A DNA stretch of 64,000 bases, taken from contig NZ_PPXD01000007.1 in assembly GCF_002909375.1 (NCBI RefSeq), forward strand, positions 310,001 through 374,000. Direction: 5' to 3'. The stretch is from Cryobacterium zongtaii. GTDB lineage: Bacteria; Actinomycetota; Actinomycetes; Actinomycetales; Microbacteriaceae. The notes under the pieces were generated by a model. It was given only the letters and a program-made list of their open reading frames with translations, searched no databases and was not told the origin of the DNA. Shown here one piece after another: positions 1 through 64,000 of this stretch (position 1 is the stretch's first letter; each line of letters opens with the position of its first letter). The position numbers were made by a program, and so were the translations under genes.

Positions 1-232
1 CCCGGGCAAGAACGGGATCTTCCTGCCCGTCCTGGTTCGCGGCGGCCGCATTTTCGGCACCTGGCGGCGCGACTGGCAGCCCCGGGCGATCACGGTGCAC
101 CCCGCGCCGTTCACCCCGCAGGGCGCCGCATCGCTCCCGGGAACCGATCGGGCCCTTCACGAATACGCCCGCTTCCTCGGCCGCCCGGTGCAGGTGCTTC
201 CGGCCTCACCGACCGTGCCCGCCGCGCCCTAG
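1..232 (+). CDS. Winged-helix DNA-binding / AlkZ-like protein, C-terminal fragment
   Basis: This is the 3' end of a gene that starts before the window. The frame ends at TAG 230-232. The visible 76 residues include NGIFLPVLVRGGRIFGTWRR, which matches the C-terminal 'G-x-v-v-G-t-W-r-r' region of the winged-helix family PF06224 (YcaQ/AlkZ-type DNA glycosylases and relatives). In characterised members this C-terminal region helps DNA binding or base excision. The last 25 residues are Pro/Ala-rich and probably disordered. The catalytic part is outside the window, so enzymatic activity cannot be judged. Confidence 0.6.
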   Translation, partial: PGKNGIFLPVLVRGGRIFGTWRRDWQPRAITVHPAPFTPQGAASLPGTDRALHEYARFLGRPVQVLPASPTVPAAP

Positions 233-283
233 CCTGCCGTGGTGAGACCGGTGATCGGTCCGGTCCGTCGGGCCTTGTACCCT

Positions 284-1327
284 ATGACAGTGCGAATAAC
301 GACCAGCCTGCGAGTATCCAGACGGATCCCGCTGCTGCAGACCCTCAAGACCTCGGTCGCCGTGGTCCTGGCCTGGGTAATCTCGCTGTGGCTCCTGCCC
401 GGCGAGCTGCCCATCTTCGCCGCGATGGCCGCCATCTTCGTCGTGCAGCCCAGCATCAACCAGTCCCTGGGACGGGCCCTGGAACGCAGCCTCGGCGTCG
501 TCGGCGGAGTCCTGGTCGCTCTGGGCATCGGGCTGTGGTTCGGACAGGACAGCTGGATCGTCCTGGCGGCGATCGTGCTCTGCATCCTGCTGGCCTGGGC
601 CCTGAAGCTGTCGCCTGGCTCGGCGAATCAGATCCCGATCAGCGCGATGCTCGTCCTCGTGCTGGGTGCCGCGACACCGACCTACGCCAGGGACCGCATC
701 ATCGAGACCATCCTGGGTGCCGCGATCGCCGTGATCGTCAACGCGTTGATCGTTCCGCCGGTGCTGCTCACGCCCGCACACGACGCGGTGACCCGGCTCA
801 CCCTGGAGGTGGCCGCGACCTTCGACCGGGTGGCCACCGCGCTGCTGAGCCCGCAGAAGTACGCCGATCTGGAGAGCCTGATGATCCAGGCCCGACTACT
901 GCGGCCCATGCTGGCCAAGGCCGAACGGGCCATCAGCCAGGCCGAGGAGAGCCTGACACTCAATCCCCGCCAAAGCAGGCACCGCGAGGTTCTCGACGCC
1001 GACACCGACCTCTACGCCCGCCTGGTGCCCCTGGTCACCCGGGCACTGGGCATGACGAGAGCGCTGCGGGACCACTACGACGACAGCCTGCACCTCGAGC
1101 CCACCGTGCAGGCCTTCGCCATCGAGCTGGAGAGGGCCGCGCACGATCTGCGATTGCTCACCGTGCCGGCGGACGGGAAGCCGTCCGCCTCGGCGGCTCC
1201 GGGGATCGAGCCGCTCGCCCTGACGGCGCCGCTGATGATCATGACTCCACATCCCCAGCACTGGATCTTGATCGGCGCCCTGATGGAGGACCTGCGACGG
1301 GTGCGCGAGGAGATCACCGGCGAGTAG
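284..1327 (+). CDS. FUSC-family membrane protein (aromatic acid exporter-like)
   Basis: The first ~150 residues form several hydrophobic segments (TSVAVVLAWVISLWLLPG, LPIFAAMAAIFVVQPSINQS, VVGGVLVALGIGLWFG, SWIVLAAIVLCILLAWAL, AMLVLVLGAA, ILGAAIAVIVNALIVPP). The conserved 'QPS...S..rar.R..G...G' segment after the second helix is typical of FUSC/ArAE proteins. The C-terminal ~200 residues are soluble and helical. Relatives export aromatic acids or similar anions; the substrate here is unknown. The ATG at 284 is used because it leaves a normal N-terminus. In-frame GTGs at 239, 242 and 290 are also possible, and TAGCCT at 230 lies exactly 12 nt before GTG 242. It is followed closely by another membrane gene on the same strand. 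Confidence 0.75.
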   Translation: MTVRITTSLRVSRRIPLLQTLKTSVAVVLAWVISLWLLPGELPIFAAMAAIFVVQPSINQSLGRALERSLGVVGGVLVALGIGLWFGQDSWIVLAAIVLCILLAWALKLSPGSANQIPISAMLVLVLGAATPTYARDRIIETILGAAIAVIVNALIVPPVLLTPAHDAVTRLTLEVAATFDRVATALLSPQKYADLESLMIQARLLRPMLAKAERAISQAEESLTLNPRQSRHREVLDADTDLYARLVPLVTRALGMTRALRDHYDDSLHLEPTVQAFAIELERAAHDLRLLTVPADGKPSASAAPGIEPLALTAPLMIMTPHPQHWILIGALMEDLRRVREEITGE

Positions 1328-1330
1328 GCT
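1325..1330 (+). promoter_or_regulatory. Candidate -10 box for a leaderless transcript
   Basis: TAGGCT overlaps the stop codon of the FUSC gene, and its first base lies 12 nt before ATG 1337. No ribosome-binding site precedes that ATG. The spacing would place transcription initiation at the start codon. The same 12-nt offset is seen at 26339, 32998, 48881 and 61477. No clear -35 box is seen. Confidence 0.4.
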
Positions 1331-1336
1331 GCCCGC

Positions 1337-2029
1337 ATGTCGAGCAGCCCGGAGCCCGAGCGCCACGCTGCGCCGACCACGGCGACGACGGCCCGGCGAA
1401 CGGTTCTGTCCACCCGGCGGCTGGAATCGTACACTGACGGCGTCTTCGCCATCGCGGCCACGCTGCTGGTGCTGAACGTCTCCGTGGACAGCATCGGCGT
1501 CGTGACGTCGAACGCCGAGTTCCTACGGCAGGTCAACGCCTTGGCACCGAGCATCCTGAACGTGGTCATCAGCTTTCTGCTGCTCAGCCTGCTGTGGCTC
1601 ATTCACGTGCGTCAGTTCGAGTTCATCCCCCGTGTGGATACCACCATCATCTGGCTCAACAATTTCCGCCTTCTCGGCGTGGTCCTGGTTCCGTTCACGA
1701 CGAGTCTCAACGACGAACTCAGCCGGTACCTGCTGGGCCGCACGCTGTTACCCCTGAACTTCTTCGTGATCCTGCTCTTCAGCACCTGGCAGTGGTTCCA
1801 CGCCAGCTCTCCCCGCAGACAGCTCGTGCATGGCGCATCCGCCACCGCCGTTCACAACGCACGGGTGAACAATGTCAGCGCGCTTTCACAGTCGTTCGCC
1901 GTCGTACTGCTGGCGACGCTGGTCGGTTCCCCCGCGTTCTTCCTGTTCGCCCTTGATCCGCTCATCGCCCTGGTGTTGCGACGACTCGGGGTCCTGCGGC
2001 CGACGCCGGACGAACCGGTGGCCGGGTGA
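1337..2029 (+). CDS. TMEM175-family (DUF1211) membrane protein, putative potassium channel
   Basis: This 230-residue protein has about six hydrophobic segments. Residues ~29-45 (RLESYTDGVFAIAATLLVLN) match the signature first helix of the TMEM175/DUF1211 family, normally R-x-x-x-F-S-D-G-V-F-A-I. Here the FSD triad reads YTD, so the pore-lining Phe is Tyr. Bacterial TMEM175 proteins are tetrameric K+ channels with this helix lining the pore. The gene lies 9 nt after the FUSC gene and converges on yceI, with a strong hairpin between them. Family assignment is solid; ion selectivity is inferred. Confidence 0.8.
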   Translation: MSSSPEPERHAAPTTATTARRTVLSTRRLESYTDGVFAIAATLLVLNVSVDSIGVVTSNAEFLRQVNALAPSILNVVISFLLLSLLWLIHVRQFEFIPRVDTTIIWLNNFRLLGVVLVPFTTSLNDELSRYLLGRTLLPLNFFVILLFSTWQWFHASSPRRQLVHGASATAVHNARVNNVSALSQSFAVVLLATLVGSPAFFLFALDPLIALVLRRLGVLRPTPDEPVAG

Positions 2030-2069
2030 CGGGCGGAACCGCACACAGAGACAACACAACCCAGACACA

Positions 2070-2101
2070 ACAACGGGGACCCCACTGGTGGGATCCCCGT
2101 T
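2070..2101. terminator. Bidirectional hairpin terminator
   Basis: A 15-nt arm (CAACGGGGACCCCAC) and its near-perfect complement (GTGGGATCCCCGTTG) flank a 2-nt centre, with one mismatch that is a G-T wobble on one strand. It lies between the convergent TMEM175-type gene and yceI and can serve both. There is no long T-tract on either side. Confidence 0.75.
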
Positions 2102-2117
2102 GCGCGATGCCGAGTGC

Positions 2118-2678
2118 TTAGGCCTGGAGGGCACCCTGCAGTTCGAGGGTGATGGTGACCTTGTCGCCCAGCAGCATGCCGCCGGTCTCGAGGGCCGCGT
2201 TGTAGGTGAGACCGAAGTCTTCACGGTTGACCTGGGTCGTGGCGGTGGCGCCGAACTTGTAGTTGCCGTAGGGGTCGCCGCCGAAGCCACCGAACTCGAA
2301 GTCGAAGGTGACGGGCTTGGTGACGCCCTTGATGGTGAGGTTGCCGTCCACGAGGTAGTCGCCGCCGACGACGCGCACTCCGGTCGACACGAAGTCGATG
2401 GTCGGGTAGGTCTCGGCGTCGAAGAAGTCGCCGGTGCGCAGGTGGCCGTCGCGGTTGGCCTCGTTGGTGTTGATGGACGCGACGACGGCGGACGCCGTGA
2501 CGCTGGTCTCGAGGGGGTTCTCGGTGGTGACGAAGGTGGCGTTGAAAGTCTCGAACGTGCCCTTGACCTTGCTGATCATGATGTGACGGATGCTGAAGCC
2601 GACGACGCTGTGCGTGGGGTCGATGGTCCAGGTTCCCGCTTTGTAGCCCGGGATGGTTGTGGTGGTGATGTCGCTCAT
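2118..2678 (-). CDS. YceI family protein
   Basis: The 186-residue product has the YceI lipocalin-like fold signature: GTWTIDPTHSVVGFSIRHIM near the N-terminus, then KVKGTFETFNATF, alternating beta strands, and a C-terminal NREDFGLTYNAALETGGMLLGDKVTI. Family members bind long-chain isoprenoids or amphiphiles in a beta barrel. There is no signal peptide, so this is the cytoplasmic form common in Actinobacteria. ATG 2678 is chosen because AGGAG precedes it at normal spacing. The palindrome TATGC-AAGC-GCATA lies 48-61 nt upstream and probably binds a regulator. Confidence 0.92.
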   Translation of the reverse strand: MSDITTTTIPGYKAGTWTIDPTHSVVGFSIRHIMISKVKGTFETFNATFVTTENPLETSVTASAVVASINTNEANRDGHLRTGDFFDAETYPTIDFVSTGVRVVGGDYLVDGNLTIKGVTKPVTFDFEFGGFGGDPYGNYKFGATATTQVNREDFGLTYNAALETGGMLLGDKVTITLELQGALQA

Positions 2679-2725
2679 GGTGCTCCTCAAGTCCGTGGGG
2701 GCGGTGGATTCGCTGCCCTCAGGTA

Positions 2726-2739
2726 TATGCAAGCGCATA
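2726..2739. promoter_or_regulatory. Palindromic operator candidate TATGC-N4-GCATA
   Basis: This is a perfect inverted repeat, TATGC-AAGC-GCATA, in the divergent region between yceI (minus) and the DUF2236 gene (plus). A nearly identical element, GTATGC-ATAC-GCATAC, sits upstream of the LLM oxidoreductase at 12469-12484. The size and symmetry suit a dimeric MarR/TetR-type repressor; no such gene lies next to it. Confidence 0.5.
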
Positions 2740-2852
2740 GGACTACAGGATATTCCATCACCGACCAGAAAAGATGTGAACGATTCAGGAACGCACGGAG
2801 AACCCGACTCCTCGGCGGGGAAGTAGGCTCGGCCTGTCAAGAGGAGTCCACG

Positions 2853-3716
2853 ATGCCGACAGCGTCCCCGTCCAGTCCGGCGTCCCTGTCGAGCCCGGCA
2901 CTGAGCATCCACGATGTGGCCCCGGAAAGCGTTCTGGTTCTCGGCGGCGGTCGCGCGATCCTCCTACAGCTCGCGAACCCCGCCGTCGGGCACGGCGTCG
3001 CCAGGCACAGCGACTTCGCGACCCGACCGCTGAGTCGACTGAGCGGCACGCTCTCCTACGTATACGCAGTCACCTGCGGCTCGCCCATTGACCGGGCCGC
3101 GGCCGTGCGCCGGGTCTCCCTGGCCCATCGCCCGGTGCACGGCAGCCAGAGCGTCGGCGCCCCGGCGTACAACGCCTTCGATCCGCAGTTGCAGCTCTGG
3201 GTTGCCGCGACCCTGTACGAATCCGCGACCCGTGTGCACGAGCTGGTCTACGGACCGCTCACGGATACCGACGCCGAGTCCGTCTACCGTGACTACGGCG
3301 TGCTCGGCACCGCCCTTCAGGTACCGCCCGGGCTGTGGCCCGCGGACCGGGAGGCTTTCGCGGCGTACTGGAGCCGCGCAACGTCCGGCCTGGCGACCGA
3401 CGAGACGACCCGATCGGTGGCCAGGCAACTGCTGCACCCCACCACCGGACCGGTCTGGTTGCGCCTGGCGATGCCGCTGGGGCGCCTGGTCACCACGGGG
3501 CTCCTGCAGCCCGACGAACGAGCCCTCTTCGACCTGCCCTGGTCGCCCGGACGCCAGCGCAGGTACAACGCCGTGATCGGCGTCATCCGTCTGATCTATC
3601 CGCGCCTGCCGACGCGGCTGCGGCAGGCCCCCATGCGGCACTACCTTCGTGCCGGCCGATCCCTCGCTGCGAGGGATCGCGCGACCGGGCAACCTGGCGG
3701 CGCCGACGGGCGTTGA
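2853..3716 (+). CDS. DUF2236 / MpaB-like oxygenase family protein
   Basis: This 287-residue protein has the DUF2236 pattern: an early 'LGGGRAILLQLANPAVGHGVARHSDF' region, then HRPVHG, then the DPQLQLWVAATLYESATRVHELVYG helix. Relatives include the latex-clearing protein Lcp and mpaB-type oxygenases, which carry haem in an all-helical fold; the His in the GHGVA segment is a plausible haem ligand. ATG 2853 is preceded by GAGGAG. TAGGCT at 2824-2829 is a plausible -10, giving a short leader. It is divergent from yceI across the 2726 palindrome. The substrate is unknown. Confidence 0.8.
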   Translation: MPTASPSSPASLSSPALSIHDVAPESVLVLGGGRAILLQLANPAVGHGVARHSDFATRPLSRLSGTLSYVYAVTCGSPIDRAAAVRRVSLAHRPVHGSQSVGAPAYNAFDPQLQLWVAATLYESATRVHELVYGPLTDTDAESVYRDYGVLGTALQVPPGLWPADREAFAAYWSRATSGLATDETTRSVARQLLHPTTGPVWLRLAMPLGRLVTTGLLQPDERALFDLPWSPGRQRRYNAVIGVIRLIYPRLPTRLRQAPMRHYLRAGRSLAARDRATGQPGGADGR

Positions 3717-3735
3717 CTGGGCTGAGCTGAACCGC

Positions 3736-4308
3736 CTAGAAGAAGTCGTCCGGGGTACCGGCCGCCCGGGTCACCGCGACGGTGGACACACCGGCGCCAT
3801 CGAGCTTGGCCATTGCGACCCGAAGCCCGGACTCCATCTGGGAGGCCCACACCTCGGTCTCGCGGGCACCGGCCTCGACGGCCGTGAGCCTGGCGAGGGC
3901 CTTCTCCTTGTCGGCACGCTCAGTGGCGACCTGCTGGATGCTCAGGGTGACGGCGTAGTACGCCGCCACCATCGAGGCGATCGGCGTGGCGATGACGGCC
4001 AAGGCGATGATGCTCTCGTTGGAGACGTTCACGAAGATCATGATGATGAACGCGATCGTCAGAACGGCGATGCCTACGAGAACCACCAGTGCGGCCCGCT
4101 GCGGCGGCCCCGTTCTAAGGTCGGAGAGCAGGGTGCGGCTTCGGGTCTTGGTCCGGTTGGGGACCGGGGACTCTGCGGGGTCGACCGGCCCGTCACCCGT
4201 CGGCCCGTCGCCGGCGGGCTGAGTGCCCGGCATCGGCAGGCGTTCTGTGGTGGTCGAGGTGTCGAGGGGGAACGTTCGGTCGAACGGGTCATAGCTCTGA
4301 TCGGTCAT
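3736..4308 (-). CDS. Hypothetical two-TM membrane protein
   Basis: I do not recognise a named family. The 190-residue product has a polar, Pro/Thr-rich N-terminus (~1-65), two hydrophobic helices (AALVVLVGIAVLTIAFIIMIFVNV at about 72-95 and the IIALAVIATPIASMVAAYYAV segment after it), then a charged, probably coiled-coil region (~125-165), and ends in DDFF. The layout suggests a small inner-membrane protein with cytoplasmic tails. ATG 4308 begins MTDQSYD; frames extending further upstream give low-complexity Arg/Pro sequence. It follows the HTH gene on the same strand after 85 nt. Confidence 0.6.
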   Translation of the reverse strand: MTDQSYDPFDRTFPLDTSTTTERLPMPGTQPAGDGPTGDGPVDPAESPVPNRTKTRSRTLLSDLRTGPPQRAALVVLVGIAVLTIAFIIMIFVNVSNESIIALAVIATPIASMVAAYYAVTLSIQQVATERADKEKALARLTAVEAGARETEVWASQMESGLRVAMAKLDGAGVSTVAVTRAAGTPDDFF

Positions 4309-4358
4309 GGTCACTCCGTGGGTGGGTTTCGGTAGCTCGGGTGATGTCTCAAGGCTCT

Positions 4359-4403
4359 GTCGTTGAGGGGATCGTCGTTGCGGGGGTCGTCGTCTAGGGG
4401 GTT
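4359..4403. repeat. Three imperfect 15-bp tandem repeats
   Basis: Three consecutive 15-bp units of the type GTCGTTGNGGGGNTC (4359-4373, 4374-4388, 4389-4403) sit downstream of the HTH gene and run over its stop codon. They are G-rich on the plus strand. No function can be assigned. Confidence 0.45.
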
Positions 4404-4918
4404 GGTTTTTCGGGGTCAGTTTCCGCGGATTCTGTCGTCGAGGGTAGCGCGTCCCCGGGAAGGATGACGCGTTTGTAACTGCGGCCATCCGCCAGCTCGA
4501 CGGTGCGGCTGACCAGTTTACCTCTGCTCACCTGCAGGTACACCGCTTGAACGCTGACGCCGAGCAATCCGGCAGCCTCGGCCACCGAGTGCCCGGGCAG
4601 GTCGGTCGGAACGCTGCTGGGCCGCGCGCTGCGCTTGCGTCCGGCATCCAGGCGGGCCGCGATGTCGGAGTCGGTGCCCTGCCAGCGCCACTTGGCCGCG
4701 GTGGGTTTGAGCCCGGCGGCATCCGCGATCTCGGGCCAGCCCGCTCCATCGGACAGGGCGTCGCGTACGCTCGCCAGCGCGGCCGGGTCGGCGTCAAGGT
4801 GGTGAAGTACCGCACGAATGGCCCGCATCCGCTCCAGCGGCGGAGCCGCCGCGTTGGCGTCCAGCTCCGTCAGCCGGGCCAGCGCAGCCGCCGTCTCCGT
4901 GGATAGGAAATGGCCCAT
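4394..4918 (-). CDS. Helix-turn-helix protein with two HTH-like segments
   Basis: This 174-residue protein has two helix-turn-helix-like stretches: GAGWPEIADAAGLKPTAAKW (about 58-77) and, after a basic linker, HSVAEAAGLLGVSVQAVYLQ (about 110-129). The second is followed by a strand-rich 'RGKLVSRTVELADGRSYKRVILP' that resembles an excisionase/MerR-type wing. It is probably a DNA-binding protein of unknown target. ATG 4918 has GAGGAGGA just upstream. It lies 56 nt beyond treZ on the same strand, so read-through from the trehalose operon is possible. Confidence 0.65.
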   Translation of the reverse strand: MGHFLSTETAAALARLTELDANAAAPPLERMRAIRAVLHHLDADPAALASVRDALSDGAGWPEIADAAGLKPTAAKWRWQGTDSDIAARLDAGRKRSARPSSVPTDLPGHSVAEAAGLLGVSVQAVYLQVSRGKLVSRTVELADGRSYKRVILPGDALPSTTESAETDPEKPTP

Positions 4919-4973
4919 GGGTCCTCCTCGATGGTCAGTGGTACTGGCGAGTGGAGCTGGCGGGTAGATGGAC

Positions 4974-6740
4974 CTAGGCGAGGACCGCGACCGAGTGCGG
5001 CGGCAGCAACACCCGGCCGGCGTCGAGCCGGGGGCTCGCTTCGGCGTTGTTCGCGAAGGCGAGCAGGACGCTCTGCCCGGCAACCGGAACGGACCGAGCG
5101 GTCGCGGAAAGGTTGATCACGATCTCGGTCTCGCCGCGGGACAGCAACAGCCAGCCGTCCGCCTCGTCATAGGCCACCGCGACCCGCGCGAACCGTGGAT
5201 CGGTCAGGTCGGCGAGCCGGCGACGGAGACCCGCGAGGTCACGGTAGAACGCCAGGAGACGACCGGAATCGCCACGCTGCAGTTCGGACCAGTCCAGTTT
5301 TGACCGCTCGAAGGTGGCCGGGTCCTGGGGGTCGGGCACCACGGCCGGGTCCCAGCCCATCCGGGCGAACTCGCCGATGCGGCCCTCTGCGGTGGCCAGG
5401 CCGAGTTCAGGCTCTGGGTGCGAGGTGAAGAACTGCCACGGTGTGCGCGCCCCCCACTCTTCGCCCATGAACAGCATCGGGGTGAACGGGCCGAGCAGGG
5501 TGAGTGCGGCGGCGATGCCCAGCTGGCCGGTGTCGAGCTGGGCGCTGAGCCTGTCGCCGATGGCCCGGTTGCCGATCTGGTCGTGATTCTGCGAGGCGAC
5601 GACCAGCCGCCAGGCCGGCATCCGTTCGGTGTCGACAGGGCGGCCGTGGTGGCGGCCGCGGAAGGTGGACAGGGTGCCGTCGTGGAAGAACCCGCGGGTG
5701 AGCACCTTCGCCAGGGCGCCGAGGGGGGCGAAGTCGGCGTAATAGCCGACAGTCTCACCGGTGAGGGCGACGTGCACGGCGTGGTGGAAGTCGTCGCTCC
5801 ACTGGGCGTCGAGTCCGTACCCGTTGGCTTCACGGGGGGTGATCAGCTTGGGGTCGTTGAGGTCCGATTCGGCGATGAGGGTCAATGGGCGGCCCACGGA
5901 GGCGCTGAGCACGGCCACCTCGCCGGCGAGCTGTTCCAGCAGGTGCACCGCGGAGTGGTCCTTGAGGGCGTGCACGGCGTCCAACCGCAGGCCGTCGACG
6001 TGATAGTCGCGCAGCCACATCAACGCGCTGTCGATGATGTACCGGCGCACCTCGTCGGAGTCCTGGCCGTCGAGGTTGACCGAGGCGCCCCAGGTGTTGC
6101 CCTCGGCGTCGCTGAGGTAGGGCCCGTAGTTGGGCAGGTAGTTGCCGCTGGGGCCCAGGTGGTTGTGCACGACGTCCTGGATCACGCCGATGCCGGCCGC
6201 GTGGCAGGCATCGACGAACCGCTGGTACGCCGCCGGGCCGCCGTAGCCCTCGTGCACGGCATACCAGAGCACACCGTCGTAGCCCCAGTTGTGAGTGCCG
6301 TTGAAGCCGTTCACCGGCAGCAGCTCGACGAAGTCGACACCGAGTGACACGAGGTGGTCGAGCCGGCCGGCCGCGGCCTCCAGGGTGCCCTCGGGGGTGA
6401 ACGTGCCGATGTGCAGCTCGTAGATGGTGGCACCGGCGAGCTGACGACCGGTCCAGGCGTCGTCCTGCCAGGTGTGCGTGGCCGGGTCGAAGCTGCGGGA
6501 GAGGTTGTGCACGCCGTGCGGCTGGCGGCGGGATCGCGGGTCGGGAAACGGGCCGGCGCCATCCAGCAGGAAGCCGTAGTCGACACCGTCAGCGCTGCCG
6601 GGCAGGCTGCCGTGCCACCAGCCGGCGTCGCCGCGGGTCATCGGCGCGGTGGCGTCGCCGGCCACCAGCCCGACGGTCTCGGCGGCGGGCGCCCACACGT
6701 CGATCGGAACGGCGACGACGTCGGGGTTGTCTGTCGTCAC
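4974..6740 (-). CDS. treZ: Malto-oligosyltrehalose trehalohydrolase
   Basis: TreZ (588 aa) hydrolyses the bond between trehalose and the rest of a maltooligosyl-trehalose, releasing free trehalose. The N-terminal ~90 residues are the beta-sandwich domain, followed by the GH13 barrel. Catalytic regions are visible: [14 protein letters not shown] (nucleophile Asp), [10 protein letters not shown] (acid/base Glu) and [15 protein letters not shown] (third acidic residue). It starts at GTG 6740 within a GTGA overlap with treY, with GAGGAGG upstream, so the two are translationally coupled. Length is normal for the family. It is the last step of the treX-treY-treZ route, probably for osmotic, cold or desiccation tolerance. 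Confidence 0.95.
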
Positions 6741-9058
6741 GGGGTGGCCTCCTCGATAGCGGTGGGTGCGGTGATGCTCGCGGGGATCAACAGCGCAACC
6801 GGATAGCGCGACAGCAGGTCGGCCAGACGCACCTGGCCGCCGGCGAAGCGGATGCCGGTGAGAGCATCCTGCCAGTCGTGCCCGGCGAGCATGATCGTGG
6901 TGTCACCCCAGCCGGTGCGGGCGAGCGCGACGGGCAGCCGGGTGGCGACGGTCACGGCGCCGCCGCGGTCGTAGGCCACCACGTGGGCGGCGGCCGGGCC
7001 GAACGCCTCGACCGGTGCGTGCCGGACGAACAGCTCCGGCCGATCACGGCGCAGGCGCAGGGCGTGGGTGGTGACGAGCAGTTTCGCGGCGCCGGTTTCA
7101 TCGATCGGGGGCAGCCAGCCCGCGCTGACGCGGTCCAGGTAGTCCCGGCGCACGGTGTAGTCCACCGGGCGGCGGTTGTCGGGGTCCACGAGCGACATCT
7201 CCCAGAGTTCGCTGCCCTGGTAGACGTCGGGCACACCGGGCGCGGTGAGCTGGATGAGCTTGAGGGAGAGCGAGTTGCTCCAGCCGGCCTGCTTCACCCT
7301 GTCGACGAAGGCGGTAACGGTGCGGGTCAGGGGCCCGTCCTCGGCGAGTTCCCGAACCAGGGCGCGCATCCGGTTTTCAAAGTCGTCGTTGGGCGCGGTC
7401 CAGGTGGTAGAGAGGTTCGCTTCCCTGGACGCCTTCTCGGCATAGCCGATGAGACGGTCGGTGGAGGCGGGCCAGGAGCCCACGATGGCCTGCCAGAGTA
7501 GGTTCTCGAACGGGGCGTCGCCGAGCGGGGCCAGGGCACGCAGCTCGCCGAGCACAGCGGTCCACTCGTCAGGGATCTCGGCCAGGACCGAGATTCGGGC
7601 CCGCACGTCTTCGCCGCGCTTGGTGTCGTGGGTCGACAGGGTGGTCTGTGAGGCGGGCGCAACGGCCAGCCGGGTCTGCTGGCGGCGGTGGAATTCCTCC
7701 ACCGGCACCGCGAACTCGCTCGGGTCCGCGCCGACCTCGTTGAGGGAGGTGAGCCGGCTGTAGCGGTAGTAGGCGGTGTCTTCGACACCCTTGGCCATCA
7801 CCATCCCCGAGGTCTGCTGGAACCGCACGGCCGCGGGGTGTGCGGGGTCGGTGAGATACGGCAGCAGGGCGGTGATGGTGGCGTCGAGGTCGGGCCGGCG
7901 CTGCCGGGCAAGTCGCACGGCGGTGTCGAGTTCGTGGCGGCCGACGGGCAGGTAGGAGCGGTAGACCGGGAACCAGGCGATCAGTTCGGCGAGGGCGTCG
8001 GCTGCATCGGGGACCTCGGGGATCAGACGGTCGAGTCGGCGTACCTCACTCTGCAGGATGCCGTCGGCGATGGCGCGCTTGCCGGTATAGACCAGTTCGG
8101 TCCAGGAGACGGCGCCGCCCTGCAGGGTGGCCTCCAGGGTGTCGAGGGCGTCCTGGCCGGCCGGGTCCACCAGGACCCTGTCGAAGTCGGCAAGGGCGTC
8201 ATAGCCGGTGGTGCCGTGGGTCGACCAGCTACTGGGCAGCTGTTCGCGGCCCTCCAGGATCTTCTCCACCAGCAGGTAGCCGTCCGGCATGGCGGCGTGC
8301 AGCCTGTCGAGGTAGCCGGCCGGGTCGGCGAGGCCGTCCGGGTGGTCGACCCGCAGGCCCTGCACCTGGCCGGTGTGCACCCAGCGCAGGATCTCGCGGT
8401 GGGATTCGTCGAAGACCCAGGGCACCTCGACGCGCACACCGGCGAGCGTGTTCACGGCGAAGAAGCGGCGGTAGTTCAGGTCGGTGTCGGCGCGGCGCCA
8501 GCTGACCAGTTCGTAGTGCTGCCTGTCGTGCACCACGGCGGCGGGGGCGCCGTCGTCCGCGGTGCCGGGAGCCAGCGGGAACCGGTTGTCGTAGTAGCGC
8601 AGTTCGTCGCCCACCACGGTGAGCTGGTCGAGTTCGGTGTCGCCGTCACCGAGTACGGGCAGCAGCAGCCGACCGTTGCCGGCGGGCCAGTCCACGTCGA
8701 AGGCCTCGGCATAGCGGGAGCCCTGCCCGGCTCGGAGCAGGTCCCACCACCAGGCGTTGCTGTGCGGCGTCTGGACGCCGACGTGGTTGGGGACGATGTC
8801 CACCAGGATGCCGCGGCCGGCCGCGGCCACCCGCTCCGACAGTCGGGCGAGCGCCTCGGGGCCGCCGCGGGCCGGGTCGATGCTGCCGTGGTCGATCACG
8901 TCGTAGCCGTGGTCGGAGCCCTCCTCGGCCGTGAGCAGCGGCGAGAGGTAGAGCCAGTCCGCGCCGAGCCGGCTGACGTAATCGAGCACACCCGCCGCCG
9001 CATCCAGATCGAAGGCCGACGTGATCTGCAGGCGATAGGTAGAGACGGGGATGCTCAT
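6737..9058 (-). CDS. treY: Malto-oligosyltrehalose synthase
   Basis: TreY (773 aa) converts the reducing-end alpha-1,4 glucose bond of maltodextrins into an alpha,alpha-1,1 bond. The start at 9058 gives [11 protein letters not shown], the conserved TreY N-terminus. GH13 motifs are present: [22 protein letters not shown] (nucleophile Asp) and [15 protein letters not shown] (acid/base Glu), plus the long TreY-specific insertions and the C-terminal [24 protein letters not shown]. The gene begins 5 nt after glgX ends and overlaps treZ by 4 nt. Nothing abnormal is seen. Confidence 0.96.
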
Positions 9059-9063
9059 GGTGG

Positions 9064-11301
9064 TTACTCGTGTCCTTCGGTCGAGGAGTACGGGTCCGGC
9101 AGCACCGGCAGCACCGGCAGGGTCAGCGTGGACGTCGGCGGCGACGGGTGGCTTGCCAGCGACGCGGCAACGGAGTGGTCCGGAGCAACCTCGGGCACGT
9201 GGTACTCGCGCAGCACGACGAGTGAGCGTCCCATCACGGTGTGGGTGGCACCGGCCGGGCGGGGCTCCGAATCGGCGCCCTCTCCCCCGGTGTCGATCAC
9301 GATCTCCCACGCGGGCGAGTACTCGGCGCTCGGCAGGGTGAATTCGACGTCTTCGGCATCCGCGTTGAACAGCAGGATGAAGTTGACGTCGGTGACCTCG
9401 CGGCCGCGGGAGTCGCGTTCCCGGATGCCCTGGCCGTTCAGGAACATGCTGACGGTGCGGGACCGACTTTCGTCCCAGTCCTCCGCGCGCATCTCCTGGC
9501 CGTCGGTGTTCAGCCAAACGATATCTGCCAGCGGGTCGCCCTCGCCGCGCTTGCCGGGGTGACCGTCGAAGAACCGGCTGCGACGGAAGGTGGGGTGCTC
9601 CTTGCGCAGGCGGACCACGGCGGACGTGAACTCGATCAGGGGCTGGTCGGCCTCGTCCCAGTGGATCCAACTCAGCTCGGAGTCCTGGGCGTAGGTGTTG
9701 TTGTTGCCGTGCTGGGTGCGGCCGAGTTCGTCGCCGTGCAGGATCATCGGGACACCCTGTGAGAGCAGCATCGTGGCGATGAAGTTGCGCTGCTGGCGGC
9801 CGCGCAGGGTGCGGACGGTGTCGTCGTCGGTGGGGCCCTCCACTCCGGCGTTCCAGGACCGGTTGTGGCTTTCGCCGTCGTTGTTGTCCTCGCCGTTGGC
9901 GTCGTTGTGCTTCTCGTTGTACGACACGAGGTCGTTGAGGGTGAAGCCGTCGTGCGCGGTGACGAAGTTGATCGACGCGACGGGGCGGCGGCCGGAGTGC
10001 TCGTAGAGGTCGGCGGAGCCCGAGATGCGGGAGGCGAATTCGCCCAGGGTGGAGGGCTCGCCGCGCCAGAAGTCGCGCACAGTGTCGCGGTACTTGCCGT
10101 TCCACTCCGTCCACTGCGGCGGGAAGTTGCCGACCTGGTAGCCGCCGGGGCCGACGTCCCAGGGCTCCGCGATCAGCTTGGCCTGGGAGACGATCGGGTC
10201 CTGCTGCACGAGCTCGAAGAAGGTGGACAGCTTGTCGACGTCGTAGAGGTCGCGGGCCAGGGCGCTGGCGAGGTCGAACCGGAAACCGTCGACGTGCATC
10301 TCGATGGCCCAGTAGCGCAACGAGTCCATGATCAGCTGCAGCGAGTGCGGGTGGCGCACGTTGAGGGTGTTGCCGGTGCCCGTGTAGTCCATGTAGTACC
10401 GGCCGTCGTCGTCCATCAGCCGGTAGTAGGCGGCGTTGTCGATGCCCTTGAACGAGATGGTCGGGCCCAGGTGGTTACCCTCCGCGGTGTGGTTGTAGAC
10501 CACGTCGAGGATGACCTCGATGCCGGCGGCGTGCAGGTTCTTGACCATGCCCTTGAACTCCTGCACCTGCTGGCCGAGGTCGCCGCTGGAGGAGTAGGCG
10601 TTGTGCGGGGCGAAGAAGCCGATGGTGTTGTAGCCCCAGTAGTTGCTCAGCCCCTGGTCCTGCAGGGTGCTGTCGTTGACGAACTGGTGCACGGGCATCA
10701 ATTCGATCGCGGTGACGCCGAGCTTCTGCAGGTGCTCGATGACCGACGGATGCGCGACGGCCGCGTAGGTGCCGCGCTGGGACTCCGGCACCTCCTGCTG
10801 CAGCTGGGTGAGGCCCTTGACGTGCGCTTCGTAGATGACCGATTCGCTGTACGGGGTGCGCGGGGAGCGGTCGCCGGTCCAGTCGAAGAACGGGTTGACG
10901 ACGACGCCGAGCATCATGTGCGGGGCGGAGTCCTCGTCGTTGCGGGAGTCGGGTTCGCCGAAGTTGTACGAGAACAGTGCCTGGTCCCAGTCCATGACGC
11001 CGCAGGTGGCCTTGGCGTACGGGTCGAGCAGCAGTTTGTTGGGGTTGGCGCGCTTGCCCTCGCTGGGGTTGTATTCGCCGTGCACCCTGTAGCCGTAGCG
11101 CTGGCCCGGCTGCACCTCCGGCAGGTAGCAGTGCCACACGAAGGCGCTGGATTCCCGGACTTCGACGGGGGTCTCGGCGCCGTTCTCGTCGAACAGGCAG
11201 AGCTCCACCCGCTCGGCGGCCTCACTGAACAGGGCGAAGTTGGTGCCGCTTCCGTCATAGGTTGCGCCAAGCGGGTAGGCAGATCCGGGCCAGGTTTCCA
11301 C
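9064..11301 (-). CDS. glgX: Glycogen debranching enzyme GlgX/TreX
   Basis: This 745-residue GH13 isoamylase-type debranching enzyme removes alpha-1,6 side chains from glycogen or phosphorylase-limit dextrin and supplies linear chains to TreY. The N-terminal CBM48-like domain (YPLGATYDGSGTNFALFSEAAERVELCLFD) is followed by the barrel with VDGFRFDLASALARD (nucleophile Asp), LIAEPWDVGPGGYQVGNFP (Glu) and NFVTAHDGFTLNDLVSYNEKHN (Asp). GTG 11301 is chosen because GAGGAG sits at proper spacing and it gives the family-typical METWPGSAYPLGAT start. It is the first gene of the treX-Y-Z operon. The ~105-nt region before it contains GC-rich hairpins such as the one near 11381-11392. Confidence 0.95.
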   Translation of the reverse strand: METWPGSAYPLGATYDGSGTNFALFSEAAERVELCLFDENGAETPVEVRESSAFVWHCYLPEVQPGQRYGYRVHGEYNPSEGKRANPNKLLLDPYAKATCGVMDWDQALFSYNFGEPDSRNDEDSAPHMMLGVVVNPFFDWTGDRSPRTPYSESVIYEAHVKGLTQLQQEVPESQRGTYAAVAHPSVIEHLQKLGVTAIELMPVHQFVNDSTLQDQGLSNYWGYNTIGFFAPHNAYSSSGDLGQQVQEFKGMVKNLHAAGIEVILDVVYNHTAEGNHLGPTISFKGIDNAAYYRLMDDDGRYYMDYTGTGNTLNVRHPHSLQLIMDSLRYWAIEMHVDGFRFDLASALARDLYDVDKLSTFFELVQQDPIVSQAKLIAEPWDVGPGGYQVGNFPPQWTEWNGKYRDTVRDFWRGEPSTLGEFASRISGSADLYEHSGRRPVASINFVTAHDGFTLNDLVSYNEKHNDANGEDNNDGESHNRSWNAGVEGPTDDDTVRTLRGRQQRNFIATMLLSQGVPMILHGDELGRTQHGNNNTYAQDSELSWIHWDEADQPLIEFTSAVVRLRKEHPTFRRSRFFDGHPGKRGEGDPLADIVWLNTDGQEMRAEDWDESRSRTVSMFLNGQGIRERDSRGREVTDVNFILLFNADAEDVEFTLPSAEYSPAWEIVIDTGGEGADSEPRPAGATHTVMGRSLVVLREYHVPEVAPDHSVAASLASHPSPPTSTLTLPVLPVLPDPYSSTEGHE

Positions 11302-11407
11302 GGTGTACTCCTCGAGGAAGGTCAGAACGAAAGGATGAAGGTGGGTGGTTTGCCCGAGCCGGGCCCACGTGTTCACGCTACCCCGTCCGGGGCACGCCAA
11401 ATTCCCG

Positions 11408-12442
11408 TCAGGCCATCATTTCGTGTACCAGAGGGGCTACCTCGGTGCCGTAGAGCTCGATACTGGTCATCAGCTTGTCGTGCGAGAGGGTGCCGAGACT
11501 GTACTTGAGGTCGAAACGGGACAGCGAGAGCCCGGTGGCCATTTTGGCGATCTTGGTGGCGACGGTTTGCGGGGAGCCGACGAACAAAGCTCCGTCGGGG
11601 CCGGCATCCTGCTCGAATCTGGCCTTCGTGGCCGGGCCCCAGCCACGCTCGCGGCCGATCCGGTCCTGCATGGCGCGGTAGTGCGGCCACATCTCTTCGC
11701 GTGCCTGCTCGTCCGTCGCGGCGACGTAGCCGGGTGAGTGCTCGCCGATGGGTTGCGGGTCCTTGCCGAATTGGTCGAGTGCCCGGTGGTACAGGTCGGT
11801 GAACTGGGCGAAGGCGAGAGGCTCACCACCGATGATGGCGAGCATCAGCGGCAGACCGTAGTGGGCGGCGCGCACCACGGACTGCGGGCTCCCGCCGACA
11901 CCGATCCAGGTGCGGATGGAGCCGGATTCGGTCGGCGGGAACACCCGCTGCTCGGTCAGGGAGCCGCGGGTGCTACCCGACCAGGTCACCGGCGCTTCCT
12001 TGAGCAGTTCGGCGAACAGCTCGAGCTTCTCTTCGAACAGCTGCTCGTAGTCGCTGAGCTCCAAGCCGAACAGGGGGAAGGATTCGGTGAACGACCCGCG
12101 GCCGAGGATGACCTCCGCGCGACCGTTGGAGACGGCGTCGAGGGTGGCGAAGCGTTGGAATACGCGCACGGGGTCGTCGGAGCTGAGCACGGTGACGGCG
12201 GAGCCGAGCTTGATGGTGCTGGTCTGACCGGCGATGGCGGCCAGCACGACCTCGGGGGCGGAGACGGCGAAATCCTCGCGGTGGTGTTCGCCGATACCGA
12301 AGAAGCTCAGGCCCACCTGGTCGGCGAGCACCGCCTCGGCGACGACGTTGCGCAGCACCTGGGCGTGGCTGAGCAGGCTGCCGTCCGCGCCGTAGGTGAC
12401 GTCGCCGAACGTGTCGAGACCCAGTTCCAGTTTCGGTGCCAT
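11408..12442 (-). CDS. LLM-class flavin-dependent oxidoreductase
   Basis: This 344-residue luciferase-like monooxygenase has an N-terminal LELGLDTFGD strand, SFFGIGEHHREDFAVSAPEVVLAAIAG (the conserved 'EHH' segment), KLGSAVTVLSSDDPVRVFQ and GRAEVILGRGSF. These match the bacterial CE1758-like FMN-dependent group. It probably uses reduced FMN and O2 or F420; the substrate is unknown. The gene starts at ATG 12442. A palindrome closely matching the yceI operator lies 27-42 nt upstream, so the two may share a regulator. The glgX gene follows on the same strand after ~106 nt. Confidence 0.88.
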   Translation of the reverse strand: MAPKLELGLDTFGDVTYGADGSLLSHAQVLRNVVAEAVLADQVGLSFFGIGEHHREDFAVSAPEVVLAAIAGQTSTIKLGSAVTVLSSDDPVRVFQRFATLDAVSNGRAEVILGRGSFTESFPLFGLELSDYEQLFEEKLELFAELLKEAPVTWSGSTRGSLTEQRVFPPTESGSIRTWIGVGGSPQSVVRAAHYGLPLMLAIIGGEPLAFAQFTDLYHRALDQFGKDPQPIGEHSPGYVAATDEQAREEMWPHYRAMQDRIGRERGWGPATKARFEQDAGPDGALFVGSPQTVATKIAKMATGLSLSRFDLKYSLGTLSHDKLMTSIELYGTEVAPLVHEMMA

Positions 12443-12468
12443 GTGTGGTGCGCCCTTCCGATCAGTTT

Positions 12469-12484
12469 GTATGCATACGCATAC
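12469..12484. promoter_or_regulatory. Palindromic operator candidate GTATGC-N4-GCATAC
   Basis: This perfect inverted repeat with 6-nt arms (GTATGC-ATAC-GCATAC) lies just upstream of the LLM oxidoreductase start. The inner core TATGC-N4-GCATA equals the element at 2726-2739 upstream of yceI. A wider inverted repeat, GGTGCGCCC (12447-12455) and GGGCGCACC (12497-12505), brackets it. Confidence 0.55.
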
Positions 12485-12524
12485 TAGGGCTCAACGGGGC
12501 GCACCGGCGTTCTATTCCGTGTCG

Positions 12525-13988
12525 CTACTGAGTGTCGCCGGTCGCGGTGTCGCCGGGCGACCCAGTGCGGGTGACCGTCGTCGGAATGTTGTGGTTGAGC
12601 CTCAGCAGATTCTCGGGGTCGTACTCGCGCTTGAGGGCGGCGAGTCGCTCCAGTTTGGCCGGCCCGTAGACGGCCAGCGCTTGGGCCACCGGGTCGGTGC
12701 CGGATTCCGCGCCGAGGAAGTTCACATAGGTGCCGCCGGAGCCCAGCACCGCCATCTCCGCGCCGAACTCGCGCACGAAGGCCACTCGCTCGGCGTCGTC
12801 GGCAGGGTCAGTCCAGAATCCGTAGATGTTGAGCCAGAACCGCGCTCCCCGATTCGGGAACGGCGTGTCGTCCTCGGCCACCCTGGCGAAGGCGCCGCCC
12901 ATGTGGTGGATATCGAAGGCGGTGCCGAGCCAGGTCTGCTCCGCTCCGCGGCGTAGCAGGGTATCGATCACCGCAGGATCCAGACTGTCGAAGGAGGTGT
13001 TCTTCCAGTAGCCGCGCACACCCTTGGGGAAGACCCCGTCGACGGCGGACTGCCACGCGGTCCAGGGCATCGGCTCGTCGGCCTCGATCGCGGGCGGGGC
13101 GGCGCGGCGCATCCGGTCGATGACCTCCCGGGCCCTGTCGGTGTCGGTGCCGGCCCAGGCGAAGCCCAGCAGCATCAGCGGCTCGGAGCCGAGCCCCATG
13201 GCCGGCGGCGGCACCAGCACGCTGAGGATTGAGGTCAGCTCGTCTGGCAGGTCCCTGGTCCACTCGTCGTAGGCCGCCAGCGTCGCCGCCCACTGCTCCT
13301 TCGGGTAGACGAAATTGCCAGTCACCGGCCGCGCCGGCAACGGATGCGCCCGGAAGGTGAACGAGGACACCACGCCGAAGTTGCCGCCGCCGCCGCGCAG
13401 CCCCCAGAACAGCTCGGGGTTCTCGGTCGCGCTGGCCCGCACTCTCGTCCCGGCCACCGTGACGACATCCGCCGCCACCATGGCGTCTAGGGTCAGCCCG
13501 TATGCCCTGGTCTGCCAGCCGACGCCGCCGCCGAGAGTGAGGCCGGCGATGCCGGTGGCGGAGACCACGCCCAGCGGCACGGCGAGCCCATAGGGTTCGG
13601 TTGCCCGGTCGATGTCGGCCATGGTCGCCCCGGCCAGTGCCCGCACGGTGCGGGCGTCCGGGTCGACCTCGACGGTGTTGAGGGCGGCGAGATCGAGCAC
13701 GATCCCCGCGTCGACGGTGCCGTTGCCGGCCACGTTGTGCCCGCCGCCGCGCACGGCGAGGGGCAGCCGGTGCCTGGCGGCCAGGGCCAGGGTCGGCGCG
13801 ATGTCGCCGGTAGCACGGGCACGCACGATCAGCAGGGGCCGGCGGTCGATCATGCCGTTCCACACCCGCCTCGCGTCGTCGTAGCCGGGGTCGGTGTCGA
13901 CGATCAGGTCTGCCTCCACGTCGGTGCGCAGGTCCTCAACCAGCCGGCGGGGATCTGTGCTGTTCTCGGGGAAGGTGCTCGATGTCAT
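12525..13988 (-). CDS. FAD-binding oxidoreductase (berberine-bridge-enzyme type)
   Basis: This 487-residue FAD-linked oxidase has an N-terminal PCMH FAD domain: LPLAVRGGGHNVAGNGTVDAG, where His84 is the expected 8-alpha-histidyl FAD attachment residue, then LGGGVGWQTRAYGLTLD and WGLRGGGGNFGVV. The C-terminal YDPENLLRLNHNIP is the BBE motif. The position that carries a second, cysteinyl FAD link in bicovalent members reads 'SATGIAGL', with no Cys, so flavin is probably attached through His only. No signal peptide is seen. Relatives oxidise sugars, alkaloids or polyketides; the substrate is unknown. Confidence 0.88.
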   Translation of the reverse strand: MTSSTFPENSTDPRRLVEDLRTDVEADLIVDTDPGYDDARRVWNGMIDRRPLLIVRARATGDIAPTLALAARHRLPLAVRGGGHNVAGNGTVDAGIVLDLAALNTVEVDPDARTVRALAGATMADIDRATEPYGLAVPLGVVSATGIAGLTLGGGVGWQTRAYGLTLDAMVAADVVTVAGTRVRASATENPELFWGLRGGGGNFGVVSSFTFRAHPLPARPVTGNFVYPKEQWAATLAAYDEWTRDLPDELTSILSVLVPPPAMGLGSEPLMLLGFAWAGTDTDRAREVIDRMRRAAPPAIEADEPMPWTAWQSAVDGVFPKGVRGYWKNTSFDSLDPAVIDTLLRRGAEQTWLGTAFDIHHMGGAFARVAEDDTPFPNRGARFWLNIYGFWTDPADDAERVAFVREFGAEMAVLGSGGTYVNFLGAESGTDPVAQALAVYGPAKLERLAALKREYDPENLLRLNHNIPTTVTRTGSPGDTATGDTQ

Positions 13989-14102
13989 CGGGAGTCCTCC
14001 GTTGATCTACGTCACGGTTCGACATCCATGACAGCACCCTCAGAGCCCGGCCGCAACGCCTGTCACGGCTTCGATGACACGGCCTCCATCAAACGGTTTC
14101 CG

Positions 14103-15767
<1,665 letters not shown>

Positions 15768-15822
15768 GGGTCCAGTTTCCCATCTGGACGTGACGCGCCC
15801 GACGCCCGGTCGATTCCGTTGC

Positions 15823-16251
15823 TCAGTCGGCCGCGTCGAGGTACAGCCAGGCGTCGGACACCTTGACGAATCGGCTGACTTCGTGCTGCTGAGCCCGCCG
15901 GCCGTCCTGACGCGAGTGTGCGGTGAATTCCACGACGCCCTCGGTGTCGAACAGGGTTCCCCGCTCGGTCCGGTCGATGTCGAGCCGCATCCACCGCACA
16001 GTCGTGTCCAACTCGATGGAGTCGGGCCGAGTTCTCGGATGCCAGGTGCGCAGGAGATAGCCTGCGTCGCCGACCGCGAAGGCCGAGTAGCGCGATCGCA
16101 TGAGCTGCTCGGCCGTGGCGGCTCGGGCGTCGCCGCGGTGCAGGCGCCCGCAGCAGTCGTCGTAACTGTTGCCGCTGCCGCACGGACAACGTACGGGAGC
16201 GGCCGGGATCGATGGCTGGTCTGAACGGGCTGCGGATTCTGAAGGGGGCAT
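15823..16251 (-). CDS. YchJ family protein (UPF0225, SEC-C metal-binding motif)
   Basis: This 142-residue protein has the N-terminal SEC-C zinc motif RCPCGSGNSYDDCCGRLHRG (about 21-40), then the YchJ signature AEQLMRSRYSAFAVGDAGYLLRTWHP and a C-terminal cystatin/NTF2-like region ending FVKVSDAWLYLDAAD. The family is widespread in bacteria without a settled function. It lies 55 nt upstream of the ABC-F gene on the same strand and may be cotranscribed. Confidence 0.9.
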   Translation of the reverse strand: MPPSESAARSDQPSIPAAPVRCPCGSGNSYDDCCGRLHRGDARAATAEQLMRSRYSAFAVGDAGYLLRTWHPRTRPDSIELDTTVRWMRLDIDRTERGTLFDTEGVVEFTAHSRQDGRRAQQHEVSRFVKVSDAWLYLDAAD

Positions 16252-16271
16252 CCAGCCATTATCGACGCCCG

Positions 16272-16787
16272 TCAGGCCGAGGTCACTCGCACCAACGCCT
16301 CATTGCGCCCCCGGAGTCCGGGCCGGAACGGCGGGTCGAACCGTGCGTAGTAGACCGGCCCGTCCGGCAGGAGATCAGCGGCCTCCAGCGACCCGAGCAG
16401 GGAACGCCCGTGATCGGTGAATCTCTTCGTGCTCCAGCCCCCGCCGAACCGCAGGACCGCGGCCTCGTGGGCGGGCAGGACGATTATCCGCAACCTCTCG
16501 TCCAGTGGCAGGGGCGCGCGGTCCGGGTCCGACTCACCCGGGAGCACGAAGCTGATCAGGTGCGCGGACTCCCCCGCCCGCTCGTGCAGCACCGGCGGCG
16601 TCATGGGGATCGTCGTTGCCGACAGGTTGTTGCCGGCGAGATAGTTCTGCAGCGGCCGGAAGCCCCGGCTCGCCGCCCGCGTGAAGTCCCCGTCGACCTG
16701 CACCTGCACGAGAACACAGTCCGGATAACGGCGCACATCGAAGCCAGGGAAGGCCCGCACCACGGTGTACTGCTGCTGCTCGGTCAT
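16272..16787 (-). CDS. SOUL family heme-binding protein
   Basis: The 171-residue product is recognisable as a SOUL/HBP domain: YTVVRAFPGFDVRRYPDCVLVQVQVDG, FRPLQNYLAGNN, IPMTPPVLHE, ISFVLPGE, then RIIVLPAHEAAVLRFGGGW and YYARFDPPFRPGLRGRNEALV at the end. The family forms a twisted beta-barrel that binds tetrapyrroles in some members. No signal peptide is seen. It is 20 nt upstream of ychJ and on the same strand, suggesting one transcript. Confidence 0.9.
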   Translation of the reverse strand: MTEQQQYTVVRAFPGFDVRRYPDCVLVQVQVDGDFTRAASRGFRPLQNYLAGNNLSATTIPMTPPVLHERAGESAHLISFVLPGESDPDRAPLPLDERLRIIVLPAHEAAVLRFGGGWSTKRFTDHGRSLLGSLEAADLLPDGPVYYARFDPPFRPGLRGRNEALVRVTSA

Positions 16788-16884
16788 ATCGGGGAGTGTA
16801 ATCCGAAGGCCCCCACTTGGGGGTGGAAACTGGGGGTGGAATCTGGGGCCGCAATCGTGACCCCCGTGACTGCCGGGCCGAGGG

Positions 16885-17235
16885 CTAGGCCTTCTTGACG
16901 ACCCCGGACTTGAGCTGCATGCTCACTCCCTCGATTCGACATTCGATGTCGTGATCGCCCACACCCTGGCGCAGGCGGATGCCGCGCACCTTGGTGCCCA
17001 CCTTGATGACGGTGGAGCTGCCCTTGAGTTTGAGGTCCTTGATGATGGTCACCGAATCGCCGTCGGCCAGCACGCTGCCGTGAGCGTCGGTGATCGCGGC
17101 ATCCTGCGCCGGCTCACCGGCGGAGGCGGCCTCTGCCGCCCACTCGTGCCCGCACAGTGGGCAGACCAGCAGCGCCCCCATCTCGTAGGTCAGTTCGCTG
17201 GAGCATTCCGGGCACGGCGGCAGGGTCTCATTCAC
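16885..17235 (-). CDS. yjdM: PhnA-like zinc-ribbon protein YjdM
   Basis: This 116-residue protein has a zinc ribbon CPECSSELTYEMGALLVCPLCGHEW (two CxxC pairs, about 7-31) and a C-terminal KOW/SH3-like beta domain (GDSVTIIKDLKLKGSSTVIKVGTKVRGIRL, GDHDIECRIEGVSMQLKSGVVKK). This is the PhnA/YjdM family, which is not a phosphonoacetate hydrolase despite the old name; its role is undefined. The start is set at GTG 17235, which leaves four residues before the first CxxC. The ribosome-binding site is weak (GGGGAA). Confidence 0.88.
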   Translation of the reverse strand: MNETLPPCPECSSELTYEMGALLVCPLCGHEWAAEAASAGEPAQDAAITDAHGSVLADGDSVTIIKDLKLKGSSTVIKVGTKVRGIRLRQGVGDHDIECRIEGVSMQLKSGVVKKA

Positions 17236-17433
17236 TTCCCCATCGTAGAGCGGGGGCCCAGAGTCGATGGTCCCGCCCGCGGTGAGCCGTTGGCGTCGCC
17301 GCGGGTTGACGAGAGCGTTCAGACAAGAACAGGGCATTCCCCGACAACTCCACGCTAATGAGCGTATTTTGCCCGGTAGAGCGTGCCGTCGTTCGGGACG
17401 GCACCGCACCAGCCCTGGGATGAAGGTGGAGAT

Positions 17434-17496
17434 ATGACCCTGCACGTCCTTAAGAATCCGCCACTGGCGAGCGGACGAGGCGGGTGGTTGACGTGA
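17434..17496 (+). CDS. Putative 20-residue leader peptide of the pspA operon
   Basis: A short ORF begins at ATG 17434 after AAGGTGGAG and ends at TGA 17494-17496. That stop overlaps GTG 17493 of the next gene as GTGA, the coupling pattern used elsewhere in this window. The peptide starts MTLHVLKNPP and has no hydrophobic core. Its ribosome-binding site is better than that of the following gene, so it may deliver ribosomes to the downstream start or act as a regulatory leader. It may also be chance. Confidence 0.4.
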   Translation: MTLHVLKNPPLASGRGGWLT

Positions 17497-18119
17497 GCGT
17501 CCTCGCTGAGATCCTGATCGCCCTCGCTGCGATCATGGTCGTGTCCACCGTCACGGTCATCGTCATTGCACGCGTGCTGTACAGGCGGCTACGGCGAAGT
17601 CGGGCCCTCAACGGTGCCGTGCTGCGTGTGCGCACGCGGGTGAGTGTCGGCCCGAACCACGAAATCCTCCGCCTTCGGTTGCGTCTGAGGGAATCGCTCG
17701 CCAGTGGACAGGCCGCGGTTGACCTCGCCGTGCAGAGCGGAGGCCCGCATGGTGAGTTGCAGCGGCTCGTCGGACGGTTGCGGAACGAGGGCACCAGAGT
17801 GGAGTCGCAATTGCTGTTGCTGGCCACCGAACGGGACCCTGTCGTGCTCCGAGAGACCCTCCCGGTGGCCAGTCGGCGCGTCGACCAGATCACCGGGTTG
17901 GTGGGGCGGGTCCGTTCCGTCGTTGCCGCCGGCCTCGGTGTGCGCACCGATGACACCCTCACGACCCTGGGCGCCGACGTGGACCGTGAGATCGCCGCCG
18001 TCGACGCCGGTGTCGCGGAGTTGCACGCCCTCACCCTGCTGGACGGGTTGCCCACGCCGGAGCGGACCTCGATGCAGCAAACCTCGGCGCACCGGCTCGA
18101 CAAAAGGAGCACCCCATGA
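17493..18119 (+). CDS. Membrane-anchored hypothetical protein preceding pspA
   Basis: I do not recognise a named family. The 208-residue protein has one N-terminal transmembrane helix (ILIALAAIMVVSTVTVIVIARVLY), a basic stop-transfer stretch RRLRRS, then a cytoplasmic helical region rich in Arg, Leu and Glu. GTG 17493 is preferred over GTG 17484 because it sits in the GTGA overlap with the upstream leader ORF. Its stop overlaps the pspA ATG by 4 nt, so the two are translationally coupled. A membrane-bound partner of PspA is the natural inference. Confidence 0.65.
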   Translation: MSVLAEILIALAAIMVVSTVTVIVIARVLYRRLRRSRALNGAVLRVRTRVSVGPNHEILRLRLRLRESLASGQAAVDLAVQSGGPHGELQRLVGRLRNEGTRVESQLLLLATERDPVVLRETLPVASRRVDQITGLVGRVRSVVAAGLGVRTDDTLTTLGADVDREIAAVDAGVAELHALTLLDGLPTPERTSMQQTSAHRLDKRSTP

Positions 18120-18910
18120 CCTTCACCAACCGACTGCGTGTCATCTTCCGGAGCAAGGCCTCCCGCACCCTGGACCGGCTGGAGGACCCGCGTGAAGCTC
18201 TTGACGACAGCTACGAGCAGCTGGTGCGGATGCTGCAGGACGTGAGGTTGGGACTGGCCGAGGTTGCCACCGCGAAGAAACGGATCGAGCTGCAGGGCCA
18301 GGAGATGGGCGCCAGGCACCAACGGCTGGCCGACCAGGCCGATTCCGCCCTGAACCAGGGCCGGGAAGACCTGGCCAGGACCGCTCTGGAACGCCGCTCC
18401 CTGCTGGAGGGCCAGGTGGCCGCACTCCGTGACCAGTACACCCTCCTGCAGAAGCAGCAGGGGCAGCTGCAGGACAACGAACGGCGCCTGGCCGAAAGGG
18501 TAGCCGCGTTCCGCACCGAGAAGGAGAGCATCAAGGCCAGCTACGCCGCCTCGCAGGCGCAGGTGAAGGCGAACGAGGCCGCGGCCGGCCTCGGCTCGCA
18601 GATGAGCGAGGTCGGTGTCGGCCTCGCCAGGGCCAAGGACCGGATCGTTCAGATGCAGGCCCGCGCCGCCGCGACCGACGAACTGCTCGCCAGCGGCGCC
18701 CTCACCGATCTCACTGCCCCACCGGATGCCGACCTGGAGCACCAGCTGTCGTCCGGGGCGACCTCGGCAGAGGTTGAGCGGCAACTGCGAGCCATGAAGG
18801 ATGCCAGGACGGCACGCCAGGGCCGACCGGCCGGGTCTCGGGGAGCGGGGCCGGAGGCGTGGCTCAGTATCGGGAATGGTCCGACCGGGACAGGTCCTGA
18901 AGTCCCCTGA
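18116..18910 (+). CDS. pspA: PspA/IM30 family envelope-stress protein
   Basis: This 264-residue, mostly alpha-helical coiled-coil protein starts MTFTNRLRVIFRSKASRTLDRLEDPREALDDSYEQL, the amphipathic membrane-binding helix and first hairpin typical of PspA/Vipp1/IM30. Long heptad-rich helices (about 30-185) contain 'ALERRSLLEGQVAALRDQYTLLQKQ'. The ~60-residue C-terminal tail is Gly/Pro-rich. PspA forms ESCRT-III-like oligomers that stabilise stressed membranes. It is coupled to the upstream membrane protein and followed by a strong terminator. Confidence 0.9.
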   Translation: MTFTNRLRVIFRSKASRTLDRLEDPREALDDSYEQLVRMLQDVRLGLAEVATAKKRIELQGQEMGARHQRLADQADSALNQGREDLARTALERRSLLEGQVAALRDQYTLLQKQQGQLQDNERRLAERVAAFRTEKESIKASYAASQAQVKANEAAAGLGSQMSEVGVGLARAKDRIVQMQARAAATDELLASGALTDLTAPPDADLEHQLSSGATSAEVERQLRAMKDARTARQGRPAGSRGAGPEAWLSIGNGPTGTGPEVP

Positions 18911-19011
18911 AGCGTGCCGCCAACTCGCCAACGCCGGGTGAAAAGAGCCGGCAAGAATTCCCCAGAAATATTTCCGGAAATTCTTTTCACCCGGGTTCAC
19001 AGCACGACGAA

Positions 19012-19045
19012 AAAACCCCCGATGACTACTGTCATCGGGGGTTTT
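19012..19045. terminator. Strong bidirectional rho-independent terminator
   Basis: The 15-nt arms AAAACCCCCGATGAC and GTCATCGGGGGTTTT are perfectly complementary around a TACT loop, with A and T tracts on the outer sides. It ends the pspA operon on the plus strand and the rsfS/tRNA-Ala transcript on the minus strand. Confidence 0.92.
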
Positions 19046-19054
19046 CCTTGTGCT

Positions 19055-19130
19055 TGGTGGATCCGAGGGGATTCGAACCCCTGACCCCCTGCATGCCATG
19101 CAGGTGCGCTACCAGCTGCGCCACGGACCC
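19055..19130 (-). tRNA. tRNA-Ala (anticodon GGC)
   Basis: Read on the minus strand, the gene folds as a cloverleaf. The acceptor stem is GGGTCCG/CGGATCC with the G3-U70 pair that identifies tRNA-Ala. The anticodon stem-loop is CCTGC-ATGGCAT-GCAGG with anticodon GGC (codon GCC), and the T arm contains GGTTCGAATCC. The discriminator is A, and the 3' CCA is encoded (19055-19057). It lies just downstream of rsfS. Confidence 0.97.
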
Positions 19131-19203
19131 AGACTTTGTTTCGAATTCCTCCGAAACAACTTCATTAGGTTACTACATGTTTTGAGTGCTCGCGAACCAA
19201 ACG

Positions 19204-19689
19204 CTAGTCCGCGGCGTCAATTTCCACGGTGGATTCGACATCCGCGGCGTCGACGGTCGTGTTTGCGGCGCCGTCTGCGGAGGTGTCGACGGACTCGTCG
19301 GACGAAGCGGCCTCGTCGATGGCGCGGGCACTGGCCTGGTCGATGGGGATGACCGGGCAGTCCTTCCAGAGGCGCTCGAGGGAGTAGTAGACGCGCTCTT
19401 CCTCGTGGAACACGTGGACGACGAGGTCGCCGAAGTCAACGAGAATCCAGCGCCCTTCGGCGCGTCCCTCGCGGCGAAGCGGCTTGTAGCCGGCCTCGAT
19501 CAGCTTGTCCTCGATTTCGCCGGCGATCGCGACGACGTTGCGTTCGGAGCGTCCCGTGACGATGAGGAAGATGTCGGCCAACGGCAACGGGTTGGAAACG
19601 TCAATGGCAACGAGGTCCTCCCCCGCTTTCGAGTCGGCGGCGGCGGCAGCCACCTTGAGGAGCTCGAGAGCGTGGGCAGAAGCGGTCAT
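19204..19689 (-). CDS. rsfS: Ribosome silencing factor RsfS
   Basis: RsfS (161 aa) binds uL14 on the large subunit and blocks subunit joining when nutrients fall. The conserved core is complete: ALELLKVAAAAADSKAGEDLVAIDVS, LADIFLIVTGRSERNVVAIAGEIEDKL, EGRAEGRWILVDFGDLVVHVFHEEERVYYSLERLW. The core ends near residue 117; after it comes a ~40-residue acidic Ala/Asp/Ser tail that is longer than usual and probably disordered. It is the last protein gene of the obg-proBA-nadD run, as is usual in Actinobacteria. Confidence 0.95.
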   Translation of the reverse strand: MTASAHALELLKVAAAAADSKAGEDLVAIDVSNPLPLADIFLIVTGRSERNVVAIAGEIEDKLIEAGYKPLRREGRAEGRWILVDFGDLVVHVFHEEERVYYSLERLWKDCPVIPIDQASARAIDEAASSDESVDTSADGAANTTVDAADVESTVEIDAAD

Positions 19690-19761
19690 CGATTGAATCC
19701 CTGAGTTAGTAAAAGCGAAAAAGATGGCATGAGGAGATATGGGGTTGGTGGATATTCGGGG

Positions 19762-20808
19762 TTAGTAGATATTGAGGGCGTAGCCGACGACGAACAGCGA
19801 CAGCACACCGATGGCGAGCACCGCGGCGGTGATCGCGAGAACCGTTGGCAGGGAGGCGCCGCGTTTGCGAGGCGGCGTCATCACGCCCCGGGTGGAGGTG
19901 TGGGTGCTCACGGCGCGGCTGGCGCTCACGGGTGCCACATCGTTGTGGTGACCGCCCTCGTCGAGCTGGTCGAGCATGCGGTCCATTTCGGACGAGTCGA
20001 ACAGGTTCGGGTGCTGACCGGTAGCGCCCAGGCTTCGCGGGAGGTCGATCGATCCCGTGATCATGATCTCCCCGGTGCTGGTGATGGGGCCGCCGGGGCC
20101 CTGACGCGGGATGGACGGCAGGATCAGGGCGTTGGTGGTCGTGGGCATGCCGCCGGCGCCGACGCCGCGGCCCACGAGGTCGTCGAAGGTCGCGTCGTCG
20201 CGGCGCCCGATGGTCTCGATGTGGCTGTCGTCCTCGCGGTCCATCGACCAGTGGCCGATCGGCGGGTGCAGAGAGTTGACCGCGGCCGGCGCTTCGGTTC
20301 GGGGCTGGTCGTCGGCGGGGGCGGAGCGGGGTGCGGAGACCGGAGCCGGTGCGGCCTGAGAAGGTGCGGCCTGCGCCTGACCGGAGACCTCGTCGGCGGC
20401 ACTCGCGGATGAGGCGGCCTGCAGGGCACGAAGCTCACGGCGGGTGAGGGTGCGACCGGCGTCGGCGACGGCCGGAGCCTCGGGGATCGGCAGCGGGGCG
20501 GGGGCCACAGACGTGTGCCGCGAGTGGTGCGGCTCGGACTCGACAGGCTTGGACTCGACGGGCTTGGACTCGACGGGCTTGGACTCGACGGGCTCGGACT
20601 CGACGGGCTCGGACTCGACAGGCTTGGACTCGACGGGCTTGGACTCGACGGGCTTGGACTCGACGGGCTTGGACTCGACGGGCGCAACGATGTCGCCTGT
20701 GGCGGTCTCCTCTGCAGAAGGCGTCTCTGTGACAGCCGGCTCGTGCTCCCGAGCCAACTCGCGCAACTGTCGTCGCGTCAGTGGCTGCGGGCTATTACCC
20801 AACGTCAT
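19762..20808 (-). CDS. Repeat-containing single-pass membrane protein between nadD and rsfS
   Basis: I do not recognise a named family. The 348-residue protein has an N-terminal [14 protein letters not shown] segment, ten perfect-register pentapeptides VES(K/E)P (about 44-93), a second copy of the first motif ([10 protein letters not shown]), a long Pro/Ala/Ser-rich region, and one C-terminal transmembrane helix ([26 protein letters not shown]). The topology implies a large cytoplasmic disordered part and a C-terminal anchor. ATG 20808 overlaps the nadD stop by 4 nt, so it is translated with nadD. Confidence 0.7.
20531..20680. repeat. Ten 15-bp tandem repeats encoding VES(K/E)P
   Basis: Ten exact 15-bp units (plus-strand consensus GGCTTGGACTCGACG) occupy 20531-20680 with no indels and few substitutions; the K/E difference is one base (CTT or CTC). 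Near-identity at DNA level points to recent slippage or a selected repeat number. There are no spacers, so this is not a CRISPR. Confidence 0.95.
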
Positions 20809-21398
20809 GCCACACTCCGATACAGATGGTGCTTTGAGATGTACTGGACAACCCCGTCGGGGACCAAATACCAGACCGGGAAACCCCGGTTCACGCGTGC
20901 CCGGCAGTCAGTGGACGAGATCGCCAGAGCCGGAACCTCCAGCAAGCTTACGTCCTGGTTAGGCAATCCTGAAATGCTCAGGTCGTGTCCCGGGCGACTC
21001 ACAGCCACGAAGTGGGCCAGTTTCCATAGTTCGGCGACGTCTTTCCAACCCAGGATCTGGGTTATCGCGTCTGCGCCGGTGATGAAGAACAGCTCGGCAT
21101 CCGGGCGTTCGGCGTGCAGGTCGCGGAGGGTGTCGATCGTGAAGGTCGGGCCGGTCCGGTCCACGTCGACGCGGCTGACCGTGAAACGGGGGTTGGACGC
21201 CGTGGCGATGACGGTCATCAGGTACCGGTGTTCGGCCCGCGTCACGTCGGTCTTCTGCCAAGGCTGCCCGGTGGGCACAAAGATGACTTCGTCGAGGTCG
21301 AAGCTCTGCGCAACCTCGCTCGCTGCGACGAGGTGCCCGTGGTGGATGGGGTCGAAGGTGCCGCCCATCACGCCGATGCGCGGGCGGTTCCGGGTCAC
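20805..21398 (-). CDS. nadD: Nicotinate-nucleotide adenylyltransferase
   Basis: NadD (197 aa) makes deamido-NAD from nicotinate mononucleotide and ATP. The nucleotidyltransferase motif [20 protein letters not shown] is at residues 9-28, with [12 protein letters not shown], the [12 protein letters not shown] segment and the C-terminal [12 protein letters not shown] matching the ISSTxxR motif. The gene follows a small membrane-protein gene after 11 nt and overlaps the next gene by ATGA. Its place between proA and rsfS is conserved in Actinobacteria. Confidence 0.96.
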
Positions 21399-21409
21399 GG
21401 CGCCGATTG

Positions 21410-21616
21410 TCAGTGGCCGCTGTGGCTGGCTGCGCCACCGTGAGCCGCGGCATAGGCGTTGGCCTTGGCGCTGTGGCGGTTCGCGACGTCGCGGAAGCTC
21501 CAGACGACGAACCCGAGGGCGGCGAACACGATGAGGGCCACGAGGCCGTAGACCCAGGTCGCGACGGGCAGCTGGGTGTGCTCGACCTCGGCAAGGACAG
21601 CGGTCACGAACAACAT
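21410..21616 (-). CDS. Small single-pass membrane protein
   Basis: The 68-residue product starts [17 protein letters not shown], has one transmembrane helix ([21 protein letters not shown]), then [20 protein letters not shown] and a His-rich tail. ATG 21616 follows GGAG at proper spacing. It sits between proA and nadD on the same strand, a position where small membrane proteins of unknown role recur in Micrococcales (recalled, not checked). Confidence 0.75.
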
Positions 21617-21722
21617 GGAATCTCCGTTCAGGAATACTTCTTCGCGCTGCATCGGCGGGCGGCAGCGGTACCGCGACCAGTCTAGCGGGACGCTCCGCCC
21701 GTGCCGGTGAGCGGCACAGGCG

Positions 21723-23012
21723 CTAGTCGCGGATCTGGCCGGTACCGCGCACGATCCACTTGGTGCTGGTGAGCTCCGGCAGACCCATCGGTCCGCGGGC
21801 GTGCAGCTTCTGGGTCGAGATCCCGACCTCCGCGCCGAACCCGAACTCACCGCCGTCGGTGAACCGGGTGGACGCGTTGACCATCACCGCGGCCGAGTCG
21901 ACCTCGTTGAGGAAGCGCTCCGCGTTGACGATGTCGTTGGTGATGATCGATTCGGTGTGCCCGGTCGAATACCGACGAATGTGCGCGATCGCGGCGTCAA
22001 GGTCGGCCACCACCTTGACGGACAGGTCCAGGCTCATGTATTCGGTCGCCCAGTCCTCGTCGGTCGCGGGAACCGCCGCCGGGTACAGTGCTCGCACCGC
22101 CGCGTCGCCGTGGATGGTGACCCCGGCGCCGGCCAGCTTGGCGAGCACCCCTGGCAGCACCCGCTCGGCGGCCTGCTCGTGCACGAGCACGGTCTCGACG
22201 GCGTTGCAGACGCTGGGTCGTTGAACCTTGGCGTTGTGCACGATGTCCGCGGCCCACTGCTCGTTGGCGGAGGCATCCAGGAAGATGTGCACGACACCGG
22301 CCCCGGTCTCGATCACGGGCACCGTCGACTCGGTCACGACGGCCTGGATCAGCCCGGCATTGCCGCGCGGAATGAGCACGTCGACCAGCCCGCGGGCCTG
22401 CATCAGCGCCGTCGCCCCGGCCCGTCCGAACGGGTCGATGGTCTGCACGCACTCCCCCGGCAGGCCGGCGGCGACCAGCGCCTCGTGGATCAGGGCGACG
22501 AGTACCCGATTGGAGTTCTCGGCGGCGGACCCGCCACGCAGCACGGCGGCGTTGCCGCTCTTGAGGGCGAGAGCGGCGATGTCCACGGTCACGTTCGGGC
22601 GGGCCTCGTAGATGACACCCACGACACCGAAGGGAACGCGTATTTGGCTGATCTTGACGCCGTTGGCCAGGCTACTGCCGCGCACCACTTGGCCGACAGG
22701 GTCGGTCAGCGCTTCGATCTCGCCGACGGCGTCGGCCAACGAGCGGATGCGCGCCTCGTCCAGGCGCAGCCGGTCGAGAAGTCCGGCAGTCAGGCCGTTC
22801 TCGGCACCGGCGGCCAGGTCGAGGGCATTGGCGGCGACGATCTGCGCCACGTTCTCGCGCAACGCCACGGCGATTCCCTGGAGCGCCGTGTTCTTCAGCC
22901 GGGTCGGCGCGGACGCCAGTGCGAGCGAAGCCGTCCGGGCCGCGACGAGCATCGCCGTGAACCCGTCAGGGCTGGAACCGGGCACGGCCGTGGCGGGTAG
23001 GGTCTGCGACAT
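21723..23012 (-). CDS. proA: Gamma-glutamyl phosphate reductase
   Basis: ProA (429 aa) reduces gamma-glutamyl phosphate to glutamate semialdehyde with NADPH, the second step of proline synthesis. It is an aldehyde-dehydrogenase-fold enzyme. Visible features are IRVPFGVVGVIYEARPNVTVDIAALALKSGNAAVLRGGSAA, the active-site Cys in RPSVCNAVETVLVH, and the C-terminal FTDGGEFGFGAEVGISTQKLHARGPMGLPELT. It starts 4 nt after proB ends, so the two are cotranscribed. Confidence 0.97.
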   Translation of the reverse strand: MSQTLPATAVPGSSPDGFTAMLVAARTASLALASAPTRLKNTALQGIAVALRENVAQIVAANALDLAAGAENGLTAGLLDRLRLDEARIRSLADAVGEIEALTDPVGQVVRGSSLANGVKISQIRVPFGVVGVIYEARPNVTVDIAALALKSGNAAVLRGGSAAENSNRVLVALIHEALVAAGLPGECVQTIDPFGRAGATALMQARGLVDVLIPRGNAGLIQAVVTESTVPVIETGAGVVHIFLDASANEQWAADIVHNAKVQRPSVCNAVETVLVHEQAAERVLPGVLAKLAGAGVTIHGDAAVRALYPAAVPATDEDWATEYMSLDLSVKVVADLDAAIAHIRRYSTGHTESIITNDIVNAERFLNEVDSAAVMVNASTRFTDGGEFGFGAEVGISTQKLHARGPMGLPELTSTKWIVRGTGQIRD

Positions 23013-23016
23013 GCCG

Positions 23017-23841
23017 TCAGTTTAGGGCAGAACGCCTCACTGTTGTCGGGTCGGCCGGCTCGAACCAGGTGCCGATCGGGTCGCCGCGGAGGGCCTCGGC
23101 GACCAGCGCCGTCGACGTCACCAGGACCGCGGTTCCGGCCTCTGCGGCGATCCGGGCTGCGGAGACCTTGGTGCCGGCGCCGCCGGTGCCCACGCCGGAC
23201 TGGGAGGAGCCGAATTCGACGCCGGGGAGGGTATCGCCCAGAGCCACGTGCTCGATTCGTTCGGCTCCGGGCAGGTGTGGGGGCCGGGTGTACAGCGCAT
23301 CAACGTCGCTGAGCAGAACGAGCAGGTCCGCCTTGACGAGGGTGGCGACGAGGGCCGCGAGCCTGTCGTTGTCGCCGAACCGGATCTCGTGGGTGGCGAC
23401 GGTGTCGTTCTCGTTCACGATCGGCAGGATGCGCAGGCCCAGTAGCCGTTCCATGGCGCGCTGGGCGTTGCTGCGCGGCGACGCGTTGTCGAGGTCACCC
23501 GCGGTGAGGAGCACCTGGCCGGCGACGATGTCGTACCGGTCGAGGCTGTCCTGGTAGCGGAAGATCAACAGGTTCTGCCCCACGGACGCTGCGGCCTGCT
23601 GGGTGGCGAGGTCGGTGGGACGCTCGTCGAGCTGCAGGTACGGCATCCCGGTGGCGATGGCGCCTGAGGACACCAGTACCACCTCGGCGCCGCGGCCGTG
23701 CGCTGACGCCAGGGCGTCAACGAGGGGTGCGATCTGCCCCACATTGGCGCCGCTGATCGAGGACGATCCCACCTTCACGACGATCCGTGCCGCAGTGCCG
23801 ACGCCGCTGCGCTCCAGCGGCCGCCTCGCTCCTCCGGTCAC
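23017..23841 (-). CDS. proB: Glutamate 5-kinase (PUA-less form)
   Basis: ProB (274 aa) phosphorylates glutamate in the first, feedback-controlled step of proline synthesis. The amino-acid-kinase fold is complete: [51 protein letters not shown] and [20 protein letters not shown]. The protein stops at the end of this domain; the C-terminal PUA domain of the ~367-residue E. coli type is absent. GTG 23841 overlaps the obg stop as GTGA. The lack of PUA may alter oligomerisation or proline feedback; that is inference. Confidence 0.95.
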
Positions 23842-25421
23842 TCGGAGTCGCCCTCCTTGACGCGCCGGCGGGCGGCGTTGTTCTCGGTGACTTCGCCTTC
23901 GCCGGCGTTGAATTCCTCTTCACCGGTGGACCACATACCGGCCTCGCGCTCACGGATGAGTTCGGCACGCGCGGCGGACTTGGCGTCCATGCGCTTGAGG
24001 TATTCCTCACGACGCTCGTTGCTGGTGCGGCGCTTGGAGTCGTCCATCCGGCTGTCGGTACCGCGCGGGGCAGTGATCAGCTCGGCTGTGGAGGTGAGGG
24101 TGGGCTCCCAATCGAAGATCATGCCGTCGCCAGGGCCGATGACCACTGTCGAACCGGCGACAGCGCCGGCCTTGAACAGTTCGTCCTCGGTGCCGAGCTT
24201 GGCCAGTCTGTCGGCGAGGAAGCCGACGGCCTCGTCGTTCTTGAAGTCGGTCTGCTGCACCCAGCGTTCGGGCTTGGCGCCGAGGATACGGAAGATGTTG
24301 CCGAACGAACCACCCTCGACGCGCACGATGAAACCGCTGTCGTCGACGGGCTTGGGGCGGATGACGATACGCGGCTTGAGGGCCGCGGCTTCGGCGCTCG
24401 TGATCCGGCCGGCTTCGACGGTCTCGGCCAGGGCGAAGTTCAGCTGGCGCAGTCCCTCGTGGCTGACCGTGGAGATCTCGAAGACGCGGTAGCCGCGCTC
24501 CTCGAGTTCGGCCTTCACGAAGGCGGCGAGTTCGCGGCCTTCCGGAACATCGATCTTGTTCAGCGCGATCAGCTGGGGACGCTCGAGCAGGGGCGTCTGG
24601 CCCTCGGGCACCGGGTACGCGGCGAGTTCACCGAGAATGATGTCCAGGTCGCTGATCGGGTCGCGACCGGGGTCGAGCGTGGCGCAGTCGAGCACGTGCA
24701 GCAATGCGGTGCAGCGCTCAACGTGGCGCAGGAATTCGAGGCCGAGCCCCTTGCCCTCGCTGGCGCCCTCGATGAGACCGGGCACGTCGGCGACGGTGTA
24801 ACGCACCTCACCCGCATCCACTACGCCGAGGTTGGGCTGCAGGGTGGTGAAGGGGTAGTCGGCGATCTTGGGCCGGGCCGCCGAGATGGCCGCGATCAGG
24901 CTGGACTTGCCGGCCGACGGGTAGCCGACGAGTGCGACGTCCGCCACGGTCTTGAGCTCGAGGTAGACATCGCCCTCGAAGCCGTAGGTGCCCAGCAGCG
25001 CGAAGCCGGGGGCCTTGCGCTTGGTGGAGGCGAGCGCGGCGTTGCCGAGTCCACCCTGTCCGCCCGCGGCGACGACGATGCGGTAGCCGGGCTCGGTCAT
25101 GTCGGCGAGCTCGTTGCCCTCCGCATCCTTGACGACGGTGCCCAGCGGCACGCTCAGCTCAATGATGTCGCTGCCGTACCCGTTGCGGTGGTCACCCATG
25201 CCGGGGCCGCCGTTCGCGGAACTGCGGTGCGGTGAACGGTGGAACGCGAGCAGGGTGGTCACCTGCGGGTCGGCGACGAGAACGATGTCGCCACCGTTTC
25301 CGCCGTTTCCGCCATCGGGGCCGGCGAGAGGCTTGAACTTCTCGCGTTTGACCGAGACACAACCGTTTCCTCCGTTGCCCGCTCGCAGGTGCAGCGTGAC
25401 TTGGTCAACGAACGTGGCCAT
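23838..25421 (-). CDS. obg: Obg family GTPase (ObgE/CgtA)
   Basis: Obg (527 aa) is a ribosome-associated GTPase for 50S maturation and stress control. Domains in order: the Gly-rich Obg fold (1-158; [34 protein letters not shown]), the G domain with Walker [11 protein letters not shown], switch region [11 protein letters not shown] and G3 DVPGLIEGA, then NKID, and a C-terminal OCT domain (~350-430). About 80 charged residues follow, a longer tail than in E. coli Obg. ATG 25421 gives the conserved [12 protein letters not shown]. It stands between rpmA and proB as in other Actinobacteria. Confidence 0.97.
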
Positions 25422-25505
25422 GGGAATGCCCCTTTCAGGTGGCGATACAAACAAACATGAGGACGAGCCGAAGCCCGCCCTCATGCTGAAAAGCTGTGTG
25501 GATGC

Positions 25506-25763
25506 CTAAGCGGCAGCTACCACGATGTTGACGACCTTGCGGCCACCCTTGGCACCGAACTCGACCGAGCCGGCTTCGAGGGCGAAGAGAGTGTCGTCGC
25601 CGCCACGGCCGACGTTCACGCCGGGGTGGAAGTGGGTGCCACGCTGACGGACGATAATCTCGCCCGCGCCGACAACCTGACCACCGAAGCGCTTCACGCC
25701 GAGGCGCTGAGCGTTGGAGTCACGACCGTTGCGAGTGGAACTCGCACCTTTTTTGTGTGCCAT
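25506..25763 (-). CDS. rpmA: 50S ribosomal protein bL27
   Basis: The 85-residue protein starts [20 protein letters not shown] with no N-terminal leader to be cleaved, followed by the conserved [23 protein letters not shown] and [17 protein letters not shown]. The N-terminal arm reaches the peptidyl-transferase centre. It lies 18 nt downstream of rplU. Confidence 0.98.
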
Positions 25764-25781
25764 TAGTTATTCTCCTCGGGC

Positions 25782-26090
25782 CTAGGCGATGCCGGTGACC
25801 TGAACGCGAGTGAGCTCCTGACGGTGCCCCTGACGCTTCTTGTAACCGGTCTTGTTCTTGAACTTCTGGATGACGATCTTCGGGCCGCGAAGGTCGTTGA
25901 GGACCTCGGCGGTGACCTTGACGTTGGCCAGCGACGTCGAGTCAGAGGTGATCTTGTCGCCGTCGACGAGAAGCACGGCGGCCAGCTCGACGTTGCCGTC
26001 CTTGTCAGCCTTGATTCGGTCCATCGTTACGATGGTCCCGACCTCTACCTTCTCCTGCCGCCCACCGGCGCGCACAACTGCGTAAACCAC
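25782..26090 (-). CDS. rplU: 50S ribosomal protein bL21
   Basis: The 102-residue protein begins [18 protein letters not shown] and ends with the conserved [24 protein letters not shown]. It is the first gene of the rplU-rpmA-obg run. A good promoter lies at 26235-26263, leaving a ~137-nt leader with a hairpin, which may be an autoregulatory site. Confidence 0.98.
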
Positions 26091-26154
26091 TTTACGTACC
26101 TATCTCTGGGGAACCCCGGGGGCTCCGATTCCTATGATGGAAAGTTACCGAGTG

Positions 26155-26179
26155 CACATGGACCAAGTCGGACCATGTC
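26155..26179 (-). promoter_or_regulatory. Hairpin in the rplU leader
   Basis: ACATGG-A-CC-AAGTC-GG-A-CCATGT (core 26156-26178) is an inverted repeat of 8 pairs interrupted by one symmetric mismatch. It lies in the ~137-nt transcript leader before rplU. Leader hairpins in ribosomal-protein operons often bind the encoded protein; whether this one does is unknown. Confidence 0.4.
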
Positions 26180-26234
26180 ACTTCAGAAAACCTTGGGCGC
26201 TACGTGGACAGAGTCCTTCGCACACCAACACTCG

Positions 26235-26263
26235 ACTTTAGCTGATCGGAATGCCCCGGTCAA
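26235..26263 (-). promoter_or_regulatory. Promoter of rplU-rpmA-obg
   Basis: On the minus strand TTGACC (26258-26263) is followed after exactly 17 nt by TAAAGT (26235-26240). This is the best sigma-70/SigA-like match near the ribosomal genes. Expected initiation is near 26228. Confidence 0.7.
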
Positions 26264-26350
26264 ACCACCTCGAGAGGGCGTGTCGCGCCCTCGGTTCGAT
26301 GGCGACGCCCTGGACAAGCTTAGGGCCGCGATTGTCCATACACTTTCAGC

Positions 26351-26614
26351 ATGGGCATACTGATCGACCAGCCGGCCTGGGCGGCCCATGGCACGCTCTG
26401 GTCTCACCTGGTGAGCGACTCCTCACTGGCGGAGCTGCACGCCTTCGCGGCCGCGCAGGGCATCCCCCGGCGCGGATTCGATCTGGACCACTACGACGTG
26501 CCCCAGGACCGCTACGACTCCCTGGTGGCGGCCGGAGCGGAGCCGGTCGACTTTCGCGGTCTCGTCACCCGGCTGCGGGCCAGCGGCTTGCGGGTCAAGG
26601 CCAGGGACCGCTGA
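26351..26614 (+). CDS. DUF4031 domain-containing protein
   Basis: This 87-residue protein, MGILIDQPAWAAHGTLWSHLVSDSS..., has the DUF4031 pattern: 'W..HG..WSHLVSD.S..ELH.FA...G..RR.FD.DHYDVP..R'. It is a short cytoplasmic protein of unknown function common in Actinobacteria. TACACT at 26339 lies exactly 12 nt before the ATG, suggesting a leaderless mRNA. It converges on the next gene with only 7 nt between stops. Confidence 0.85.
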   Translation: MGILIDQPAWAAHGTLWSHLVSDSSLAELHAFAAAQGIPRRGFDLDHYDVPQDRYDSLVAAGAEPVDFRGLVTRLRASGLRVKARDR

Positions 26615-26621
26615 CGGACGC

Positions 26622-28082
26622 TCACCAGGTGGCGTCGATGCCCACGATGCTGCGAGTGATGGCCCCGGTTGACAGGTCGACGAAGAGTGTCGTCGCCGTG
26701 GTGGCCTGCGGGTCGACGGGGTAGCCATCCGTCACCTGGGTCTGGCTGTTCGGCACGGTCTGGATCGCCAGGTACTGGTCGTTGGGTGAGATGGCGAAGC
26801 CCACGATGGTCTCGTTGGGTAGCACCGGTTCGTAGACCACCCGCGTCGTCGGAGTCGCGGGGTCGCCCGTGACCAGGATCAGCGACTGTCCCACGCGCCC
26901 GGTCGCCTGGTCGAATTCGGCCACCCTCTGCACGTACCCCTCTCCCCCGGTGAGGAAGCGCAGTTCGGCTGTATACGGCGTGGTGCCGGCGACATCCTGC
27001 GGCACGATCGCCGCCTCGGCACCCGTGGACAGGTCGAGGATGTACTGGCGGTCCTGGTCTGACACGGCAATACGCAGCCCGTCGGGGGCGAACGCGTTGA
27101 GGTTGGGGAATTGGCCGATGGGGATGGGCACGGTTTCGGTGTCTGCTCGGGGGTCGATCAGCAGCAGGGTGGTGTCGAAGAGCTGAGCTACGACCTCGGC
27201 GCGGTTGGCCATGAACCCCCAGGCGATGGCCTGCACGGGCTCACCGTCGAGCCCGGCCACGGTGTCGACGGTGCCTCGGGTGAGGTCGAGCAGGAACAGG
27301 GTGTTGTCGTAGACGTGGCCTCCTGCTCCTGCTCCTGCTGCGCTGGTGAAGCGGAAGCCGATCGTGCTCGAGGACGGGGAGGCCTGCAGGTCGTGCACGG
27401 TTCCGGTGCCGGGCATGGTGAGTTCGGCGGCGCGGCCGTCACGGTCCACCAGACTGAGCGTGTTGGTGAGGTCCTCGGTGAGGGTGACCACCACGAGTTC
27501 GTCGCCGACGGGAACGAACGACTGGATGTATGGGGCGCTGAATGCGACGCTCGTCTCGGCGGATCCGACGGTGGTGCGTACGATCCGGTCAGGCGCCTTG
27601 GTCGGCTCGTTCGGCTGCGCCGGGGACCGGCTGAGCAGGTGGAGCGGCGCTTCGTCGGTGCGGAAGGAGACGGCGAGGTCGCTCGACCTGTCGGCGAATG
27701 GGCCGGTGACGTCGTTGACGGTCACCGTGTACTCGGTGTCGTAGGCGAGCGGCTGGGGGAAGACGATCACGATGGAATCGTTCCTGGTCTGCACGTCGAC
27801 GACGCCGGCCGGGCTGACGGTGATCTGGTCCGTGCTCACCTCGGCGAGCTGCTGGTTCGTGTCGAGGACGAGCCGTTGGTTGGCCGTGGTGACGACGGCG
27901 CTCGTGTCGACCTGGAAACCGGTCAGCCGGGGCCCGTTGAGCACGTTGACGGCCACCAGGGCCAGACACAGCACGATCAGGCCGGTGAGGAGGGCGGCGA
28001 GGGTGCGGCGGAACCGCCGGCCACCGGCTGCGGTGTCCGGGTCGGCTATCGAAAACTGCCCAGACGTGAGGTCAGTAGACAT
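26622..28082 (-). CDS. Membrane-anchored protein with Ig-like and beta-propeller-like regions
   Basis: The 486-residue product has one N-terminal transmembrane helix (TLAALLTGLIVLCLALVAVNVL, about 27-48), then an extracytoplasmic part. Residues ~50-150 look like a Big_5/SbsA-type Ig domain (SIVIVFPQPLAYDTEYTVTVNDVTGPFAD). Residues ~175-480 repeat strands of the type 'AIAWGFMANRAEVVAQL...LLLIDPRADTETVPI', consistent with a beta-propeller. Its start overlaps the TIGR03943 gene by 11 bp, so it is the third gene of the permease operon. No catalytic motif is recognised; it could bind ligand or assist the transporter outside the membrane. Confidence 0.65.
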   Translation of the reverse strand: MSTDLTSGQFSIADPDTAAGGRRFRRTLAALLTGLIVLCLALVAVNVLNGPRLTGFQVDTSAVVTTANQRLVLDTNQQLAEVSTDQITVSPAGVVDVQTRNDSIVIVFPQPLAYDTEYTVTVNDVTGPFADRSSDLAVSFRTDEAPLHLLSRSPAQPNEPTKAPDRIVRTTVGSAETSVAFSAPYIQSFVPVGDELVVVTLTEDLTNTLSLVDRDGRAAELTMPGTGTVHDLQASPSSSTIGFRFTSAAGAGAGGHVYDNTLFLLDLTRGTVDTVAGLDGEPVQAIAWGFMANRAEVVAQLFDTTLLLIDPRADTETVPIPIGQFPNLNAFAPDGLRIAVSDQDRQYILDLSTGAEAAIVPQDVAGTTPYTAELRFLTGGEGYVQRVAEFDQATGRVGQSLILVTGDPATPTTRVVYEPVLPNETIVGFAISPNDQYLAIQTVPNSQTQVTDGYPVDPQATTATTLFVDLSTGAITRSIVGIDATW

Positions 28083-28869
28083 ACGGGTCGCTCGGCTGGT
28101 CGACGGGCTCGATGGTGGTGGGTAGCACGGCGAGGGTGTCTGCGGATCGGGCGCTCGGGTTGCTCACGAAGGTGCCGGTCACCTGCACCCAGTCGTCGGT
28201 GTCGTAGCTGGCCTGCCAGCCGGGCTGGTAGACGGCAACGCCGATGGGCTGGGCGTCGACGGCGCAGCAGGTGACCACGAACCGGGCGGCGTAGAAGACG
28301 TTGTCGGGGTCTGCGGCGTCCGGCAGGACGAAGCCGGTGATGCTGGCCGTTTTGTCGGCGTAGAGGGCGGGATCCTCGGACTGGGCCAGGAGCGACACCC
28401 ACTCCTTCACGCTCAGGCGTTCGTAATCGCCGGTGCCCACCAGGGCGGCCGCCTCCTCCGCTGCGGCCTCGCTGTCCAGCCCGCCGGAATTGACCTCCCG
28501 TTGGGTGGCTGTGGCGCTGGTCAGGGTGGCCGGGGGCAGGGCCAGCACCGTGACCGTCGCGATGGCCAGAAGCAGGGCGCTGCCACCCAACGCCCAGGTC
28601 CGCCGGCCGGCGGACCTGCGGCCGGACGGCTCCGACTCCCCTGCTGACGGGGTGCGAAACACGAAGCTGGCCACGACGAAGACGAGGCCGACCACGGCCA
28701 TCACGGTGGTGAAGATGAAGTAGCGGGGGTGGATGTACAACCCGAGCTGCCCGGTGGCGCCCAGCCAGATGGTGGCCACCACGATCACCAGGCTCAGGCC
28801 GATGCCGCGCCAGCGCTCGGCCAGGTAGCCGGCCAACGTGCCCTTACGCGACATTCGCTTATGCGACAT
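28072..28869 (-). CDS. TIGR03943/DUF1980 family protein (YcgQ-like permease partner)
   Basis: The 265-residue product has two to three N-terminal transmembrane helices (IGLSLVIVVATIWLGATGQLGLYIHPRYF and TVMAVVGLVFVVASFVF), a third (WALGGSALLLAIATVTVLAL), and a C-terminal soluble domain containing FVVTCCAVDAQPIGVAV. These fit TIGR03943. In Bacillus subtilis the paired genes ycgR (permease) and ycgQ are controlled by Zur, which suggests metal transport. The start region is duplicated (MSHKR-MSRKG); the second Met at 28854 would avoid the 11-bp overlap with the permease gene. Confidence 0.8.
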   Translation of the reverse strand: MSHKRMSRKGTLAGYLAERWRGIGLSLVIVVATIWLGATGQLGLYIHPRYFIFTTVMAVVGLVFVVASFVFRTPSAGESEPSGRRSAGRRTWALGGSALLLAIATVTVLALPPATLTSATATQREVNSGGLDSEAAAEEAAALVGTGDYERLSVKEWVSLLAQSEDPALYADKTASITGFVLPDAADPDNVFYAARFVVTCCAVDAQPIGVAVYQPGWQASYDTDDWVQVTGTFVSNPSARSADTLAVLPTTIEPVDQPSDPYVY

Positions 28870-29920
28870 AGTTCACCAACAGGCCGGCGGCCGCGCTCAT
28901 CAGGGCCACCAACGCGGTGATCTGCACGAGGGTGCGGGTGGTGAAGGTGGTGCGCATCAGGGCGAGCATCTTGACGTCGATCATGGCTCCGAAGGTGAGG
29001 AAGGCGGCAATTCCGCCGGGCATGAAGGTGCTACCGAACGACAGCACGAAGAAGGCGTCGACGTTGGAGCACACCGCGACGATGAAGGCCAGGGCGATCA
29101 TGGCCAGCACCGACCAGACCGGGTTGCTGCCGAGCGCCAGCAGCACCGAGCGGGGCACAAAAACCTGGACGAGCGCCGCGATCAGCGATCCGATGAACAG
29201 TGCGGGCATGATCACCGCGGTCTCGCCGGTGAACAGGTCGACTGACCGCTCGATACGGCCCGGCCGGGAACCGTGCGGGTGAGTGTGCCCCTCGTGCAGC
29301 CCGCCGTCATGCCCGCCATTGCTCACCGGCGCATCCGGCCGTGCGCAGGACGCTGAAAAGGTGCGGGTCAGGAGGCTGTCCGGGTCCGGGTGCCGGCTGA
29401 AGAGCCACCCGATAACGTTGGCTATCACGAAGCCGGCCACGATGCGGGTGATCAGGATCCCGTCTCCCCAGCCGAACGCCTGGTGGGTGGTGATGATCGT
29501 GATCGGGTTCAGGATGGGCGCGGCGAGCAGGAAAGTGATCGATTCCGGCACCGTGAAGCCGCCCACCATGAACCCGCGGGCCAAGGGCACGTTGCCGCAT
29601 TCGCAGACCGGGAAGAACATGCCCAGCAGCGAGATGCAGGCGCGGCGGAGCACTGGTTGCCGGGGCAGGAATCGGGTGATGAAGCCGTGTGGGAGCCACA
29701 CCTGCACCACCGTGGACAGCAGAATGCCGAGGAACACAAAAGGCGCTGACTCGATGATCACGCTCAGGGCGAGGGTGATGGTGTCCTGGACGCGGTCCGG
29801 CACTCCCCAGCCGGCGAACGCCGGGCTGACGGCACGGAGCGCGAACGCGGCGGCGACCAGAACCACACCGAGAATGAGTCCGGTGGGCACGCGCCGCACC
29901 GTCCCCCGATCCCTGTGCAT
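28859..29920 (-). CDS. Predicted permease (YraQ/DUF318 family, YcgR-like)
   Basis: This 353-residue polytopic protein has about eight transmembrane segments. The family signature is visible: APFVFLGILLSTVVQVWLPH, FFPVCECGNVPLARGFMVGGFTVPESITFLLAAPILNPITI, a His-rich cytoplasmic loop (HDGGLHEGHTHPHGSRPG) and VCSNVDAFFVLSFGSTFMPGGIAAFLTFGAMIDVKMLALM. The Cys-x-Cys-Gly and His-rich loop suit metal handling. It is the first gene of a three-gene operon with the TIGR03943 protein. I see no clear Zur box in the 144 nt upstream. Confidence 0.85.
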   Translation of the reverse strand: MHRDRGTVRRVPTGLILGVVLVAAAFALRAVSPAFAGWGVPDRVQDTITLALSVIIESAPFVFLGILLSTVVQVWLPHGFITRFLPRQPVLRRACISLLGMFFPVCECGNVPLARGFMVGGFTVPESITFLLAAPILNPITIITTHQAFGWGDGILITRIVAGFVIANVIGWLFSRHPDPDSLLTRTFSASCARPDAPVSNGGHDGGLHEGHTHPHGSRPGRIERSVDLFTGETAVIMPALFIGSLIAALVQVFVPRSVLLALGSNPVWSVLAMIALAFIVAVCSNVDAFFVLSFGSTFMPGGIAAFLTFGAMIDVKMLALMRTTFTTRTLVQITALVALMSAAAGLLVNYVA

Positions 29921-29950
29921 CCGTCGATCTTACCGGAGTGCGGCAACCAG

Positions 29951-29996
29951 ACCGGCCAGGTGGACCGGCCAGGTCGACCGGCCAGGTCGACCGGCC
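29951..29996. repeat. 13-bp tandem repeat, 3.5 copies
   Basis: Units ACCGGCCAGGTGG, ACCGGCCAGGTCG, ACCGGCCAGGTCG and a partial ACCGGCC run from 29951. They lie between the permease start and the rne terminator. The unit contains short self-complementary parts (GGCC, GGTCGACC). No function is known. Confidence 0.85.
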
Positions 29997-30007
29997 CCGG
30001 ACGACAA

Positions 30008-30040
30008 CAGCGGTGCCGCCCGAATCGGGCGGCACCGCTG
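30008..30040 (-). terminator. Hairpin terminator of rne
   Basis: CAGCGGTGCCGCCCGA and TCGGGCGGCACCGCTG are perfectly complementary 16-nt arms around one central base. It lies 25 nt downstream of the rne stop codon. After the stem the rne strand reads TTGTCGTC, only weakly T-rich. Confidence 0.8.
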
Positions 30041-30064
30041 CAGGGCCGATGAGGCCGTCGACCG

Positions 30065-32734
30065 TTAGGCGTTGTCCTGCGTGGGAGCCACGATCGGCTG
30101 CACGGTGGCGGTCGGACCGCCGGCGGTGGTGACCCGACGGCTGCGCGAACGGCCCTGGCCGGGCTGCTTGGGCTCCGGCAGGGCTTCAAGCACCGAATCG
30201 AGCAGCTGGTCGGTGACCTGCTTGCTCACCGGACGGCGGCTGCGCGGTGACTTCTGCACGGGGATGTCGAGAATAGCGACACCGTCGGCCGAGTCGGCCG
30301 GCACGGCCTCCGGAGCCAGGAGAGGCGCCTGAACCGTCGGGGCGGCGGTCTCGGGCTCTGTGCCGACCGGGTCGGTGGACGCCCGGTCGGGCTGCACGGC
30401 GGGCGCACTGTCGGTCGACTGGCCGGTGCGGCCCCCCGAACGACTGCCCGAACGGTTGCCCCGGGAGTTCGAACGGGCCGTGGGTGCGTTGTCGACGCTC
30501 TCGGCCGCGGTCGGGGCGTCGGCCTCAGCAGCCGGGGCGGCGGCCGGGGCAGACGTCTCGGTCGGCGCGATCACGGGGATCGAACCGGTCAGTGAGCGGC
30601 TGATGGTGCGCGCGGCGATCAACGCGAGGGCGTGCTTGGCGTCCTCGGTGATTCCGTGCGTGCCGTGGCCGGCCTTGGTGGCATCCGTCTGTACGGGCGC
30701 GCCATGCGGCTGACCGGAGTTCTGGTTGCCGTTGCCGCGCTGGCCGGAGTTGCCGGCGTCGTGGCCGGAGCCGCCGTTGCCGTTGGACTTGCTGCGGGGG
30801 CGGCGCTCCTGAGTGGGCTGAGCGGTCTGGCGGTGCTTGACGACGGGGTCGTGGTGGATGACGATTCCACGTCCGGCGCAGGCCTCGCAGTTTTCGCTGA
30901 ACGATTCGAGCAGGCCCAGGCCGAGCTTCTTGCGAGTCATCTGCACGAGCCCGAGCGAGGTGACCTCGGCCACCTGGTGCTTGGTGCGGTCGCGGCTGAG
31001 GCACTCGACCAGGCGACGGAGCACCAGGTCGCGGTTGGACTCCAGGACCATGTCGATGAAGTCGACAACGATGATGCCGCCGATGTCGCGCAGGCGCAGC
31101 TGCCGAACGATCTCATCGGCCGCTTCGAGGTTGTTCTTGGTGACGGTCTCCTCGAGGTTTCCGCCGGATCCGACGAACTTGCCGGTGTTGACGTCGACGA
31201 CGGTCATCGCCTCGGTGCGGTCGATCACGAGCGAACCGCCCGACGGCAGCCAGACCTTGCGGTCCAGTGCCTTTTCGATCTGCTCCGAGATGCGGTATTC
31301 GTCGAACGCGTCGCGCTCGCCCTCGTAGCGCTGGACGCGCTCGACGAGGTCGGGAGCCACCTGGCGCAGGTAGGACTCGATGACCTCCTGGGCGTCGTCG
31401 CCGGAGATGACCATCTTGTGGAAGTCCTCGTTGAAGACATCCCGCACGATCTTGATCAGCAGATCAGGCTCGCTGTGCAACAGGGCCGGACCGGACACCG
31501 TTTCAACCTGCTTGGCGATGGAGGCCCACTGCGCGGTGAGGCGGTTGACGTCGAGGGTGAGCTGTTCGTCGGTCGCGCCCTCGGCGGCGGTGCGCACGAT
31601 GACACCCACGTTGTCCGGAAGGACCTCCTTGAGAATCTTCTTCAGCCTGGCGCGCTCAGTGTCGGGCAGCTTGCGGCTGATGCCGTTCATCGACCCATTG
31701 GGCACGTAGACGAGGTAGCGGCCGGGCAGCGACACCTGGCTGGTGAGCCGGGCGCCCTTGTGACCGATCGGGTCCTTGGTGACCTGCACCAGCACCTTGT
31801 CGCCGGGCTTGAGCGCCAGCTCGATGCGGCGACTCTGGCTCGCACCCGGGGAGTTCACCGCGGCGGCGTCCCAGTCGACCTCACCGGAGTAGAGCACGGC
31901 GTTGCGGCCGCGGCCGATGTCGACGAAGGCGGCTTCCATGCTCGGCAACACGTTCTGCACACGACCGAGGTAGACGTTGCCGATGAGCGACGCATCCTGG
32001 TTCTTGGCCACGTAGTGCTCGACGAGCACTCCGTCTTCGAGAACGCCGATCTGGATCTTGTTGTGCTTGGCCCGCACGACCATGGCGCGGTCGACCGACT
32101 CGCGGCGGGCGAGGAACTCGGCCTCCGTGATGACAGGGCGGCGGCGGCCGGCGTCGCGGCCGTCGCGGCGGCGCTGCTTCTTGGCCTCCAGGCGGGTGGA
32201 GCCCTTGATCCGCTGGGGCTCGGTGATCAGCTCGGGTTCGCGCGGAGTCCGCACCCGCACCACGGTGTTCGCGGGGTCGTCGCTGCGGCCTTCTTCACCG
32301 GTGCGACGGCGCGCGCGACGGCGCACCGTCGAGCCCTCTTCGGGGTCGTCATCCTCGTCGTCGAGCTGACGGCCGCCGGACCGGACCGGGGCCGGCAGAA
32401 TCGCCGGGGCCTGGAAGATCAGGGACGTCGTCGGCCGGCGAACGACCTCGACGGTCTCGTCGAAGGGTGTCGGCAGGGCAGGGAATGCCACCGGCTGGTC
32501 CGCCGCGGCTGCCGCCTGGTCGGACGAGGCCTGGCCGAACGGCACCTGGTCGGAAGCCACTCGGTCGGCCGAAGCCGACGGTGACTCCGGCGTCACGGCC
32601 GGGTCGTCCTGACCGGGTACACGGGGCGTGTCACCGATCGGTTCGAGCTGCTTGGCCGGTGCCGCCTTCCTGGTTGTTTTGCGAGTGCCGAACAGGCCCT
32701 TGCGCTTCTTGTTGTCGTTGTCTTCCACCATCAC
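30065..32734 (-). CDS. rne: Ribonuclease E/G family endoribonuclease
   Basis: This 889-residue RNase E-type enzyme processes rRNA and degrades mRNA. The N-terminal ~250 residues are charged and disordered. The S1 domain follows (EHYVAKNQDASLIGNVYLGRVQNVLPSMEAAFVDIG...). The catalytic core has the two metal-binding Asp sites TVVDVNTGKFVG and IVVDFIDM, then the zinc-link CEACAGRG. The C-terminal ~280 residues are Ala/Pro/Ser/Thr-rich with RSNSRGNRSGSRSGGR and no clear structure. Disordered extensions on both sides of the core are typical of actinobacterial RNase E. The second Met (32731) could also be the start. An upstream leader with several hairpins may mediate autoregulation. Confidence 0.96.
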   Translation of the reverse strand: MMVEDNDNKKRKGLFGTRKTTRKAAPAKQLEPIGDTPRVPGQDDPAVTPESPSASADRVASDQVPFGQASSDQAAAAADQPVAFPALPTPFDETVEVVRRPTTSLIFQAPAILPAPVRSGGRQLDDEDDDPEEGSTVRRRARRRTGEEGRSDDPANTVVRVRTPREPELITEPQRIKGSTRLEAKKQRRRDGRDAGRRRPVITEAEFLARRESVDRAMVVRAKHNKIQIGVLEDGVLVEHYVAKNQDASLIGNVYLGRVQNVLPSMEAAFVDIGRGRNAVLYSGEVDWDAAAVNSPGASQSRRIELALKPGDKVLVQVTKDPIGHKGARLTSQVSLPGRYLVYVPNGSMNGISRKLPDTERARLKKILKEVLPDNVGVIVRTAAEGATDEQLTLDVNRLTAQWASIAKQVETVSGPALLHSEPDLLIKIVRDVFNEDFHKMVISGDDAQEVIESYLRQVAPDLVERVQRYEGERDAFDEYRISEQIEKALDRKVWLPSGGSLVIDRTEAMTVVDVNTGKFVGSGGNLEETVTKNNLEAADEIVRQLRLRDIGGIIVVDFIDMVLESNRDLVLRRLVECLSRDRTKHQVAEVTSLGLVQMTRKKLGLGLLESFSENCEACAGRGIVIHHDPVVKHRQTAQPTQERRPRSKSNGNGGSGHDAGNSGQRGNGNQNSGQPHGAPVQTDATKAGHGTHGITEDAKHALALIAARTISRSLTGSIPVIAPTETSAPAAAPAAEADAPTAAESVDNAPTARSNSRGNRSGSRSGGRTGQSTDSAPAVQPDRASTDPVGTEPETAAPTVQAPLLAPEAVPADSADGVAILDIPVQKSPRSRRPVSKQVTDQLLDSVLEALPEPKQPGQGRSRSRRVTTAGGPTATVQPIVAPTQDNA

Positions 32735-32838
32735 TGGTGCGCTCCTTGACCGCTGTGGATGACCGCGCCACCCACTCGGTTACTCTCTCGTGCGATGCTC
32801 TCGCTTGCGCGAAAACCCCGCGAATCCTATTGCGTGCC

Positions 32839-32945
32839 GCAACCGGCTCTTGGCTCTGGTTGCAAATACCTTTGGTCTAGGACCAATGAATCTGGGCGAA
32901 TGCCGCCCATTAAGCCTTATGGCATCGGTTTGAGCGCGGCTCAAA
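32839..32945 (-). promoter_or_regulatory. Hairpin array in the rne 5' leader
   Basis: Within ~110 nt upstream of rne are perfect inverted repeats TTTGAGC-GCG-GCTCAAA (32929-32945), TGGGCG-AATGC-CGCCCA (32893-32909) and TTGGTC-TAG-GACCAA (32872-32886), plus GCAACC-N13-GGTTGC (32839-32863). All lie between a candidate promoter (GATAAT) and the rne start. In E. coli the rne leader contains hairpins through which RNase E controls its own mRNA; a parallel role is inferred here. Confidence 0.55.
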
Positions 32946-32956
32946 CGACTGTTTTG

Positions 32957-32962
32957 ATTATC
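32957..32962 (-). promoter_or_regulatory. Candidate -10 box of rne
   Basis: GATAAT on the minus strand is a close match to TATAAT. Initiation near 32950 would give a ~215-nt leader carrying the hairpin array. No convincing -35 box is seen at 17 nt. Confidence 0.45.
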
Positions 32963-32997
32963 GCACGCATTCCCAGGGACGCGCACGCGACACATGG

Positions 32998-33003
32998 CAT
33001 AAT
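32998..33003 (+). promoter_or_regulatory. Candidate -10 box of the VKOR gene (leaderless)
   Basis: CATAAT begins exactly 12 nt before GTG 33010, which has no ribosome-binding site. It lies back to back with the rne -10 box at 32957-32962. Confidence 0.45.
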
Positions 33004-33009
33004 CCGAAT

Positions 33010-33609
33010 GTGCCATTCACCACGTCAAAAAAGCCTCCGATCGGTCTCGCCGTTTTCCTGATTCTCGCGGGGGCAATCGGTTTCGCGGCGGCATTCGCGC
33101 TCACCCTGGACAAGTTCACGATGCTGGCGGATCCCGCGGCGCAACTGTCCTGCAACTTCAGTGTCCTGGTGGGCTGCAGCACCAACCTCGGCTCCTGGCA
33201 GGGCGCGGTGTTCGGCTTCCCGAACCCGTTGATCGGGGTGGCGGGCTGGAGCGTGGTGATCACCATCGGGGCGGCGATCCTTTCGGGCGCCCGCTTTGCC
33301 CGGTGGTTCTGGCTGGGCCTGAACCTGGGGGTCGCCGGTGCGCTCGCCTTCGTCATTTGGCTGATGGGCCAGAGCTTCTTCGTCCTCGACGTGCTGTGCC
33401 CGTGGTGCATGGTCACCTGGACGGTGACGATCCCGGTGTTCCTCGCCGTGACTCTGTACAACCTCAAGACCGGCATCATTCCGGGTTCGGCGCGGGTGCG
33501 GCGCCTCGCGGCCGGCGCCTATTCGTGGATCTTCGTCATCACGATCGCCTGCTACCTCGTCGCCGCGACGATCGCCCAACTCCAGATGGACTTCCTTCAC
33601 CGCCTCTGA
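33010..33609 (+). CDS. Vitamin K epoxide reductase (VKOR) family protein
   Basis: This 199-residue membrane protein has about five transmembrane helices. It carries the VKOR cysteines: a loop pair LSCNFSVLVGCSTNLGSWQG and the active-site CxxC in DVLCPWCMVTW. Bacterial VKOR homologues reoxidise DsbA-like thiol oxidases using quinone, so this protein probably supports disulfide formation in exported proteins. GTG 33010 is the only workable start because the overlapping ATG is out of frame. It is divergent from rne and ends at a strong terminator. Confidence 0.92.
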   Translation: MPFTTSKKPPIGLAVFLILAGAIGFAAAFALTLDKFTMLADPAAQLSCNFSVLVGCSTNLGSWQGAVFGFPNPLIGVAGWSVVITIGAAILSGARFARWFWLGLNLGVAGALAFVIWLMGQSFFVLDVLCPWCMVTWTVTIPVFLAVTLYNLKTGIIPGSARVRRLAAGAYSWIFVITIACYLVAATIAQLQMDFLHRL

Positions 33610-33632
33610 GGCTTCTCCAGCCCGCAAGACGT

Positions 33633-33673
33633 GAGAAAGGCCCCGAAAACTCGACGTTTTCGGGGCCTTTCTC
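33633..33673. terminator. Perfect bidirectional terminator
   Basis: Arms GAGAAAGGCCCCGAAAAC and GTTTTCGGGGCCTTTCTC are perfectly complementary over 18 nt around TCGAC. It separates the VKOR gene (plus) from ndk (minus). Confidence 0.92.
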
Positions 33674-33689
33674 GCGGTTCGGGAGGTGT

Positions 33690-34109
33690 TTAGGCGAACC
33701 AGAGGGCCAGCTCGCGGGCCGCGGACTCGGGCGAGTCCGAACCGTGCACGAGGTTCTGCTGAACCTTCAGGCCCCAGTCCCGCCCGAGGTCGCCACGGAT
33801 GGTTCCCGGTGCGGCCGTGGTGGGGTCGGTGGTGCCGGCCAGGGCGCGGAAGCCCTCGATGACGCGGTCGCCGGCAACACGCAGGGCCAGGATCGATCCG
33901 CTTTCCATGAATTCGACGAGCGGTTCGAAGAACGGCTTGCCGGCGTGCTCGGCGTAGTGCTCGGCGAGGAGCGAGCGCTCGGCCTGCACGAGCTTGATGT
34001 CGACGAGGGAGTACCCCTTCGCCTCGATCCGGCGAAGGATCTCGCCGGAGAGATTGCGGGCCACGCCGTCGGGCTTGACCAATACGAGTGTTTCCTGAAC
34101 GTTCGTCAT
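33690..34109 (-). CDS. ndk: Nucleoside diphosphate kinase
   Basis: Ndk (139 aa) transfers the gamma phosphate between nucleoside triphosphates and diphosphates through a phospho-His. ETLVLVKPDGVARNLSGEI and the active-site NLVHGSDS (His122) are present, with RGDLG before it. Length is normal. ATG 34109 overlaps the DUF4233 stop by ATGA, placing it last in ileS-folC-DUF4233-ndk. Confidence 0.98.
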   Translation of the reverse strand: MTNVQETLVLVKPDGVARNLSGEILRRIEAKGYSLVDIKLVQAERSLLAEHYAEHAGKPFFEPLVEFMESGSILALRVAGDRVIEGFRALAGTTDPTTAAPGTIRGDLGRDWGLKVQQNLVHGSDSPESAARELALWFA

Positions 34110-34462
34110 GAGTTCTCCTTGTTTTGTCTTTCGACGTTCTGTCTGTCGATCCGTGTGCCGGTGATCATGCAGTAGACCCACATGCCGGCGAAGAGTGCCC
34201 CGACGAAGAACATCGCCGGGTTGAGGAATCCGGTGGCGACGACGACGACCTGGACTGCCCAACCGATCAGGTAGGCCCAATTGAACCGTAGCAACCCGAG
34301 GGTGGCGACCATGATCAGGCAGAGCAACGCTCCACCGCCCAGGGTGACCCAGGCTGGTAGATCGCTCAGCCCGAAGATCACCAGGGTGGCCAGGAACACC
34401 ACGATCAGCTCGAAGCCGAGCACGATCGAGGCGAGTGAGCGTCGAACCGATCCGCTTCTCAT
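34106..34462 (-). CDS. DUF4233 domain-containing membrane protein
   Basis: The 118-residue protein has four transmembrane helices (SIVLGFELIVVFLATLVIFGL, WVTLGGGALLCLIMVATLGLL, YLIGWAVQVVVVATGFL, MFFVGALFAGMWVYCMITG). It matches DUF4233, a family nearly always found between folC and ndk in Actinobacteria. Both ends overlap neighbours by 4 bp, so expression is tightly tied to folC and ndk. Function is unknown. Confidence 0.9.
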   Translation of the reverse strand: MRSGSVRRSLASIVLGFELIVVFLATLVIFGLSDLPAWVTLGGGALLCLIMVATLGLLRFNWAYLIGWAVQVVVVATGFLNPAMFFVGALFAGMWVYCMITGTRIDRQNVERQNKENS

Positions 34463-35829
34463 GTGGTCATCCAGTCCCCCGCGTCGGCCAACGCGACGGC
34501 GTCACCGACGAGGGTGATCGACCCGGCGACGAGCACGGCGCGCTTGGGGGCGTCCTGGGCCCAGCCGCGAGCTGCGTCGAGGGCCTGGGCGAGGTCGCCG
34601 AACCTGAACGTGTCCGCGTCGCCGACGTGTTCAGCGACGAGGTCGGCGAGGTCGTCGACCGGGATCGCCCGCTCGGAGTGTGACTGGGTCACGTGGAAGC
34701 GGGTCACGGCGGGACGCAGGGCCTCGATGATGCCCGCGGCGTCCTTGTCGGCGAGGATGCCGACGACCACGACGATCTCGTCGAAGTCGAAATAGCTCTC
34801 CAGCGCCGCGGACAGGGCCAGGGCCCCGTGCGGGTTGTGCGCGGCGTCGACGAGCACTGTCGGCTCGATGCCGACCAGCTGCAGCCGTCCGGGCGAGGTC
34901 GCGGTGGCGAGTCCTTCCACCAGGATGTCTTCGACCAGGGCCTGGCTGCCCGCGCCGAGGAACGACTCGACGGCGGCGATGGCCACGGCGGCGTTCTGGG
35001 CCTGGTGGGTGCCGTAGAGCGGCAGGAACAGTTCGGAGTAGGTGCCGGCGATGCCGCGCACGGAGATGAGCTGGCCGCCGACGGCCACGTGGCTGGCGAG
35101 GAGGGCGAATTCGCTGCCCTCGCCCACCAGGGTCGACTCGGTGAGCTCGGCGGCCCGGGTCAGCTCGGTCATGGCCTCCGGCGGCTGCGCTGCGGTCACG
35201 ACGGCCGCCGCGGGCTTGATGATGCCGGACTTGGTGCGCGCGATCTCGGCGATGGTGCTGCCGAGCCGCTTGGTGTGGTCCAGGGCAATCGGGGTGAACA
35301 CGGCCACCTGGCCGTCGGCGACGTTGGTGGAGTCCCATTCGCCGCCCATGCCGACCTCGAGCACGACCACGTCGACCGGCGCATCCGCGAAGCAGGCGAA
35401 GGCCAGAACGGTGAGGGCCTCGAAGAAGGTGAGGGGTTCGTCACCGGCGGTGGCGAGTTCGGCGTCGACCATGAGCAGGTAGGGCTGGATGTCGGCCCAG
35501 TTCGCGGCCAGGGCCTCGTCGGTGATGGACTGCCCGTCGATCACGATGCGTTCGTTGAGTCGCACGAGGTGCGGGCTCACCAGCAGGCCGGTACGCAGGC
35601 CGTAGGCGCGCAGGATGCTCTCGATGATGCGGCTGGTGCTGGTCTTACCGTTCGTGCCGGTCACGTGGATGATCGGGTACGAGTTCTGCGGGTCGCCGAG
35701 CAGTTCGACCGCCCGGCGGGTCGCCTGCAGCCGCGGCTGGGGAGATCCCTCGCCCACCCTTTCGAGCAGTGCGGCGAGCACGGCGTCGCCGGCGTCACGG
35801 AATTCGTCGGGGTAGTAATCGTCAGACAT
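34459..35829 (-). CDS. folC: Folylpolyglutamate synthase / dihydrofolate synthase
   Basis: FolC (456 aa) adds glutamate to dihydropteroate and extends folate polyglutamate tails. Mur-ligase motifs are visible: [21 protein letters not shown] (P-loop), [30 protein letters not shown], and [15 protein letters not shown] in the C-terminal domain. ATG 35829 is preferred to an upstream in-frame ATG because AAAGGA precedes it. It overlaps the end of ileS by 8 bp and the DUF4233 gene by 4 bp. Confidence 0.95.
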
Positions 35830-38800
35830 TGATGGTTCCTTTGTCGCGGGCGACGGCAACGATGACCGGTCCGTGGTTCGCGTAGTGGTTGGCCTCGAAG
35901 CGCACGTAGTGCTCCACGATCGAGCCGGTCAGACCGGGCAGCCATTCGGACGGGGTGCCGCCGGCATCGGCCGGTGCCGAGTGCGTGCTGAACCGGATGG
36001 CCAGGGTTTCGCCGGCGACGTCGACGCCTGTCGCCAACGAGAAGGTGGCGGCGTCGGCCTCGTCGAAGAAGACCAGGTCCAGGCGGATGCGGTCACTGAC
36101 CTCGAAACCGGCCGACTTGCGGGTGTCCTGCACGGCGCGGATGAGGTCGCGGGCCAGGCCCTCCGCCTCGAGTTCGGGCGTGGTGGTGGTTTCCAGCAAC
36201 ACGAATCCGCCGCCGGCGAGCAGGGCGAGCGCCGAACTGTTCAGCACCGACTCGGCGTCCGCGGCCGTGGAGGCGGCCTGCAGTTCCAGTTCGTACTCCC
36301 CCGCGACCAGTTCGATGCCGCCGGCAGTGACGACACCGTCGGTTTCGGACCAGTCGCCGGTGCGGGCGGCCTTGATGACCTGCTGCACCTGCTTGCCCAG
36401 GCGCGGGCCGGCGGCGCGGGCGTTCACCGTGAGCTTGGAGGTGATGCCGTAGCTCTCAGCGCTGTCGGCCTCCTGCTCGACCAGCGTCACGGCCTTGACG
36501 TTCAGCTCGTCGCGCAGGATGCCCTCGAAGCCGGCCAGGGCGGACGCGGCGGTGGTGACCACGGTGAGGTTCGCCAGGGGAAGCCGCACCCTCAGGCCGG
36601 CCTTCTTGCGCAGCGACAGCACTGTGGAGCTGACCAGGCGCACCTGGTCCATGGCCGTGACCAGGCCGGGGTCGGCCGGGAACACCGTGGCGTCAGGCCA
36701 GTCGGTGAGGTGCACGCTGCGTCCGCCGGTCAGGCCCTGCCAGATGCGTTCGCTGATCAGCGGCAGCAGCGGCGCGGCTACGCGGGTCACGGTTTCGAGC
36801 ACCGTGTACAGGGTGTCGAAGGCATCCGCTCCGGTGCCGTCGGCGGTGACGCCGGCCCAGAACCTGTCGCGTGACCGGCGCACGTACCAGTTGGTCAGCA
36901 CGTCCGCGAAGTCGCGCAGGCGCGAGGCGGCGAGGGTGCTGTCGAGGCGTTCGAGGTCGCCGGTGACGTCCTCGATGAGGTCGCGGGTCTTGGCCAGCAG
37001 ATAGCGGTCGAGCACATCGGTGGAGTCGGTGCGCCAGGTGGCGGTGTAGTCGGTGGCGTTGGCGTAGAGCGAGAAGAAGTACCAGGTGCTCCACAACGGC
37101 AGCAGCATCTGGCGGGTGCCCTCACGGATGCCCTCCTCGGTGACGATGAGGTTGCCGCCACGCAATACCGGGGAGCTCATCAGGAACCAGCGCATGGCGT
37201 CGGAGCCGTCGCGGTCGAAGACCTCGTTGACGTTGGGGTAGTTGCGCAGCGACTTGCTCATCTTCTGGCCGTCGTTGCCGAGCACGATGCCGTGGCTGAC
37301 CACGTTCTTGAACGCGGGCCGGTCGAACAGGGCGGTCGAGAGCACGTGCAGCAGGTAGAACCAGCCGCGGGTCTGGCCGATATATTCCACGATGAAGTCG
37401 GCCGGGTTGTGGCTGTCGAACCACTCCCGGTTTTCGAACGGGTAATGCACCTGCGCGAACGGCATCGAGCCGGAGTCGAACCAGACGTCCAGGACATCCT
37501 CGATGCGTCGCATGGTGGACTGCCCGGTGGGGTCGTCGGGGTTGGGCCGGGTGAGCTGGTCGATGTAGGGGCGGTGCAGGTCGGTGGGGCGCACGCCGAA
37601 GTCCGCTTCGAGTTCATCGAGCGAACCGTAGACGTCGATGCGCGGGTAGGCGGGGTTGTCGCTCTTCCACACCGGGATCGGGGAGCCCCAGTACCGGTTG
37701 CGGCTGATCGACCAGTCCCGGGCGTTGCCGATCCACTTGCCGAACTGGCCGTCCTTGACGTTCTCCGGAACCCAGTTGACCTCTTGGTTGAGGTCGACCA
37801 TACGATCGCGGAAGTCGGTGACCCTGACGAACCAGCTCGACACGGCCTTGTAGATCAGCGGATTGCGGCAGCGCCAGCAGTGCGGGTAGGAGTGTTCGTA
37901 GCTGGCCTGGCGCAGCAGCCGGCCCTGCGACTTGATCAGCTGGGTGAGCGGCTTGTTGGCGTCGCTCCAGAGCTGACCGGCGACCTCGGTGACGGCGGGC
38001 AGGAATTTTCCGCCGTCGTCCAGCGAGAGGATGACCGGGATGCCGTAGGCCTGGCAGACCGTCTGGTCCTCCTCGCCGTAAGCGGGAGCCTGGTGCACGA
38101 TGCCGGTGCCGTCGGAGGTGGTGACGTAGTCGGCGACCACGAAGCGCCAGGCGTTCTGGGTGCCCCACTCGCTCTCATCGGCGTAATAGTCGAACAGACG
38201 GTCGTAGGAGACGCCTTCAAGGTCGCGGCCGGTGATGGTGCGGCTGATGGCGGCCGTCGCGTCGGCGGCGCTCTCGTAGCCGAGGTCCTTGGCGTAGCTG
38301 CCGACCAGGTCGATGGCCAGCAGGTACTCGGCGCCGAGCACCTCGGTGGTGGGATCGGGTGCGCCGGCCTGCTCGCGCAGCACCTCGGCATCCGGCGTGC
38401 CGTTGGGGCCGGCGGGAACGACGGCGTAGACGATTTCGGGGCCGACGGCCAGGGCGAGGTTGGTCGGCAGGGTCCAGGGGGTGGTGGTCCAGGCAAGGGC
38501 CCGAACGGCGGTGAGGCCGAGGGTCTCGGCCTTGGCGCCGACCAGGGGGAAGGTGACCGTGACCGTCTGGTCCTGGCGCATTTTGTAGACGTCATCGTCC
38601 ATGCGCAGTTCGTGGTTGGACAGCGGGGTCTGGTCCCGCCAGCAGTACGGCAGCACCCGGTAGCCCTCGTAGGCGAGGCCCTTGGTGTGCAGTTCCTTGA
38701 ACGCCCAGATCACCGACTCCATGAAGGTGATGTCGAGGGTCTTGTAGTCGTTTTCGAAGTCGACCCAGCGGGCCTGGCGGGTGACGTACTTCTCCCAGTC

Positions 38801-39250
38801 CTTGGTGTATTCGAGCACCGATTCGCGGGCGACGGCGTTGAACGCGGCCAGGCCCATCTCTTCGATCTGGCTCTTGTCGGTGATGCCGAGCTTCCGCTCG
38901 GCCTCCAGCTCGGCGGGCAGACCGTGGGTGTCCCAGCCGAACCGGCGGTGCACCTGCTTGCCGCGCATGGTCTGGAAGCGCGGGAACAGGTCCTTGGCGT
39001 ACCCGGTGAGCAGGTGGCCGTAGTGCGGCAGGCCGTTGGCGAAGGGCGGGCCGTCATAGAAGACCCACTCCGGCGCTCCCTCGCGGTTGTCGATGGAGGC
39101 CTGGAAGGTGCCGTCCTTCTCCCAGAAGTCCAGCACCTCGCCTTCGATCTGCGGGAAGTTCGGTGAGGGAACGACGGCTGCGTCCAAGTGGGCCGGGTCG
39201 GCGTCGGGGAGGCCGAACGCGTTGTCTGTGGGCTGCTGCGGGTACGTCAT
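35822..39250 (-). CDS. ileS: Isoleucyl-tRNA synthetase, eukaryote-like (type 2) form
   Basis: IleRS (1142 aa) charges tRNA-Ile. The class I signature reads [15 protein letters not shown] rather than the HIGH form, and [11 protein letters not shown] is the second motif. The CP1 editing region lies between, and the C-terminal region is long with no obvious CxxC zinc ribbon. HYGH, the length and this C-terminus fit IleS2, the group that includes eukaryotic cytosolic enzymes and mupirocin-insensitive IleRS. Expression is controlled by a T-box leader just upstream, with AGGAG at 39255-39259. Confidence 0.96.
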
Positions 39251-39480
39251 GCTTCTCCTGGACGAGGCGGTGTTGAGTCGCTGGCCTATTCCACGAGGAC
39301 GCTCGCCCCGACAGGACGTTGCGCGGTACCACCTCGCTTGCCGTTCCTGGAAGTAGCGAACGACCGCTCAAACTAAGGCTGTGACGGGCCCGACCCGTTC
39401 GGCTCTACTTGTCGAGAACGTGCCGGGGCACGAACACGACGTTCTTCCGAAGACTCCCCGGTGATAGCCGGATCTACGTC
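39251..39480 (-). promoter_or_regulatory. ileS T-box riboswitch (actinobacterial type)
   Basis: On the minus strand the leader contains the T-box core GAGGTGGTACCGCG (39322-39335), whose TGGT bulge pairs with the uncharged 3' end of tRNA-Ile. A short stem I reads CTATCACCGGGGAGTCTTCG then GAAGAACG, with specifier triplet ATC at 39463-39465. Downstream GTCCTCGTGG can pair with GCGAGG or with the AGGAG ribosome-binding site. There is no terminator before ileS, so control is probably translational. The 5' limit is approximate. Confidence 0.9.
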
Positions 39481-39510
39481 TGTGAATCACTATCGATCAA
39501 TACTATCCTG

Positions 39511-40134
39511 TCAGGAATCCTGAACCCGGTCGAGAACCGGGTGGAATCCCGCGCAGACCGGCGAGATCGCCACATCAACGTATCCGGCCAGCTCCCCGCG
39601 GCCCACGCCGGCGGCGGCCCACTCCCTGGCGGCCGCGACCGCCGCCGCCACCACCGCGGTCGAGAACGCCCGTCCGGCGAGATCGGCCAGGGCGGCCTGC
39701 CCCGGCCTGGCGCCGACGTACTCGTGCACGAGACCCACTTGCACGAGAAATCTGGCCAGCGCGGATGCTTCCAGCTCACTGCTCGTCGCCATCAACTCGT
39801 ACTGGGTGAGCGCCCAGGGCACCCGACCGGGTCCGAACCCCGCGGCCACCCGCAGCAGAGCCTGTCGCACCGACTCGGTGACCGGGGCGGCCCTGTCGCA
39901 ATCGGCGAGGGTGGCGGGCAGAACGGCCAGGCCCGCATCGACATCCACCCAGAGCAGATCGCTCTTGGCCGAGAAGTAATTGAAGAAGGTGTTGCGGCTC
40001 ACCCCGGCCCGCCGGGCGATGTCTCCGATCGTGGTACCGGCGTAGGTCTGCTCCAGGAACAGCTCCGCCGCGGCCTCTTCGAGCATGGCCCGGGACGACG
40101 CCTGGGGTCGACCGGGGGGACGGGAATCGGACAC
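39511..40134 (-). CDS. TetR family transcriptional regulator
   Basis: This 207-residue regulator has an N-terminal TetR HTH: MLEEAAAELFLEQTYAGTTIGDIARRAGVSRNTFFNYFSAKSDLLW (about 16-61). The C-terminal part is helical and poorly conserved. GTG 40134 follows AGGAG at proper spacing and gives a normal N-terminus. It is divergent from the peptide/nickel ABC operon, and a near-perfect 15-bp palindrome lies between them. It probably represses itself and the transporter. Confidence 0.9.
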   Translation of the reverse strand: MSDSRPPGRPQASSRAMLEEAAAELFLEQTYAGTTIGDIARRAGVSRNTFFNYFSAKSDLLWVDVDAGLAVLPATLADCDRAAPVTESVRQALLRVAAGFGPGRVPWALTQYELMATSSELEASALARFLVQVGLVHEYVGARPGQAALADLAGRAFSTAVVAAAVAAAREWAAAGVGRGELAGYVDVAISPVCAGFHPVLDRVQDS

Positions 40135-40162
40135 GGCTCTCCTGTGTTCTACGATGAGACTC

Positions 40163-40177
40163 AACACATCATGTTTT
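40163..40177. promoter_or_regulatory. TetR operator candidate
   Basis: AACACATCATGTTTT is an odd-centred palindrome matching at 6 of 7 paired positions. It lies between the divergent TetR and ABC genes. A second inverted repeat, GACTCA (40158-40163) and TGAGTC (40183-40188), flanks it. Confidence 0.45.
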
Positions 40178-40259
40178 TGTACTGAGTCCAATAATGCCAC
40201 AGCAGGCTTCCCCCGTATTTCCCCTGAACCGCACCGCTTTCGTGAAAAGAGACCGCCGC

Positions 40260-41942
40260 ATGCCCCGTCCGGGAATCGTTCCTTCGCGCTCCACCACCCT
40301 CGCCGCACTGGCCGGTGCGGCCGCCCTCGGCCTCGCCCTGACCGGCTGCACGAGCGCCGCGTCCTCCGGAGGCAGCGACGAGCCCACCAGCGGTGGAACC
40401 CTGACCTACGCATCCGGTGACGCCGAGCCCACCTGCCTGGACCCCCACGTCGGCGGCAACTACCCGCAGGCCCTGGTCAGCTCCCAGTTCCTGGAATCCT
40501 TGGTCTCCCTCGACGCCGACGGCGCCATCATCCCGTGGCTGGCCGACAGCTGGACGGTGAGCCCCGACGGCCTCTCCTGGGAGTTCACGCTGAAAGACGG
40601 CGTGACCTTCACCGACGGCACCCCGCTGGACGCCGCCGCGGTGCAGGCCAACATCGCGCACCTTCAGGACCCGGAGACCGGTTCATCGACCGGATACCTG
40701 GCCCTGGCCAAGGTCACCGGTACCGAAGCCGTCTCGGATTCCGTGGTGCGGCTTACCCTGGCCCAGCCGGACAGTGCCCTGCTCGAGTCGCTCGCCCAGC
40801 CGTGGCTCGCCATCGAATCCCCCACCGCGCTCATGCGCAGCCAGGACGAGAACTGCGCCGCACCGGTGGGCACCGGACCGTTCATCGTCGACTCCTGGGT
40901 GAAGCAGAACGCCATCACCCTGGTGCGAAACGAGGACTACAGCTCTCCCCCGGCCGATGCCGAGCACGACGGGCCGGCGTACCTGGAAGAAATCGTCTGG
41001 CGCTTCATCCCGGACTCGGCCTCCAGGTACGCCGCCCTGCAGGCCGGCGAGGTCGACGTGATCGACAACGCCCAGCCCGACACCATCAGCCAGGCGGAGG
41101 CCAGCGACACCATCGTTCACCTCGACGCGCCGCGCCCCGGCGCCTCGAATCGCATCGAACTGAACTCCGGCAAGGCACCGTTCAACGACGCCGCGGTTCG
41201 CGAAGCGTTCATCCGCTCGGCCAACATCGACGACGCCGTTGCGTCGTTGTTCCAGGGCAGCGCCGAACGGTCCTCCTCCGCACTGTCCAGCGTCGAACCG
41301 CTCGGGGTGTCCAGGCCGGATCTGTTCGATTACGACCCTGACGCCGCCGCCAAGCTTCTCGACGGTGCCGGGTGGGCAGAGAAGGACTCCGACGGCTACC
41401 GGGTCAAGGACGGCGTGCGGCTCACCGTGGTCTTCCCGGTCAGCACCAACCAGTCCATCCCCGCCGAGCAGTCGCTGTTCGAACAGATCCAGGCGACGGC
41501 CAAGGAGACCGGGTTCGACGTTCAGCTGACCAAGCTGGACCTCTCCAGCTGGTACACCGCCCTGGGCAGCAACGCGTACGACGCCGTCAGCGCGCCGTAC
41601 ACCAAGATCGGCCCCGACGTGCTGCGAATCCTGTTCCACTCCGACGGCATCACCCCGGCGCCCAGCGGCTACTTCGCCAACCACGCCCAGGTGAACGATC
41701 CCGAACTGGACTCGCTCCTCACCGAGGCGAACCAGGTCTCGACAGGCTCGACCAACGGTGGTGACGCCGACCAGCGCGCCGCGCTGTACGAGGACGCTCA
41801 GGACCTGATCCTGGAGGGCTTCTACATTCTGCCGCTCTACGACCAGCAGAATCACTTCCTGCTCGGCACGGCGGTCGAGGGCGCTCGCGCGCTGCCGACG
41901 GTGTCGACGCCGGCGTTCTACGACGCGTGGCTGAACCGCTGA
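40260..41942 (+). CDS. ABC transporter substrate-binding lipoprotein (peptide/nickel, SBP_bac_5)
   Basis: The 560-residue lipoprotein has a signal peptide ending LALTGC, with the lipid Cys at residue 30. The family-5 solute-binding fold is clear: LDPHVGGNYPQALVSSQFLESLVSLDADGAIIPWLADSW, WEFTLKDGVTFTDGTPLDAAAV and VGTGPFIVDSW. These capture oligopeptides, nickel complexes or similar ligands. ATG 40260 is chosen because it puts the lipobox at normal distance; ATG 40194 in frame would add 22 residues. Near residue ~493 a stretch QVSTGSTNGG is encoded by a copy of a repeat-like sequence. Its end overlaps the first permease gene by 16 bp. Confidence 0.92.
   Translation: MPRPGIVPSRSTTLAALAGAAALGLALTGCTSAASSGGSDEPTSGGTLTYASGDAEPTCLDPHVGGNYPQALVSSQFLESLVSLDADGAIIPWLADSWTVSPDGLSWEFTLKDGVTFTDGTPLDAAAVQANIAHLQDPETGSSTGYLALAKVTGTEAVSDSVVRLTLAQPDSALLESLAQPWLAIESPTALMRSQDENCAAPVGTGPFIVDSWVKQNAITLVRNEDYSSPPADAEHDGPAYLEEIVWRFIPDSASRYAALQAGEVDVIDNAQPDTISQAEASDTIVHLDAPRPGASNRIELNSGKAPFNDAAVREAFIRSANIDDAVASLFQGSAERSSSALSSVEPLGVSRPDLFDYDPDAAAKLLDGAGWAEKDSDGYRVKDGVRLTVVFPVSTNQSIPAEQSLFEQIQATAKETGFDVQLTKLDLSSWYTALGSNAYDAVSAPYTKIGPDVLRILFHSDGITPAPSGYFANHAQVNDPELDSLLTEANQVSTGSTNGGDADQRAALYEDAQDLILEGFYILPLYDQQNHFLLGTAVEGARALPTVSTPAFYDAWLNR
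41735..41761 (+). repeat. REP-like GGTCTCGACAGGCTCGACC element inside a CDS
   Basis: GGTCTCGACAGGCTCGACC followed by AACGGTGG lies in frame within the substrate-binding protein gene. From memory, this core resembles short dispersed repeats common in Micrococcales intergenic regions; that is recalled, not searched. It encodes VSTGSTNGG, a low-complexity insertion in a loop-like place. Confidence 0.4.
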
Positions 41943-42916
41943 CGACAGCCGCCCGGCGGGGCGCACGGCCTCGGCTCCGAGGTCTCGCCCGGCGACTCGC
42001 CGGCGCGGTCTTCGTGCTGTGGGCCGTCGCCACCGTCACGTTTTTCGCCGTGCGACTGATCCCGGGCGACCCTGCCGAGGCGATCCTCGGCGGTCCGGGC
42101 TCGCAGACCTCACCGGAGGCGCTCGCGGCGGTGCGCGCCGAGTACGGGCTCGACCAGCCGCTGCTGGTGCAATATCTGCAGCAGCTGGGCCGCCTGGCCA
42201 CCGGCGACCTCGGCCGGTCCTATGCGCTCAACATGGATGTCGGCCCGCTCGTGCTCAGCCAGATCGGCGGCACCCTGGTCCTGGCCGTTCTCTCGCTCGC
42301 GGTCGCCTGGCTGATCGCCCTCGTCCTGGCCACGTGGTCCACCGGGCGCGGCCGCCTCGCGGCCCGGATCGGCACCGGCCTCGAGATCGTCGCTGCGGCT
42401 CTGCCGCACTTCTGGCTGGCCACCACGCTCATCGTGGTCTTCAGCGTCTGGTGGGGGGTGCTGCCGCCGATCAGCACCGCGGATGCCCGAGGCCTGGTCC
42501 TGCCCGTCGTCACCCTGGCCATCCCCCTGGCTGGATTCCTCGGCCAGGTCATGCGGGAGAGCCTGAACACCGCCCTGGAATCACCGTTTGTGCTCTCGGC
42601 CAGGGCCAGGGGGGAAAGCGACCGCGGGGTGCTCTGGCGGCACGCCCTGCGGCACGCCGCACTGCCCGCGATCAGCCTGTCCGGCTGGGCGTTCGGCTCC
42701 CTGATCAGCGGCGCCGTGGTGGTCGAGACGATCTTCGCCAGGCCCGGCCTCGGCCGCACCCTGCTCAACGCCGTCACCGTTCGCGACGTTCCGGTGGTGG
42801 TCGGCGTGGTGATGGTGGTCGCTCTGGCCTACATCCTGATGACTATCGTCACCGACCTCGCGTCCGGCCTGGCCGACCCACGACCCACCGAGATCGGGAA
42901 CGGAGGGCTCTCGTGA
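41927..42916 (+). CDS. ABC transporter permease (DppB/OppB type)
   Basis: This 329-residue inner-membrane permease has six transmembrane segments. The N-terminal helix VFVLWAVATVTFFAVRLIPGDPAEAILGG carries the DppB signature 'PGDP'; AALPHFWLATTLIVVFSVWWG and the EAA loop (ARARGESDRGVLWRHALRHAALP) follow. The start is GTG 41927, inside the end of the preceding gene. It pairs with the DppC-type permease, whose start overlaps as GTGA. Confidence 0.93.
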   Translation: MAEPLTTAARRGARPRLRGLARRLAGAVFVLWAVATVTFFAVRLIPGDPAEAILGGPGSQTSPEALAAVRAEYGLDQPLLVQYLQQLGRLATGDLGRSYALNMDVGPLVLSQIGGTLVLAVLSLAVAWLIALVLATWSTGRGRLAARIGTGLEIVAAALPHFWLATTLIVVFSVWWGVLPPISTADARGLVLPVVTLAIPLAGFLGQVMRESLNTALESPFVLSARARGESDRGVLWRHALRHAALPAISLSGWAFGSLISGAVVVETIFARPGLGRTLLNAVTVRDVPVVVGVVMVVALAYILMTIVTDLASGLADPRPTEIGNGGLS

Positions 42917-43797
42917 GCGAACTGGAGATTCAGGCGTCGGCGACCGGTCGCAGTGCCGGCCGCTCCCCGGCATCCGCCCCCGGCGGGTTCGGCAGCATGC
43001 GGGTCTCCGTGGTGGAACTCGCTGCCGTGCTGGTGGCCATGCTGCTGCTCACCGCGGCGATCGCGCCGCGCCTGCTCGCCCCCGGCGACCCGCTCGCCAT
43101 CGACCCGCTGGCCGCGTTCGGCGCCCCGTCGTGGGACCACTGGTTCGGCACCGACGAATCGGGCCGGGACATCTACACCCGCGTCGTCGACGGCGCCAGG
43201 GACTCACTCCTGATCGGCCTCACCGCCACCGTGATCGGGCTCGGCCTCGGTGCGGTCCTCGGCACGATCGCCGGCACCCTCGGCGCGGCCGTGGACTTCA
43301 CGGTCAACAGGTTCCTCGAGGTGCTGTTCGCGTTTCCCGGGCTGCTGCTGGCGCTGCTGTTCATCCTGGTGTTCGGTCCGGGTCCGGGCAGCGCCATTGT
43401 GGCGGTGGGGCTCTCCACGGCGCCGGGCTACGCGCGCATCATCCGAGCCCAGCTGCTGCGGGTGCGGTCCTCGGCGTTCGTGGAGGCCGCCACCGTGCAG
43501 GGCCTCGGTCGCGGCCGGATCCTGGCCAGGCACATCCTGCCCAATACGCTGGCGCCGCTGTTCGTTCTCGGCACCCTGGGAATCGGTCAGGCCATCGTCT
43601 GGGCCGCCGCGCTGAGCTACCTGGGGCTGGGCGCGCAACCGCCGGCCGCCGAGTGGGGCGCCATGCTCTCCGCCGGCCGCACCTACATCACCTCGGCCTG
43701 GTGGATGAGCTTCTTCCCCGGTCTGTTCATCGTGATCACCGCTGTGTGCGCGACGACCCTCGGCCGCTCGATCGAACGACGGATGAGGCACGCATGA
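42913..43797 (+). CDS. ABC transporter permease (DppC/OppC type)
   Basis: The 294-residue second permease starts at GTG 42913 in a GTGA overlap. DppC signatures are visible: DHWFGTDESGRDIYTRVVDGARDSLLIGL, VNRFLEVLFAFPGLLLALL, the EAA loop AATVQGLGRGRILARHILPN, and LSYLGLGAQPPAAEWGAML. Residues ~1-28 are polar, followed by the first transmembrane helix (VVELAAVLVAMLLLTAAIAP). Its stop overlaps the ATPase gene by 4 bp. Confidence 0.94.
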   Translation: MSELEIQASATGRSAGRSPASAPGGFGSMRVSVVELAAVLVAMLLLTAAIAPRLLAPGDPLAIDPLAAFGAPSWDHWFGTDESGRDIYTRVVDGARDSLLIGLTATVIGLGLGAVLGTIAGTLGAAVDFTVNRFLEVLFAFPGLLLALLFILVFGPGPGSAIVAVGLSTAPGYARIIRAQLLRVRSSAFVEAATVQGLGRGRILARHILPNTLAPLFVLGTLGIGQAIVWAAALSYLGLGAQPPAAEWGAMLSAGRTYITSAWWMSFFPGLFIVITAVCATTLGRSIERRMRHA

Positions 43798-45545
43798 GCG
43801 CCACGGATTCACGCAGCGCCGGCCCGCATCCGGCGGTCGCCCTGCGGGTGCGCAATCTCCGGGTGGGTTTCGGCGATGCGTCCGCCGCCGATGTCGTGCG
43901 CGGCGTCTCGTTCGAGCTCCGCGCCGGCGAATGCCTGGCCATCGTGGGCGACTCCGGTTCGGGGAAGAGCGTCACCGCGCGGAGCATCCTCGGACTGGCC
44001 GGCACCGCCGCTCGGGTCAGCGCCGACGAGCTCAGCCTCGCCGGCGAGTCCGTGCTCGGGTTGTCGGAGGCAGCCTGGCGCCGCCGCCGCGGCCGGGACG
44101 TGGGTCTGGTGCTGCAGGACGCCCTTGCCTCCCTCGACCCGCTCCGCCCGATCATTCGCGAGATCGGCGACTCGCTGCGCCTGCACACCCGCCTCGACCA
44201 GAGCGAACGCAGCCGCAAGGTCCTCGAGATCCTCGCCGCCGCAGGACTGGCGCAGCCGGAGCTCTACGCGGGCCGGCGCTCCGGGGAGCTCTCCGGCGGC
44301 CAGCGCCAGCGGGCGCTGATCGCCGCCGCCCTCGCCCTCGATCCCCCGCTGTTGGTGGCCGACGAACCTACGACGGCCCTCGACGTGACCGTGCAGGCCC
44401 AGGTGCTCGACCTGCTCGAGCAGGTGCGGGCCCGGGGCACGGCCATCGTGCTGATCAGCCACGACCTCGCCGTGGTGAGCCGCATCGCCGACCGGATCGC
44501 GGTGATACACGAGGGCCGCATCATCGAGACCGGCACAACGGCCGAGGTGCTGCAGAACCCCCGGCACGCCGAGACCAGGCGGATGCTGGCCGCGGTTCCC
44601 GTGGACAGGCCGCGCGGGTCCCGGCTCGCGCCGGCGACGGCCGTGCGGGAGCCCGTCGTGGCGCACCCGCCCGCGCGCGTCCCCGAGCACCTGGCCGAGC
44701 GGGTCCCCGTCAGCGTTGCGTCCCGCACCCCGGCGGCAAAGCCCGTTGCGGAACCGGTCATCGCCCTGGAGGCCATCGGGCTGTCCAAGTCGTTCCGTGG
44801 CCCGCACGGCACCGTGCACCGCGCCGTCGACGAGGTGTCTTTCCGGCTGCCTCGGGGAAGCACCCTGGGCATCGTGGGCGAGTCCGGCTCCGGTAAGACC
44901 ACCACCGCCAGGCTCGCCCTCGCGCTCACGGCCGCCGACACCGGTGAAGTGCGCCTGCTCGGCGAGGCGTGGAGCACGCTGCCCGAACGCGACCGCCGGG
45001 CCAGGCGGCCCCTGGTCGGCGCCGTCTACCAGGACGTGCTGGGCTCATTCGACCCCCGGTTGAGCGTGCGCGAGATCCTCCACCATGCCGTCGCCGCAAC
45101 CGCCGGGAGCAGCGCCGGAGGAGGTTCGGCGGGGCGCCGCGCCATGGCCGCCCGGGTGTCCGCACTTCTTGACGATGTCGGCCTAGCCGAGTCCCTGTTG
45201 GAGCGCCGGCCCACCGACCTCTCTGGCGGGCAACGCCAGCGGGTGGGCATTGCCCGGGCGCTGGCCTCCACCCCCCAGATCCTGATCTGTGACGAACCCG
45301 TTTCGGCGCTGGATGTGAGTGTGCAGGCCCAGGTCCTCGACCTGCTCGACGAACTGCAGCGTGAGCTGAAGCTGAGCCTGCTGTTCATCTCCCACGACCT
45401 CGGGGTGATCCAGCACGTCAGCGACACGGTGGCCGTAATGCAGAATGGTCGGGTCGTCGAGACCGGCACCGCCGCCGAAGTGTTCACGGCACCGACGCAT
45501 CCGTACACGCAAGCGCTGCTCGCGGCGGTGCCCCGCCTGCACTGA
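43794..45545 (+). CDS. Dual ABC ATPase (DppD-DppF fusion)
   Basis: The 583-residue protein joins two peptide-type ATPases. Domain 1: Walker A GDSGSGKS, signature LSGGQRQRALIAAAL, Walker B LLVADEPTTALD. A linker rich in Pro/Ala/Val (~265-320) leads to domain 2: GESGSGKTT, DLSGGQRQRVGIARAL, LICDEPVSALD, and the C-terminal oligopeptide-type tail PTHPYTQALLAAVP. It energises the two permeases. It completes a four-gene operon: lipoprotein, two permeases, fused ATPase. Confidence 0.94.
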   Translation: MSATDSRSAGPHPAVALRVRNLRVGFGDASAADVVRGVSFELRAGECLAIVGDSGSGKSVTARSILGLAGTAARVSADELSLAGESVLGLSEAAWRRRRGRDVGLVLQDALASLDPLRPIIREIGDSLRLHTRLDQSERSRKVLEILAAAGLAQPELYAGRRSGELSGGQRQRALIAAALALDPPLLVADEPTTALDVTVQAQVLDLLEQVRARGTAIVLISHDLAVVSRIADRIAVIHEGRIIETGTTAEVLQNPRHAETRRMLAAVPVDRPRGSRLAPATAVREPVVAHPPARVPEHLAERVPVSVASRTPAAKPVAEPVIALEAIGLSKSFRGPHGTVHRAVDEVSFRLPRGSTLGIVGESGSGKTTTARLALALTAADTGEVRLLGEAWSTLPERDRRARRPLVGAVYQDVLGSFDPRLSVREILHHAVAATAGSSAGGGSAGRRAMAARVSALLDDVGLAESLLERRPTDLSGGQRQRVGIARALASTPQILICDEPVSALDVSVQAQVLDLLDELQRELKLSLLFISHDLGVIQHVSDTVAVMQNGRVVETGTAAEVFTAPTHPYTQALLAAVPRLH

Positions 45546-45599
45546 ACCCGCGTCCCCGAAGCCCCTCCCTGAACCCGCGGGTACCCTACGCTGAGCCAT

Positions 45600-46862
45600 G
45601 TGTTCTCCATCGTGACCTCAACGCTTCGGCTGGCCGCCTCCAGGTGGCCGGTCCTGCTGGCGTTGTATCTGGCCGGATGGCTAGCGCGGTACCTCGTGAT
45701 CGAGGTCGCCGCCCTGGTCGGGACCACGGACGCCCTGACCGCGTTCCTCATCATGCCCGTCGCTATCCTCGCCCGGCTGGCGAGCTTCATCGGTATGTTC
45801 CTGGTGCTGCGACAAGGGATGCCCGCCTTCGACGATCTCGCCAAGGCCGGCGACGACGCCATCGACCGCACCGAGGACGCCCCGGTCACCACGCGTCCCA
45901 GCATGCAGGACCTGTTCCTGGCCAGTGTCCTGCCGTTCTTCGCCTTCTACGCCGCCTGGCAGTTCCTGGCGGAGGACACCCTGCAGTACGCGGCCTCGGC
46001 ACTGGCCAAGATCAACCCGTTCGACGACACCGACAACTCGGCCGGGGTGCTCAACCTCGAGCTCACCTGGGCCTCTGCGACGGCGATCGCTGTCGCATTC
46101 ACCGGGCGATTCCTGCTCAAGCGGTACAGCGCCAGACTGCCGCGCTGGAGTGCCGTGGTGACCGTGTACCTCGAGGCCGTCTGGGTCTATCTCACCCTGT
46201 TCCTGATCAGCAACTACCGTGACGACTTCGAGTCGTGGGTCGCCAACCGGGCGGCGATGCACTGGATAGCAGATCTGCGCGCCGCGCTGGGAGACGTCTT
46301 CGCCCCCATCGGGGTCGCCTGGGACGGCATCGCCTGGGCGATCGGCGAGGCCGGCGCCCTCGTGCTGCTCCCCGTAGCCTGGCTCGCGCTCGCGGGCATC
46401 GTCTACGGCCGGGCCCTCACCACGGGCCCACTGCTCATCAGGGTGCCGCAGAACCGTTACTCCGACCGGGTGCGCATCCGCTATGCCCGCGTGCCCAGGG
46501 CCGTCTCCCGCCGATTTGCGGATGTCGGCACCGGCTTCGTGGGCCGCTGGAAGCCGCTCGCGAACGCCCTGACGTTGGTGTGGCGGGCCGGGGTGGTTCC
46601 GATGGGTATTTTCGTGCTCGCCTACACCGTGATCGAAGCCGCCGGGGCCTGGATCGGGTTCGGCGCGACCCGGCTGATCGGTGCCCACGACCTCGTGACG
46701 TGGTGGATGATCGTCGACGACGGCCTTATCTTCGCCATCGAAGTCCTCCTCGAGCCGCTGCGCATCTGTCTCATCGCCGCCGGCTACGACTATTGCCTGC
46801 GCCGGTTGGGCGAGCGACGCCAGGCAGCCGCCCTCGCGGAACCTGTCAGCACGACCGCGTAA
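45600..46862 (+). CDS. Polytopic membrane protein, unknown family
   Basis: I do not recognise the family. The 420-residue protein has about eight hydrophobic helices (for example VLLALYLAGWLARYLVIEVAALV, IAWAIGEAGALVLLPVAWLALAGIVYG, VVPMGIFVLAYTVIEAAGAWIGFG) with soluble loops containing 'DRTEDAPVTTRPSMQDLF' and 'RIRYARVPRAVSRRF'. The start must be GTG 45600, since the overlapping ATG at 45598 reaches a stop after five codons. It converges on a three-gene cluster that ends 16 nt away, and the two may be functionally linked. Confidence 0.65.
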   Translation: MFSIVTSTLRLAASRWPVLLALYLAGWLARYLVIEVAALVGTTDALTAFLIMPVAILARLASFIGMFLVLRQGMPAFDDLAKAGDDAIDRTEDAPVTTRPSMQDLFLASVLPFFAFYAAWQFLAEDTLQYAASALAKINPFDDTDNSAGVLNLELTWASATAIAVAFTGRFLLKRYSARLPRWSAVVTVYLEAVWVYLTLFLISNYRDDFESWVANRAAMHWIADLRAALGDVFAPIGVAWDGIAWAIGEAGALVLLPVAWLALAGIVYGRALTTGPLLIRVPQNRYSDRVRIRYARVPRAVSRRFADVGTGFVGRWKPLANALTLVWRAGVVPMGIFVLAYTVIEAAGAWIGFGATRLIGAHDLVTWWMIVDDGLIFAIEVLLEPLRICLIAAGYDYCLRRLGERRQAAALAEPVSTTA

Positions 46863-46877
46863 CCCGCACCTGGCAGG

Positions 46878-47456
46878 TCAGTCCACGGCGAACCTGGCGT
46901 ACTCGGGCAGGACGCCCGGGACGGAGATGTTGACGGTCAGGGACGAGGAGTCCCCCGCCTCGGCGGGCACCACGAACTCCGCCACGAAGGAATACCGGGT
47001 GCTCAGGTCTGAGCTGCAGGAGGTGAGCGACGGCCCTCCGGGGCCGAGGTCGATCGCACCCTGGCTGGCGTTCGACCAGCTCCGCGTCACGGTCCCGACA
47101 CCGGATTCCTCCAGCCGTGCGGTGCACCCGTCCGGCACGCCATCCGGCCCTGTGCCCGTCGGGTCGACCTCGACCGTGACGGATATCAGGTCGGTGCCGG
47201 CCGGGAGGTCCCGTTCACGCCCGGCTGCGCTGTCTGCGCTGACCCTGTCGGTCGCCTCGATGCGCCACCGTGCGTTGCCGTACTCAAGCATTTCGCCCGC
47301 TGTGACGTTCACCGACCGGCTGGGCCCGTCCTCGACATACCGGATCCACTGGTTCGCGAACATGATCCCCAGCGTCGCCGGTAGGAGCACCAGAATGGCC
47401 AGCAACGCTCGGCCGTTCCGCCTCAGCCAACCCGCGCGCTCTCCGCCGCGACTCAC
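46878..47456 (-). CDS. Membrane-anchored hypothetical protein, third of three
   Basis: Family not recognised. The 192-residue product has an N-terminal transmembrane helix (ALLAILVLLPATLGIMFANQW) and an extracytoplasmic beta-rich domain with two Cys (DGCTARLEE, LTSCSSDLS) that could form a disulfide. GTG 47456 overlaps the preceding stop as GTGA. Domain shape and size resemble the two upstream products, suggesting paralogous or complex-forming subunits. Confidence 0.6.
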   Translation of the reverse strand: MSRGGERAGWLRRNGRALLAILVLLPATLGIMFANQWIRYVEDGPSRSVNVTAGEMLEYGNARWRIEATDRVSADSAAGRERDLPAGTDLISVTVEVDPTGTGPDGVPDGCTARLEESGVGTVTRSWSNASQGAIDLGPGGPSLTSCSSDLSTRYSFVAEFVVPAEAGDSSSLTVNISVPGVLPEYARFAVD

Positions 47457-48046
47457 CTGACGCCCCAATGGGGCAAGTCGACATCGATGCTCGGTTGCAC
47501 GTCCAGTGCGGCCAGATCCACGGGCATCACAAGCAGGGAGTCGACGCGCGGGTCGGAATTCCTGGCGAGTTCGAGGGTGGCGCGTTCCGCAGCCGGAGCC
47601 GAGACGACGTCCGCGGGGAGTTCGAACATGAGCGGGCCGGTCAATGGGATGCCGGTGGCGGGCCTGCCTGAAACGAGCGTGGCGGTCCCCGGCCGGGTCG
47701 AGGCGCTGTATTCGGTGTCACCCACCCGCAGCACGGCCGTGCCGAGTGTCCTGTCCCGGTCTTCCACCACAGCCTCGACGCTGAGTTCGACAACAACCCA
47801 GACGCCCGGCGTGCTGCCGGCCCAGCCGTTTCCGGCGGTCACCGCCTCCGTGACAGCGACGGAATGCACGGTGGCGCGGAGGTCGCGCCCACTGGCCGGC
47901 TCCGTCAGCGTCGCCGGTACGACCATCGGTGAGTGTTGCAGCTCCCGGTTCGGCGTCGTGTGTAAGACGACCGACGCGACGGACAGGACGGCCAGCAGCG
48001 CCGCCCCGTTCGCGGCGTGCCGCCAGCGCGCGACCGGCGGGGTCAT
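47453..48046 (-). CDS. Membrane-anchored hypothetical protein, second of three
   Basis: Family not recognised. The 197-residue product has an N-terminal helix (GAALLAVLSVASVVLHTTP) followed by an extracytoplasmic domain with strand patterns such as VWVVVELSVEAVVEDRDRTLGTAVLRVGDTEYSAS. The style, conserved 'v.v..sv.......' strands plus a statement of thresholds, resembles DUF4352-like immunoglobulin-fold proteins, but weakly. Both ends overlap neighbours by 4 bp. Confidence 0.6.
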   Translation of the reverse strand: MTPPVARWRHAANGAALLAVLSVASVVLHTTPNRELQHSPMVVPATLTEPASGRDLRATVHSVAVTEAVTAGNGWAGSTPGVWVVVELSVEAVVEDRDRTLGTAVLRVGDTEYSASTRPGTATLVSGRPATGIPLTGPLMFELPADVVSAPAAERATLELARNSDPRVDSLLVMPVDLAALDVQPSIDVDLPHWGVR

Positions 48047-48735
48047 TCCGACACCCCGGCGCCGACGTCGCCCAGTTCCAGCTCAAGGGTGCCAGTCACG
48101 ACGGGGTCGTCGTACAGTCCGCCGTAGGTGAGCTGGCCCTCGCTGATGAGCACGCGGTCGAGCAGCTGAACGTCGATGGAGTCACCCATCGCCACGGCGT
48201 CGCCGGCAACCTCCCAGATGAATACCACCTCGACGGGCACGCCGGGTTGCGCGAACACTTCGCCGCTGCCGTCGTCGATCACCAGGACGCGGGTCGGCGG
48301 CTCGGCCTCGGGCAGGCCGGGCACCCCGCCCACCCGGATCCTGTCCGACTCGGCCGTGCCCAGTCGGATGGCCTCCGTGGTGGTGTTGTCCACCATCGCC
48401 CGTACGACGAGCAGCCGGTTGCCCTCGGCCGGAACGAGCAATTGCTCAGGAAAGGCGTCGATGAGCAGCGCCTGGCTGACGGTGACCGTGAGCTCGGATC
48501 CGACGTGGCGTTCACCCGCCGCGATGACCGGGGCAGCCTGGACCGGTGCGTCAGCGAGGCCGCCGAACACGGCCGACAGCCCGAGGAGCACGGTCGTCAG
48601 TGCGGTCAGGAGCCACTTAGTCGGCAGCCGGTCGGCGAACCCGGGGATACGCTCCCGCCAGAAGGCGGGCCTGGGCGGCGGGGTCGGGGTCGCGCCTGGA
48701 GAATCGGGCGGGGCTGCCGCTGAATCATCCGGCAC
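48043..48735 (-). CDS. Membrane-anchored hypothetical protein, first of three
   Basis: Family not recognised. The ~230-residue product has a Pro-rich N-terminus, one transmembrane helix (WLLTALTTVLLGLSAVFGGL) and an exported domain containing LLVVRAMVDNTTTEAIRLG, which resembles the 'v.v...v.N....' strands of DUF4352-type domains. GTG 48735 is preferred because GAGGGGG precedes it; ATG 48765 in frame lacks a ribosome-binding site. It is the first gene of the overlapping triplet. Confidence 0.6.
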   Translation of the reverse strand: MPDDSAAAPPDSPGATPTPPPRPAFWRERIPGFADRLPTKWLLTALTTVLLGLSAVFGGLADAPVQAAPVIAAGERHVGSELTVTVSQALLIDAFPEQLLVPAEGNRLLVVRAMVDNTTTEAIRLGTAESDRIRVGGVPGLPEAEPPTRVLVIDDGSGEVFAQPGVPVEVVFIWEVAGDAVAMGDSIDVQLLDRVLISEGQLTYGGLYDDPVVTGTLELELGDVGAGVSE

Positions 48736-48892
48736 TGAATCCCCCTCGGTAGGCCATGGGGACATCGTAGCGAGCGAAGGGACCGTTGATGCGTCCAGCC
48801 CGCTACTCCTCCACAGGCGGCCGGTTTGAGGACCTTTCCGCACCCGGTTCTGGAGGGGCTGGAGTGTCGGTGGTCGGTGCGATTATCGGGGT

Positions 48893-50443
48893 ATGAGCAG
48901 CCCAGCTGAGCAGTTCCCGACCGACCCGGAGGACCCGGGTCACGATGCCCGCAGCAACGCGGGCGGACCCGATCCCAGCCCGAATCTCAACCCGAAGCAC
49001 AGCCCTGAAGCAGGTGCCGATGCCGGTGCCGCCGCGCAGGCCCACCGGCGCCGCCGCAGCCTGCAGGAGCAGGCGCAGGCCACCCTCGCGCGGAAGGTCG
49101 CGAAGGTGAAGAGAGCCCATCGCAAGATCGCGAAGGCGACCGCTAAACGTGCTCGCGCACTGGCCGAGCTGCAACGGTGGAGTAGCGACCCGGCCATCGC
49201 GAAACTGCTCAACCCCGACTACGCCGCCGAGTCGGCCCGGGGGCCGGTCCGCACCGACGCCGACGCGAGCCCGCGGAAGGTCGCGGCGTGGGAAGACCAG
49301 GAAATCGCCCGCCGCACGATCACGACCGAGGTCGCCTGCTCGCTGCGCCTGGCTGATCGCACGGCGGAGAACCTGATCGGTGAATCCTCCTTGTTCGCCG
49401 GCCCGATGCAGGCCACTTTGACGGCGATGAGTTCCGGCGAGATCAGTTACCGGCATGGCCAGGTGTTGATGGAGCAGCTCAGCTTCCTCCCGCTCGAGGA
49501 GGCCGCCGAGTTCGAAGCGAGGTTGCTGCCCGTGGCGAAAGACCTCACGGTCGGCAAGCTCGCGGTGAAGGCCCGGCGGATGCGGGAGCGGGCGCACCCG
49601 GAGACCCTGACCCAACGGGCCACCGCCGCGGTTGCCGAACGCGGGGTCTGGTGGGAGGGTCGGGCCGATGGCATGGGCACTCTGACCTGGTACGGCACCG
49701 CGGTGCAAACCCAGGCCGCACTCGACAGGTTGACCAGCATCGTCGAAACCACCCAGGCCTTAGAACGACACGACGCGTCGATTCCCGAGATGGACCGGCG
49801 CACGATCGGCCAGATCTGCGCCGACGCGATGGCCGACCTGGTCCTGGACGGGGTCACCCCCGCCGGCACCGGCGGCGGCATCCGCGGCAGCGTGATGGTC
49901 ACCGTCCCGGTCTTCACCCTGATGGGCCGAACCATGGAACCGGGATTCCTGGAAGGGTACGGGCCGATCCCGGCCGACACCGCCCGGGAGATCGCCGCCG
50001 GCTGCCCCAGCTTCATTCGGATACTCACCCACCCGGAGACCGGGGCCGTGCTTTCGGTCGGAAAAGAACACTACACAGCCCCCGCTGATATGCGCCGTTG
50101 GGTTGCGCTGCGGGACGGCACCTGCCGTTTCCCGGGCTGCACCCGGCCCGCATCCCGCAGCGATATCGACCACACCATCGCCCGAGAACACGGCGGACCT
50201 ACCGACTTCGACAACCTGGCCCACCTCTGCCGCGCCCACCACCGGCTCAAACACCAAACACTATGGGCCGTGGTGCAAGAACCCGGCGGGGTGCTGCGCT
50301 GGACCTCCCCGGCCGGGGAAACCCACCGCACCTACCCCGAAACCACCCTCGGGCCACCACCCACCCTGGCCCCCACACCCAAACCACCAGCGACACCGGC
50401 ACGGCCGCGGACAAGCGACCTGCCCGACGATCCGCCGTTCTGA
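48893..50443 (+). CDS. DUF222 / 13E12-type HNH endonuclease-motif protein
   Basis: This 516-residue protein has an N-terminal Ala/Arg-rich helical region, the DUF222 domain (~90-370) and a C-terminal HNH motif: CRFPGCTRPASRSDIDHTIA then EHGGPTDFDNLAHLCRAHHRLKH. The final ~60 residues are Pro/Thr-rich. The family, first named from the mycobacterial 13E12 repeats, is often multicopy in Micrococcales genomes. A homing or defence nuclease role is possible but unproven. GATTAT lies 12 nt before the ATG, fitting a leaderless start. Confidence 0.9.
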   Translation: MSSPAEQFPTDPEDPGHDARSNAGGPDPSPNLNPKHSPEAGADAGAAAQAHRRRRSLQEQAQATLARKVAKVKRAHRKIAKATAKRARALAELQRWSSDPAIAKLLNPDYAAESARGPVRTDADASPRKVAAWEDQEIARRTITTEVACSLRLADRTAENLIGESSLFAGPMQATLTAMSSGEISYRHGQVLMEQLSFLPLEEAAEFEARLLPVAKDLTVGKLAVKARRMRERAHPETLTQRATAAVAERGVWWEGRADGMGTLTWYGTAVQTQAALDRLTSIVETTQALERHDASIPEMDRRTIGQICADAMADLVLDGVTPAGTGGGIRGSVMVTVPVFTLMGRTMEPGFLEGYGPIPADTAREIAAGCPSFIRILTHPETGAVLSVGKEHYTAPADMRRWVALRDGTCRFPGCTRPASRSDIDHTIAREHGGPTDFDNLAHLCRAHHRLKHQTLWAVVQEPGGVLRWTSPAGETHRTYPETTLGPPPTLAPTPKPPATPARPRTSDLPDDPPF

Positions 50444-50478
50444 TCGGGCGGGTTCGGGCGAACTCCGCTATTCCACGA

Positions 50479-53397
50479 CTACGGAGCGATCGTGAAACCG
50501 GGGCTGACCCCCGCCGCGAGGGTCCCCGACGTCGCGGTGAGCGTGTAGTTCCCCGCCCGATTCACCCGGCAACCGGCGAACGTCGCCACACCGGACACCG
50601 CCGCACGAGGGTTACTGGTACACGTGAGAGTGGCGCCTGCCGGGGTCGTCAGCCTGACAGTGACCGAGGCCGAACTCGCAACGACGTTGCCGCTCGCATC
50701 CTGGATGGCCACGCTCGGCTGGGTGCCCCAGACCTGGTTCACCGACCCACCCGACCCAGCCGCAATGAAGACCAGCTTGCTCGCGGCACCGGGCGTGACC
50801 GTGAATGCGGGACTCACGGTCGTCAGGGTGCCGGCGGTTGCGGTGAGTGTGTACGTACCGGCCTTGTCGATGCTGCATCCCGAGAAGATGAATCCCCAAC
50901 CGAAGTACGACGGCGCGGGATTTGTCGCGCAAGCCAGTGTTGCGCCGGCAGCATTGGTCAGGGCGAGCGTGGCCTGCCCGGTCGCGGTGACAGCGTTACC
51001 GCCTGCGTCTTGCACGGTCACTGCCGGCGTGTTTCCGAACGTGGTCGCCGAGGTCGTCGACCCTGGTGAAGAGACGAAGACCAGCCGGGCAGCGGGCCCG
51101 GTCGCGACCGTGAAGCTTGCGCTCGTGGCGGCGGTGAGATTGCCGGACACCGCCCGCAGCGTGTAGCTGCCGGCGCGGTCGACGGCGCAGCCGGCGAATG
51201 CGGCTGCGCCCGACAGCGGGGAGACCGGGTTCGTCGTGCAGGTCAGAGTGGCTCCGTTTGCGGTGGTCAGGCTCAGTGTCACCGGCGTGGTGCCGGTCGC
51301 GATGTTGCCGCCGGCGTCCCGCACCACGACCGTGGGTTGGCCGGAGAACGCCACGCCGCCGGTCGACCCACCGGGGTTGACGCTGAAAGCCAGTTTCGCT
51401 GCAGGACCCGGGGTCACCGTGTAGCTGCCACTGACCGCCGGGGTCAGGACGCCGGATGTGGCGGTCAGCGTATAGCTGCCTGCCTTGTCGATCCTGCAGC
51501 CGGAGTACGTCGCAACCCCGGACGCTGCCGCCTTGGGGTTTGCTGTGCAGTACAGCGTGGCCCCGGCAGCGGTCGTGAGCTTCAGGGTCACTGCGGCGGT
51601 GCTCGCGACGGTGTTGCCGCCGGCGTCCTGAATCGCGACCGCGGGTTGGGTGTCAAAGGTGGTGTTGTACCGGGTCGTGCTCAGTGCCGACGTGAAACCC
51701 AGTTTCGTGGCGGGTCCGACCGCGATGGTGAAGCTTGCGCTCACGGCCGCCGTGAGTGTTCCCGAGCTGGCGGTCAGGGTGTAGGTGCCCGCCCGCCCGA
51801 TAGAGCAGCCAGCAAATGCGACGGTCCCGGTGCCCGTGGCCGGGTTCGCGCTGCAGGCGAGGGTTGCCCCCGCCGCTGTGGTGATCGCCAGGGTGACCGG
51901 CATGGTGGTGGCGACGGCGTTGCCACCCGCGTCCCGTACGGCGACCACGGGCTGGGTGCCAAAAGCTCTCCCGCCGGTTGAGCCGGACGGGCTGGTGGTG
52001 AAGACGAGGCGAGCGGCGGGACCAGCGCTGATCGCGACGGATCCGCTCACGGCCGCGGTCAACCCGGCCGAGGTCGCGGTCAGGGAGTAGCTCCCGGGCT
52101 TGGTGATCTTGCAGCCGGCGAAGGTAGCGGTTCCGGCCACGGCAGCTCTCGGGTTGGCCGTACAGGTGAGGCCGGCCCCTGCTGCGCTGGTCAGGCCCAG
52201 GGTGACGGCCGCTGTGCTGCTGACGGTGTTCCCGCCGGCATCCTGGATCGCCAGTATCGGCTGGACGGCAAAGGCTGTGTCCACCGATGTGGAACCCGGT
52301 TGGGCCGTGAAGACCAGCTTCGAGGCCGGGCCCGTCGTGATGGTGAATGTGGCGCTGAGAGCGGCGGGAAGTGCGCCGGAACGGGCGGTCAGGGTGTAGG
52401 TTCCGGCCCGGTCGATGCGGCAGCCGGCGAATGACGCCCGGCCGGAGACGGCGGCTACCGGATTGGCCGCGCAGGCCAGGGTTGCCCCAGCCGGATTGGT
52501 CAAGGTCAGGGCCACGGTGGCGGTGCTCGACGTGGTTTCCCCTTCGGCGTTCTGGATGGCCACGACGGGTTGACGGGCCCAGGCGACGCCGCCGGTTGAC
52601 CCGGAGGGGGCGGTCGTGAAGGCCAGTTGGGTTGCGGGGCCGGCGGTCTCCCAAGAGCTGCCGGCCATGGTTGTGGAGGCGCTGAAGGCGGCGGTCACCT
52701 CGGTTGGCGGTGCCGCCACCAGTGTGACGGCGATCAGTGTCGCAACGACTCCCACGGCGGCCAGTTCGGCCGGAGCAACCCGCGGGCCCCTCCCCTGGCG
52801 GGACGGTCGGAAGTGACGTCCACGGGGCCGGCGCGGCCGCGGGTTCGCGGCGCCGTCCAGCGCGACGACGACGACGGCCGCGGCGGTGAGGATCAGCCAC
52901 AGCACTAGCGGAGTAATGGCCGTCGTGGTCAGCCAGAAGGCGGGCAGCCCGATCCAGGGGATCAGGAGCTGGGCTTGGCTGATAATGTCACCCCGGTTCA
53001 GGGGGCTGCTGTCCACGCTCTGGTTGGCGTCACCCGCCGTGATGAGCGACCCGTCCTCGTTGGCCCCGATGACCCGGTGCAGCATGGTGCCGGCGGTGGC
53101 AGATCCGGCCGGGGCGGGGAAGCTCACGACGCGCCCGAGGGGCGGTGGAGTGTCGGCCTCCATGGGCTCGGAGAGCACGACGTCGCCGGTGCTGATCAGC
53201 GGTTCCATGGACCCGCTCTGCACGATCGAACCCGTGAGGCCGGTGAGCATCGGCAGGGTGGCGCAGGCGCCCAGGGCAAGCATCAGCACCAGGTAGGCCC
53301 TCGACAGGGTGGCGATCGTCAAGAATCCCCAGCCCCCGCGCACAACGCGGGGCTGGCGACCGACGGTGCTGTCGGTGGATCCGCTGTCGAGGGACAC
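50479..53397 (-). CDS. SipW-like signal peptidase I fused to seven Ig-like repeats
   Basis: The 972-residue protein has two parts. Residues 1-~180 are a signal peptidase of the SipW/ER type: transmembrane helix ~30-57, SGSMEPLISTGDVV with catalytic Ser63, TMLHRVI with His107 in place of the bacterial Lys, GDAN with Asp123, and a second helix ~151-180. A third helix (~212-232) leads to AAFSAST (237-243) and SSWETA. This resembles the SipW-type cleavage region of the adjacent TasA-like protein. Residues ~253-972 are seven ~103-residue Ig-like repeats, each with two Cys. The start is GTG 53397. The enzyme probably processes the neighbour and may cleave its own linker, releasing the repeats. Confidence 0.85.
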   Translation of the reverse strand: MSLDSGSTDSTVGRQPRVVRGGWGFLTIATLSRAYLVLMLALGACATLPMLTGLTGSIVQSGSMEPLISTGDVVLSEPMEADTPPPLGRVVSFPAPAGSATAGTMLHRVIGANEDGSLITAGDANQSVDSSPLNRGDIISQAQLLIPWIGLPAFWLTTTAITPLVLWLILTAAAVVVVALDGAANPRPRRPRGRHFRPSRQGRGPRVAPAELAAVGVVATLIAVTLVAAPPTEVTAAFSASTTMAGSSWETAGPATQLAFTTAPSGSTGGVAWARQPVVAIQNAEGETTSSTATVALTLTNPAGATLACAANPVAAVSGRASFAGCRIDRAGTYTLTARSGALPAALSATFTITTGPASKLVFTAQPGSTSVDTAFAVQPILAIQDAGGNTVSSTAAVTLGLTSAAGAGLTCTANPRAAVAGTATFAGCKITKPGSYSLTATSAGLTAAVSGSVAISAGPAARLVFTTSPSGSTGGRAFGTQPVVAVRDAGGNAVATTMPVTLAITTAAGATLACSANPATGTGTVAFAGCSIGRAGTYTLTASSGTLTAAVSASFTIAVGPATKLGFTSALSTTRYNTTFDTQPAVAIQDAGGNTVASTAAVTLKLTTAAGATLYCTANPKAAASGVATYSGCRIDKAGSYTLTATSGVLTPAVSGSYTVTPGPAAKLAFSVNPGGSTGGVAFSGQPTVVVRDAGGNIATGTTPVTLSLTTANGATLTCTTNPVSPLSGAAAFAGCAVDRAGSYTLRAVSGNLTAATSASFTVATGPAARLVFVSSPGSTTSATTFGNTPAVTVQDAGGNAVTATGQATLALTNAAGATLACATNPAPSYFGWGFIFSGCSIDKAGTYTLTATAGTLTTVSPAFTVTPGAASKLVFIAAGSGGSVNQVWGTQPSVAIQDASGNVVASSASVTVRLTTPAGATLTCTSNPRAAVSGVATFAGCRVNRAGNYTLTATSGTLAAGVSPGFTIAP
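50482..52641 (-). repeat. Seven tandem ~309-bp repeats encoding Ig-like domains
   Basis: Seven units of 102-104 codons each start GPA(A/T/S)(K/R/Q)L and contain QP.VA(I/V)QDA.GN, GATL.C..NP, then (F/Y).GC.I..AG.YTLTA. The two Cys about 17 residues apart occur in every unit and could form a disulfide within each domain. Similarity is clear at protein level while DNA has diverged, so the array is not a recent duplication. Confidence 0.9.
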
Positions 53398-53442
53398 TGC
53401 TACCTGATCTGTCGGGGCGCTACCTGATGGTGGATGGCCGAA

Positions 53443-54066
53443 CTAGTTGCTGTTCTGCAGCTCCCAGACGAGGTCGATGCTGGTGGAGGCGCCCTGCAAC
53501 GCGTCGACCTGCAGCTGGGTCAGTCCGGTCGCATCGAAGGTCCAGGTGCCCTTGTAGGTCTTGGACTCCCCGCTGGCGTTTCCTGTGGTCGTCCACGCGC
53601 TACCACCGGTGGCGTAGTCGCTATTGACCGTGGACAGCGTGGCCAACGACGCTGCCGGCAGGACCGGGACCGCCGGGTCGATGACGAAACCCGTGCAGTC
53701 GGCGAAGCTCCCGCCGGTGCCCTGTTCGATCTTCAGCTTGATGTATTTCTCCAGTCCCTGCGCCGAGGGCGACAGGTTCTGCACGTAGGCCTTGACTACC
53801 CCGGCGACGGACGACGATGCCGTCACGACGAGGCACTTCTCGCCAGTGTCACCAGGCGTGACATTGGTGACCTGGAAACCGGCGGTGCCGTTGTCGTCGT
53901 CCGTGAGGGCCACGCTTCCGGTACTCCAGCTATTGCCGGGGTTTCGGGTCGAGGATGAGAAGGCGGCGTTCGACGCCTGGAACACCATCGCGCCGGCGAG
54001 CAGGATGGCGGCCGGGCCAACACCAACGGTCACAATGCGCCGGGCGAGGGTACTGGGTTTACGCAT
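53443..54066 (-). CDS. SipW-dependent secreted protein (TasA/camelysin-like)
   Basis: The 207-residue protein has an N-terminal signal (basic MRKPSTLARR, then VTVGVGPAAILLAGAMVFQ) and the SipW-type cleavage region ASNAAFSSSTRNPGNSWSTG (31-50). The mature part is beta-rich with two Cys, in GEKCLVV and FADCTGF. TasA-like proteins form extracellular fibres or matrix; here, assembly is inferred only from the signal type. ATG 54066 follows AAGGA. A promoter TTGACA-N17-TAACTT and a ~159-nt structured leader precede it. The signal peptidase gene follows after 45 nt. Confidence 0.85.
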   Translation of the reverse strand: MRKPSTLARRIVTVGVGPAAILLAGAMVFQASNAAFSSSTRNPGNSWSTGSVALTDDDNGTAGFQVTNVTPGDTGEKCLVVTASSSVAGVVKAYVQNLSPSAQGLEKYIKLKIEQGTGGSFADCTGFVIDPAVPVLPAASLATLSTVNSDYATGGSAWTTTGNASGESKTYKGTWTFDATGLTQLQVDALQGASTSIDLVWELQNSN

Positions 54067-54225
54067 GACGGAATCCTTCGGTTTACGGCAGGCCGGGGTC
54101 CAGAATGAAGGCCGCAGTATGCGACCCAATCGAAACCCTGAGTTGACCCAGTCAGGAAGGAAATTCCCCGGTAGACCCAAAAAAATCGGTTGCCCCTTCG
54201 CTCAAACTAGCGGTCTGCTACCGCC
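54067..54225 (-). promoter_or_regulatory. Structured 5' leader of the TasA-like/SipW operon
   Basis: The ~159-nt leader contains GCGGT-AGCAG-ACCGC, three TGGGTC copies, CTGA...TCAG and a GGGTC...GACCC pairing. Segments GGGGCAACC and GGGTCTACC faintly recall c-di-GMP-I leaders, but the core GACGCAAAGC is absent. No known riboswitch can be assigned. Confidence 0.35.
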
Positions 54226-54231
54226 TCGCAC

Positions 54232-54260
54232 AAGTTAAATCTGAAGTATTTTCATGTCAA
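54232..54260 (-). promoter_or_regulatory. Promoter of the TasA-like/SipW operon
   Basis: On the minus strand a consensus -35 TTGACA (54255-54260) is followed after exactly 17 nt by TAACTT (54232-54237). It is the only perfect -35 seen in the window. Confidence 0.7.
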
Positions 54261-54413
54261 TTTTCTTCGCCATTCTGGCGACCGCCCCGGCGCCGCGCCG
54301 CCCGCCCGCCAGGTGGCCACCGAAAGGCAGATTCGGTGGGAGCCAACGTCGCGATCCTCGCTCGGATCAGCCCGTTCGCCCGCTCGTCGTGCGGCCGCGG
54401 GCGCAGAATCGGC

Positions 54414-54419
54414 TAGATT
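54414..54419 (+). promoter_or_regulatory. Candidate -10 box of valS
   Basis: TAGATT fits the actinobacterial TANNNT form and would give a ~57-nt leader before valS. The rest of the 54261-54482 interval is GC-rich and shows no gene; I see no T-box core in it. Confidence 0.35.
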
Positions 54420-54482
54420 GGTTCAGCAGTACTGAAGGCACCTCACCATCGACACGGTGCCGCTGAACCGAATCGGAGTGTC

Positions 54483-57065
54483 ATGACCAACGCTGACCGC
54501 GTTCCCGAAAAGCCCGCCCTCGAAGGGCTGGAAGCCAAGTGGGAGACCAGTTGGGAAGCACAGGGCACCTACCGCTTCGACCGCGCGGCCGCCACGAAGG
54601 AGTCGATCTTCTCGATCGACACTCCCCCGCCGACCGCCTCCGGCTCACTGCACATCGGCCATGTCTTCAGCTACACGCACACCGACGTCGTGGCTCGCTT
54701 CCAGCGCATGCGCGGCAAGAGCGTCTTCTACCCGATGGGCTGGGATGACAACGGCCTGCCCACCGAACGACGTGTGCAGAACTTCTACGGCGTGCGCTGC
54801 GACCCATCGCTGCCGTACACGCCCGACTTCGTGCCGCCCTTCGAGGGGGGCGACGGCAAGAGCACCAAGGCCGCCGACCAGCTCCCCGTGAGCCGCCGCA
54901 ACTTCATCGAACTCTGCGAACGCCTCACCGTCGAGGACGAGAAACAGTTCGAGGAACTGTGGCGCACCCTGGGCCTCAGCGTCGACTGGAACCAGAGCTA
55001 CCGCACCATCGCGCCGGAGTCGATCACCGCCTCCCAGCTCGCTTTCGTCGGCAACGTCAACCGTGGCGAGGCCTACCAGGCCATGGCTCCCACCCTCTGG
55101 GACGTCACCTTCCGCACTGCCGTCGCCCAGGCCGAACTTGAGGACAAGGAGATGCCGGCCGCGTACCACCGGGTCTCCTTCCACAAGCCGGACGGCTCCA
55201 CCATCGAGATCGAAACCACCCGGCCGGAACTCCTCGCCGCCTGCGTCGCCCTTGTCGCGCATCCGGACGACGACCGCTACAAGCCGTTCTTCGGCAGCAC
55301 GGTGCGCACCCCGGTGTTCGACGTCGAGATCCCGATTCTCGCTCACCACCTCGCCCAGAAGGACAAGGGCTCGGGTATCGCGATGATCTGCACCTTCGGC
55401 GACGTGACCGACGTGGTCTGGTGGCGTGAACTCGACCTGCCCAACCGCGCGATCATGGGCTTCGACGGCCGTATCATCGCCGAGGCCCCCGACGTCATCG
55501 TCACCCCGGCCGCGCAGGCCGCCTACGCCCAGCTCGCCGGCAAGACCGTCTTCTCGGCCAAGCAGGCCATGGTGGAGCTCCTCCGTGAGTCCGGCGACCT
55601 GATCGGCGACCCCAAGCCGATCGTGCACCCGGTCAAGTTCTTCGAAAAGGGCGACAAGCCCCTCGAGATCGTCTCCACCCGCCAGTGGTACATCCGCAAC
55701 GGTGCCCGCGACGAGAAGCTTCGCGCCCGCCTGATCGAACACGGATCCGCTCTGCAGTGGCATCCTGAATTCATGCGCGTGCGCTACGAGAACTGGGTCA
55801 ACGGCCTCACCGGTGACTGGCTTGTCTCCCGCCAGCGATTCTTCGGAGTTCCCCTGCCCGTCTGGTACCCGCTCGACGCCGAGTCCAACCCGGTCTTCGA
55901 CCAGCCGATCATCGCCACCGTCGACCTGTTGCCCGTCGACCCGTCCTCGGATGTGGCCCCCGGCTACACGGCCGAGCAGCGCGGAGCGGCCAACGGCTTC
56001 GTCGGCGAGGTCGACGTGATGGACACCTGGGCCACCTCGTCCCTCACCCCTCAGCTGGCCGGCGGTTGGGAGCGCGACCCCGAACTCTTCGACCTCGTGT
56101 ACCCGTACTCGCTGCGTCCGCAGGGCCAGGACATCATCCGCACCTGGTTGTTCTCCACCCTGCTGCGCGCCGAACTCGAACACGGCGAATCGCCGTGGAA
56201 GCATGCGGCACTGTCGGGCTTCATCGTCGACCCCGACCGTAAGAAGATGTCCAAGTCCAAGGGCAACGTGGTCACTCCCGCCGACGTGCTCAGTCAGCAC
56301 GGTTCAGACGCCGTACGGTACTGGGCGGCGTCCTCGCGGCTGGGCACCGACGCGGCGTTCGACCCGAAGAACCCCACCCAGATCAAGATCGGCCGCCGCC
56401 TGGCGATCAAGATCCTCAACGCCAGCAAGTTCATCCTCGGCTTCGCCGGCGATGACGCAGCACCGGTGACCGAACCCATCGATGTGAGCATGCTCGCCCG
56501 TCTCGACGTCGTCGTCGGCCAGGCGACCGCCGCGTTCGACGCATTCGACCATGCCCGTGCGCTCGAGACCGCCGAGAGCTTCTTCTGGACCTTCTGTGAC
56601 GACTACCTCGAACTGGTCAAGGAACGCGCCTACGGCGAGCCCGGTCCGGAGCAGGCGTCGGCCGTCGCCGCGCTGCGCACCGCCCTGTCGACCCTGCTGC
56701 GCCTGTTTGCCCCGTTCGTGCCGTTCGCCACCGAAGAAGCCTGGTCGTGGTCCAACGACGACTCGGTGCACCGTGCCCCATGGCCGGTCGCCTCTGGCAC
56801 GACGCCGGATGCCGACAGCCTCGCGCTGCTGGACCTGGCCAGCCGGGCGCTCACAGGCATCCGCCGGGCGAAGACCGACGCGAAGGCGTCACAGAAGTCT
56901 GCCGTCGTCTCCGCCACCATCGGCGGACCGGAAGCAGAGGTTGCCCTGCTCGCGCAGGTCGCCGCCGATTTGAAAGCAGTAGGCCGGATCACGGACTTGA
57001 CCTTCGTCAAGGCCGATGAGCTGGTCGTAACTGATATCGTGCTCGCCACGGTGTCGGAAATCTAA
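54483..57065 (+). CDS. valS: Valyl-tRNA synthetase, archaeal-like (type 2) form
   Basis: ValRS (860 aa) charges tRNA-Val and edits Thr. Class I motifs are PPTASGSLHIGHVFSYTHTD and KKMSKSKGNVVTP. The segment PMGWDDNGLPTERRVQ is characteristic of archaeal-type ValRS rather than the common bacterial form, which reads near PGTDHAGIATQ here. The protein also lacks the usual C-terminal coiled-coil arm; it ends ADELVVTDIVLATVSEI. ATG 54483 follows GGAG. A short intergenic gap leads to a GNAT gene. Confidence 0.95.
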   Translation: MTNADRVPEKPALEGLEAKWETSWEAQGTYRFDRAAATKESIFSIDTPPPTASGSLHIGHVFSYTHTDVVARFQRMRGKSVFYPMGWDDNGLPTERRVQNFYGVRCDPSLPYTPDFVPPFEGGDGKSTKAADQLPVSRRNFIELCERLTVEDEKQFEELWRTLGLSVDWNQSYRTIAPESITASQLAFVGNVNRGEAYQAMAPTLWDVTFRTAVAQAELEDKEMPAAYHRVSFHKPDGSTIEIETTRPELLAACVALVAHPDDDRYKPFFGSTVRTPVFDVEIPILAHHLAQKDKGSGIAMICTFGDVTDVVWWRELDLPNRAIMGFDGRIIAEAPDVIVTPAAQAAYAQLAGKTVFSAKQAMVELLRESGDLIGDPKPIVHPVKFFEKGDKPLEIVSTRQWYIRNGARDEKLRARLIEHGSALQWHPEFMRVRYENWVNGLTGDWLVSRQRFFGVPLPVWYPLDAESNPVFDQPIIATVDLLPVDPSSDVAPGYTAEQRGAANGFVGEVDVMDTWATSSLTPQLAGGWERDPELFDLVYPYSLRPQGQDIIRTWLFSTLLRAELEHGESPWKHAALSGFIVDPDRKKMSKSKGNVVTPADVLSQHGSDAVRYWAASSRLGTDAAFDPKNPTQIKIGRRLAIKILNASKFILGFAGDDAAPVTEPIDVSMLARLDVVVGQATAAFDAFDHARALETAESFFWTFCDDYLELVKERAYGEPGPEQASAVAALRTALSTLLRLFAPFVPFATEEAWSWSNDDSVHRAPWPVASGTTPDADSLALLDLASRALTGIRRAKTDAKASQKSAVVSATIGGPEAEVALLAQVAADLKAVGRITDLTFVKADELVVTDIVLATVSEI

Positions 57066-57075
57066 GGAGAACCGC

Positions 57076-57522
57076 ATGTCAATCAAGGTCCGCCCGCTGG
57101 GCGACAAAGACTTCTTCCCGTGGCTGGGCCTGCTCGAAGGGTATAGCGAGTTCTCCAAGAGCGACCTGACCGACGAGAAGGCTCTGCGTGTGTGGAGCTG
57201 GATCATCGACAAGAACCATGACCTCGACGGCGCTGTCGCGGTCGACGACAACGGGGACTTCGTCGGATTCACGCTCTACCGACCGTTCCCACGCACCCTC
57301 AGCGGCGACGTCGGACTGTTCATCGACGACCTCTTCGTCACCTCGGCTGTCCGTGACAGCGGCGTGAGCAAGTCCCTGCTGGAATTCGCCCGCGAGTACG
57401 CCAAGGCGCACAATTACCGCACCCTGCAGTGGGTCACCACGGCAGACGACAAGTCCGCCAAGAAGCTCTACGACGAGGTCGGCACCCGCACCAGCTTGGT
57501 CACTTACCAGGCCGAGGTCTAA
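57076..57522 (+). CDS. GNAT family N-acetyltransferase
   Basis: The 148-residue protein has the GNAT fold: MSIKVRPLGDKDFFPWLGLLEGY at the start, VAVDDNGDFVGFTLYRPF (beta 3-4), and motif A LFIDDLFVTSAVRDSGVSKSLLEFAREYAKAHNY. The normal acetyl-CoA loop R/Q-x-x-G-x-G/A reads R-D-S-G-V-S, slightly altered. The C-terminal part, WVTTADDKSAKKLYDEVG, is typical. It is 10 nt after valS and followed by a small gene, so the three are probably cotranscribed. The substrate is unknown. Confidence 0.88.
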   Translation: MSIKVRPLGDKDFFPWLGLLEGYSEFSKSDLTDEKALRVWSWIIDKNHDLDGAVAVDDNGDFVGFTLYRPFPRTLSGDVGLFIDDLFVTSAVRDSGVSKSLLEFAREYAKAHNYRTLQWVTTADDKSAKKLYDEVGTRTSLVTYQAEV

Positions 57523-57524
57523 CC

Positions 57525-57791
57525 ATGCAGCTCGGAACCCGCTGGTCCCTCGGCGCAGAACCGCCGACCGGGCTGCCCGAGGTCGTCGTCATCGCCCTGC
57601 AGGCGGTCGAGGGCGACCTCGAGGCGCTGCCCGACGACACCAGCGCCTGGCGATGGACGTTGACCTGGCTGGAAGGCAACCCGGTCATCGAGCTCGACGA
57701 CGGCACCGTCATCCGGTTCGACCCGAAGGAAGACAGCGCCACCATCACGCAGCCCGCCATCGTCATGGACGATGACGAGGACTGGATCTAG
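57525..57791 (+). CDS. Small acidic hypothetical protein
   Basis: Family not recognised. The 88-residue product MQLGTRWSLGAEPPTGLPEVVV... is rich in strands and acidic residues, ending DDDEDWI. It begins 2 nt after the GNAT stop codon, so coupling is likely. There is no signal peptide or membrane segment. Confidence 0.7.
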   Translation: MQLGTRWSLGAEPPTGLPEVVVIALQAVEGDLEALPDDTSAWRWTLTWLEGNPVIELDDGTVIRFDPKEDSATITQPAIVMDDDEDWI

Positions 57792-57827
57792 TCTTCGTTC
57801 CGCCACTGCCCGTGTTCTCCCACCGCC

Positions 57828-59039
57828 CTAGCTCTCCCACCGCCACAGGGCGGCGAGCCCCAGTCCGCCCGCGATGCTCAGGGCGCTCAGGGATAGCTCA
57901 CCCGCCGAAGCCTCGGCGCGGCACTGGCTGAGCAGGCGCAGAACCAGCAGCGCGCCGGAAGCTCCGTAGGGGTGCCCGAGCGCGATGGCACCGCCCTGCA
58001 GGTTGGCGCGCTCCACCGGGACCGCTATCAGGTCCAGCGATGCCAGCGTCTGCGACGCGAACGCCTCGGTGAACTCGATCCGGCCCAGCTGCGCGGCCGA
58101 TACACCGGTGCGGGCGAAGAGTCTGAGCGCAGCCGCCCCGCCGCCGATCCCGAGCAGGTTGGGGTCGACGCCCGCCGGCATCGCATCTACGAAGGCCAGG
58201 CAACCGTATGCGCCGAGAGAGGCCGCCCGCGCCCGGCTGGTGACAACCACAACCACGGCGCCATCCGCGTCGCCGCAGGAGTTACCGGCCGTGACCGTTC
58301 CCCCCGCAGTGAACACCGCCGGGAACCGGGCCAGGAGGCTCGGGGTCAAGGTCGGCCGCGGTCCGGAATCCACCGAGACCGGCCCGTTCGCCGTCTCAAC
58401 GTCGACGATCTCGGTGGCGAACACGCCCGCATGCCCGGCCGCAACAGCGAGCCGGTGGCTGCGGAGGGCAAAGGAATCCTGCCGCTCGCGTTCGATGCCG
58501 TAGGCGGCCGCGACCGTCTCTGCCGCAACGCCCATGTCCGGGTCGCCGATGTCGTCGGGCGAGAATCGCACCCGGTCGTAGAAATCCGGGGCGCCGTCCG
58601 TGGAACTGAGCCGGTGGGCTCGCAGCGGCGCCGTGCTGGTGCTCTCGACCCCGCCCGCGAGGTACAGGCTGCCGGCACCGGCCTGCACGAGCCGGCAGGC
58701 GAGAACGATGGCCTCGAGGCCCGATCCGCACTGCCGGTCGATGGTCACCCCGGGAACGGCCGGCGGAAGTCCCGCCGTAAGCAGGGCCAGTCGCGCCACG
58801 TTGCCGCCGCCGGCCACGGCATTGCCGATGATCACGTCATCGACGTCTGCGGCGGGCAGGCCGCTGTCGGCCAGGACTGCCTCGAGCACCGGCGCCAGCA
58901 GCTCTGCGGCGGTCACGCCGCGTAGGGCCCCGTTGAAACGGGTGAACGCCGTGCGACGGCCCAGCAGGATGACGGGCTGCCGGTCATCAGGGACGACACC
59001 CGGCGTGGGGCTGAGCGGATCAGCGGAGGCGAACGACAC
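57828..59039 (-). CDS. Divergent thiolase-family protein
   Basis: This 403-residue protein has a thiolase fold. The nucleophile Cys104 is intact in DRQCGSG, and His356 is present in GGAIALGHPYGASG. Two other catalytic positions are changed: the second Cys of the C-terminal 'C-x-G-G-G-x-G' motif is Ser388 (LSIAGGLG), and the Asn of NEAF is Thr324 (FTEAFASQ). Degradative thiolysis is therefore doubtful; a different condensing role or a lost activity is possible. GTG 59039 follows GAGGAGGAGG and overlaps the ligase gene by 20 bp, so the two proteins work together. Confidence 0.8.
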   Translation of the reverse strand: MSFASADPLSPTPGVVPDDRQPVILLGRRTAFTRFNGALRGVTAAELLAPVLEAVLADSGLPAADVDDVIIGNAVAGGGNVARLALLTAGLPPAVPGVTIDRQCGSGLEAIVLACRLVQAGAGSLYLAGGVESTSTAPLRAHRLSSTDGAPDFYDRVRFSPDDIGDPDMGVAAETVAAAYGIERERQDSFALRSHRLAVAAGHAGVFATEIVDVETANGPVSVDSGPRPTLTPSLLARFPAVFTAGGTVTAGNSCGDADGAVVVVVTSRARAASLGAYGCLAFVDAMPAGVDPNLLGIGGGAAALRLFARTGVSAAQLGRIEFTEAFASQTLASLDLIAVPVERANLQGGAIALGHPYGASGALLVLRLLSQCRAEASAGELSLSALSIAGGLGLAALWRWES

Positions 59040-60459
59040 GGGGGTCCTCCTCCTCGATCCACCGGGCCAGCAGGCCCCGACTGACCTTGCCGGCCGTCGT
59101 CACGGGAAGCTCGGTCAGCCGGAAGAAATCACGCGGCCGGTGCTCGCCGGCCAGCGCTGAGATGCAGGCGTTCCGCAGCCGGGCGGCGTCCACCGCCGGC
59201 GCGGCGATCACGGCGGCGACGACCCGGGTGCCGACAACGGCATCGGGGCATCCCGTCACCACGGCGGCCTGCACTCCTGGCACCCGGTGCAGGGCGGCCT
59301 CCACCTCCTGCGGATACACATTGGTGCCGGCGCTGACGATCATGTCGGCACGGCGACCCAGCACGTGCAGCACGCCGGACTCGTCGAGAAAGCCCTGGTC
59401 GCCGACCGTGCACCAGGCGCCGACGCGTGTAAAAGCCTCGCCGTCATCACCCCACAGGTAGCCGTCACAAACGAAGTCGCTGGCAACCTGGATGGTTCCG
59501 GTCGCACCGGCGGGGAGCGGTCGGCCGTCGTCGTCCGCGATGCGGATGCTGACCCCGGGAAATGGTTGGCCCACGGCGTTGTCGGCGCCGGCGCTGCCGC
59601 CAGCGTCGCCAGGGGCCACCGACGACGACGCGACGAAGCCCAGTTCGGCGGCGCCGTAATAGCTCACGATGGTGGCATGGGGCGCCCACCGTTGCAGCAG
59701 CCCGGTGGTGGCCGCGTCGAGCCTGGCCCCACCGCTCACGATGCAGGTAAGCCCGCGATCCACCCGGCCGGCCGCCACCGCCCGGTCGGCGAGCATCCGC
59801 AGCACGGTCGGAACGGCCACCAGCCTGCTGATCCGTTCCCGCTCGAGGCAGCCCAGCACGGCCGCCACATCAAACCTCTCCAGGGTATGGAAGCTGCCGC
59901 CGGCCTGCAGCGATTCGGCCAACGCGTAGAGGTTGAGGCTGGCCGTGAGCGGACCCGGCGCGAGAGTGCGGTCATGCCGGGTGAGGTGCAGCACCTCGGC
60001 GCTGTGCTCGAGTGACCGCTGCCAGGACCGCCGCGTGCGGCGGAAAGCCTTGGGCAGGGAGGTTGTTCCCGAGGTGAATCCGTAGAGGAAGGTGGACTCT
60101 GCCGGACCGTCGGTAAGACGCCCCGCGGTGCCTCCCCCAGGCCCGGACGCACCCGGCGCACTGCGCGCATCGGATCCGGTGGCGATGCCGCGTAGGCGCC
60201 CCGCGACCTCGGCGCGCTGCTCCGCCGGCCAGTGCGGGTCGAGCATGGCGACGCATCCGCTGCCCGACACAGCCGCGAGGAAGTCAGCCACGACGTCGAT
60301 GCTGTTGACCCTGTTGAGCACGGTGAGGCCGGTGGTGCCGGGGTGGTCGAGAATGCGTTGGCGCAACTGGGCATAGCTGACCACGTCGTCGTCAACGGCC
60401 ACGGCGACCTGGTCGGGGAACGACTCGGCCCAGAGTTGGAGGGACGTGAGAATGGGCAT
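59020..60459 (-). CDS. Class I adenylate-forming (acyl-CoA synthetase-like) enzyme
   Basis: The 479-residue protein has ANL-superfamily motifs: FTSGTTSLPKAFRRTRRSW (P-loop; normally SGTTGxPK, here TSGTTSLPK), YYGAAELGFV, GDQGFLDESGVLHVLGRRADMI and the C-terminal ELPVTTAGKVSRGLLA with the catalytic Lys. It activates a carboxylic acid with ATP, probably to the acyl-CoA used by the thiolase-like partner. It is short for the family, with a reduced N-terminal region. ATG 60459 is a best guess (60468 is the alternative); no good ribosome-binding site is seen. The upstream region is an 18-bp tandem repeat. Confidence 0.82.
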   Translation of the reverse strand: MPILTSLQLWAESFPDQVAVAVDDDVVSYAQLRQRILDHPGTTGLTVLNRVNSIDVVADFLAAVSGSGCVAMLDPHWPAEQRAEVAGRLRGIATGSDARSAPGASGPGGGTAGRLTDGPAESTFLYGFTSGTTSLPKAFRRTRRSWQRSLEHSAEVLHLTRHDRTLAPGPLTASLNLYALAESLQAGGSFHTLERFDVAAVLGCLERERISRLVAVPTVLRMLADRAVAAGRVDRGLTCIVSGGARLDAATTGLLQRWAPHATIVSYYGAAELGFVASSSVAPGDAGGSAGADNAVGQPFPGVSIRIADDDGRPLPAGATGTIQVASDFVCDGYLWGDDGEAFTRVGAWCTVGDQGFLDESGVLHVLGRRADMIVSAGTNVYPQEVEAALHRVPGVQAAVVTGCPDAVVGTRVVAAVIAAPAVDAARLRNACISALAGEHRPRDFFRLTELPVTTAGKVSRGLLARWIEEEDPRVVRLR

Positions 60460-60470
60460 CGGTACCATTT

Positions 60471-60542
60471 CTACCGCACTGTGCTGTCCTACAGCGCTGT
60501 GCTGTCCTACAGCGCTGTGCTGTCCTACTGCGCTGTGCTGGT
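60471..60542. repeat. Four 18-bp tandem repeats upstream of the ligase gene
   Basis: Four 18-bp units of the type CTACAGCGCTGTGCTGTC (60471-60488, 60489-60506, 60507-60524, 60525-60542) lie directly before the ligase start. Units 2 and 3 are identical and the outer two differ at a few bases. 18 bp is a multiple of three, and the minus-strand frame reads GQHSAV repeats in line with the ligase. Confidence 0.9.
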
Positions 60543-60554
60543 TCCTCGGCCATC

Positions 60555-61421
60555 CTAAAATGGACGGACGGCGATGATCTCCCCGTGCGGCATGCCGAAC
60601 CAGCCGTCCGGATCCTCCGCCCATTGGTGCCACGCTGCGCTAATCTCGTGCAGCTCGCTCAGCCGGGCAGCACCGGACTCGATGGCGTGAGCGGCGAAGT
60701 CCGCCTCGATCACGCGCGCCGCCCAGGATTCGCCCCACCATTCCCGCTCCGCCTCCGAAGAGAAGCACCACATCGATGCGCTGACGCTCACCGTGTCGAA
60801 GTCGGCCTGCCTGGCCCACGCCTTCAACGCCCGACCGGCGTCCGGGTCGCCGCCGTCGAATCTGTGCACGGCCCGGTACACCTGAATCCAGGAGCTGAGT
60901 CCGGCCAGCTTCGGGTACCAGGCCACGGCGCCGTAGTCCGCATCGCGGGCGGCGAGGATGCCGCCGGGCTTGAGGACCCGCCTCATCTCGCGCAACGCCG
61001 CCACCGGGTTGTCCAGGTGCTGCAACACCTGGTGCGCATGCACGATATCCACGGATGTGTCCTCCGCCGGCAGCGCATAGGCGTTCCCGACCGCGAACCT
61101 GGCGTTGTGCACTCCCTCATCGAAGGCTAGGCCCGCCGCCTGCTGCACGGCCAGGGCCGACGTGTCCACGCCGAGAACGGAGCCCGGCGCGAGCCGTCGG
61201 GCCAGATCGAGCGTGACGGTGCCCGCTCCGCTCGAGACATCGATCAGGCTGAGGCCGGGTCGCAAGTGCGGGAGCAGGTAGCCGGCGGAATTCTCGGCGG
61301 TGCGCCAGGTCAACACCCGTTGCGGGTGCTCGTGACCGAACGGATGCCCGGCACGAGGTGCGGTCTCCTGTCGCTCCGGGGTGTCACCCCGGCCTCCATT
61401 GCTCGTGCCGACACTGTTCAT
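60555..61421 (-). CDS. Class I SAM-dependent methyltransferase
   Basis: The 288-residue protein has the Rossmann methyltransferase motifs: LSLIDVSSGAGTVTLDLARRLAPG (motif I), VLGVDTSALAVQQA, the acidic motif II region VDIVHAHQVLQHLDNPVAALREMRRVLKPGG, and a C-terminal region resembling UbiE/MerR-associated small-molecule methylases. The substrate is unknown. The same-strand ligase and thiolase genes lie downstream across the 18-bp repeats, suggesting one pathway. The N-terminal ~25 residues are polar. Confidence 0.88.
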   Translation of the reverse strand: MNSVGTSNGGRGDTPERQETAPRAGHPFGHEHPQRVLTWRTAENSAGYLLPHLRPGLSLIDVSSGAGTVTLDLARRLAPGSVLGVDTSALAVQQAAGLAFDEGVHNARFAVGNAYALPAEDTSVDIVHAHQVLQHLDNPVAALREMRRVLKPGGILAARDADYGAVAWYPKLAGLSSWIQVYRAVHRFDGGDPDAGRALKAWARQADFDTVSVSASMWCFSSEAEREWWGESWAARVIEADFAAHAIESGAARLSELHEISAAWHQWAEDPDGWFGMPHGEIIAVRPF

Positions 61422-61476
61422 GCCGCCACTGTACGACGCCTGGCCCCGTTGTGAGCGGCCCCGTCAACCGGCGTCC

Positions 61477-61482
61477 TAGGCT
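61477..61482 (+). promoter_or_regulatory. Candidate -10 box of the M3 peptidase gene (leaderless)
   Basis: TAGGCT begins exactly 12 nt before ATG 61489, which has no ribosome-binding site upstream. The box is identical to the one at 1325. Confidence 0.45.
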
Positions 61483-61488
61483 GGGTCC

Positions 61489-63534
61489 ATGGCCGACTCC
61501 GCGAATCCCTTCCTTGCTCCCAGCACCCTGCCCTACCAGCTGCCCCCCTTCGGTGAGATCCGCAACGAGCACTATCGTCCGGCGTTCGACGCCGGGATGG
61601 CCGAGCAGCTCGCCGAGATCACGGCCATCACGGCAGACCCCGCGGAGCCGACCGTCGAGAACACCCTCATCGCACTCGAACGGAGCGGACAGGTTCTGCA
61701 GCGCGTGGCCACGGTGTTCTTCTCGCTGAGCTCGTCGGACGCCACAGAGTTCGGCACCGCACTCGAGGAGGAGCTCGCACCGCTGCTCGCAGCGCACGCC
61801 GACGCCATCCGGCTCGACCCTGCGCTGTACGCCCGTATCGCGTCGCTGCAGGAGCGATGTGACTCCCTGGATCTCGACCCGGAGACCGCGTACCTGCTCG
61901 AGCGTTATCACACCGAGTACACCCTCGCCGGCGCGGCGCTCTCTGACGCTGACAAAGTATCCCTGCGCGACCTGAACATGCGTCTGTCCACCCTCACCAC
62001 CCGGTTCGAGAAGAACCTGCTCGCCGACACCAACGACCTCGCCGTCGTGATCGACGACGTCGCCGAGCTCGACGGGCTCGGCGACGGCGAGATCTCGGCG
62101 GCCGCCGGCGCCGCCGCCGAACGGGGTCTTACCGGCAAGTACGTCATCACCCTGGTGCTGCCGACCAGCCATCCGTACCTCGCCTCGCTCACCAACCGCG
62201 CGGTTCGGGAACGCCTGCTGACCGCGTCCCGGTCACGCGGTATCCGCGGCGGCGAGCACGACAACCGCGAGCTGGTGCTCGAGATCACCCGCTTGCGAGC
62301 CCGGCGCGCGCGGCTACTCGGCTTCGCCAGCCACGCCGCATACGTCACGGCCGACGAAACCGCGAAGTCCCCGGAAGCCGTCGCTGGGATGCTGGACCGA
62401 CTCGCGCCGGCCGCGGCACGCAACGCGCGCGACGAACAGCAGGCGCTGCAGGCCGCGGTACGAGACTCTGGCGGCGACTTCGAGCTCGCCGCCTGGGACT
62501 GGGCGTTCTACACCGAGAAGGTACGACAGGCCAGGTACGACGTCGACACGAGCGCCATGCGGCCGTACTTCGAACTGGAGCGGGTGCTGCACGACGGGGT
62601 CTTCTACGCTGCCACCCGGCTCTACGGGATCACCTTCACCGCACGGCCCGACCTCACCGCCTGGAATCCCGAGGCCCGCGTTTTCGAGGTCGCGAACGAG
62701 GACGGCTCCCCGGTGGGCCTGTACATCGCCGATTTCTACACCCGCGACTCCAAGCGCGGCGGTGCCTGGATGAACGCGCTGGTCTCGCAGTCCACCCTGC
62801 TGGGCACTCCCACCATCGTCACCAACAACCTCAACGTGCCCAAGCCCGCCGCCGGCTCCCCCACCCTGCTCAGCTTCGACGAGGTGACCACCTTGTTCCA
62901 CGAGTTCGGGCACGCCCTGCACGGTCTCTTCGCGCAGGTCACCTACCCGCGCTTCGCCGGCACCAATGTCTACAGGGACTTCGTCGAATTCCCGAGCCAG
63001 GTCAACGAGATGTGGATGCTCTGGCCCGAGGTCCTGGCGAATTACGCCAGGCACTACCGCACCGGCGAGTCCATGCCGCAGGAGCTCGTGGACCGCATCC
63101 GCGAGTCGGCGACGTTCAACGAGGGATTCGCCACCAGTGAGTACCTTGCCGCCGCCCTGCTCGACCAGGCCTGGCACCGCATCACCGCCGACGACACCGT
63201 GGCGGATGTGGCTGCCTTCGAGGCGGCCGCGCTGGCCGCGGTGGGCCTGGACAACCCCGTGGTTCCCACCCGGTACGCGAGCACCTATTTCGCGCACACC
63301 TTCTCCGGCGGCTACGACGCCGGCTATTACTCCTACATCTGGAGCGAGGTGCTCGACGCGGACACCGTGGCCTGGTTCACCGAGAACGGCGGCCTGACCC
63401 GGGCCAACGGTGACAGGTTCCGTGACCGGCTGCTCGGCGTGGGCGGCAGCGGCGACCCGCTGGCCGCCTACAGGTCCTTCCGCGGTCGCGACGCGCACAT
63501 CCAGCCCCTGCTCGACCGCCGCGGGCTCGACTAA
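61489..63534 (+). CDS. dcp: M3 family metallopeptidase (peptidyl-dipeptidase Dcp-like)
   Basis: This 681-residue zinc peptidase has the HEFGH motif (His471) in TTLFHEFGHALHGLFAQVTYPRFAGTN and the third ligand region in EFPSQVNEMW. The N-terminal half is helical and matches Dcp/oligopeptidase A (FGEIRNEHYRPAFDAGMAEQ). There is no signal peptide, so it is cytoplasmic. It degrades short peptides, releasing C-terminal dipeptides in Dcp. The gene is followed by a strong terminator before clpX. Length is normal for Dcp. Confidence 0.94.
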   Translation: MADSANPFLAPSTLPYQLPPFGEIRNEHYRPAFDAGMAEQLAEITAITADPAEPTVENTLIALERSGQVLQRVATVFFSLSSSDATEFGTALEEELAPLLAAHADAIRLDPALYARIASLQERCDSLDLDPETAYLLERYHTEYTLAGAALSDADKVSLRDLNMRLSTLTTRFEKNLLADTNDLAVVIDDVAELDGLGDGEISAAAGAAAERGLTGKYVITLVLPTSHPYLASLTNRAVRERLLTASRSRGIRGGEHDNRELVLEITRLRARRARLLGFASHAAYVTADETAKSPEAVAGMLDRLAPAAARNARDEQQALQAAVRDSGGDFELAAWDWAFYTEKVRQARYDVDTSAMRPYFELERVLHDGVFYAATRLYGITFTARPDLTAWNPEARVFEVANEDGSPVGLYIADFYTRDSKRGGAWMNALVSQSTLLGTPTIVTNNLNVPKPAAGSPTLLSFDEVTTLFHEFGHALHGLFAQVTYPRFAGTNVYRDFVEFPSQVNEMWMLWPEVLANYARHYRTGESMPQELVDRIRESATFNEGFATSEYLAAALLDQAWHRITADDTVADVAAFEAAALAAVGLDNPVVPTRYASTYFAHTFSGGYDAGYYSYIWSEVLDADTVAWFTENGGLTRANGDRFRDRLLGVGGSGDPLAAYRSFRGRDAHIQPLLDRRGLD

Positions 63535-63565
63535 CCGGCCGTAAACGTAAACGACCGTGGACGCA

Positions 63566-63598
63566 GAACCGCCCCCGATGTGAGGTCGGGGGCGGTTC
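63566..63598. terminator. Terminator between the M3 peptidase gene and clpX
   Basis: Arms GAACCGCCCCCGA and TCGGGGGCGGTTC are perfectly complementary (13 nt) around TGTGAGG. It can serve both convergent genes. Confidence 0.88.
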
Positions 63599-63615
63599 GG
63601 GACGGACGGGACCGG

Positions 63616-64000
63616 TTACGCGGACTTCTCCTCGCGCCGAGCCGAGTGCAGCACGATGGTGGGAGCCGCGTTCTCGAGGACCGATTCGCGGGTGACCACG
63701 ACGCGGGCGACATCCGTGGCAGACGGTACCTCGAACATGATCGGTCCGAGCACCTCCTCCATGATGGCGCGGAGGCCTCTGGCACCGGTCTTGCGCAGGA
63801 CCGCGAGGTCGGCGATGGCCTCGAGCGCGGGCTGTTCGAAGTCCAGTTCCACACCGTCGAGCTCGAACATGCGCTGGTACTGGCGCACCAGGGCGTTCTT
63901 GGGCACCGTGAGGATCTGCATCAGGGCGACCTGGTCGAGTTGGGTGACCGTGGTCACCACGGGCAGCCGGCCGATGAATTCGGGGATCAGCCCGAACTTG
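63616..64000 (-). CDS. clpX: ATP-dependent Clp protease ATP-binding subunit ClpX, C-terminal part
   Basis: This is the C-terminal ~127 residues of ClpX; the start lies beyond the window. It reads [18 protein letters not shown], then [46 protein letters not shown] (sensor-2 region with the conserved Arg of GARGLR) and [21 protein letters not shown]. ClpX unfolds substrates and feeds them to ClpP. The AAA+ Walker motifs and zinc-binding domain are outside the window. Stop TAA at 63616-63618. Confidence 0.95.

Follow-up and report, generated by a model that had tools for sequence, protein, structure and literature searches.

A gene of Cryobacterium zongtaii specifies a SipW-type signal peptidase which appears to carry a SipW substrate built into its own C-terminus, and it is considered reasonably probable (roughly 60%) that this enzyme, or a sister molecule of it, cuts the chain between Ala236 and Ala237, as SipW does on TasA, and so frees a cargo of seven repeats. 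Such an enzyme-substrate fusion, put forward in the original prediction, is supported because the junction between enzyme and cargo is kept before different cargo in relatives, because the dN/dS ratio of the junction codons is low in two relatives, and because the enzyme is the only SipW-type peptidase found by searches of the genome. No description of a peptidase-substrate fusion of this kind was found in the open-licence literature. The features concerned are located as follows within the window, i.e. the whole stretch of 64,000 nucleotides of DNA that was analysed:

50479..53397, minus strand: fused gene (972 aa, GTG start), encoding a SipW-type signal peptidase, a third hydrophobic helix, a TasA-like junction and seven repeats
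52840..53298, minus strand: peptidase domain, residues 34-186, with two hydrophobic helices and the catalytic domain (TIGR02228 and structure matches)
53209..53211, minus strand: codon of Ser63 (catalytic position), conserved without exception in the 10 rows of alignment A1 and the 27 of alignment A3
53077..53079, minus strand: codon of His107, invariant in A1 (10 rows) and A3 (27 rows)
53029..53031, minus strand: codon of Asp123, invariant in A1 (10 rows) and A3 (27 rows)
52708..52770, minus strand: third hydrophobic helix (residues 210-230, approximately), predicted to run N-in/C-out (AlphaFold2, hydropathy, K/R bias)
52642..52692, minus strand: junction AAFSASTTMAGSSWETA, residues 236-252, with the predicted cut between Ala236 and Ala237 and Phe238 at P2'; proposed donor strand
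50482..52641, minus strand: seven tandem repeats of 102-103 aa, adhesin-like, with two Cys per repeat
53443..54066, minus strand: gene for a TasA-like fibre subunit (207 aa); 45 bases separate its end from the fused gene, which lies downstream
53917..53967, minus strand: signal-cleavage and N-terminal strand region AAFSSSTRNPGNSWSTG of the TasA-like protein

Judged from its sequence, the fused protein is a signal peptidase of the SipW/archaeal type for which signal-peptide cleavage is predicted, in agreement with the class and the residues Ser63, His107 and Asp123 originally proposed. The catalytic positions hold Ser and His (not Lys), together with Asp, as is expected of an ER/archaeal-type signal peptidase I. 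The NCBIfam model TIGR02228 (sigpep_I_arch) matches the whole protein with 49.9 bits (E 3e-13), slightly short of its cut-off of 51.85, and passes this cut-off for residues 13-365 (52.3 bits) and in the genome search (54.3 bits), so that membership is borderline; the same model matches all 27 members of A3 at E<=0.1. Human SEC11C and SEC11A are the best PDB matches of the peptidase-domain model. The enzyme resembles SipW of Bacillus subtilis in the Ser and His at the catalytic positions, in an operon shared with a TasA-type substrate and in the aromatic residue at P2' of that substrate, whereas the Bacillus SipW equivalog NF046067 scores just 32.6 and 35 bits, not reaching its cut-off of 190. 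SipW of B. subtilis is not known to possess a third helix followed by a junction and cargo.

The predicted topology places the first helix in an in-to-out orientation, the catalytic domain outside and the second helix leading back in to a cytoplasmic linker, after which the third helix would again run in-to-out and serve as an internal signal peptide, leaving the junction outside. A helix is modelled by AlphaFold2 at residues 210-227 (block pLDDT 56-72), and Lys and Arg are commoner before than after the third helix in 46 of the 49 fusions in which this helix was located by script. Between the third helix and the seven repeats the protein reads VTA-AFSASTTMAGSSWETA, the dash marking the predicted cut; in the model of the fused protein the junction has a pLDDT below 50, which says nothing for or against its entry into the active site. 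An assembly artefact or a mis-called fusion is ruled out by intact orthologues of the fused gene in three other genomes of the genus Cryobacterium (L185, L186 and L187).

The product of the gene upstream has, according to its structure model, a TasA fold, and its polymerisation into fibres by donor-strand exchange is putative. The top PDB match of the predicted fold is the TasA fibre 8aur of B. subtilis (E 1.3e-5, probability 1.00, TM 0.55 by query length, rmsd 6.4), which is the only match at E<=0.001 and is followed by an archaeal TasA-type pilus and FimG (E 0.003-0.008); the model has a pLDDT of 70.5, with residues 1-50 below 50. This fold and an AAF-type N-terminal region liken the protein to the TasA fibre subunit and to camelysins, from which it differs in that their sequence models fail to recognise it at cut-off: Pfam Peptidase_M73 (PF12389) gives 12.6 bits against 22.5, and NF046066 (TasA) matches just one of 18 relatives, below cut-off (E 0.033). 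A profile of the TasA-like alignment gave only chance-level matches to PDB sequences. One TasA-like protein was found when the genome was searched for further copies, and 48 of the 52 fusions described below are immediately preceded, on their own strand, by an ORF that the free-substrate HMM recognises.

In form, the junction matches the N-terminal region of this TasA-like protein, as had been noticed originally for the segment that follows the third hydrophobic helix, AAFSASTTMAGSSWETA and AAFSSSTRNPGNSWSTG being identical at 10 of 17 positions. Taken as a single pair, this likeness is borderline, the shuffled fused protein reaching 10/17 somewhere in 4 of 300 shuffles; it is above chance because it is conserved in homologues. 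NCBIfam searches with the junction alone and with the neighbour's N-terminus alone returned nothing informative. The cut was placed by comparison with TasA, which has Phe at P2' and is cut at TWA-AFND (PMC10269814).

A total of 52 Actinomycetes proteins were collected in which a like-formed junction comes after the same peptidase and varying cargo after the junction (two kinds of repeats, ice-binding domains, LamG and others); the case that would have refuted the original prediction, homologues in which the motif is not conserved at the junction, thus does not arise. The pattern A-x-[FW]-[TSA]-x-x-[TS]-x(4,6)-[FW], composed after reading these sequences and hence descriptive and not a test, marks the junction in 38 of the 52 fusions, with 14 lacking it, and has no further occurrence in the 30,909 residues that the fusions comprise. 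The remaining ORFs from six-frame translation of these loci, the majority of which are no genuine genes, add up to 681,299 residues and contain it 62 times, 42 times in the N-terminal region of ORFs matching the free-substrate HMM and 20 times elsewhere. When 35 fusions were assigned to 11 equally weighted cargo/clade groups, Ala was found at P1 (10.0/11), Ala, Val or Ser at P3 (10.9/11), Phe or Trp at P2' (11/11) and Thr at P6' (9.7/11); Met is at P2' in one junction (L120). A second aromatic residue is kept 10-11 residues past the first, and conservation of the junction extends to about P12'-P13'. An HMM of 39 free N-termini, a set gathered with the junction HMM so that this test is not independent, matches 19 of 36 junctions (two very weakly, at 0.4 and 3.9), leaves the other 17 unmatched, and matches no other part of any fusion. 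Another 31 related peptidases from the same searches have no junction. The minus strand, the wide spread of the family and the exchange of cargo go beyond the initial description, as do the length of the motif, which exceeds what is expected of a cleavage site, and its likeness to the donor strand found N-terminally in TasA fibres.

The dN/dS values were taken from two relatives that are distant enough, of the three with intact frames, and amount to 0.05 and 0.01 for the junction (17 codons, with dS near or past saturation), 0.29 and 0.41 for the linker, and 0.24 and 0.27 for the third helix; the seven residues preceding Ala236 give 0.40 in both relatives and are under no special constraint. 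The low junction values and the intact frames, together with the retention of the motif with different cargo across several families, argue against the view that chance or an old peptidase-substrate gene fusion has left a vestige of no present function. This view can draw on at least three changes of the 'fused' label on the tree, on an in-frame stop in L147 and on L055, which is without the first helix and linker, and is regarded as very improbable.

The motif was rejected as a part of the cargo, since by script it is found in none of 23 readable free ice-binding loci (30 were fetched, of which seven were uninformative, six because the script translated them in the wrong frame and one because it is an internal domain). 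Where ice-binding domains are fused to this peptidase, three of five have the motif, and a GVFT variant stands in its place in L038 and L053. Other cargo at the same place in relatives suggests a built-in means to release cargo and perhaps to load surface fibres. As for the cargo in the window, seven repeats are present as first described, with 45-63% pairwise identity, but the Ig-like nature then given to them is only weakly supported by sequence comparison: for single repeats (E<=0.5) no Pfam Ig-like model exceeds its cut-off, the best being Invasin_D3 with 17.6 bits against 33. Invasin_D3 is also the commonest Pfam match (three of the seven repeats, best E 0.0058), and the repeat profile matches the large adhesin structure 6xi3 (E 0.0062). 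A tandem repeat finder applied to the DNA reported no repeats.

With less certainty, the freed cargo would start with AFSASTTMAGSSW as a TasA-type donor strand and insert into the TasA-like subunit, whereby the cargo may become the start, the tip or a decoration of a fibre, with a function resembling that of B. subtilis TapA. The donor strand of TasA consists of residues 28-38, with F29 and F39 (PMC9674648), and TapA, according to PMC10151520, is encoded in the SipW operon, starts with the TasA-like strand AFHDI, carries an Ig domain and initiates filaments. The fused protein is like TapA in its SipW-type operon setting and in the TasA-like strand motif at the junction, a candidate N-terminus if the predicted cleavage takes place; TapA is a separate protein, whereas here the candidate is joined to a peptidase and has domains that differ from genus to genus. 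No TapA-type family is among the five NCBIfam matches (up to E 1) of the fused protein. CapP of Bacillus cereus is comparable as an accessory protein of TasA/CalY filaments which is processed by SipW in its authors' model (PMC13082335), and is unlike the fused protein in having a separate gene and a predicted helical N-domain and in being without a peptidase.

Should the cut occur without such docking, the junction would be a true cleavage signal whose likeness to TasA reflects SipW recognition only, the cargo being simply secreted or wall-bound. The agreement of P3 to P2' with the SipW site described for TasA is in keeping with this, as is L151, a free-standing repeat protein from a different genome, in which an A-F-W type signal of its own is visible by eye; however, Thr at P6' and the aromatic residue 10-11 positions past the first are kept as well, both beyond the known reach of signal peptidases, and this outcome is thought unlikely.

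A serious alternative, although again an improbable one, is that the junction remains uncut and the third helix keeps the TasA-type donor strand and cargo at the membrane beside the enzyme, starting or anchoring a TasA-like fibre; new TasA-like subunits would in this setting be matured beside the membrane-held strand. It is favoured by six of the 52 fusions (L055, L058, L059, L060, L064 and L011), which end within about 25 residues after the junction and consist of peptidase and strand with little beyond, a free-substrate ORF lying upstream in five of the six; the junction of these short-tailed forms cannot be explained by the release of a domain. Anchoring would also suit conservation that continues past what a cleavage site should need. 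Against it stand the conserved Ala at P1 and the small residue at P3, which anchoring does not need, and a donor strand tethered to the end of a helix may have too little room to insert.

The preferred reading, cleavage at a built-in substrate by the enzyme itself or a sister molecule, is distinguished from its extension to all three steps, in which cleavage is followed by donor-strand docking of the cargo on the TasA-like fibre and which is proposed tentatively. With similar reserve, a widespread Actinomycetes family may be envisaged that cuts itself to deliver exchangeable, donor-strand-tagged cargo, one protein making, tagging and loading the fibre tip with no need of an extra chaperone. 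Other genera have an ice-binding, LamG or other domain on this chassis. The presence of enzyme, substrate signal and cargo in a single chain makes it testable whether a signal peptidase processes itself in cis, and also how TasA-type fibres outside Bacillus start and gain functions without TapA. The swaps of cargo, which include ice-binding domains, suggest a naturally occurring, modular system for display on the fibres of bacteria.

The fused gene, which encodes a signal peptidase joined to a C-terminal repeat region (the cargo), and the gene directly upstream of it are located as follows:

50479-53397, minus strand: fused gene, 972 residues by ORF translation from a GTG start
53443-54066, minus strand: neighbour gene, an ORF of 207 residues, TasA-like by predicted fold

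Residues 34-186 of the fused protein represent an ER/archaeal (SipW)-type signal peptidase (TIGR02228, E 3e-13 for the full protein, whose score of 49.9 bits is slightly below the cut-off of 51.85; this cut-off is exceeded with residues 13-365 alone and in the genome search). When residues 13-365 were modelled (mean pLDDT 67.4), the best PDB matches of the predicted structure were human SEC11C (E 3.6e-4) and SEC11A (E 9.8e-4). The catalytic Ser63, His107 and Asp123 occupy the positions given in the original prediction and are invariant in alignments of 10 and 27 rows. The third hydrophobic helix is found at residues 210-227 of the model, with VTA-AFSASTTMAGSSWETA after it, followed by seven repeats of 102-103 residues each. 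No Pfam model scores above cut-off for the window's repeats, and their proposed Ig-like nature, in the form of an adhesin-type fold, is plausible because of a weak likeness to Invasin_D3 and a large adhesin.

The junction (residues 236-252, with a predicted cut at Ala236/Ala237 and Phe238 as P2') shares 10/17 identities with the N-terminal region of the neighbour protein, the resemblance to a cleavage region from which the fusion had been interpreted; since 4/300 shuffles reach this value it is borderline as a single pair, and it is considered more than chance because the homologous loci (L-numbers) decide the matter. A scan of named genomes, from which the best 80 of 174 relatives were kept, yielded 30 Actinomycetes (L033-L061, L064), all of which by eye possess a junction of the same form, though these same sequences served to build the junction HMM by which they are detected. 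Twenty-five of these carry cargo and five end shortly after the junction (L055, L058, L059, L060, L064). Most of the 30 show a clear third helix; it is weak by hydropathy (1.4-1.6) in L039 and the Georgenia group, and missing in L055 (Arthrobacter echini), which keeps its junction, here following the second helix, despite lacking the first helix and linker. L058, L059, L060, L064 (Oceanitalea/Georgenia) and L011 terminate ≈20 residues past the proposed cut, leaving the third helix and strand with no cargo. The other 50 relatives belong by title to Bacillota, apart from L100 (Eggerthellaceae) and L109 (Dehalococcoidia); none of them gave a fused junction with the junction HMM, which among them picked up only a free substrate-like ORF in L100.

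An order search matched 49/248 genomes (63 places listed), and the 29 loci examined besides that of the window (L003-L031) comprised six with junction and cargo, three with the junction alone, 18 without a junction, one masked (L023) and one representing another kind of fusion (L025); four of the nine junction loci apparently coincide with named loci and were counted once. The ORF of L025 (1-1536) encodes a signal peptidase, then a short hydrophobic segment, another domain and, at the C-terminus, LEYTG plus a helix, by eye resembling a sortase signal, with no A-F junction. A class search matched 31/394 genomes and provided 27 new loci (L113-L139: 13 with junction and cargo, 13 without junction, and the unreadable L122), a family search for cargo (8/199 genomes) added L145 and L147, and L185 was added from the window's genus. 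The counted set of 52 fusions, meaning peptidases with a junction, therefore consists of 30 named loci, five from the order search, 15 from the class and family searches, the window and L185.

When 35 fusions were tallied by position in 11 equally weighted cargo or clade groups, P1 was Ala in 10.0/11, P3 Ala/Val/Ser in 10.9/11, P2' Phe/Trp in 11/11 and P6' Thr in 9.7/11; the full pattern, including a second aromatic residue 10-11 residues beyond the first, is present in 38/52 fusions. For the pairs with L185 and L186, respectively, dN/dS of the 17 junction codons was 0.05 and 0.01, ratios that are rough with junction dS near or past saturation (1.6, 2.7), as compared to 0.29 and 0.41 for the linker, 0.24 and 0.27 for the third helix, 0.15 and 0.23 for the repeats, and 0.10 and 0.17 for the peptidase; a third pair, with L187, was too close for this analysis. 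Constraint on the junction is thus seen in relatives of the window. The seven codons preceding it gave 0.40 in both pairs, and the non-prime side is therefore not specially kept. The script found the third helix in 49 of the 52 fusions, and in 46 of these 49 Lys/Arg is commoner on its N-terminal than on its C-terminal side, which fits an N-in, C-out orientation. The linker between the second and third helix (16-95 residues) is in principle long enough for cutting in cis or in trans.

The cargo is diverse. Pfam, run on ten fusions, identified an ice-binding domain in L038, L039 and L052 (E 4e-26 to 6e-35), Laminin_G_3 in L056, L006 and L061, Big_7 repeats in L044 and, with a score under the cut-off, CBM_5_12 in L010 (E 0.0028); L005 and L008 gave no match. 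Judged by eye, L008 resembles TasA, L005 a carbohydrate-binding domain and L053 an ice-binding domain. The control consisted of 30 loci with free ice-binding proteins of the family; 23 of these were readable, and they showed neither the motif of the script nor a peptidase. Among five fused ice-binding domains the full motif occurs in L039, L052 and L222 (the last being outside the counts of 52), while L038 and L053 have GVFT instead of A-x-F-T, a variant which the pattern of the control script would miss. Judging by these sequences, the motif accompanies the fusion and not the cargo (3/5 fused versus 0/23 free). L147 carries repeats like those of the window plus an apparent LamG domain and one in-frame TAG, possibly reflecting decay or a sequence error. 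In L151 (reverse complement, ≈1285-3441) a repeat protein akin to the cargo of the window is encoded in free form and has an A-F-W type signal of its own; next to it is a small protein whose signal, A-F-A-Y-W, is similar. The two perhaps constitute another class of SipW substrates.

A tree was built from 80 peptidase domains (133 columns), with 30/77 of its inner branches open. On it the label "fused" requires eight changes, well supported branches forcing at least three; several gains or losses of tails, along with exchange of cargo, are therefore probable. The window clusters with the two Cryobacterium fusions and with Lacisediminihabitans (100/92). L008/L143, in which the peptidase is fused to a domain that by eye appears TasA-like and a free TasA-like ORF is found close by on the opposite strand, falls among unfused enzymes and is perhaps an independent fusion.

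By its named relatives, the window belongs in or next to Cryobacterium: Cryobacterium sp. N22 and C. lactosi are 94% and 88% identical, respectively, over a 250-residue query. Some peptidase match is present in 18/57 genomes of the genus, and genes resembling the fused gene in 5/57, including the window's own (three at 95%, 89% and 79%, the fifth at 56% over residues 18-199 and 49 bases from a contig end); the fused gene is therefore an accessory gene of the genus. TIGR02228 matches one place in the window's genome. The peptidase query matches this genome strongly at one site and also, at E 0.046, at another, in a frame that by eye is RecA-like, and there is one TasA-like match. ValS-like and HNH-type genes (named by eye) flank the pair on the opposite strand, which suggests a two-gene module. 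The HNH-endonuclease-like gene (48893-50443, plus strand) is convergent with the fused gene.

The neighbour protein, barely recognised by sequence models, was modelled with AlphaFold2 from an 18-sequence alignment (pLDDT 70.5, below 50 for residues 1-50). Its top PDB match, and the only one at E<=0.001, is 8aur, a cryo-EM TasA fibre (E 1.3e-5, probability 1.00, TM 0.55), followed by Pyrobaculum bundling pili (E 0.003), FimG structures (E 0.006-0.008), one of which carries the donor strand of FimF, and an unrelated enzyme (E 0.014). By predicted fold, it is a TasA-like protein; the fold model covers the window's neighbour, and "TasA-like" at other loci rests on an N-terminal HMM plus, for 17 of them, an alignment of the neighbours (A4). 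In 48/52 fusions, an ORF recognised by the free-substrate HMM is found immediately upstream in the same orientation, at a distance of no more than 234 bases; L050, L054, L055 and L008 have none at this place. A junction-only HMM retrieves substrate-like ORFs from the same loci, and a reverse HMM of 39 free N-termini matched the junction, and no other part, in 19/36 fusions (17 at E<=0.11; window E 0.034), its other matches at E<0.5 among 7,865 ORFs being duplicate loci or apparent free substrates beside sipW genes. As the 39 N-termini were gathered with the junction HMM, the reverse test is not independent; it supports, rather than independently proves, the likeness of the junction to free substrate N-termini.

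According to PMC10269814, SipW cleaves TasA at TWA-AFND, and the TasA site impedes LepB, the ordinary enzyme of E. coli. PMC9674648 describes that TasA residues 28-38 complete the fold of the next fibre subunit, with contacts via F29, I32 and F39, and that their deletion spoils fibres. According to PMC10151520, TapA, which has an Ig domain, starts with AFHDI (compare AFNDI of TasA) and initiates filaments by donating its strand, and its stop codon overlaps the sipW start. Because the F...[FW] spacing of 10-11 in the junction matches that from F29 to F39, we infer that the junction may combine a cut site with a donor strand.

The main results pointing the other way are the cargo-less tails and a junction not resolved in the structure model, together with the unconstrained stretch before the cut and the fusions missing the pattern or the HMM match. 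The predicted architecture is confirmed, and its interpretation, that the enzyme cuts its own repeats free or holds them at the surface if uncut, is partly supported and enlarged. The junction would constitute a SipW-type processing signal with a probability of about 85%; it is somewhat probable that the fused peptidase itself cuts it, and docking of the freed cargo by a donor strand is a tentative extension. In such a scheme the peptidase would cut the junction in cis or in trans, thereby freeing the cargo, which would then dock by its donor strand.
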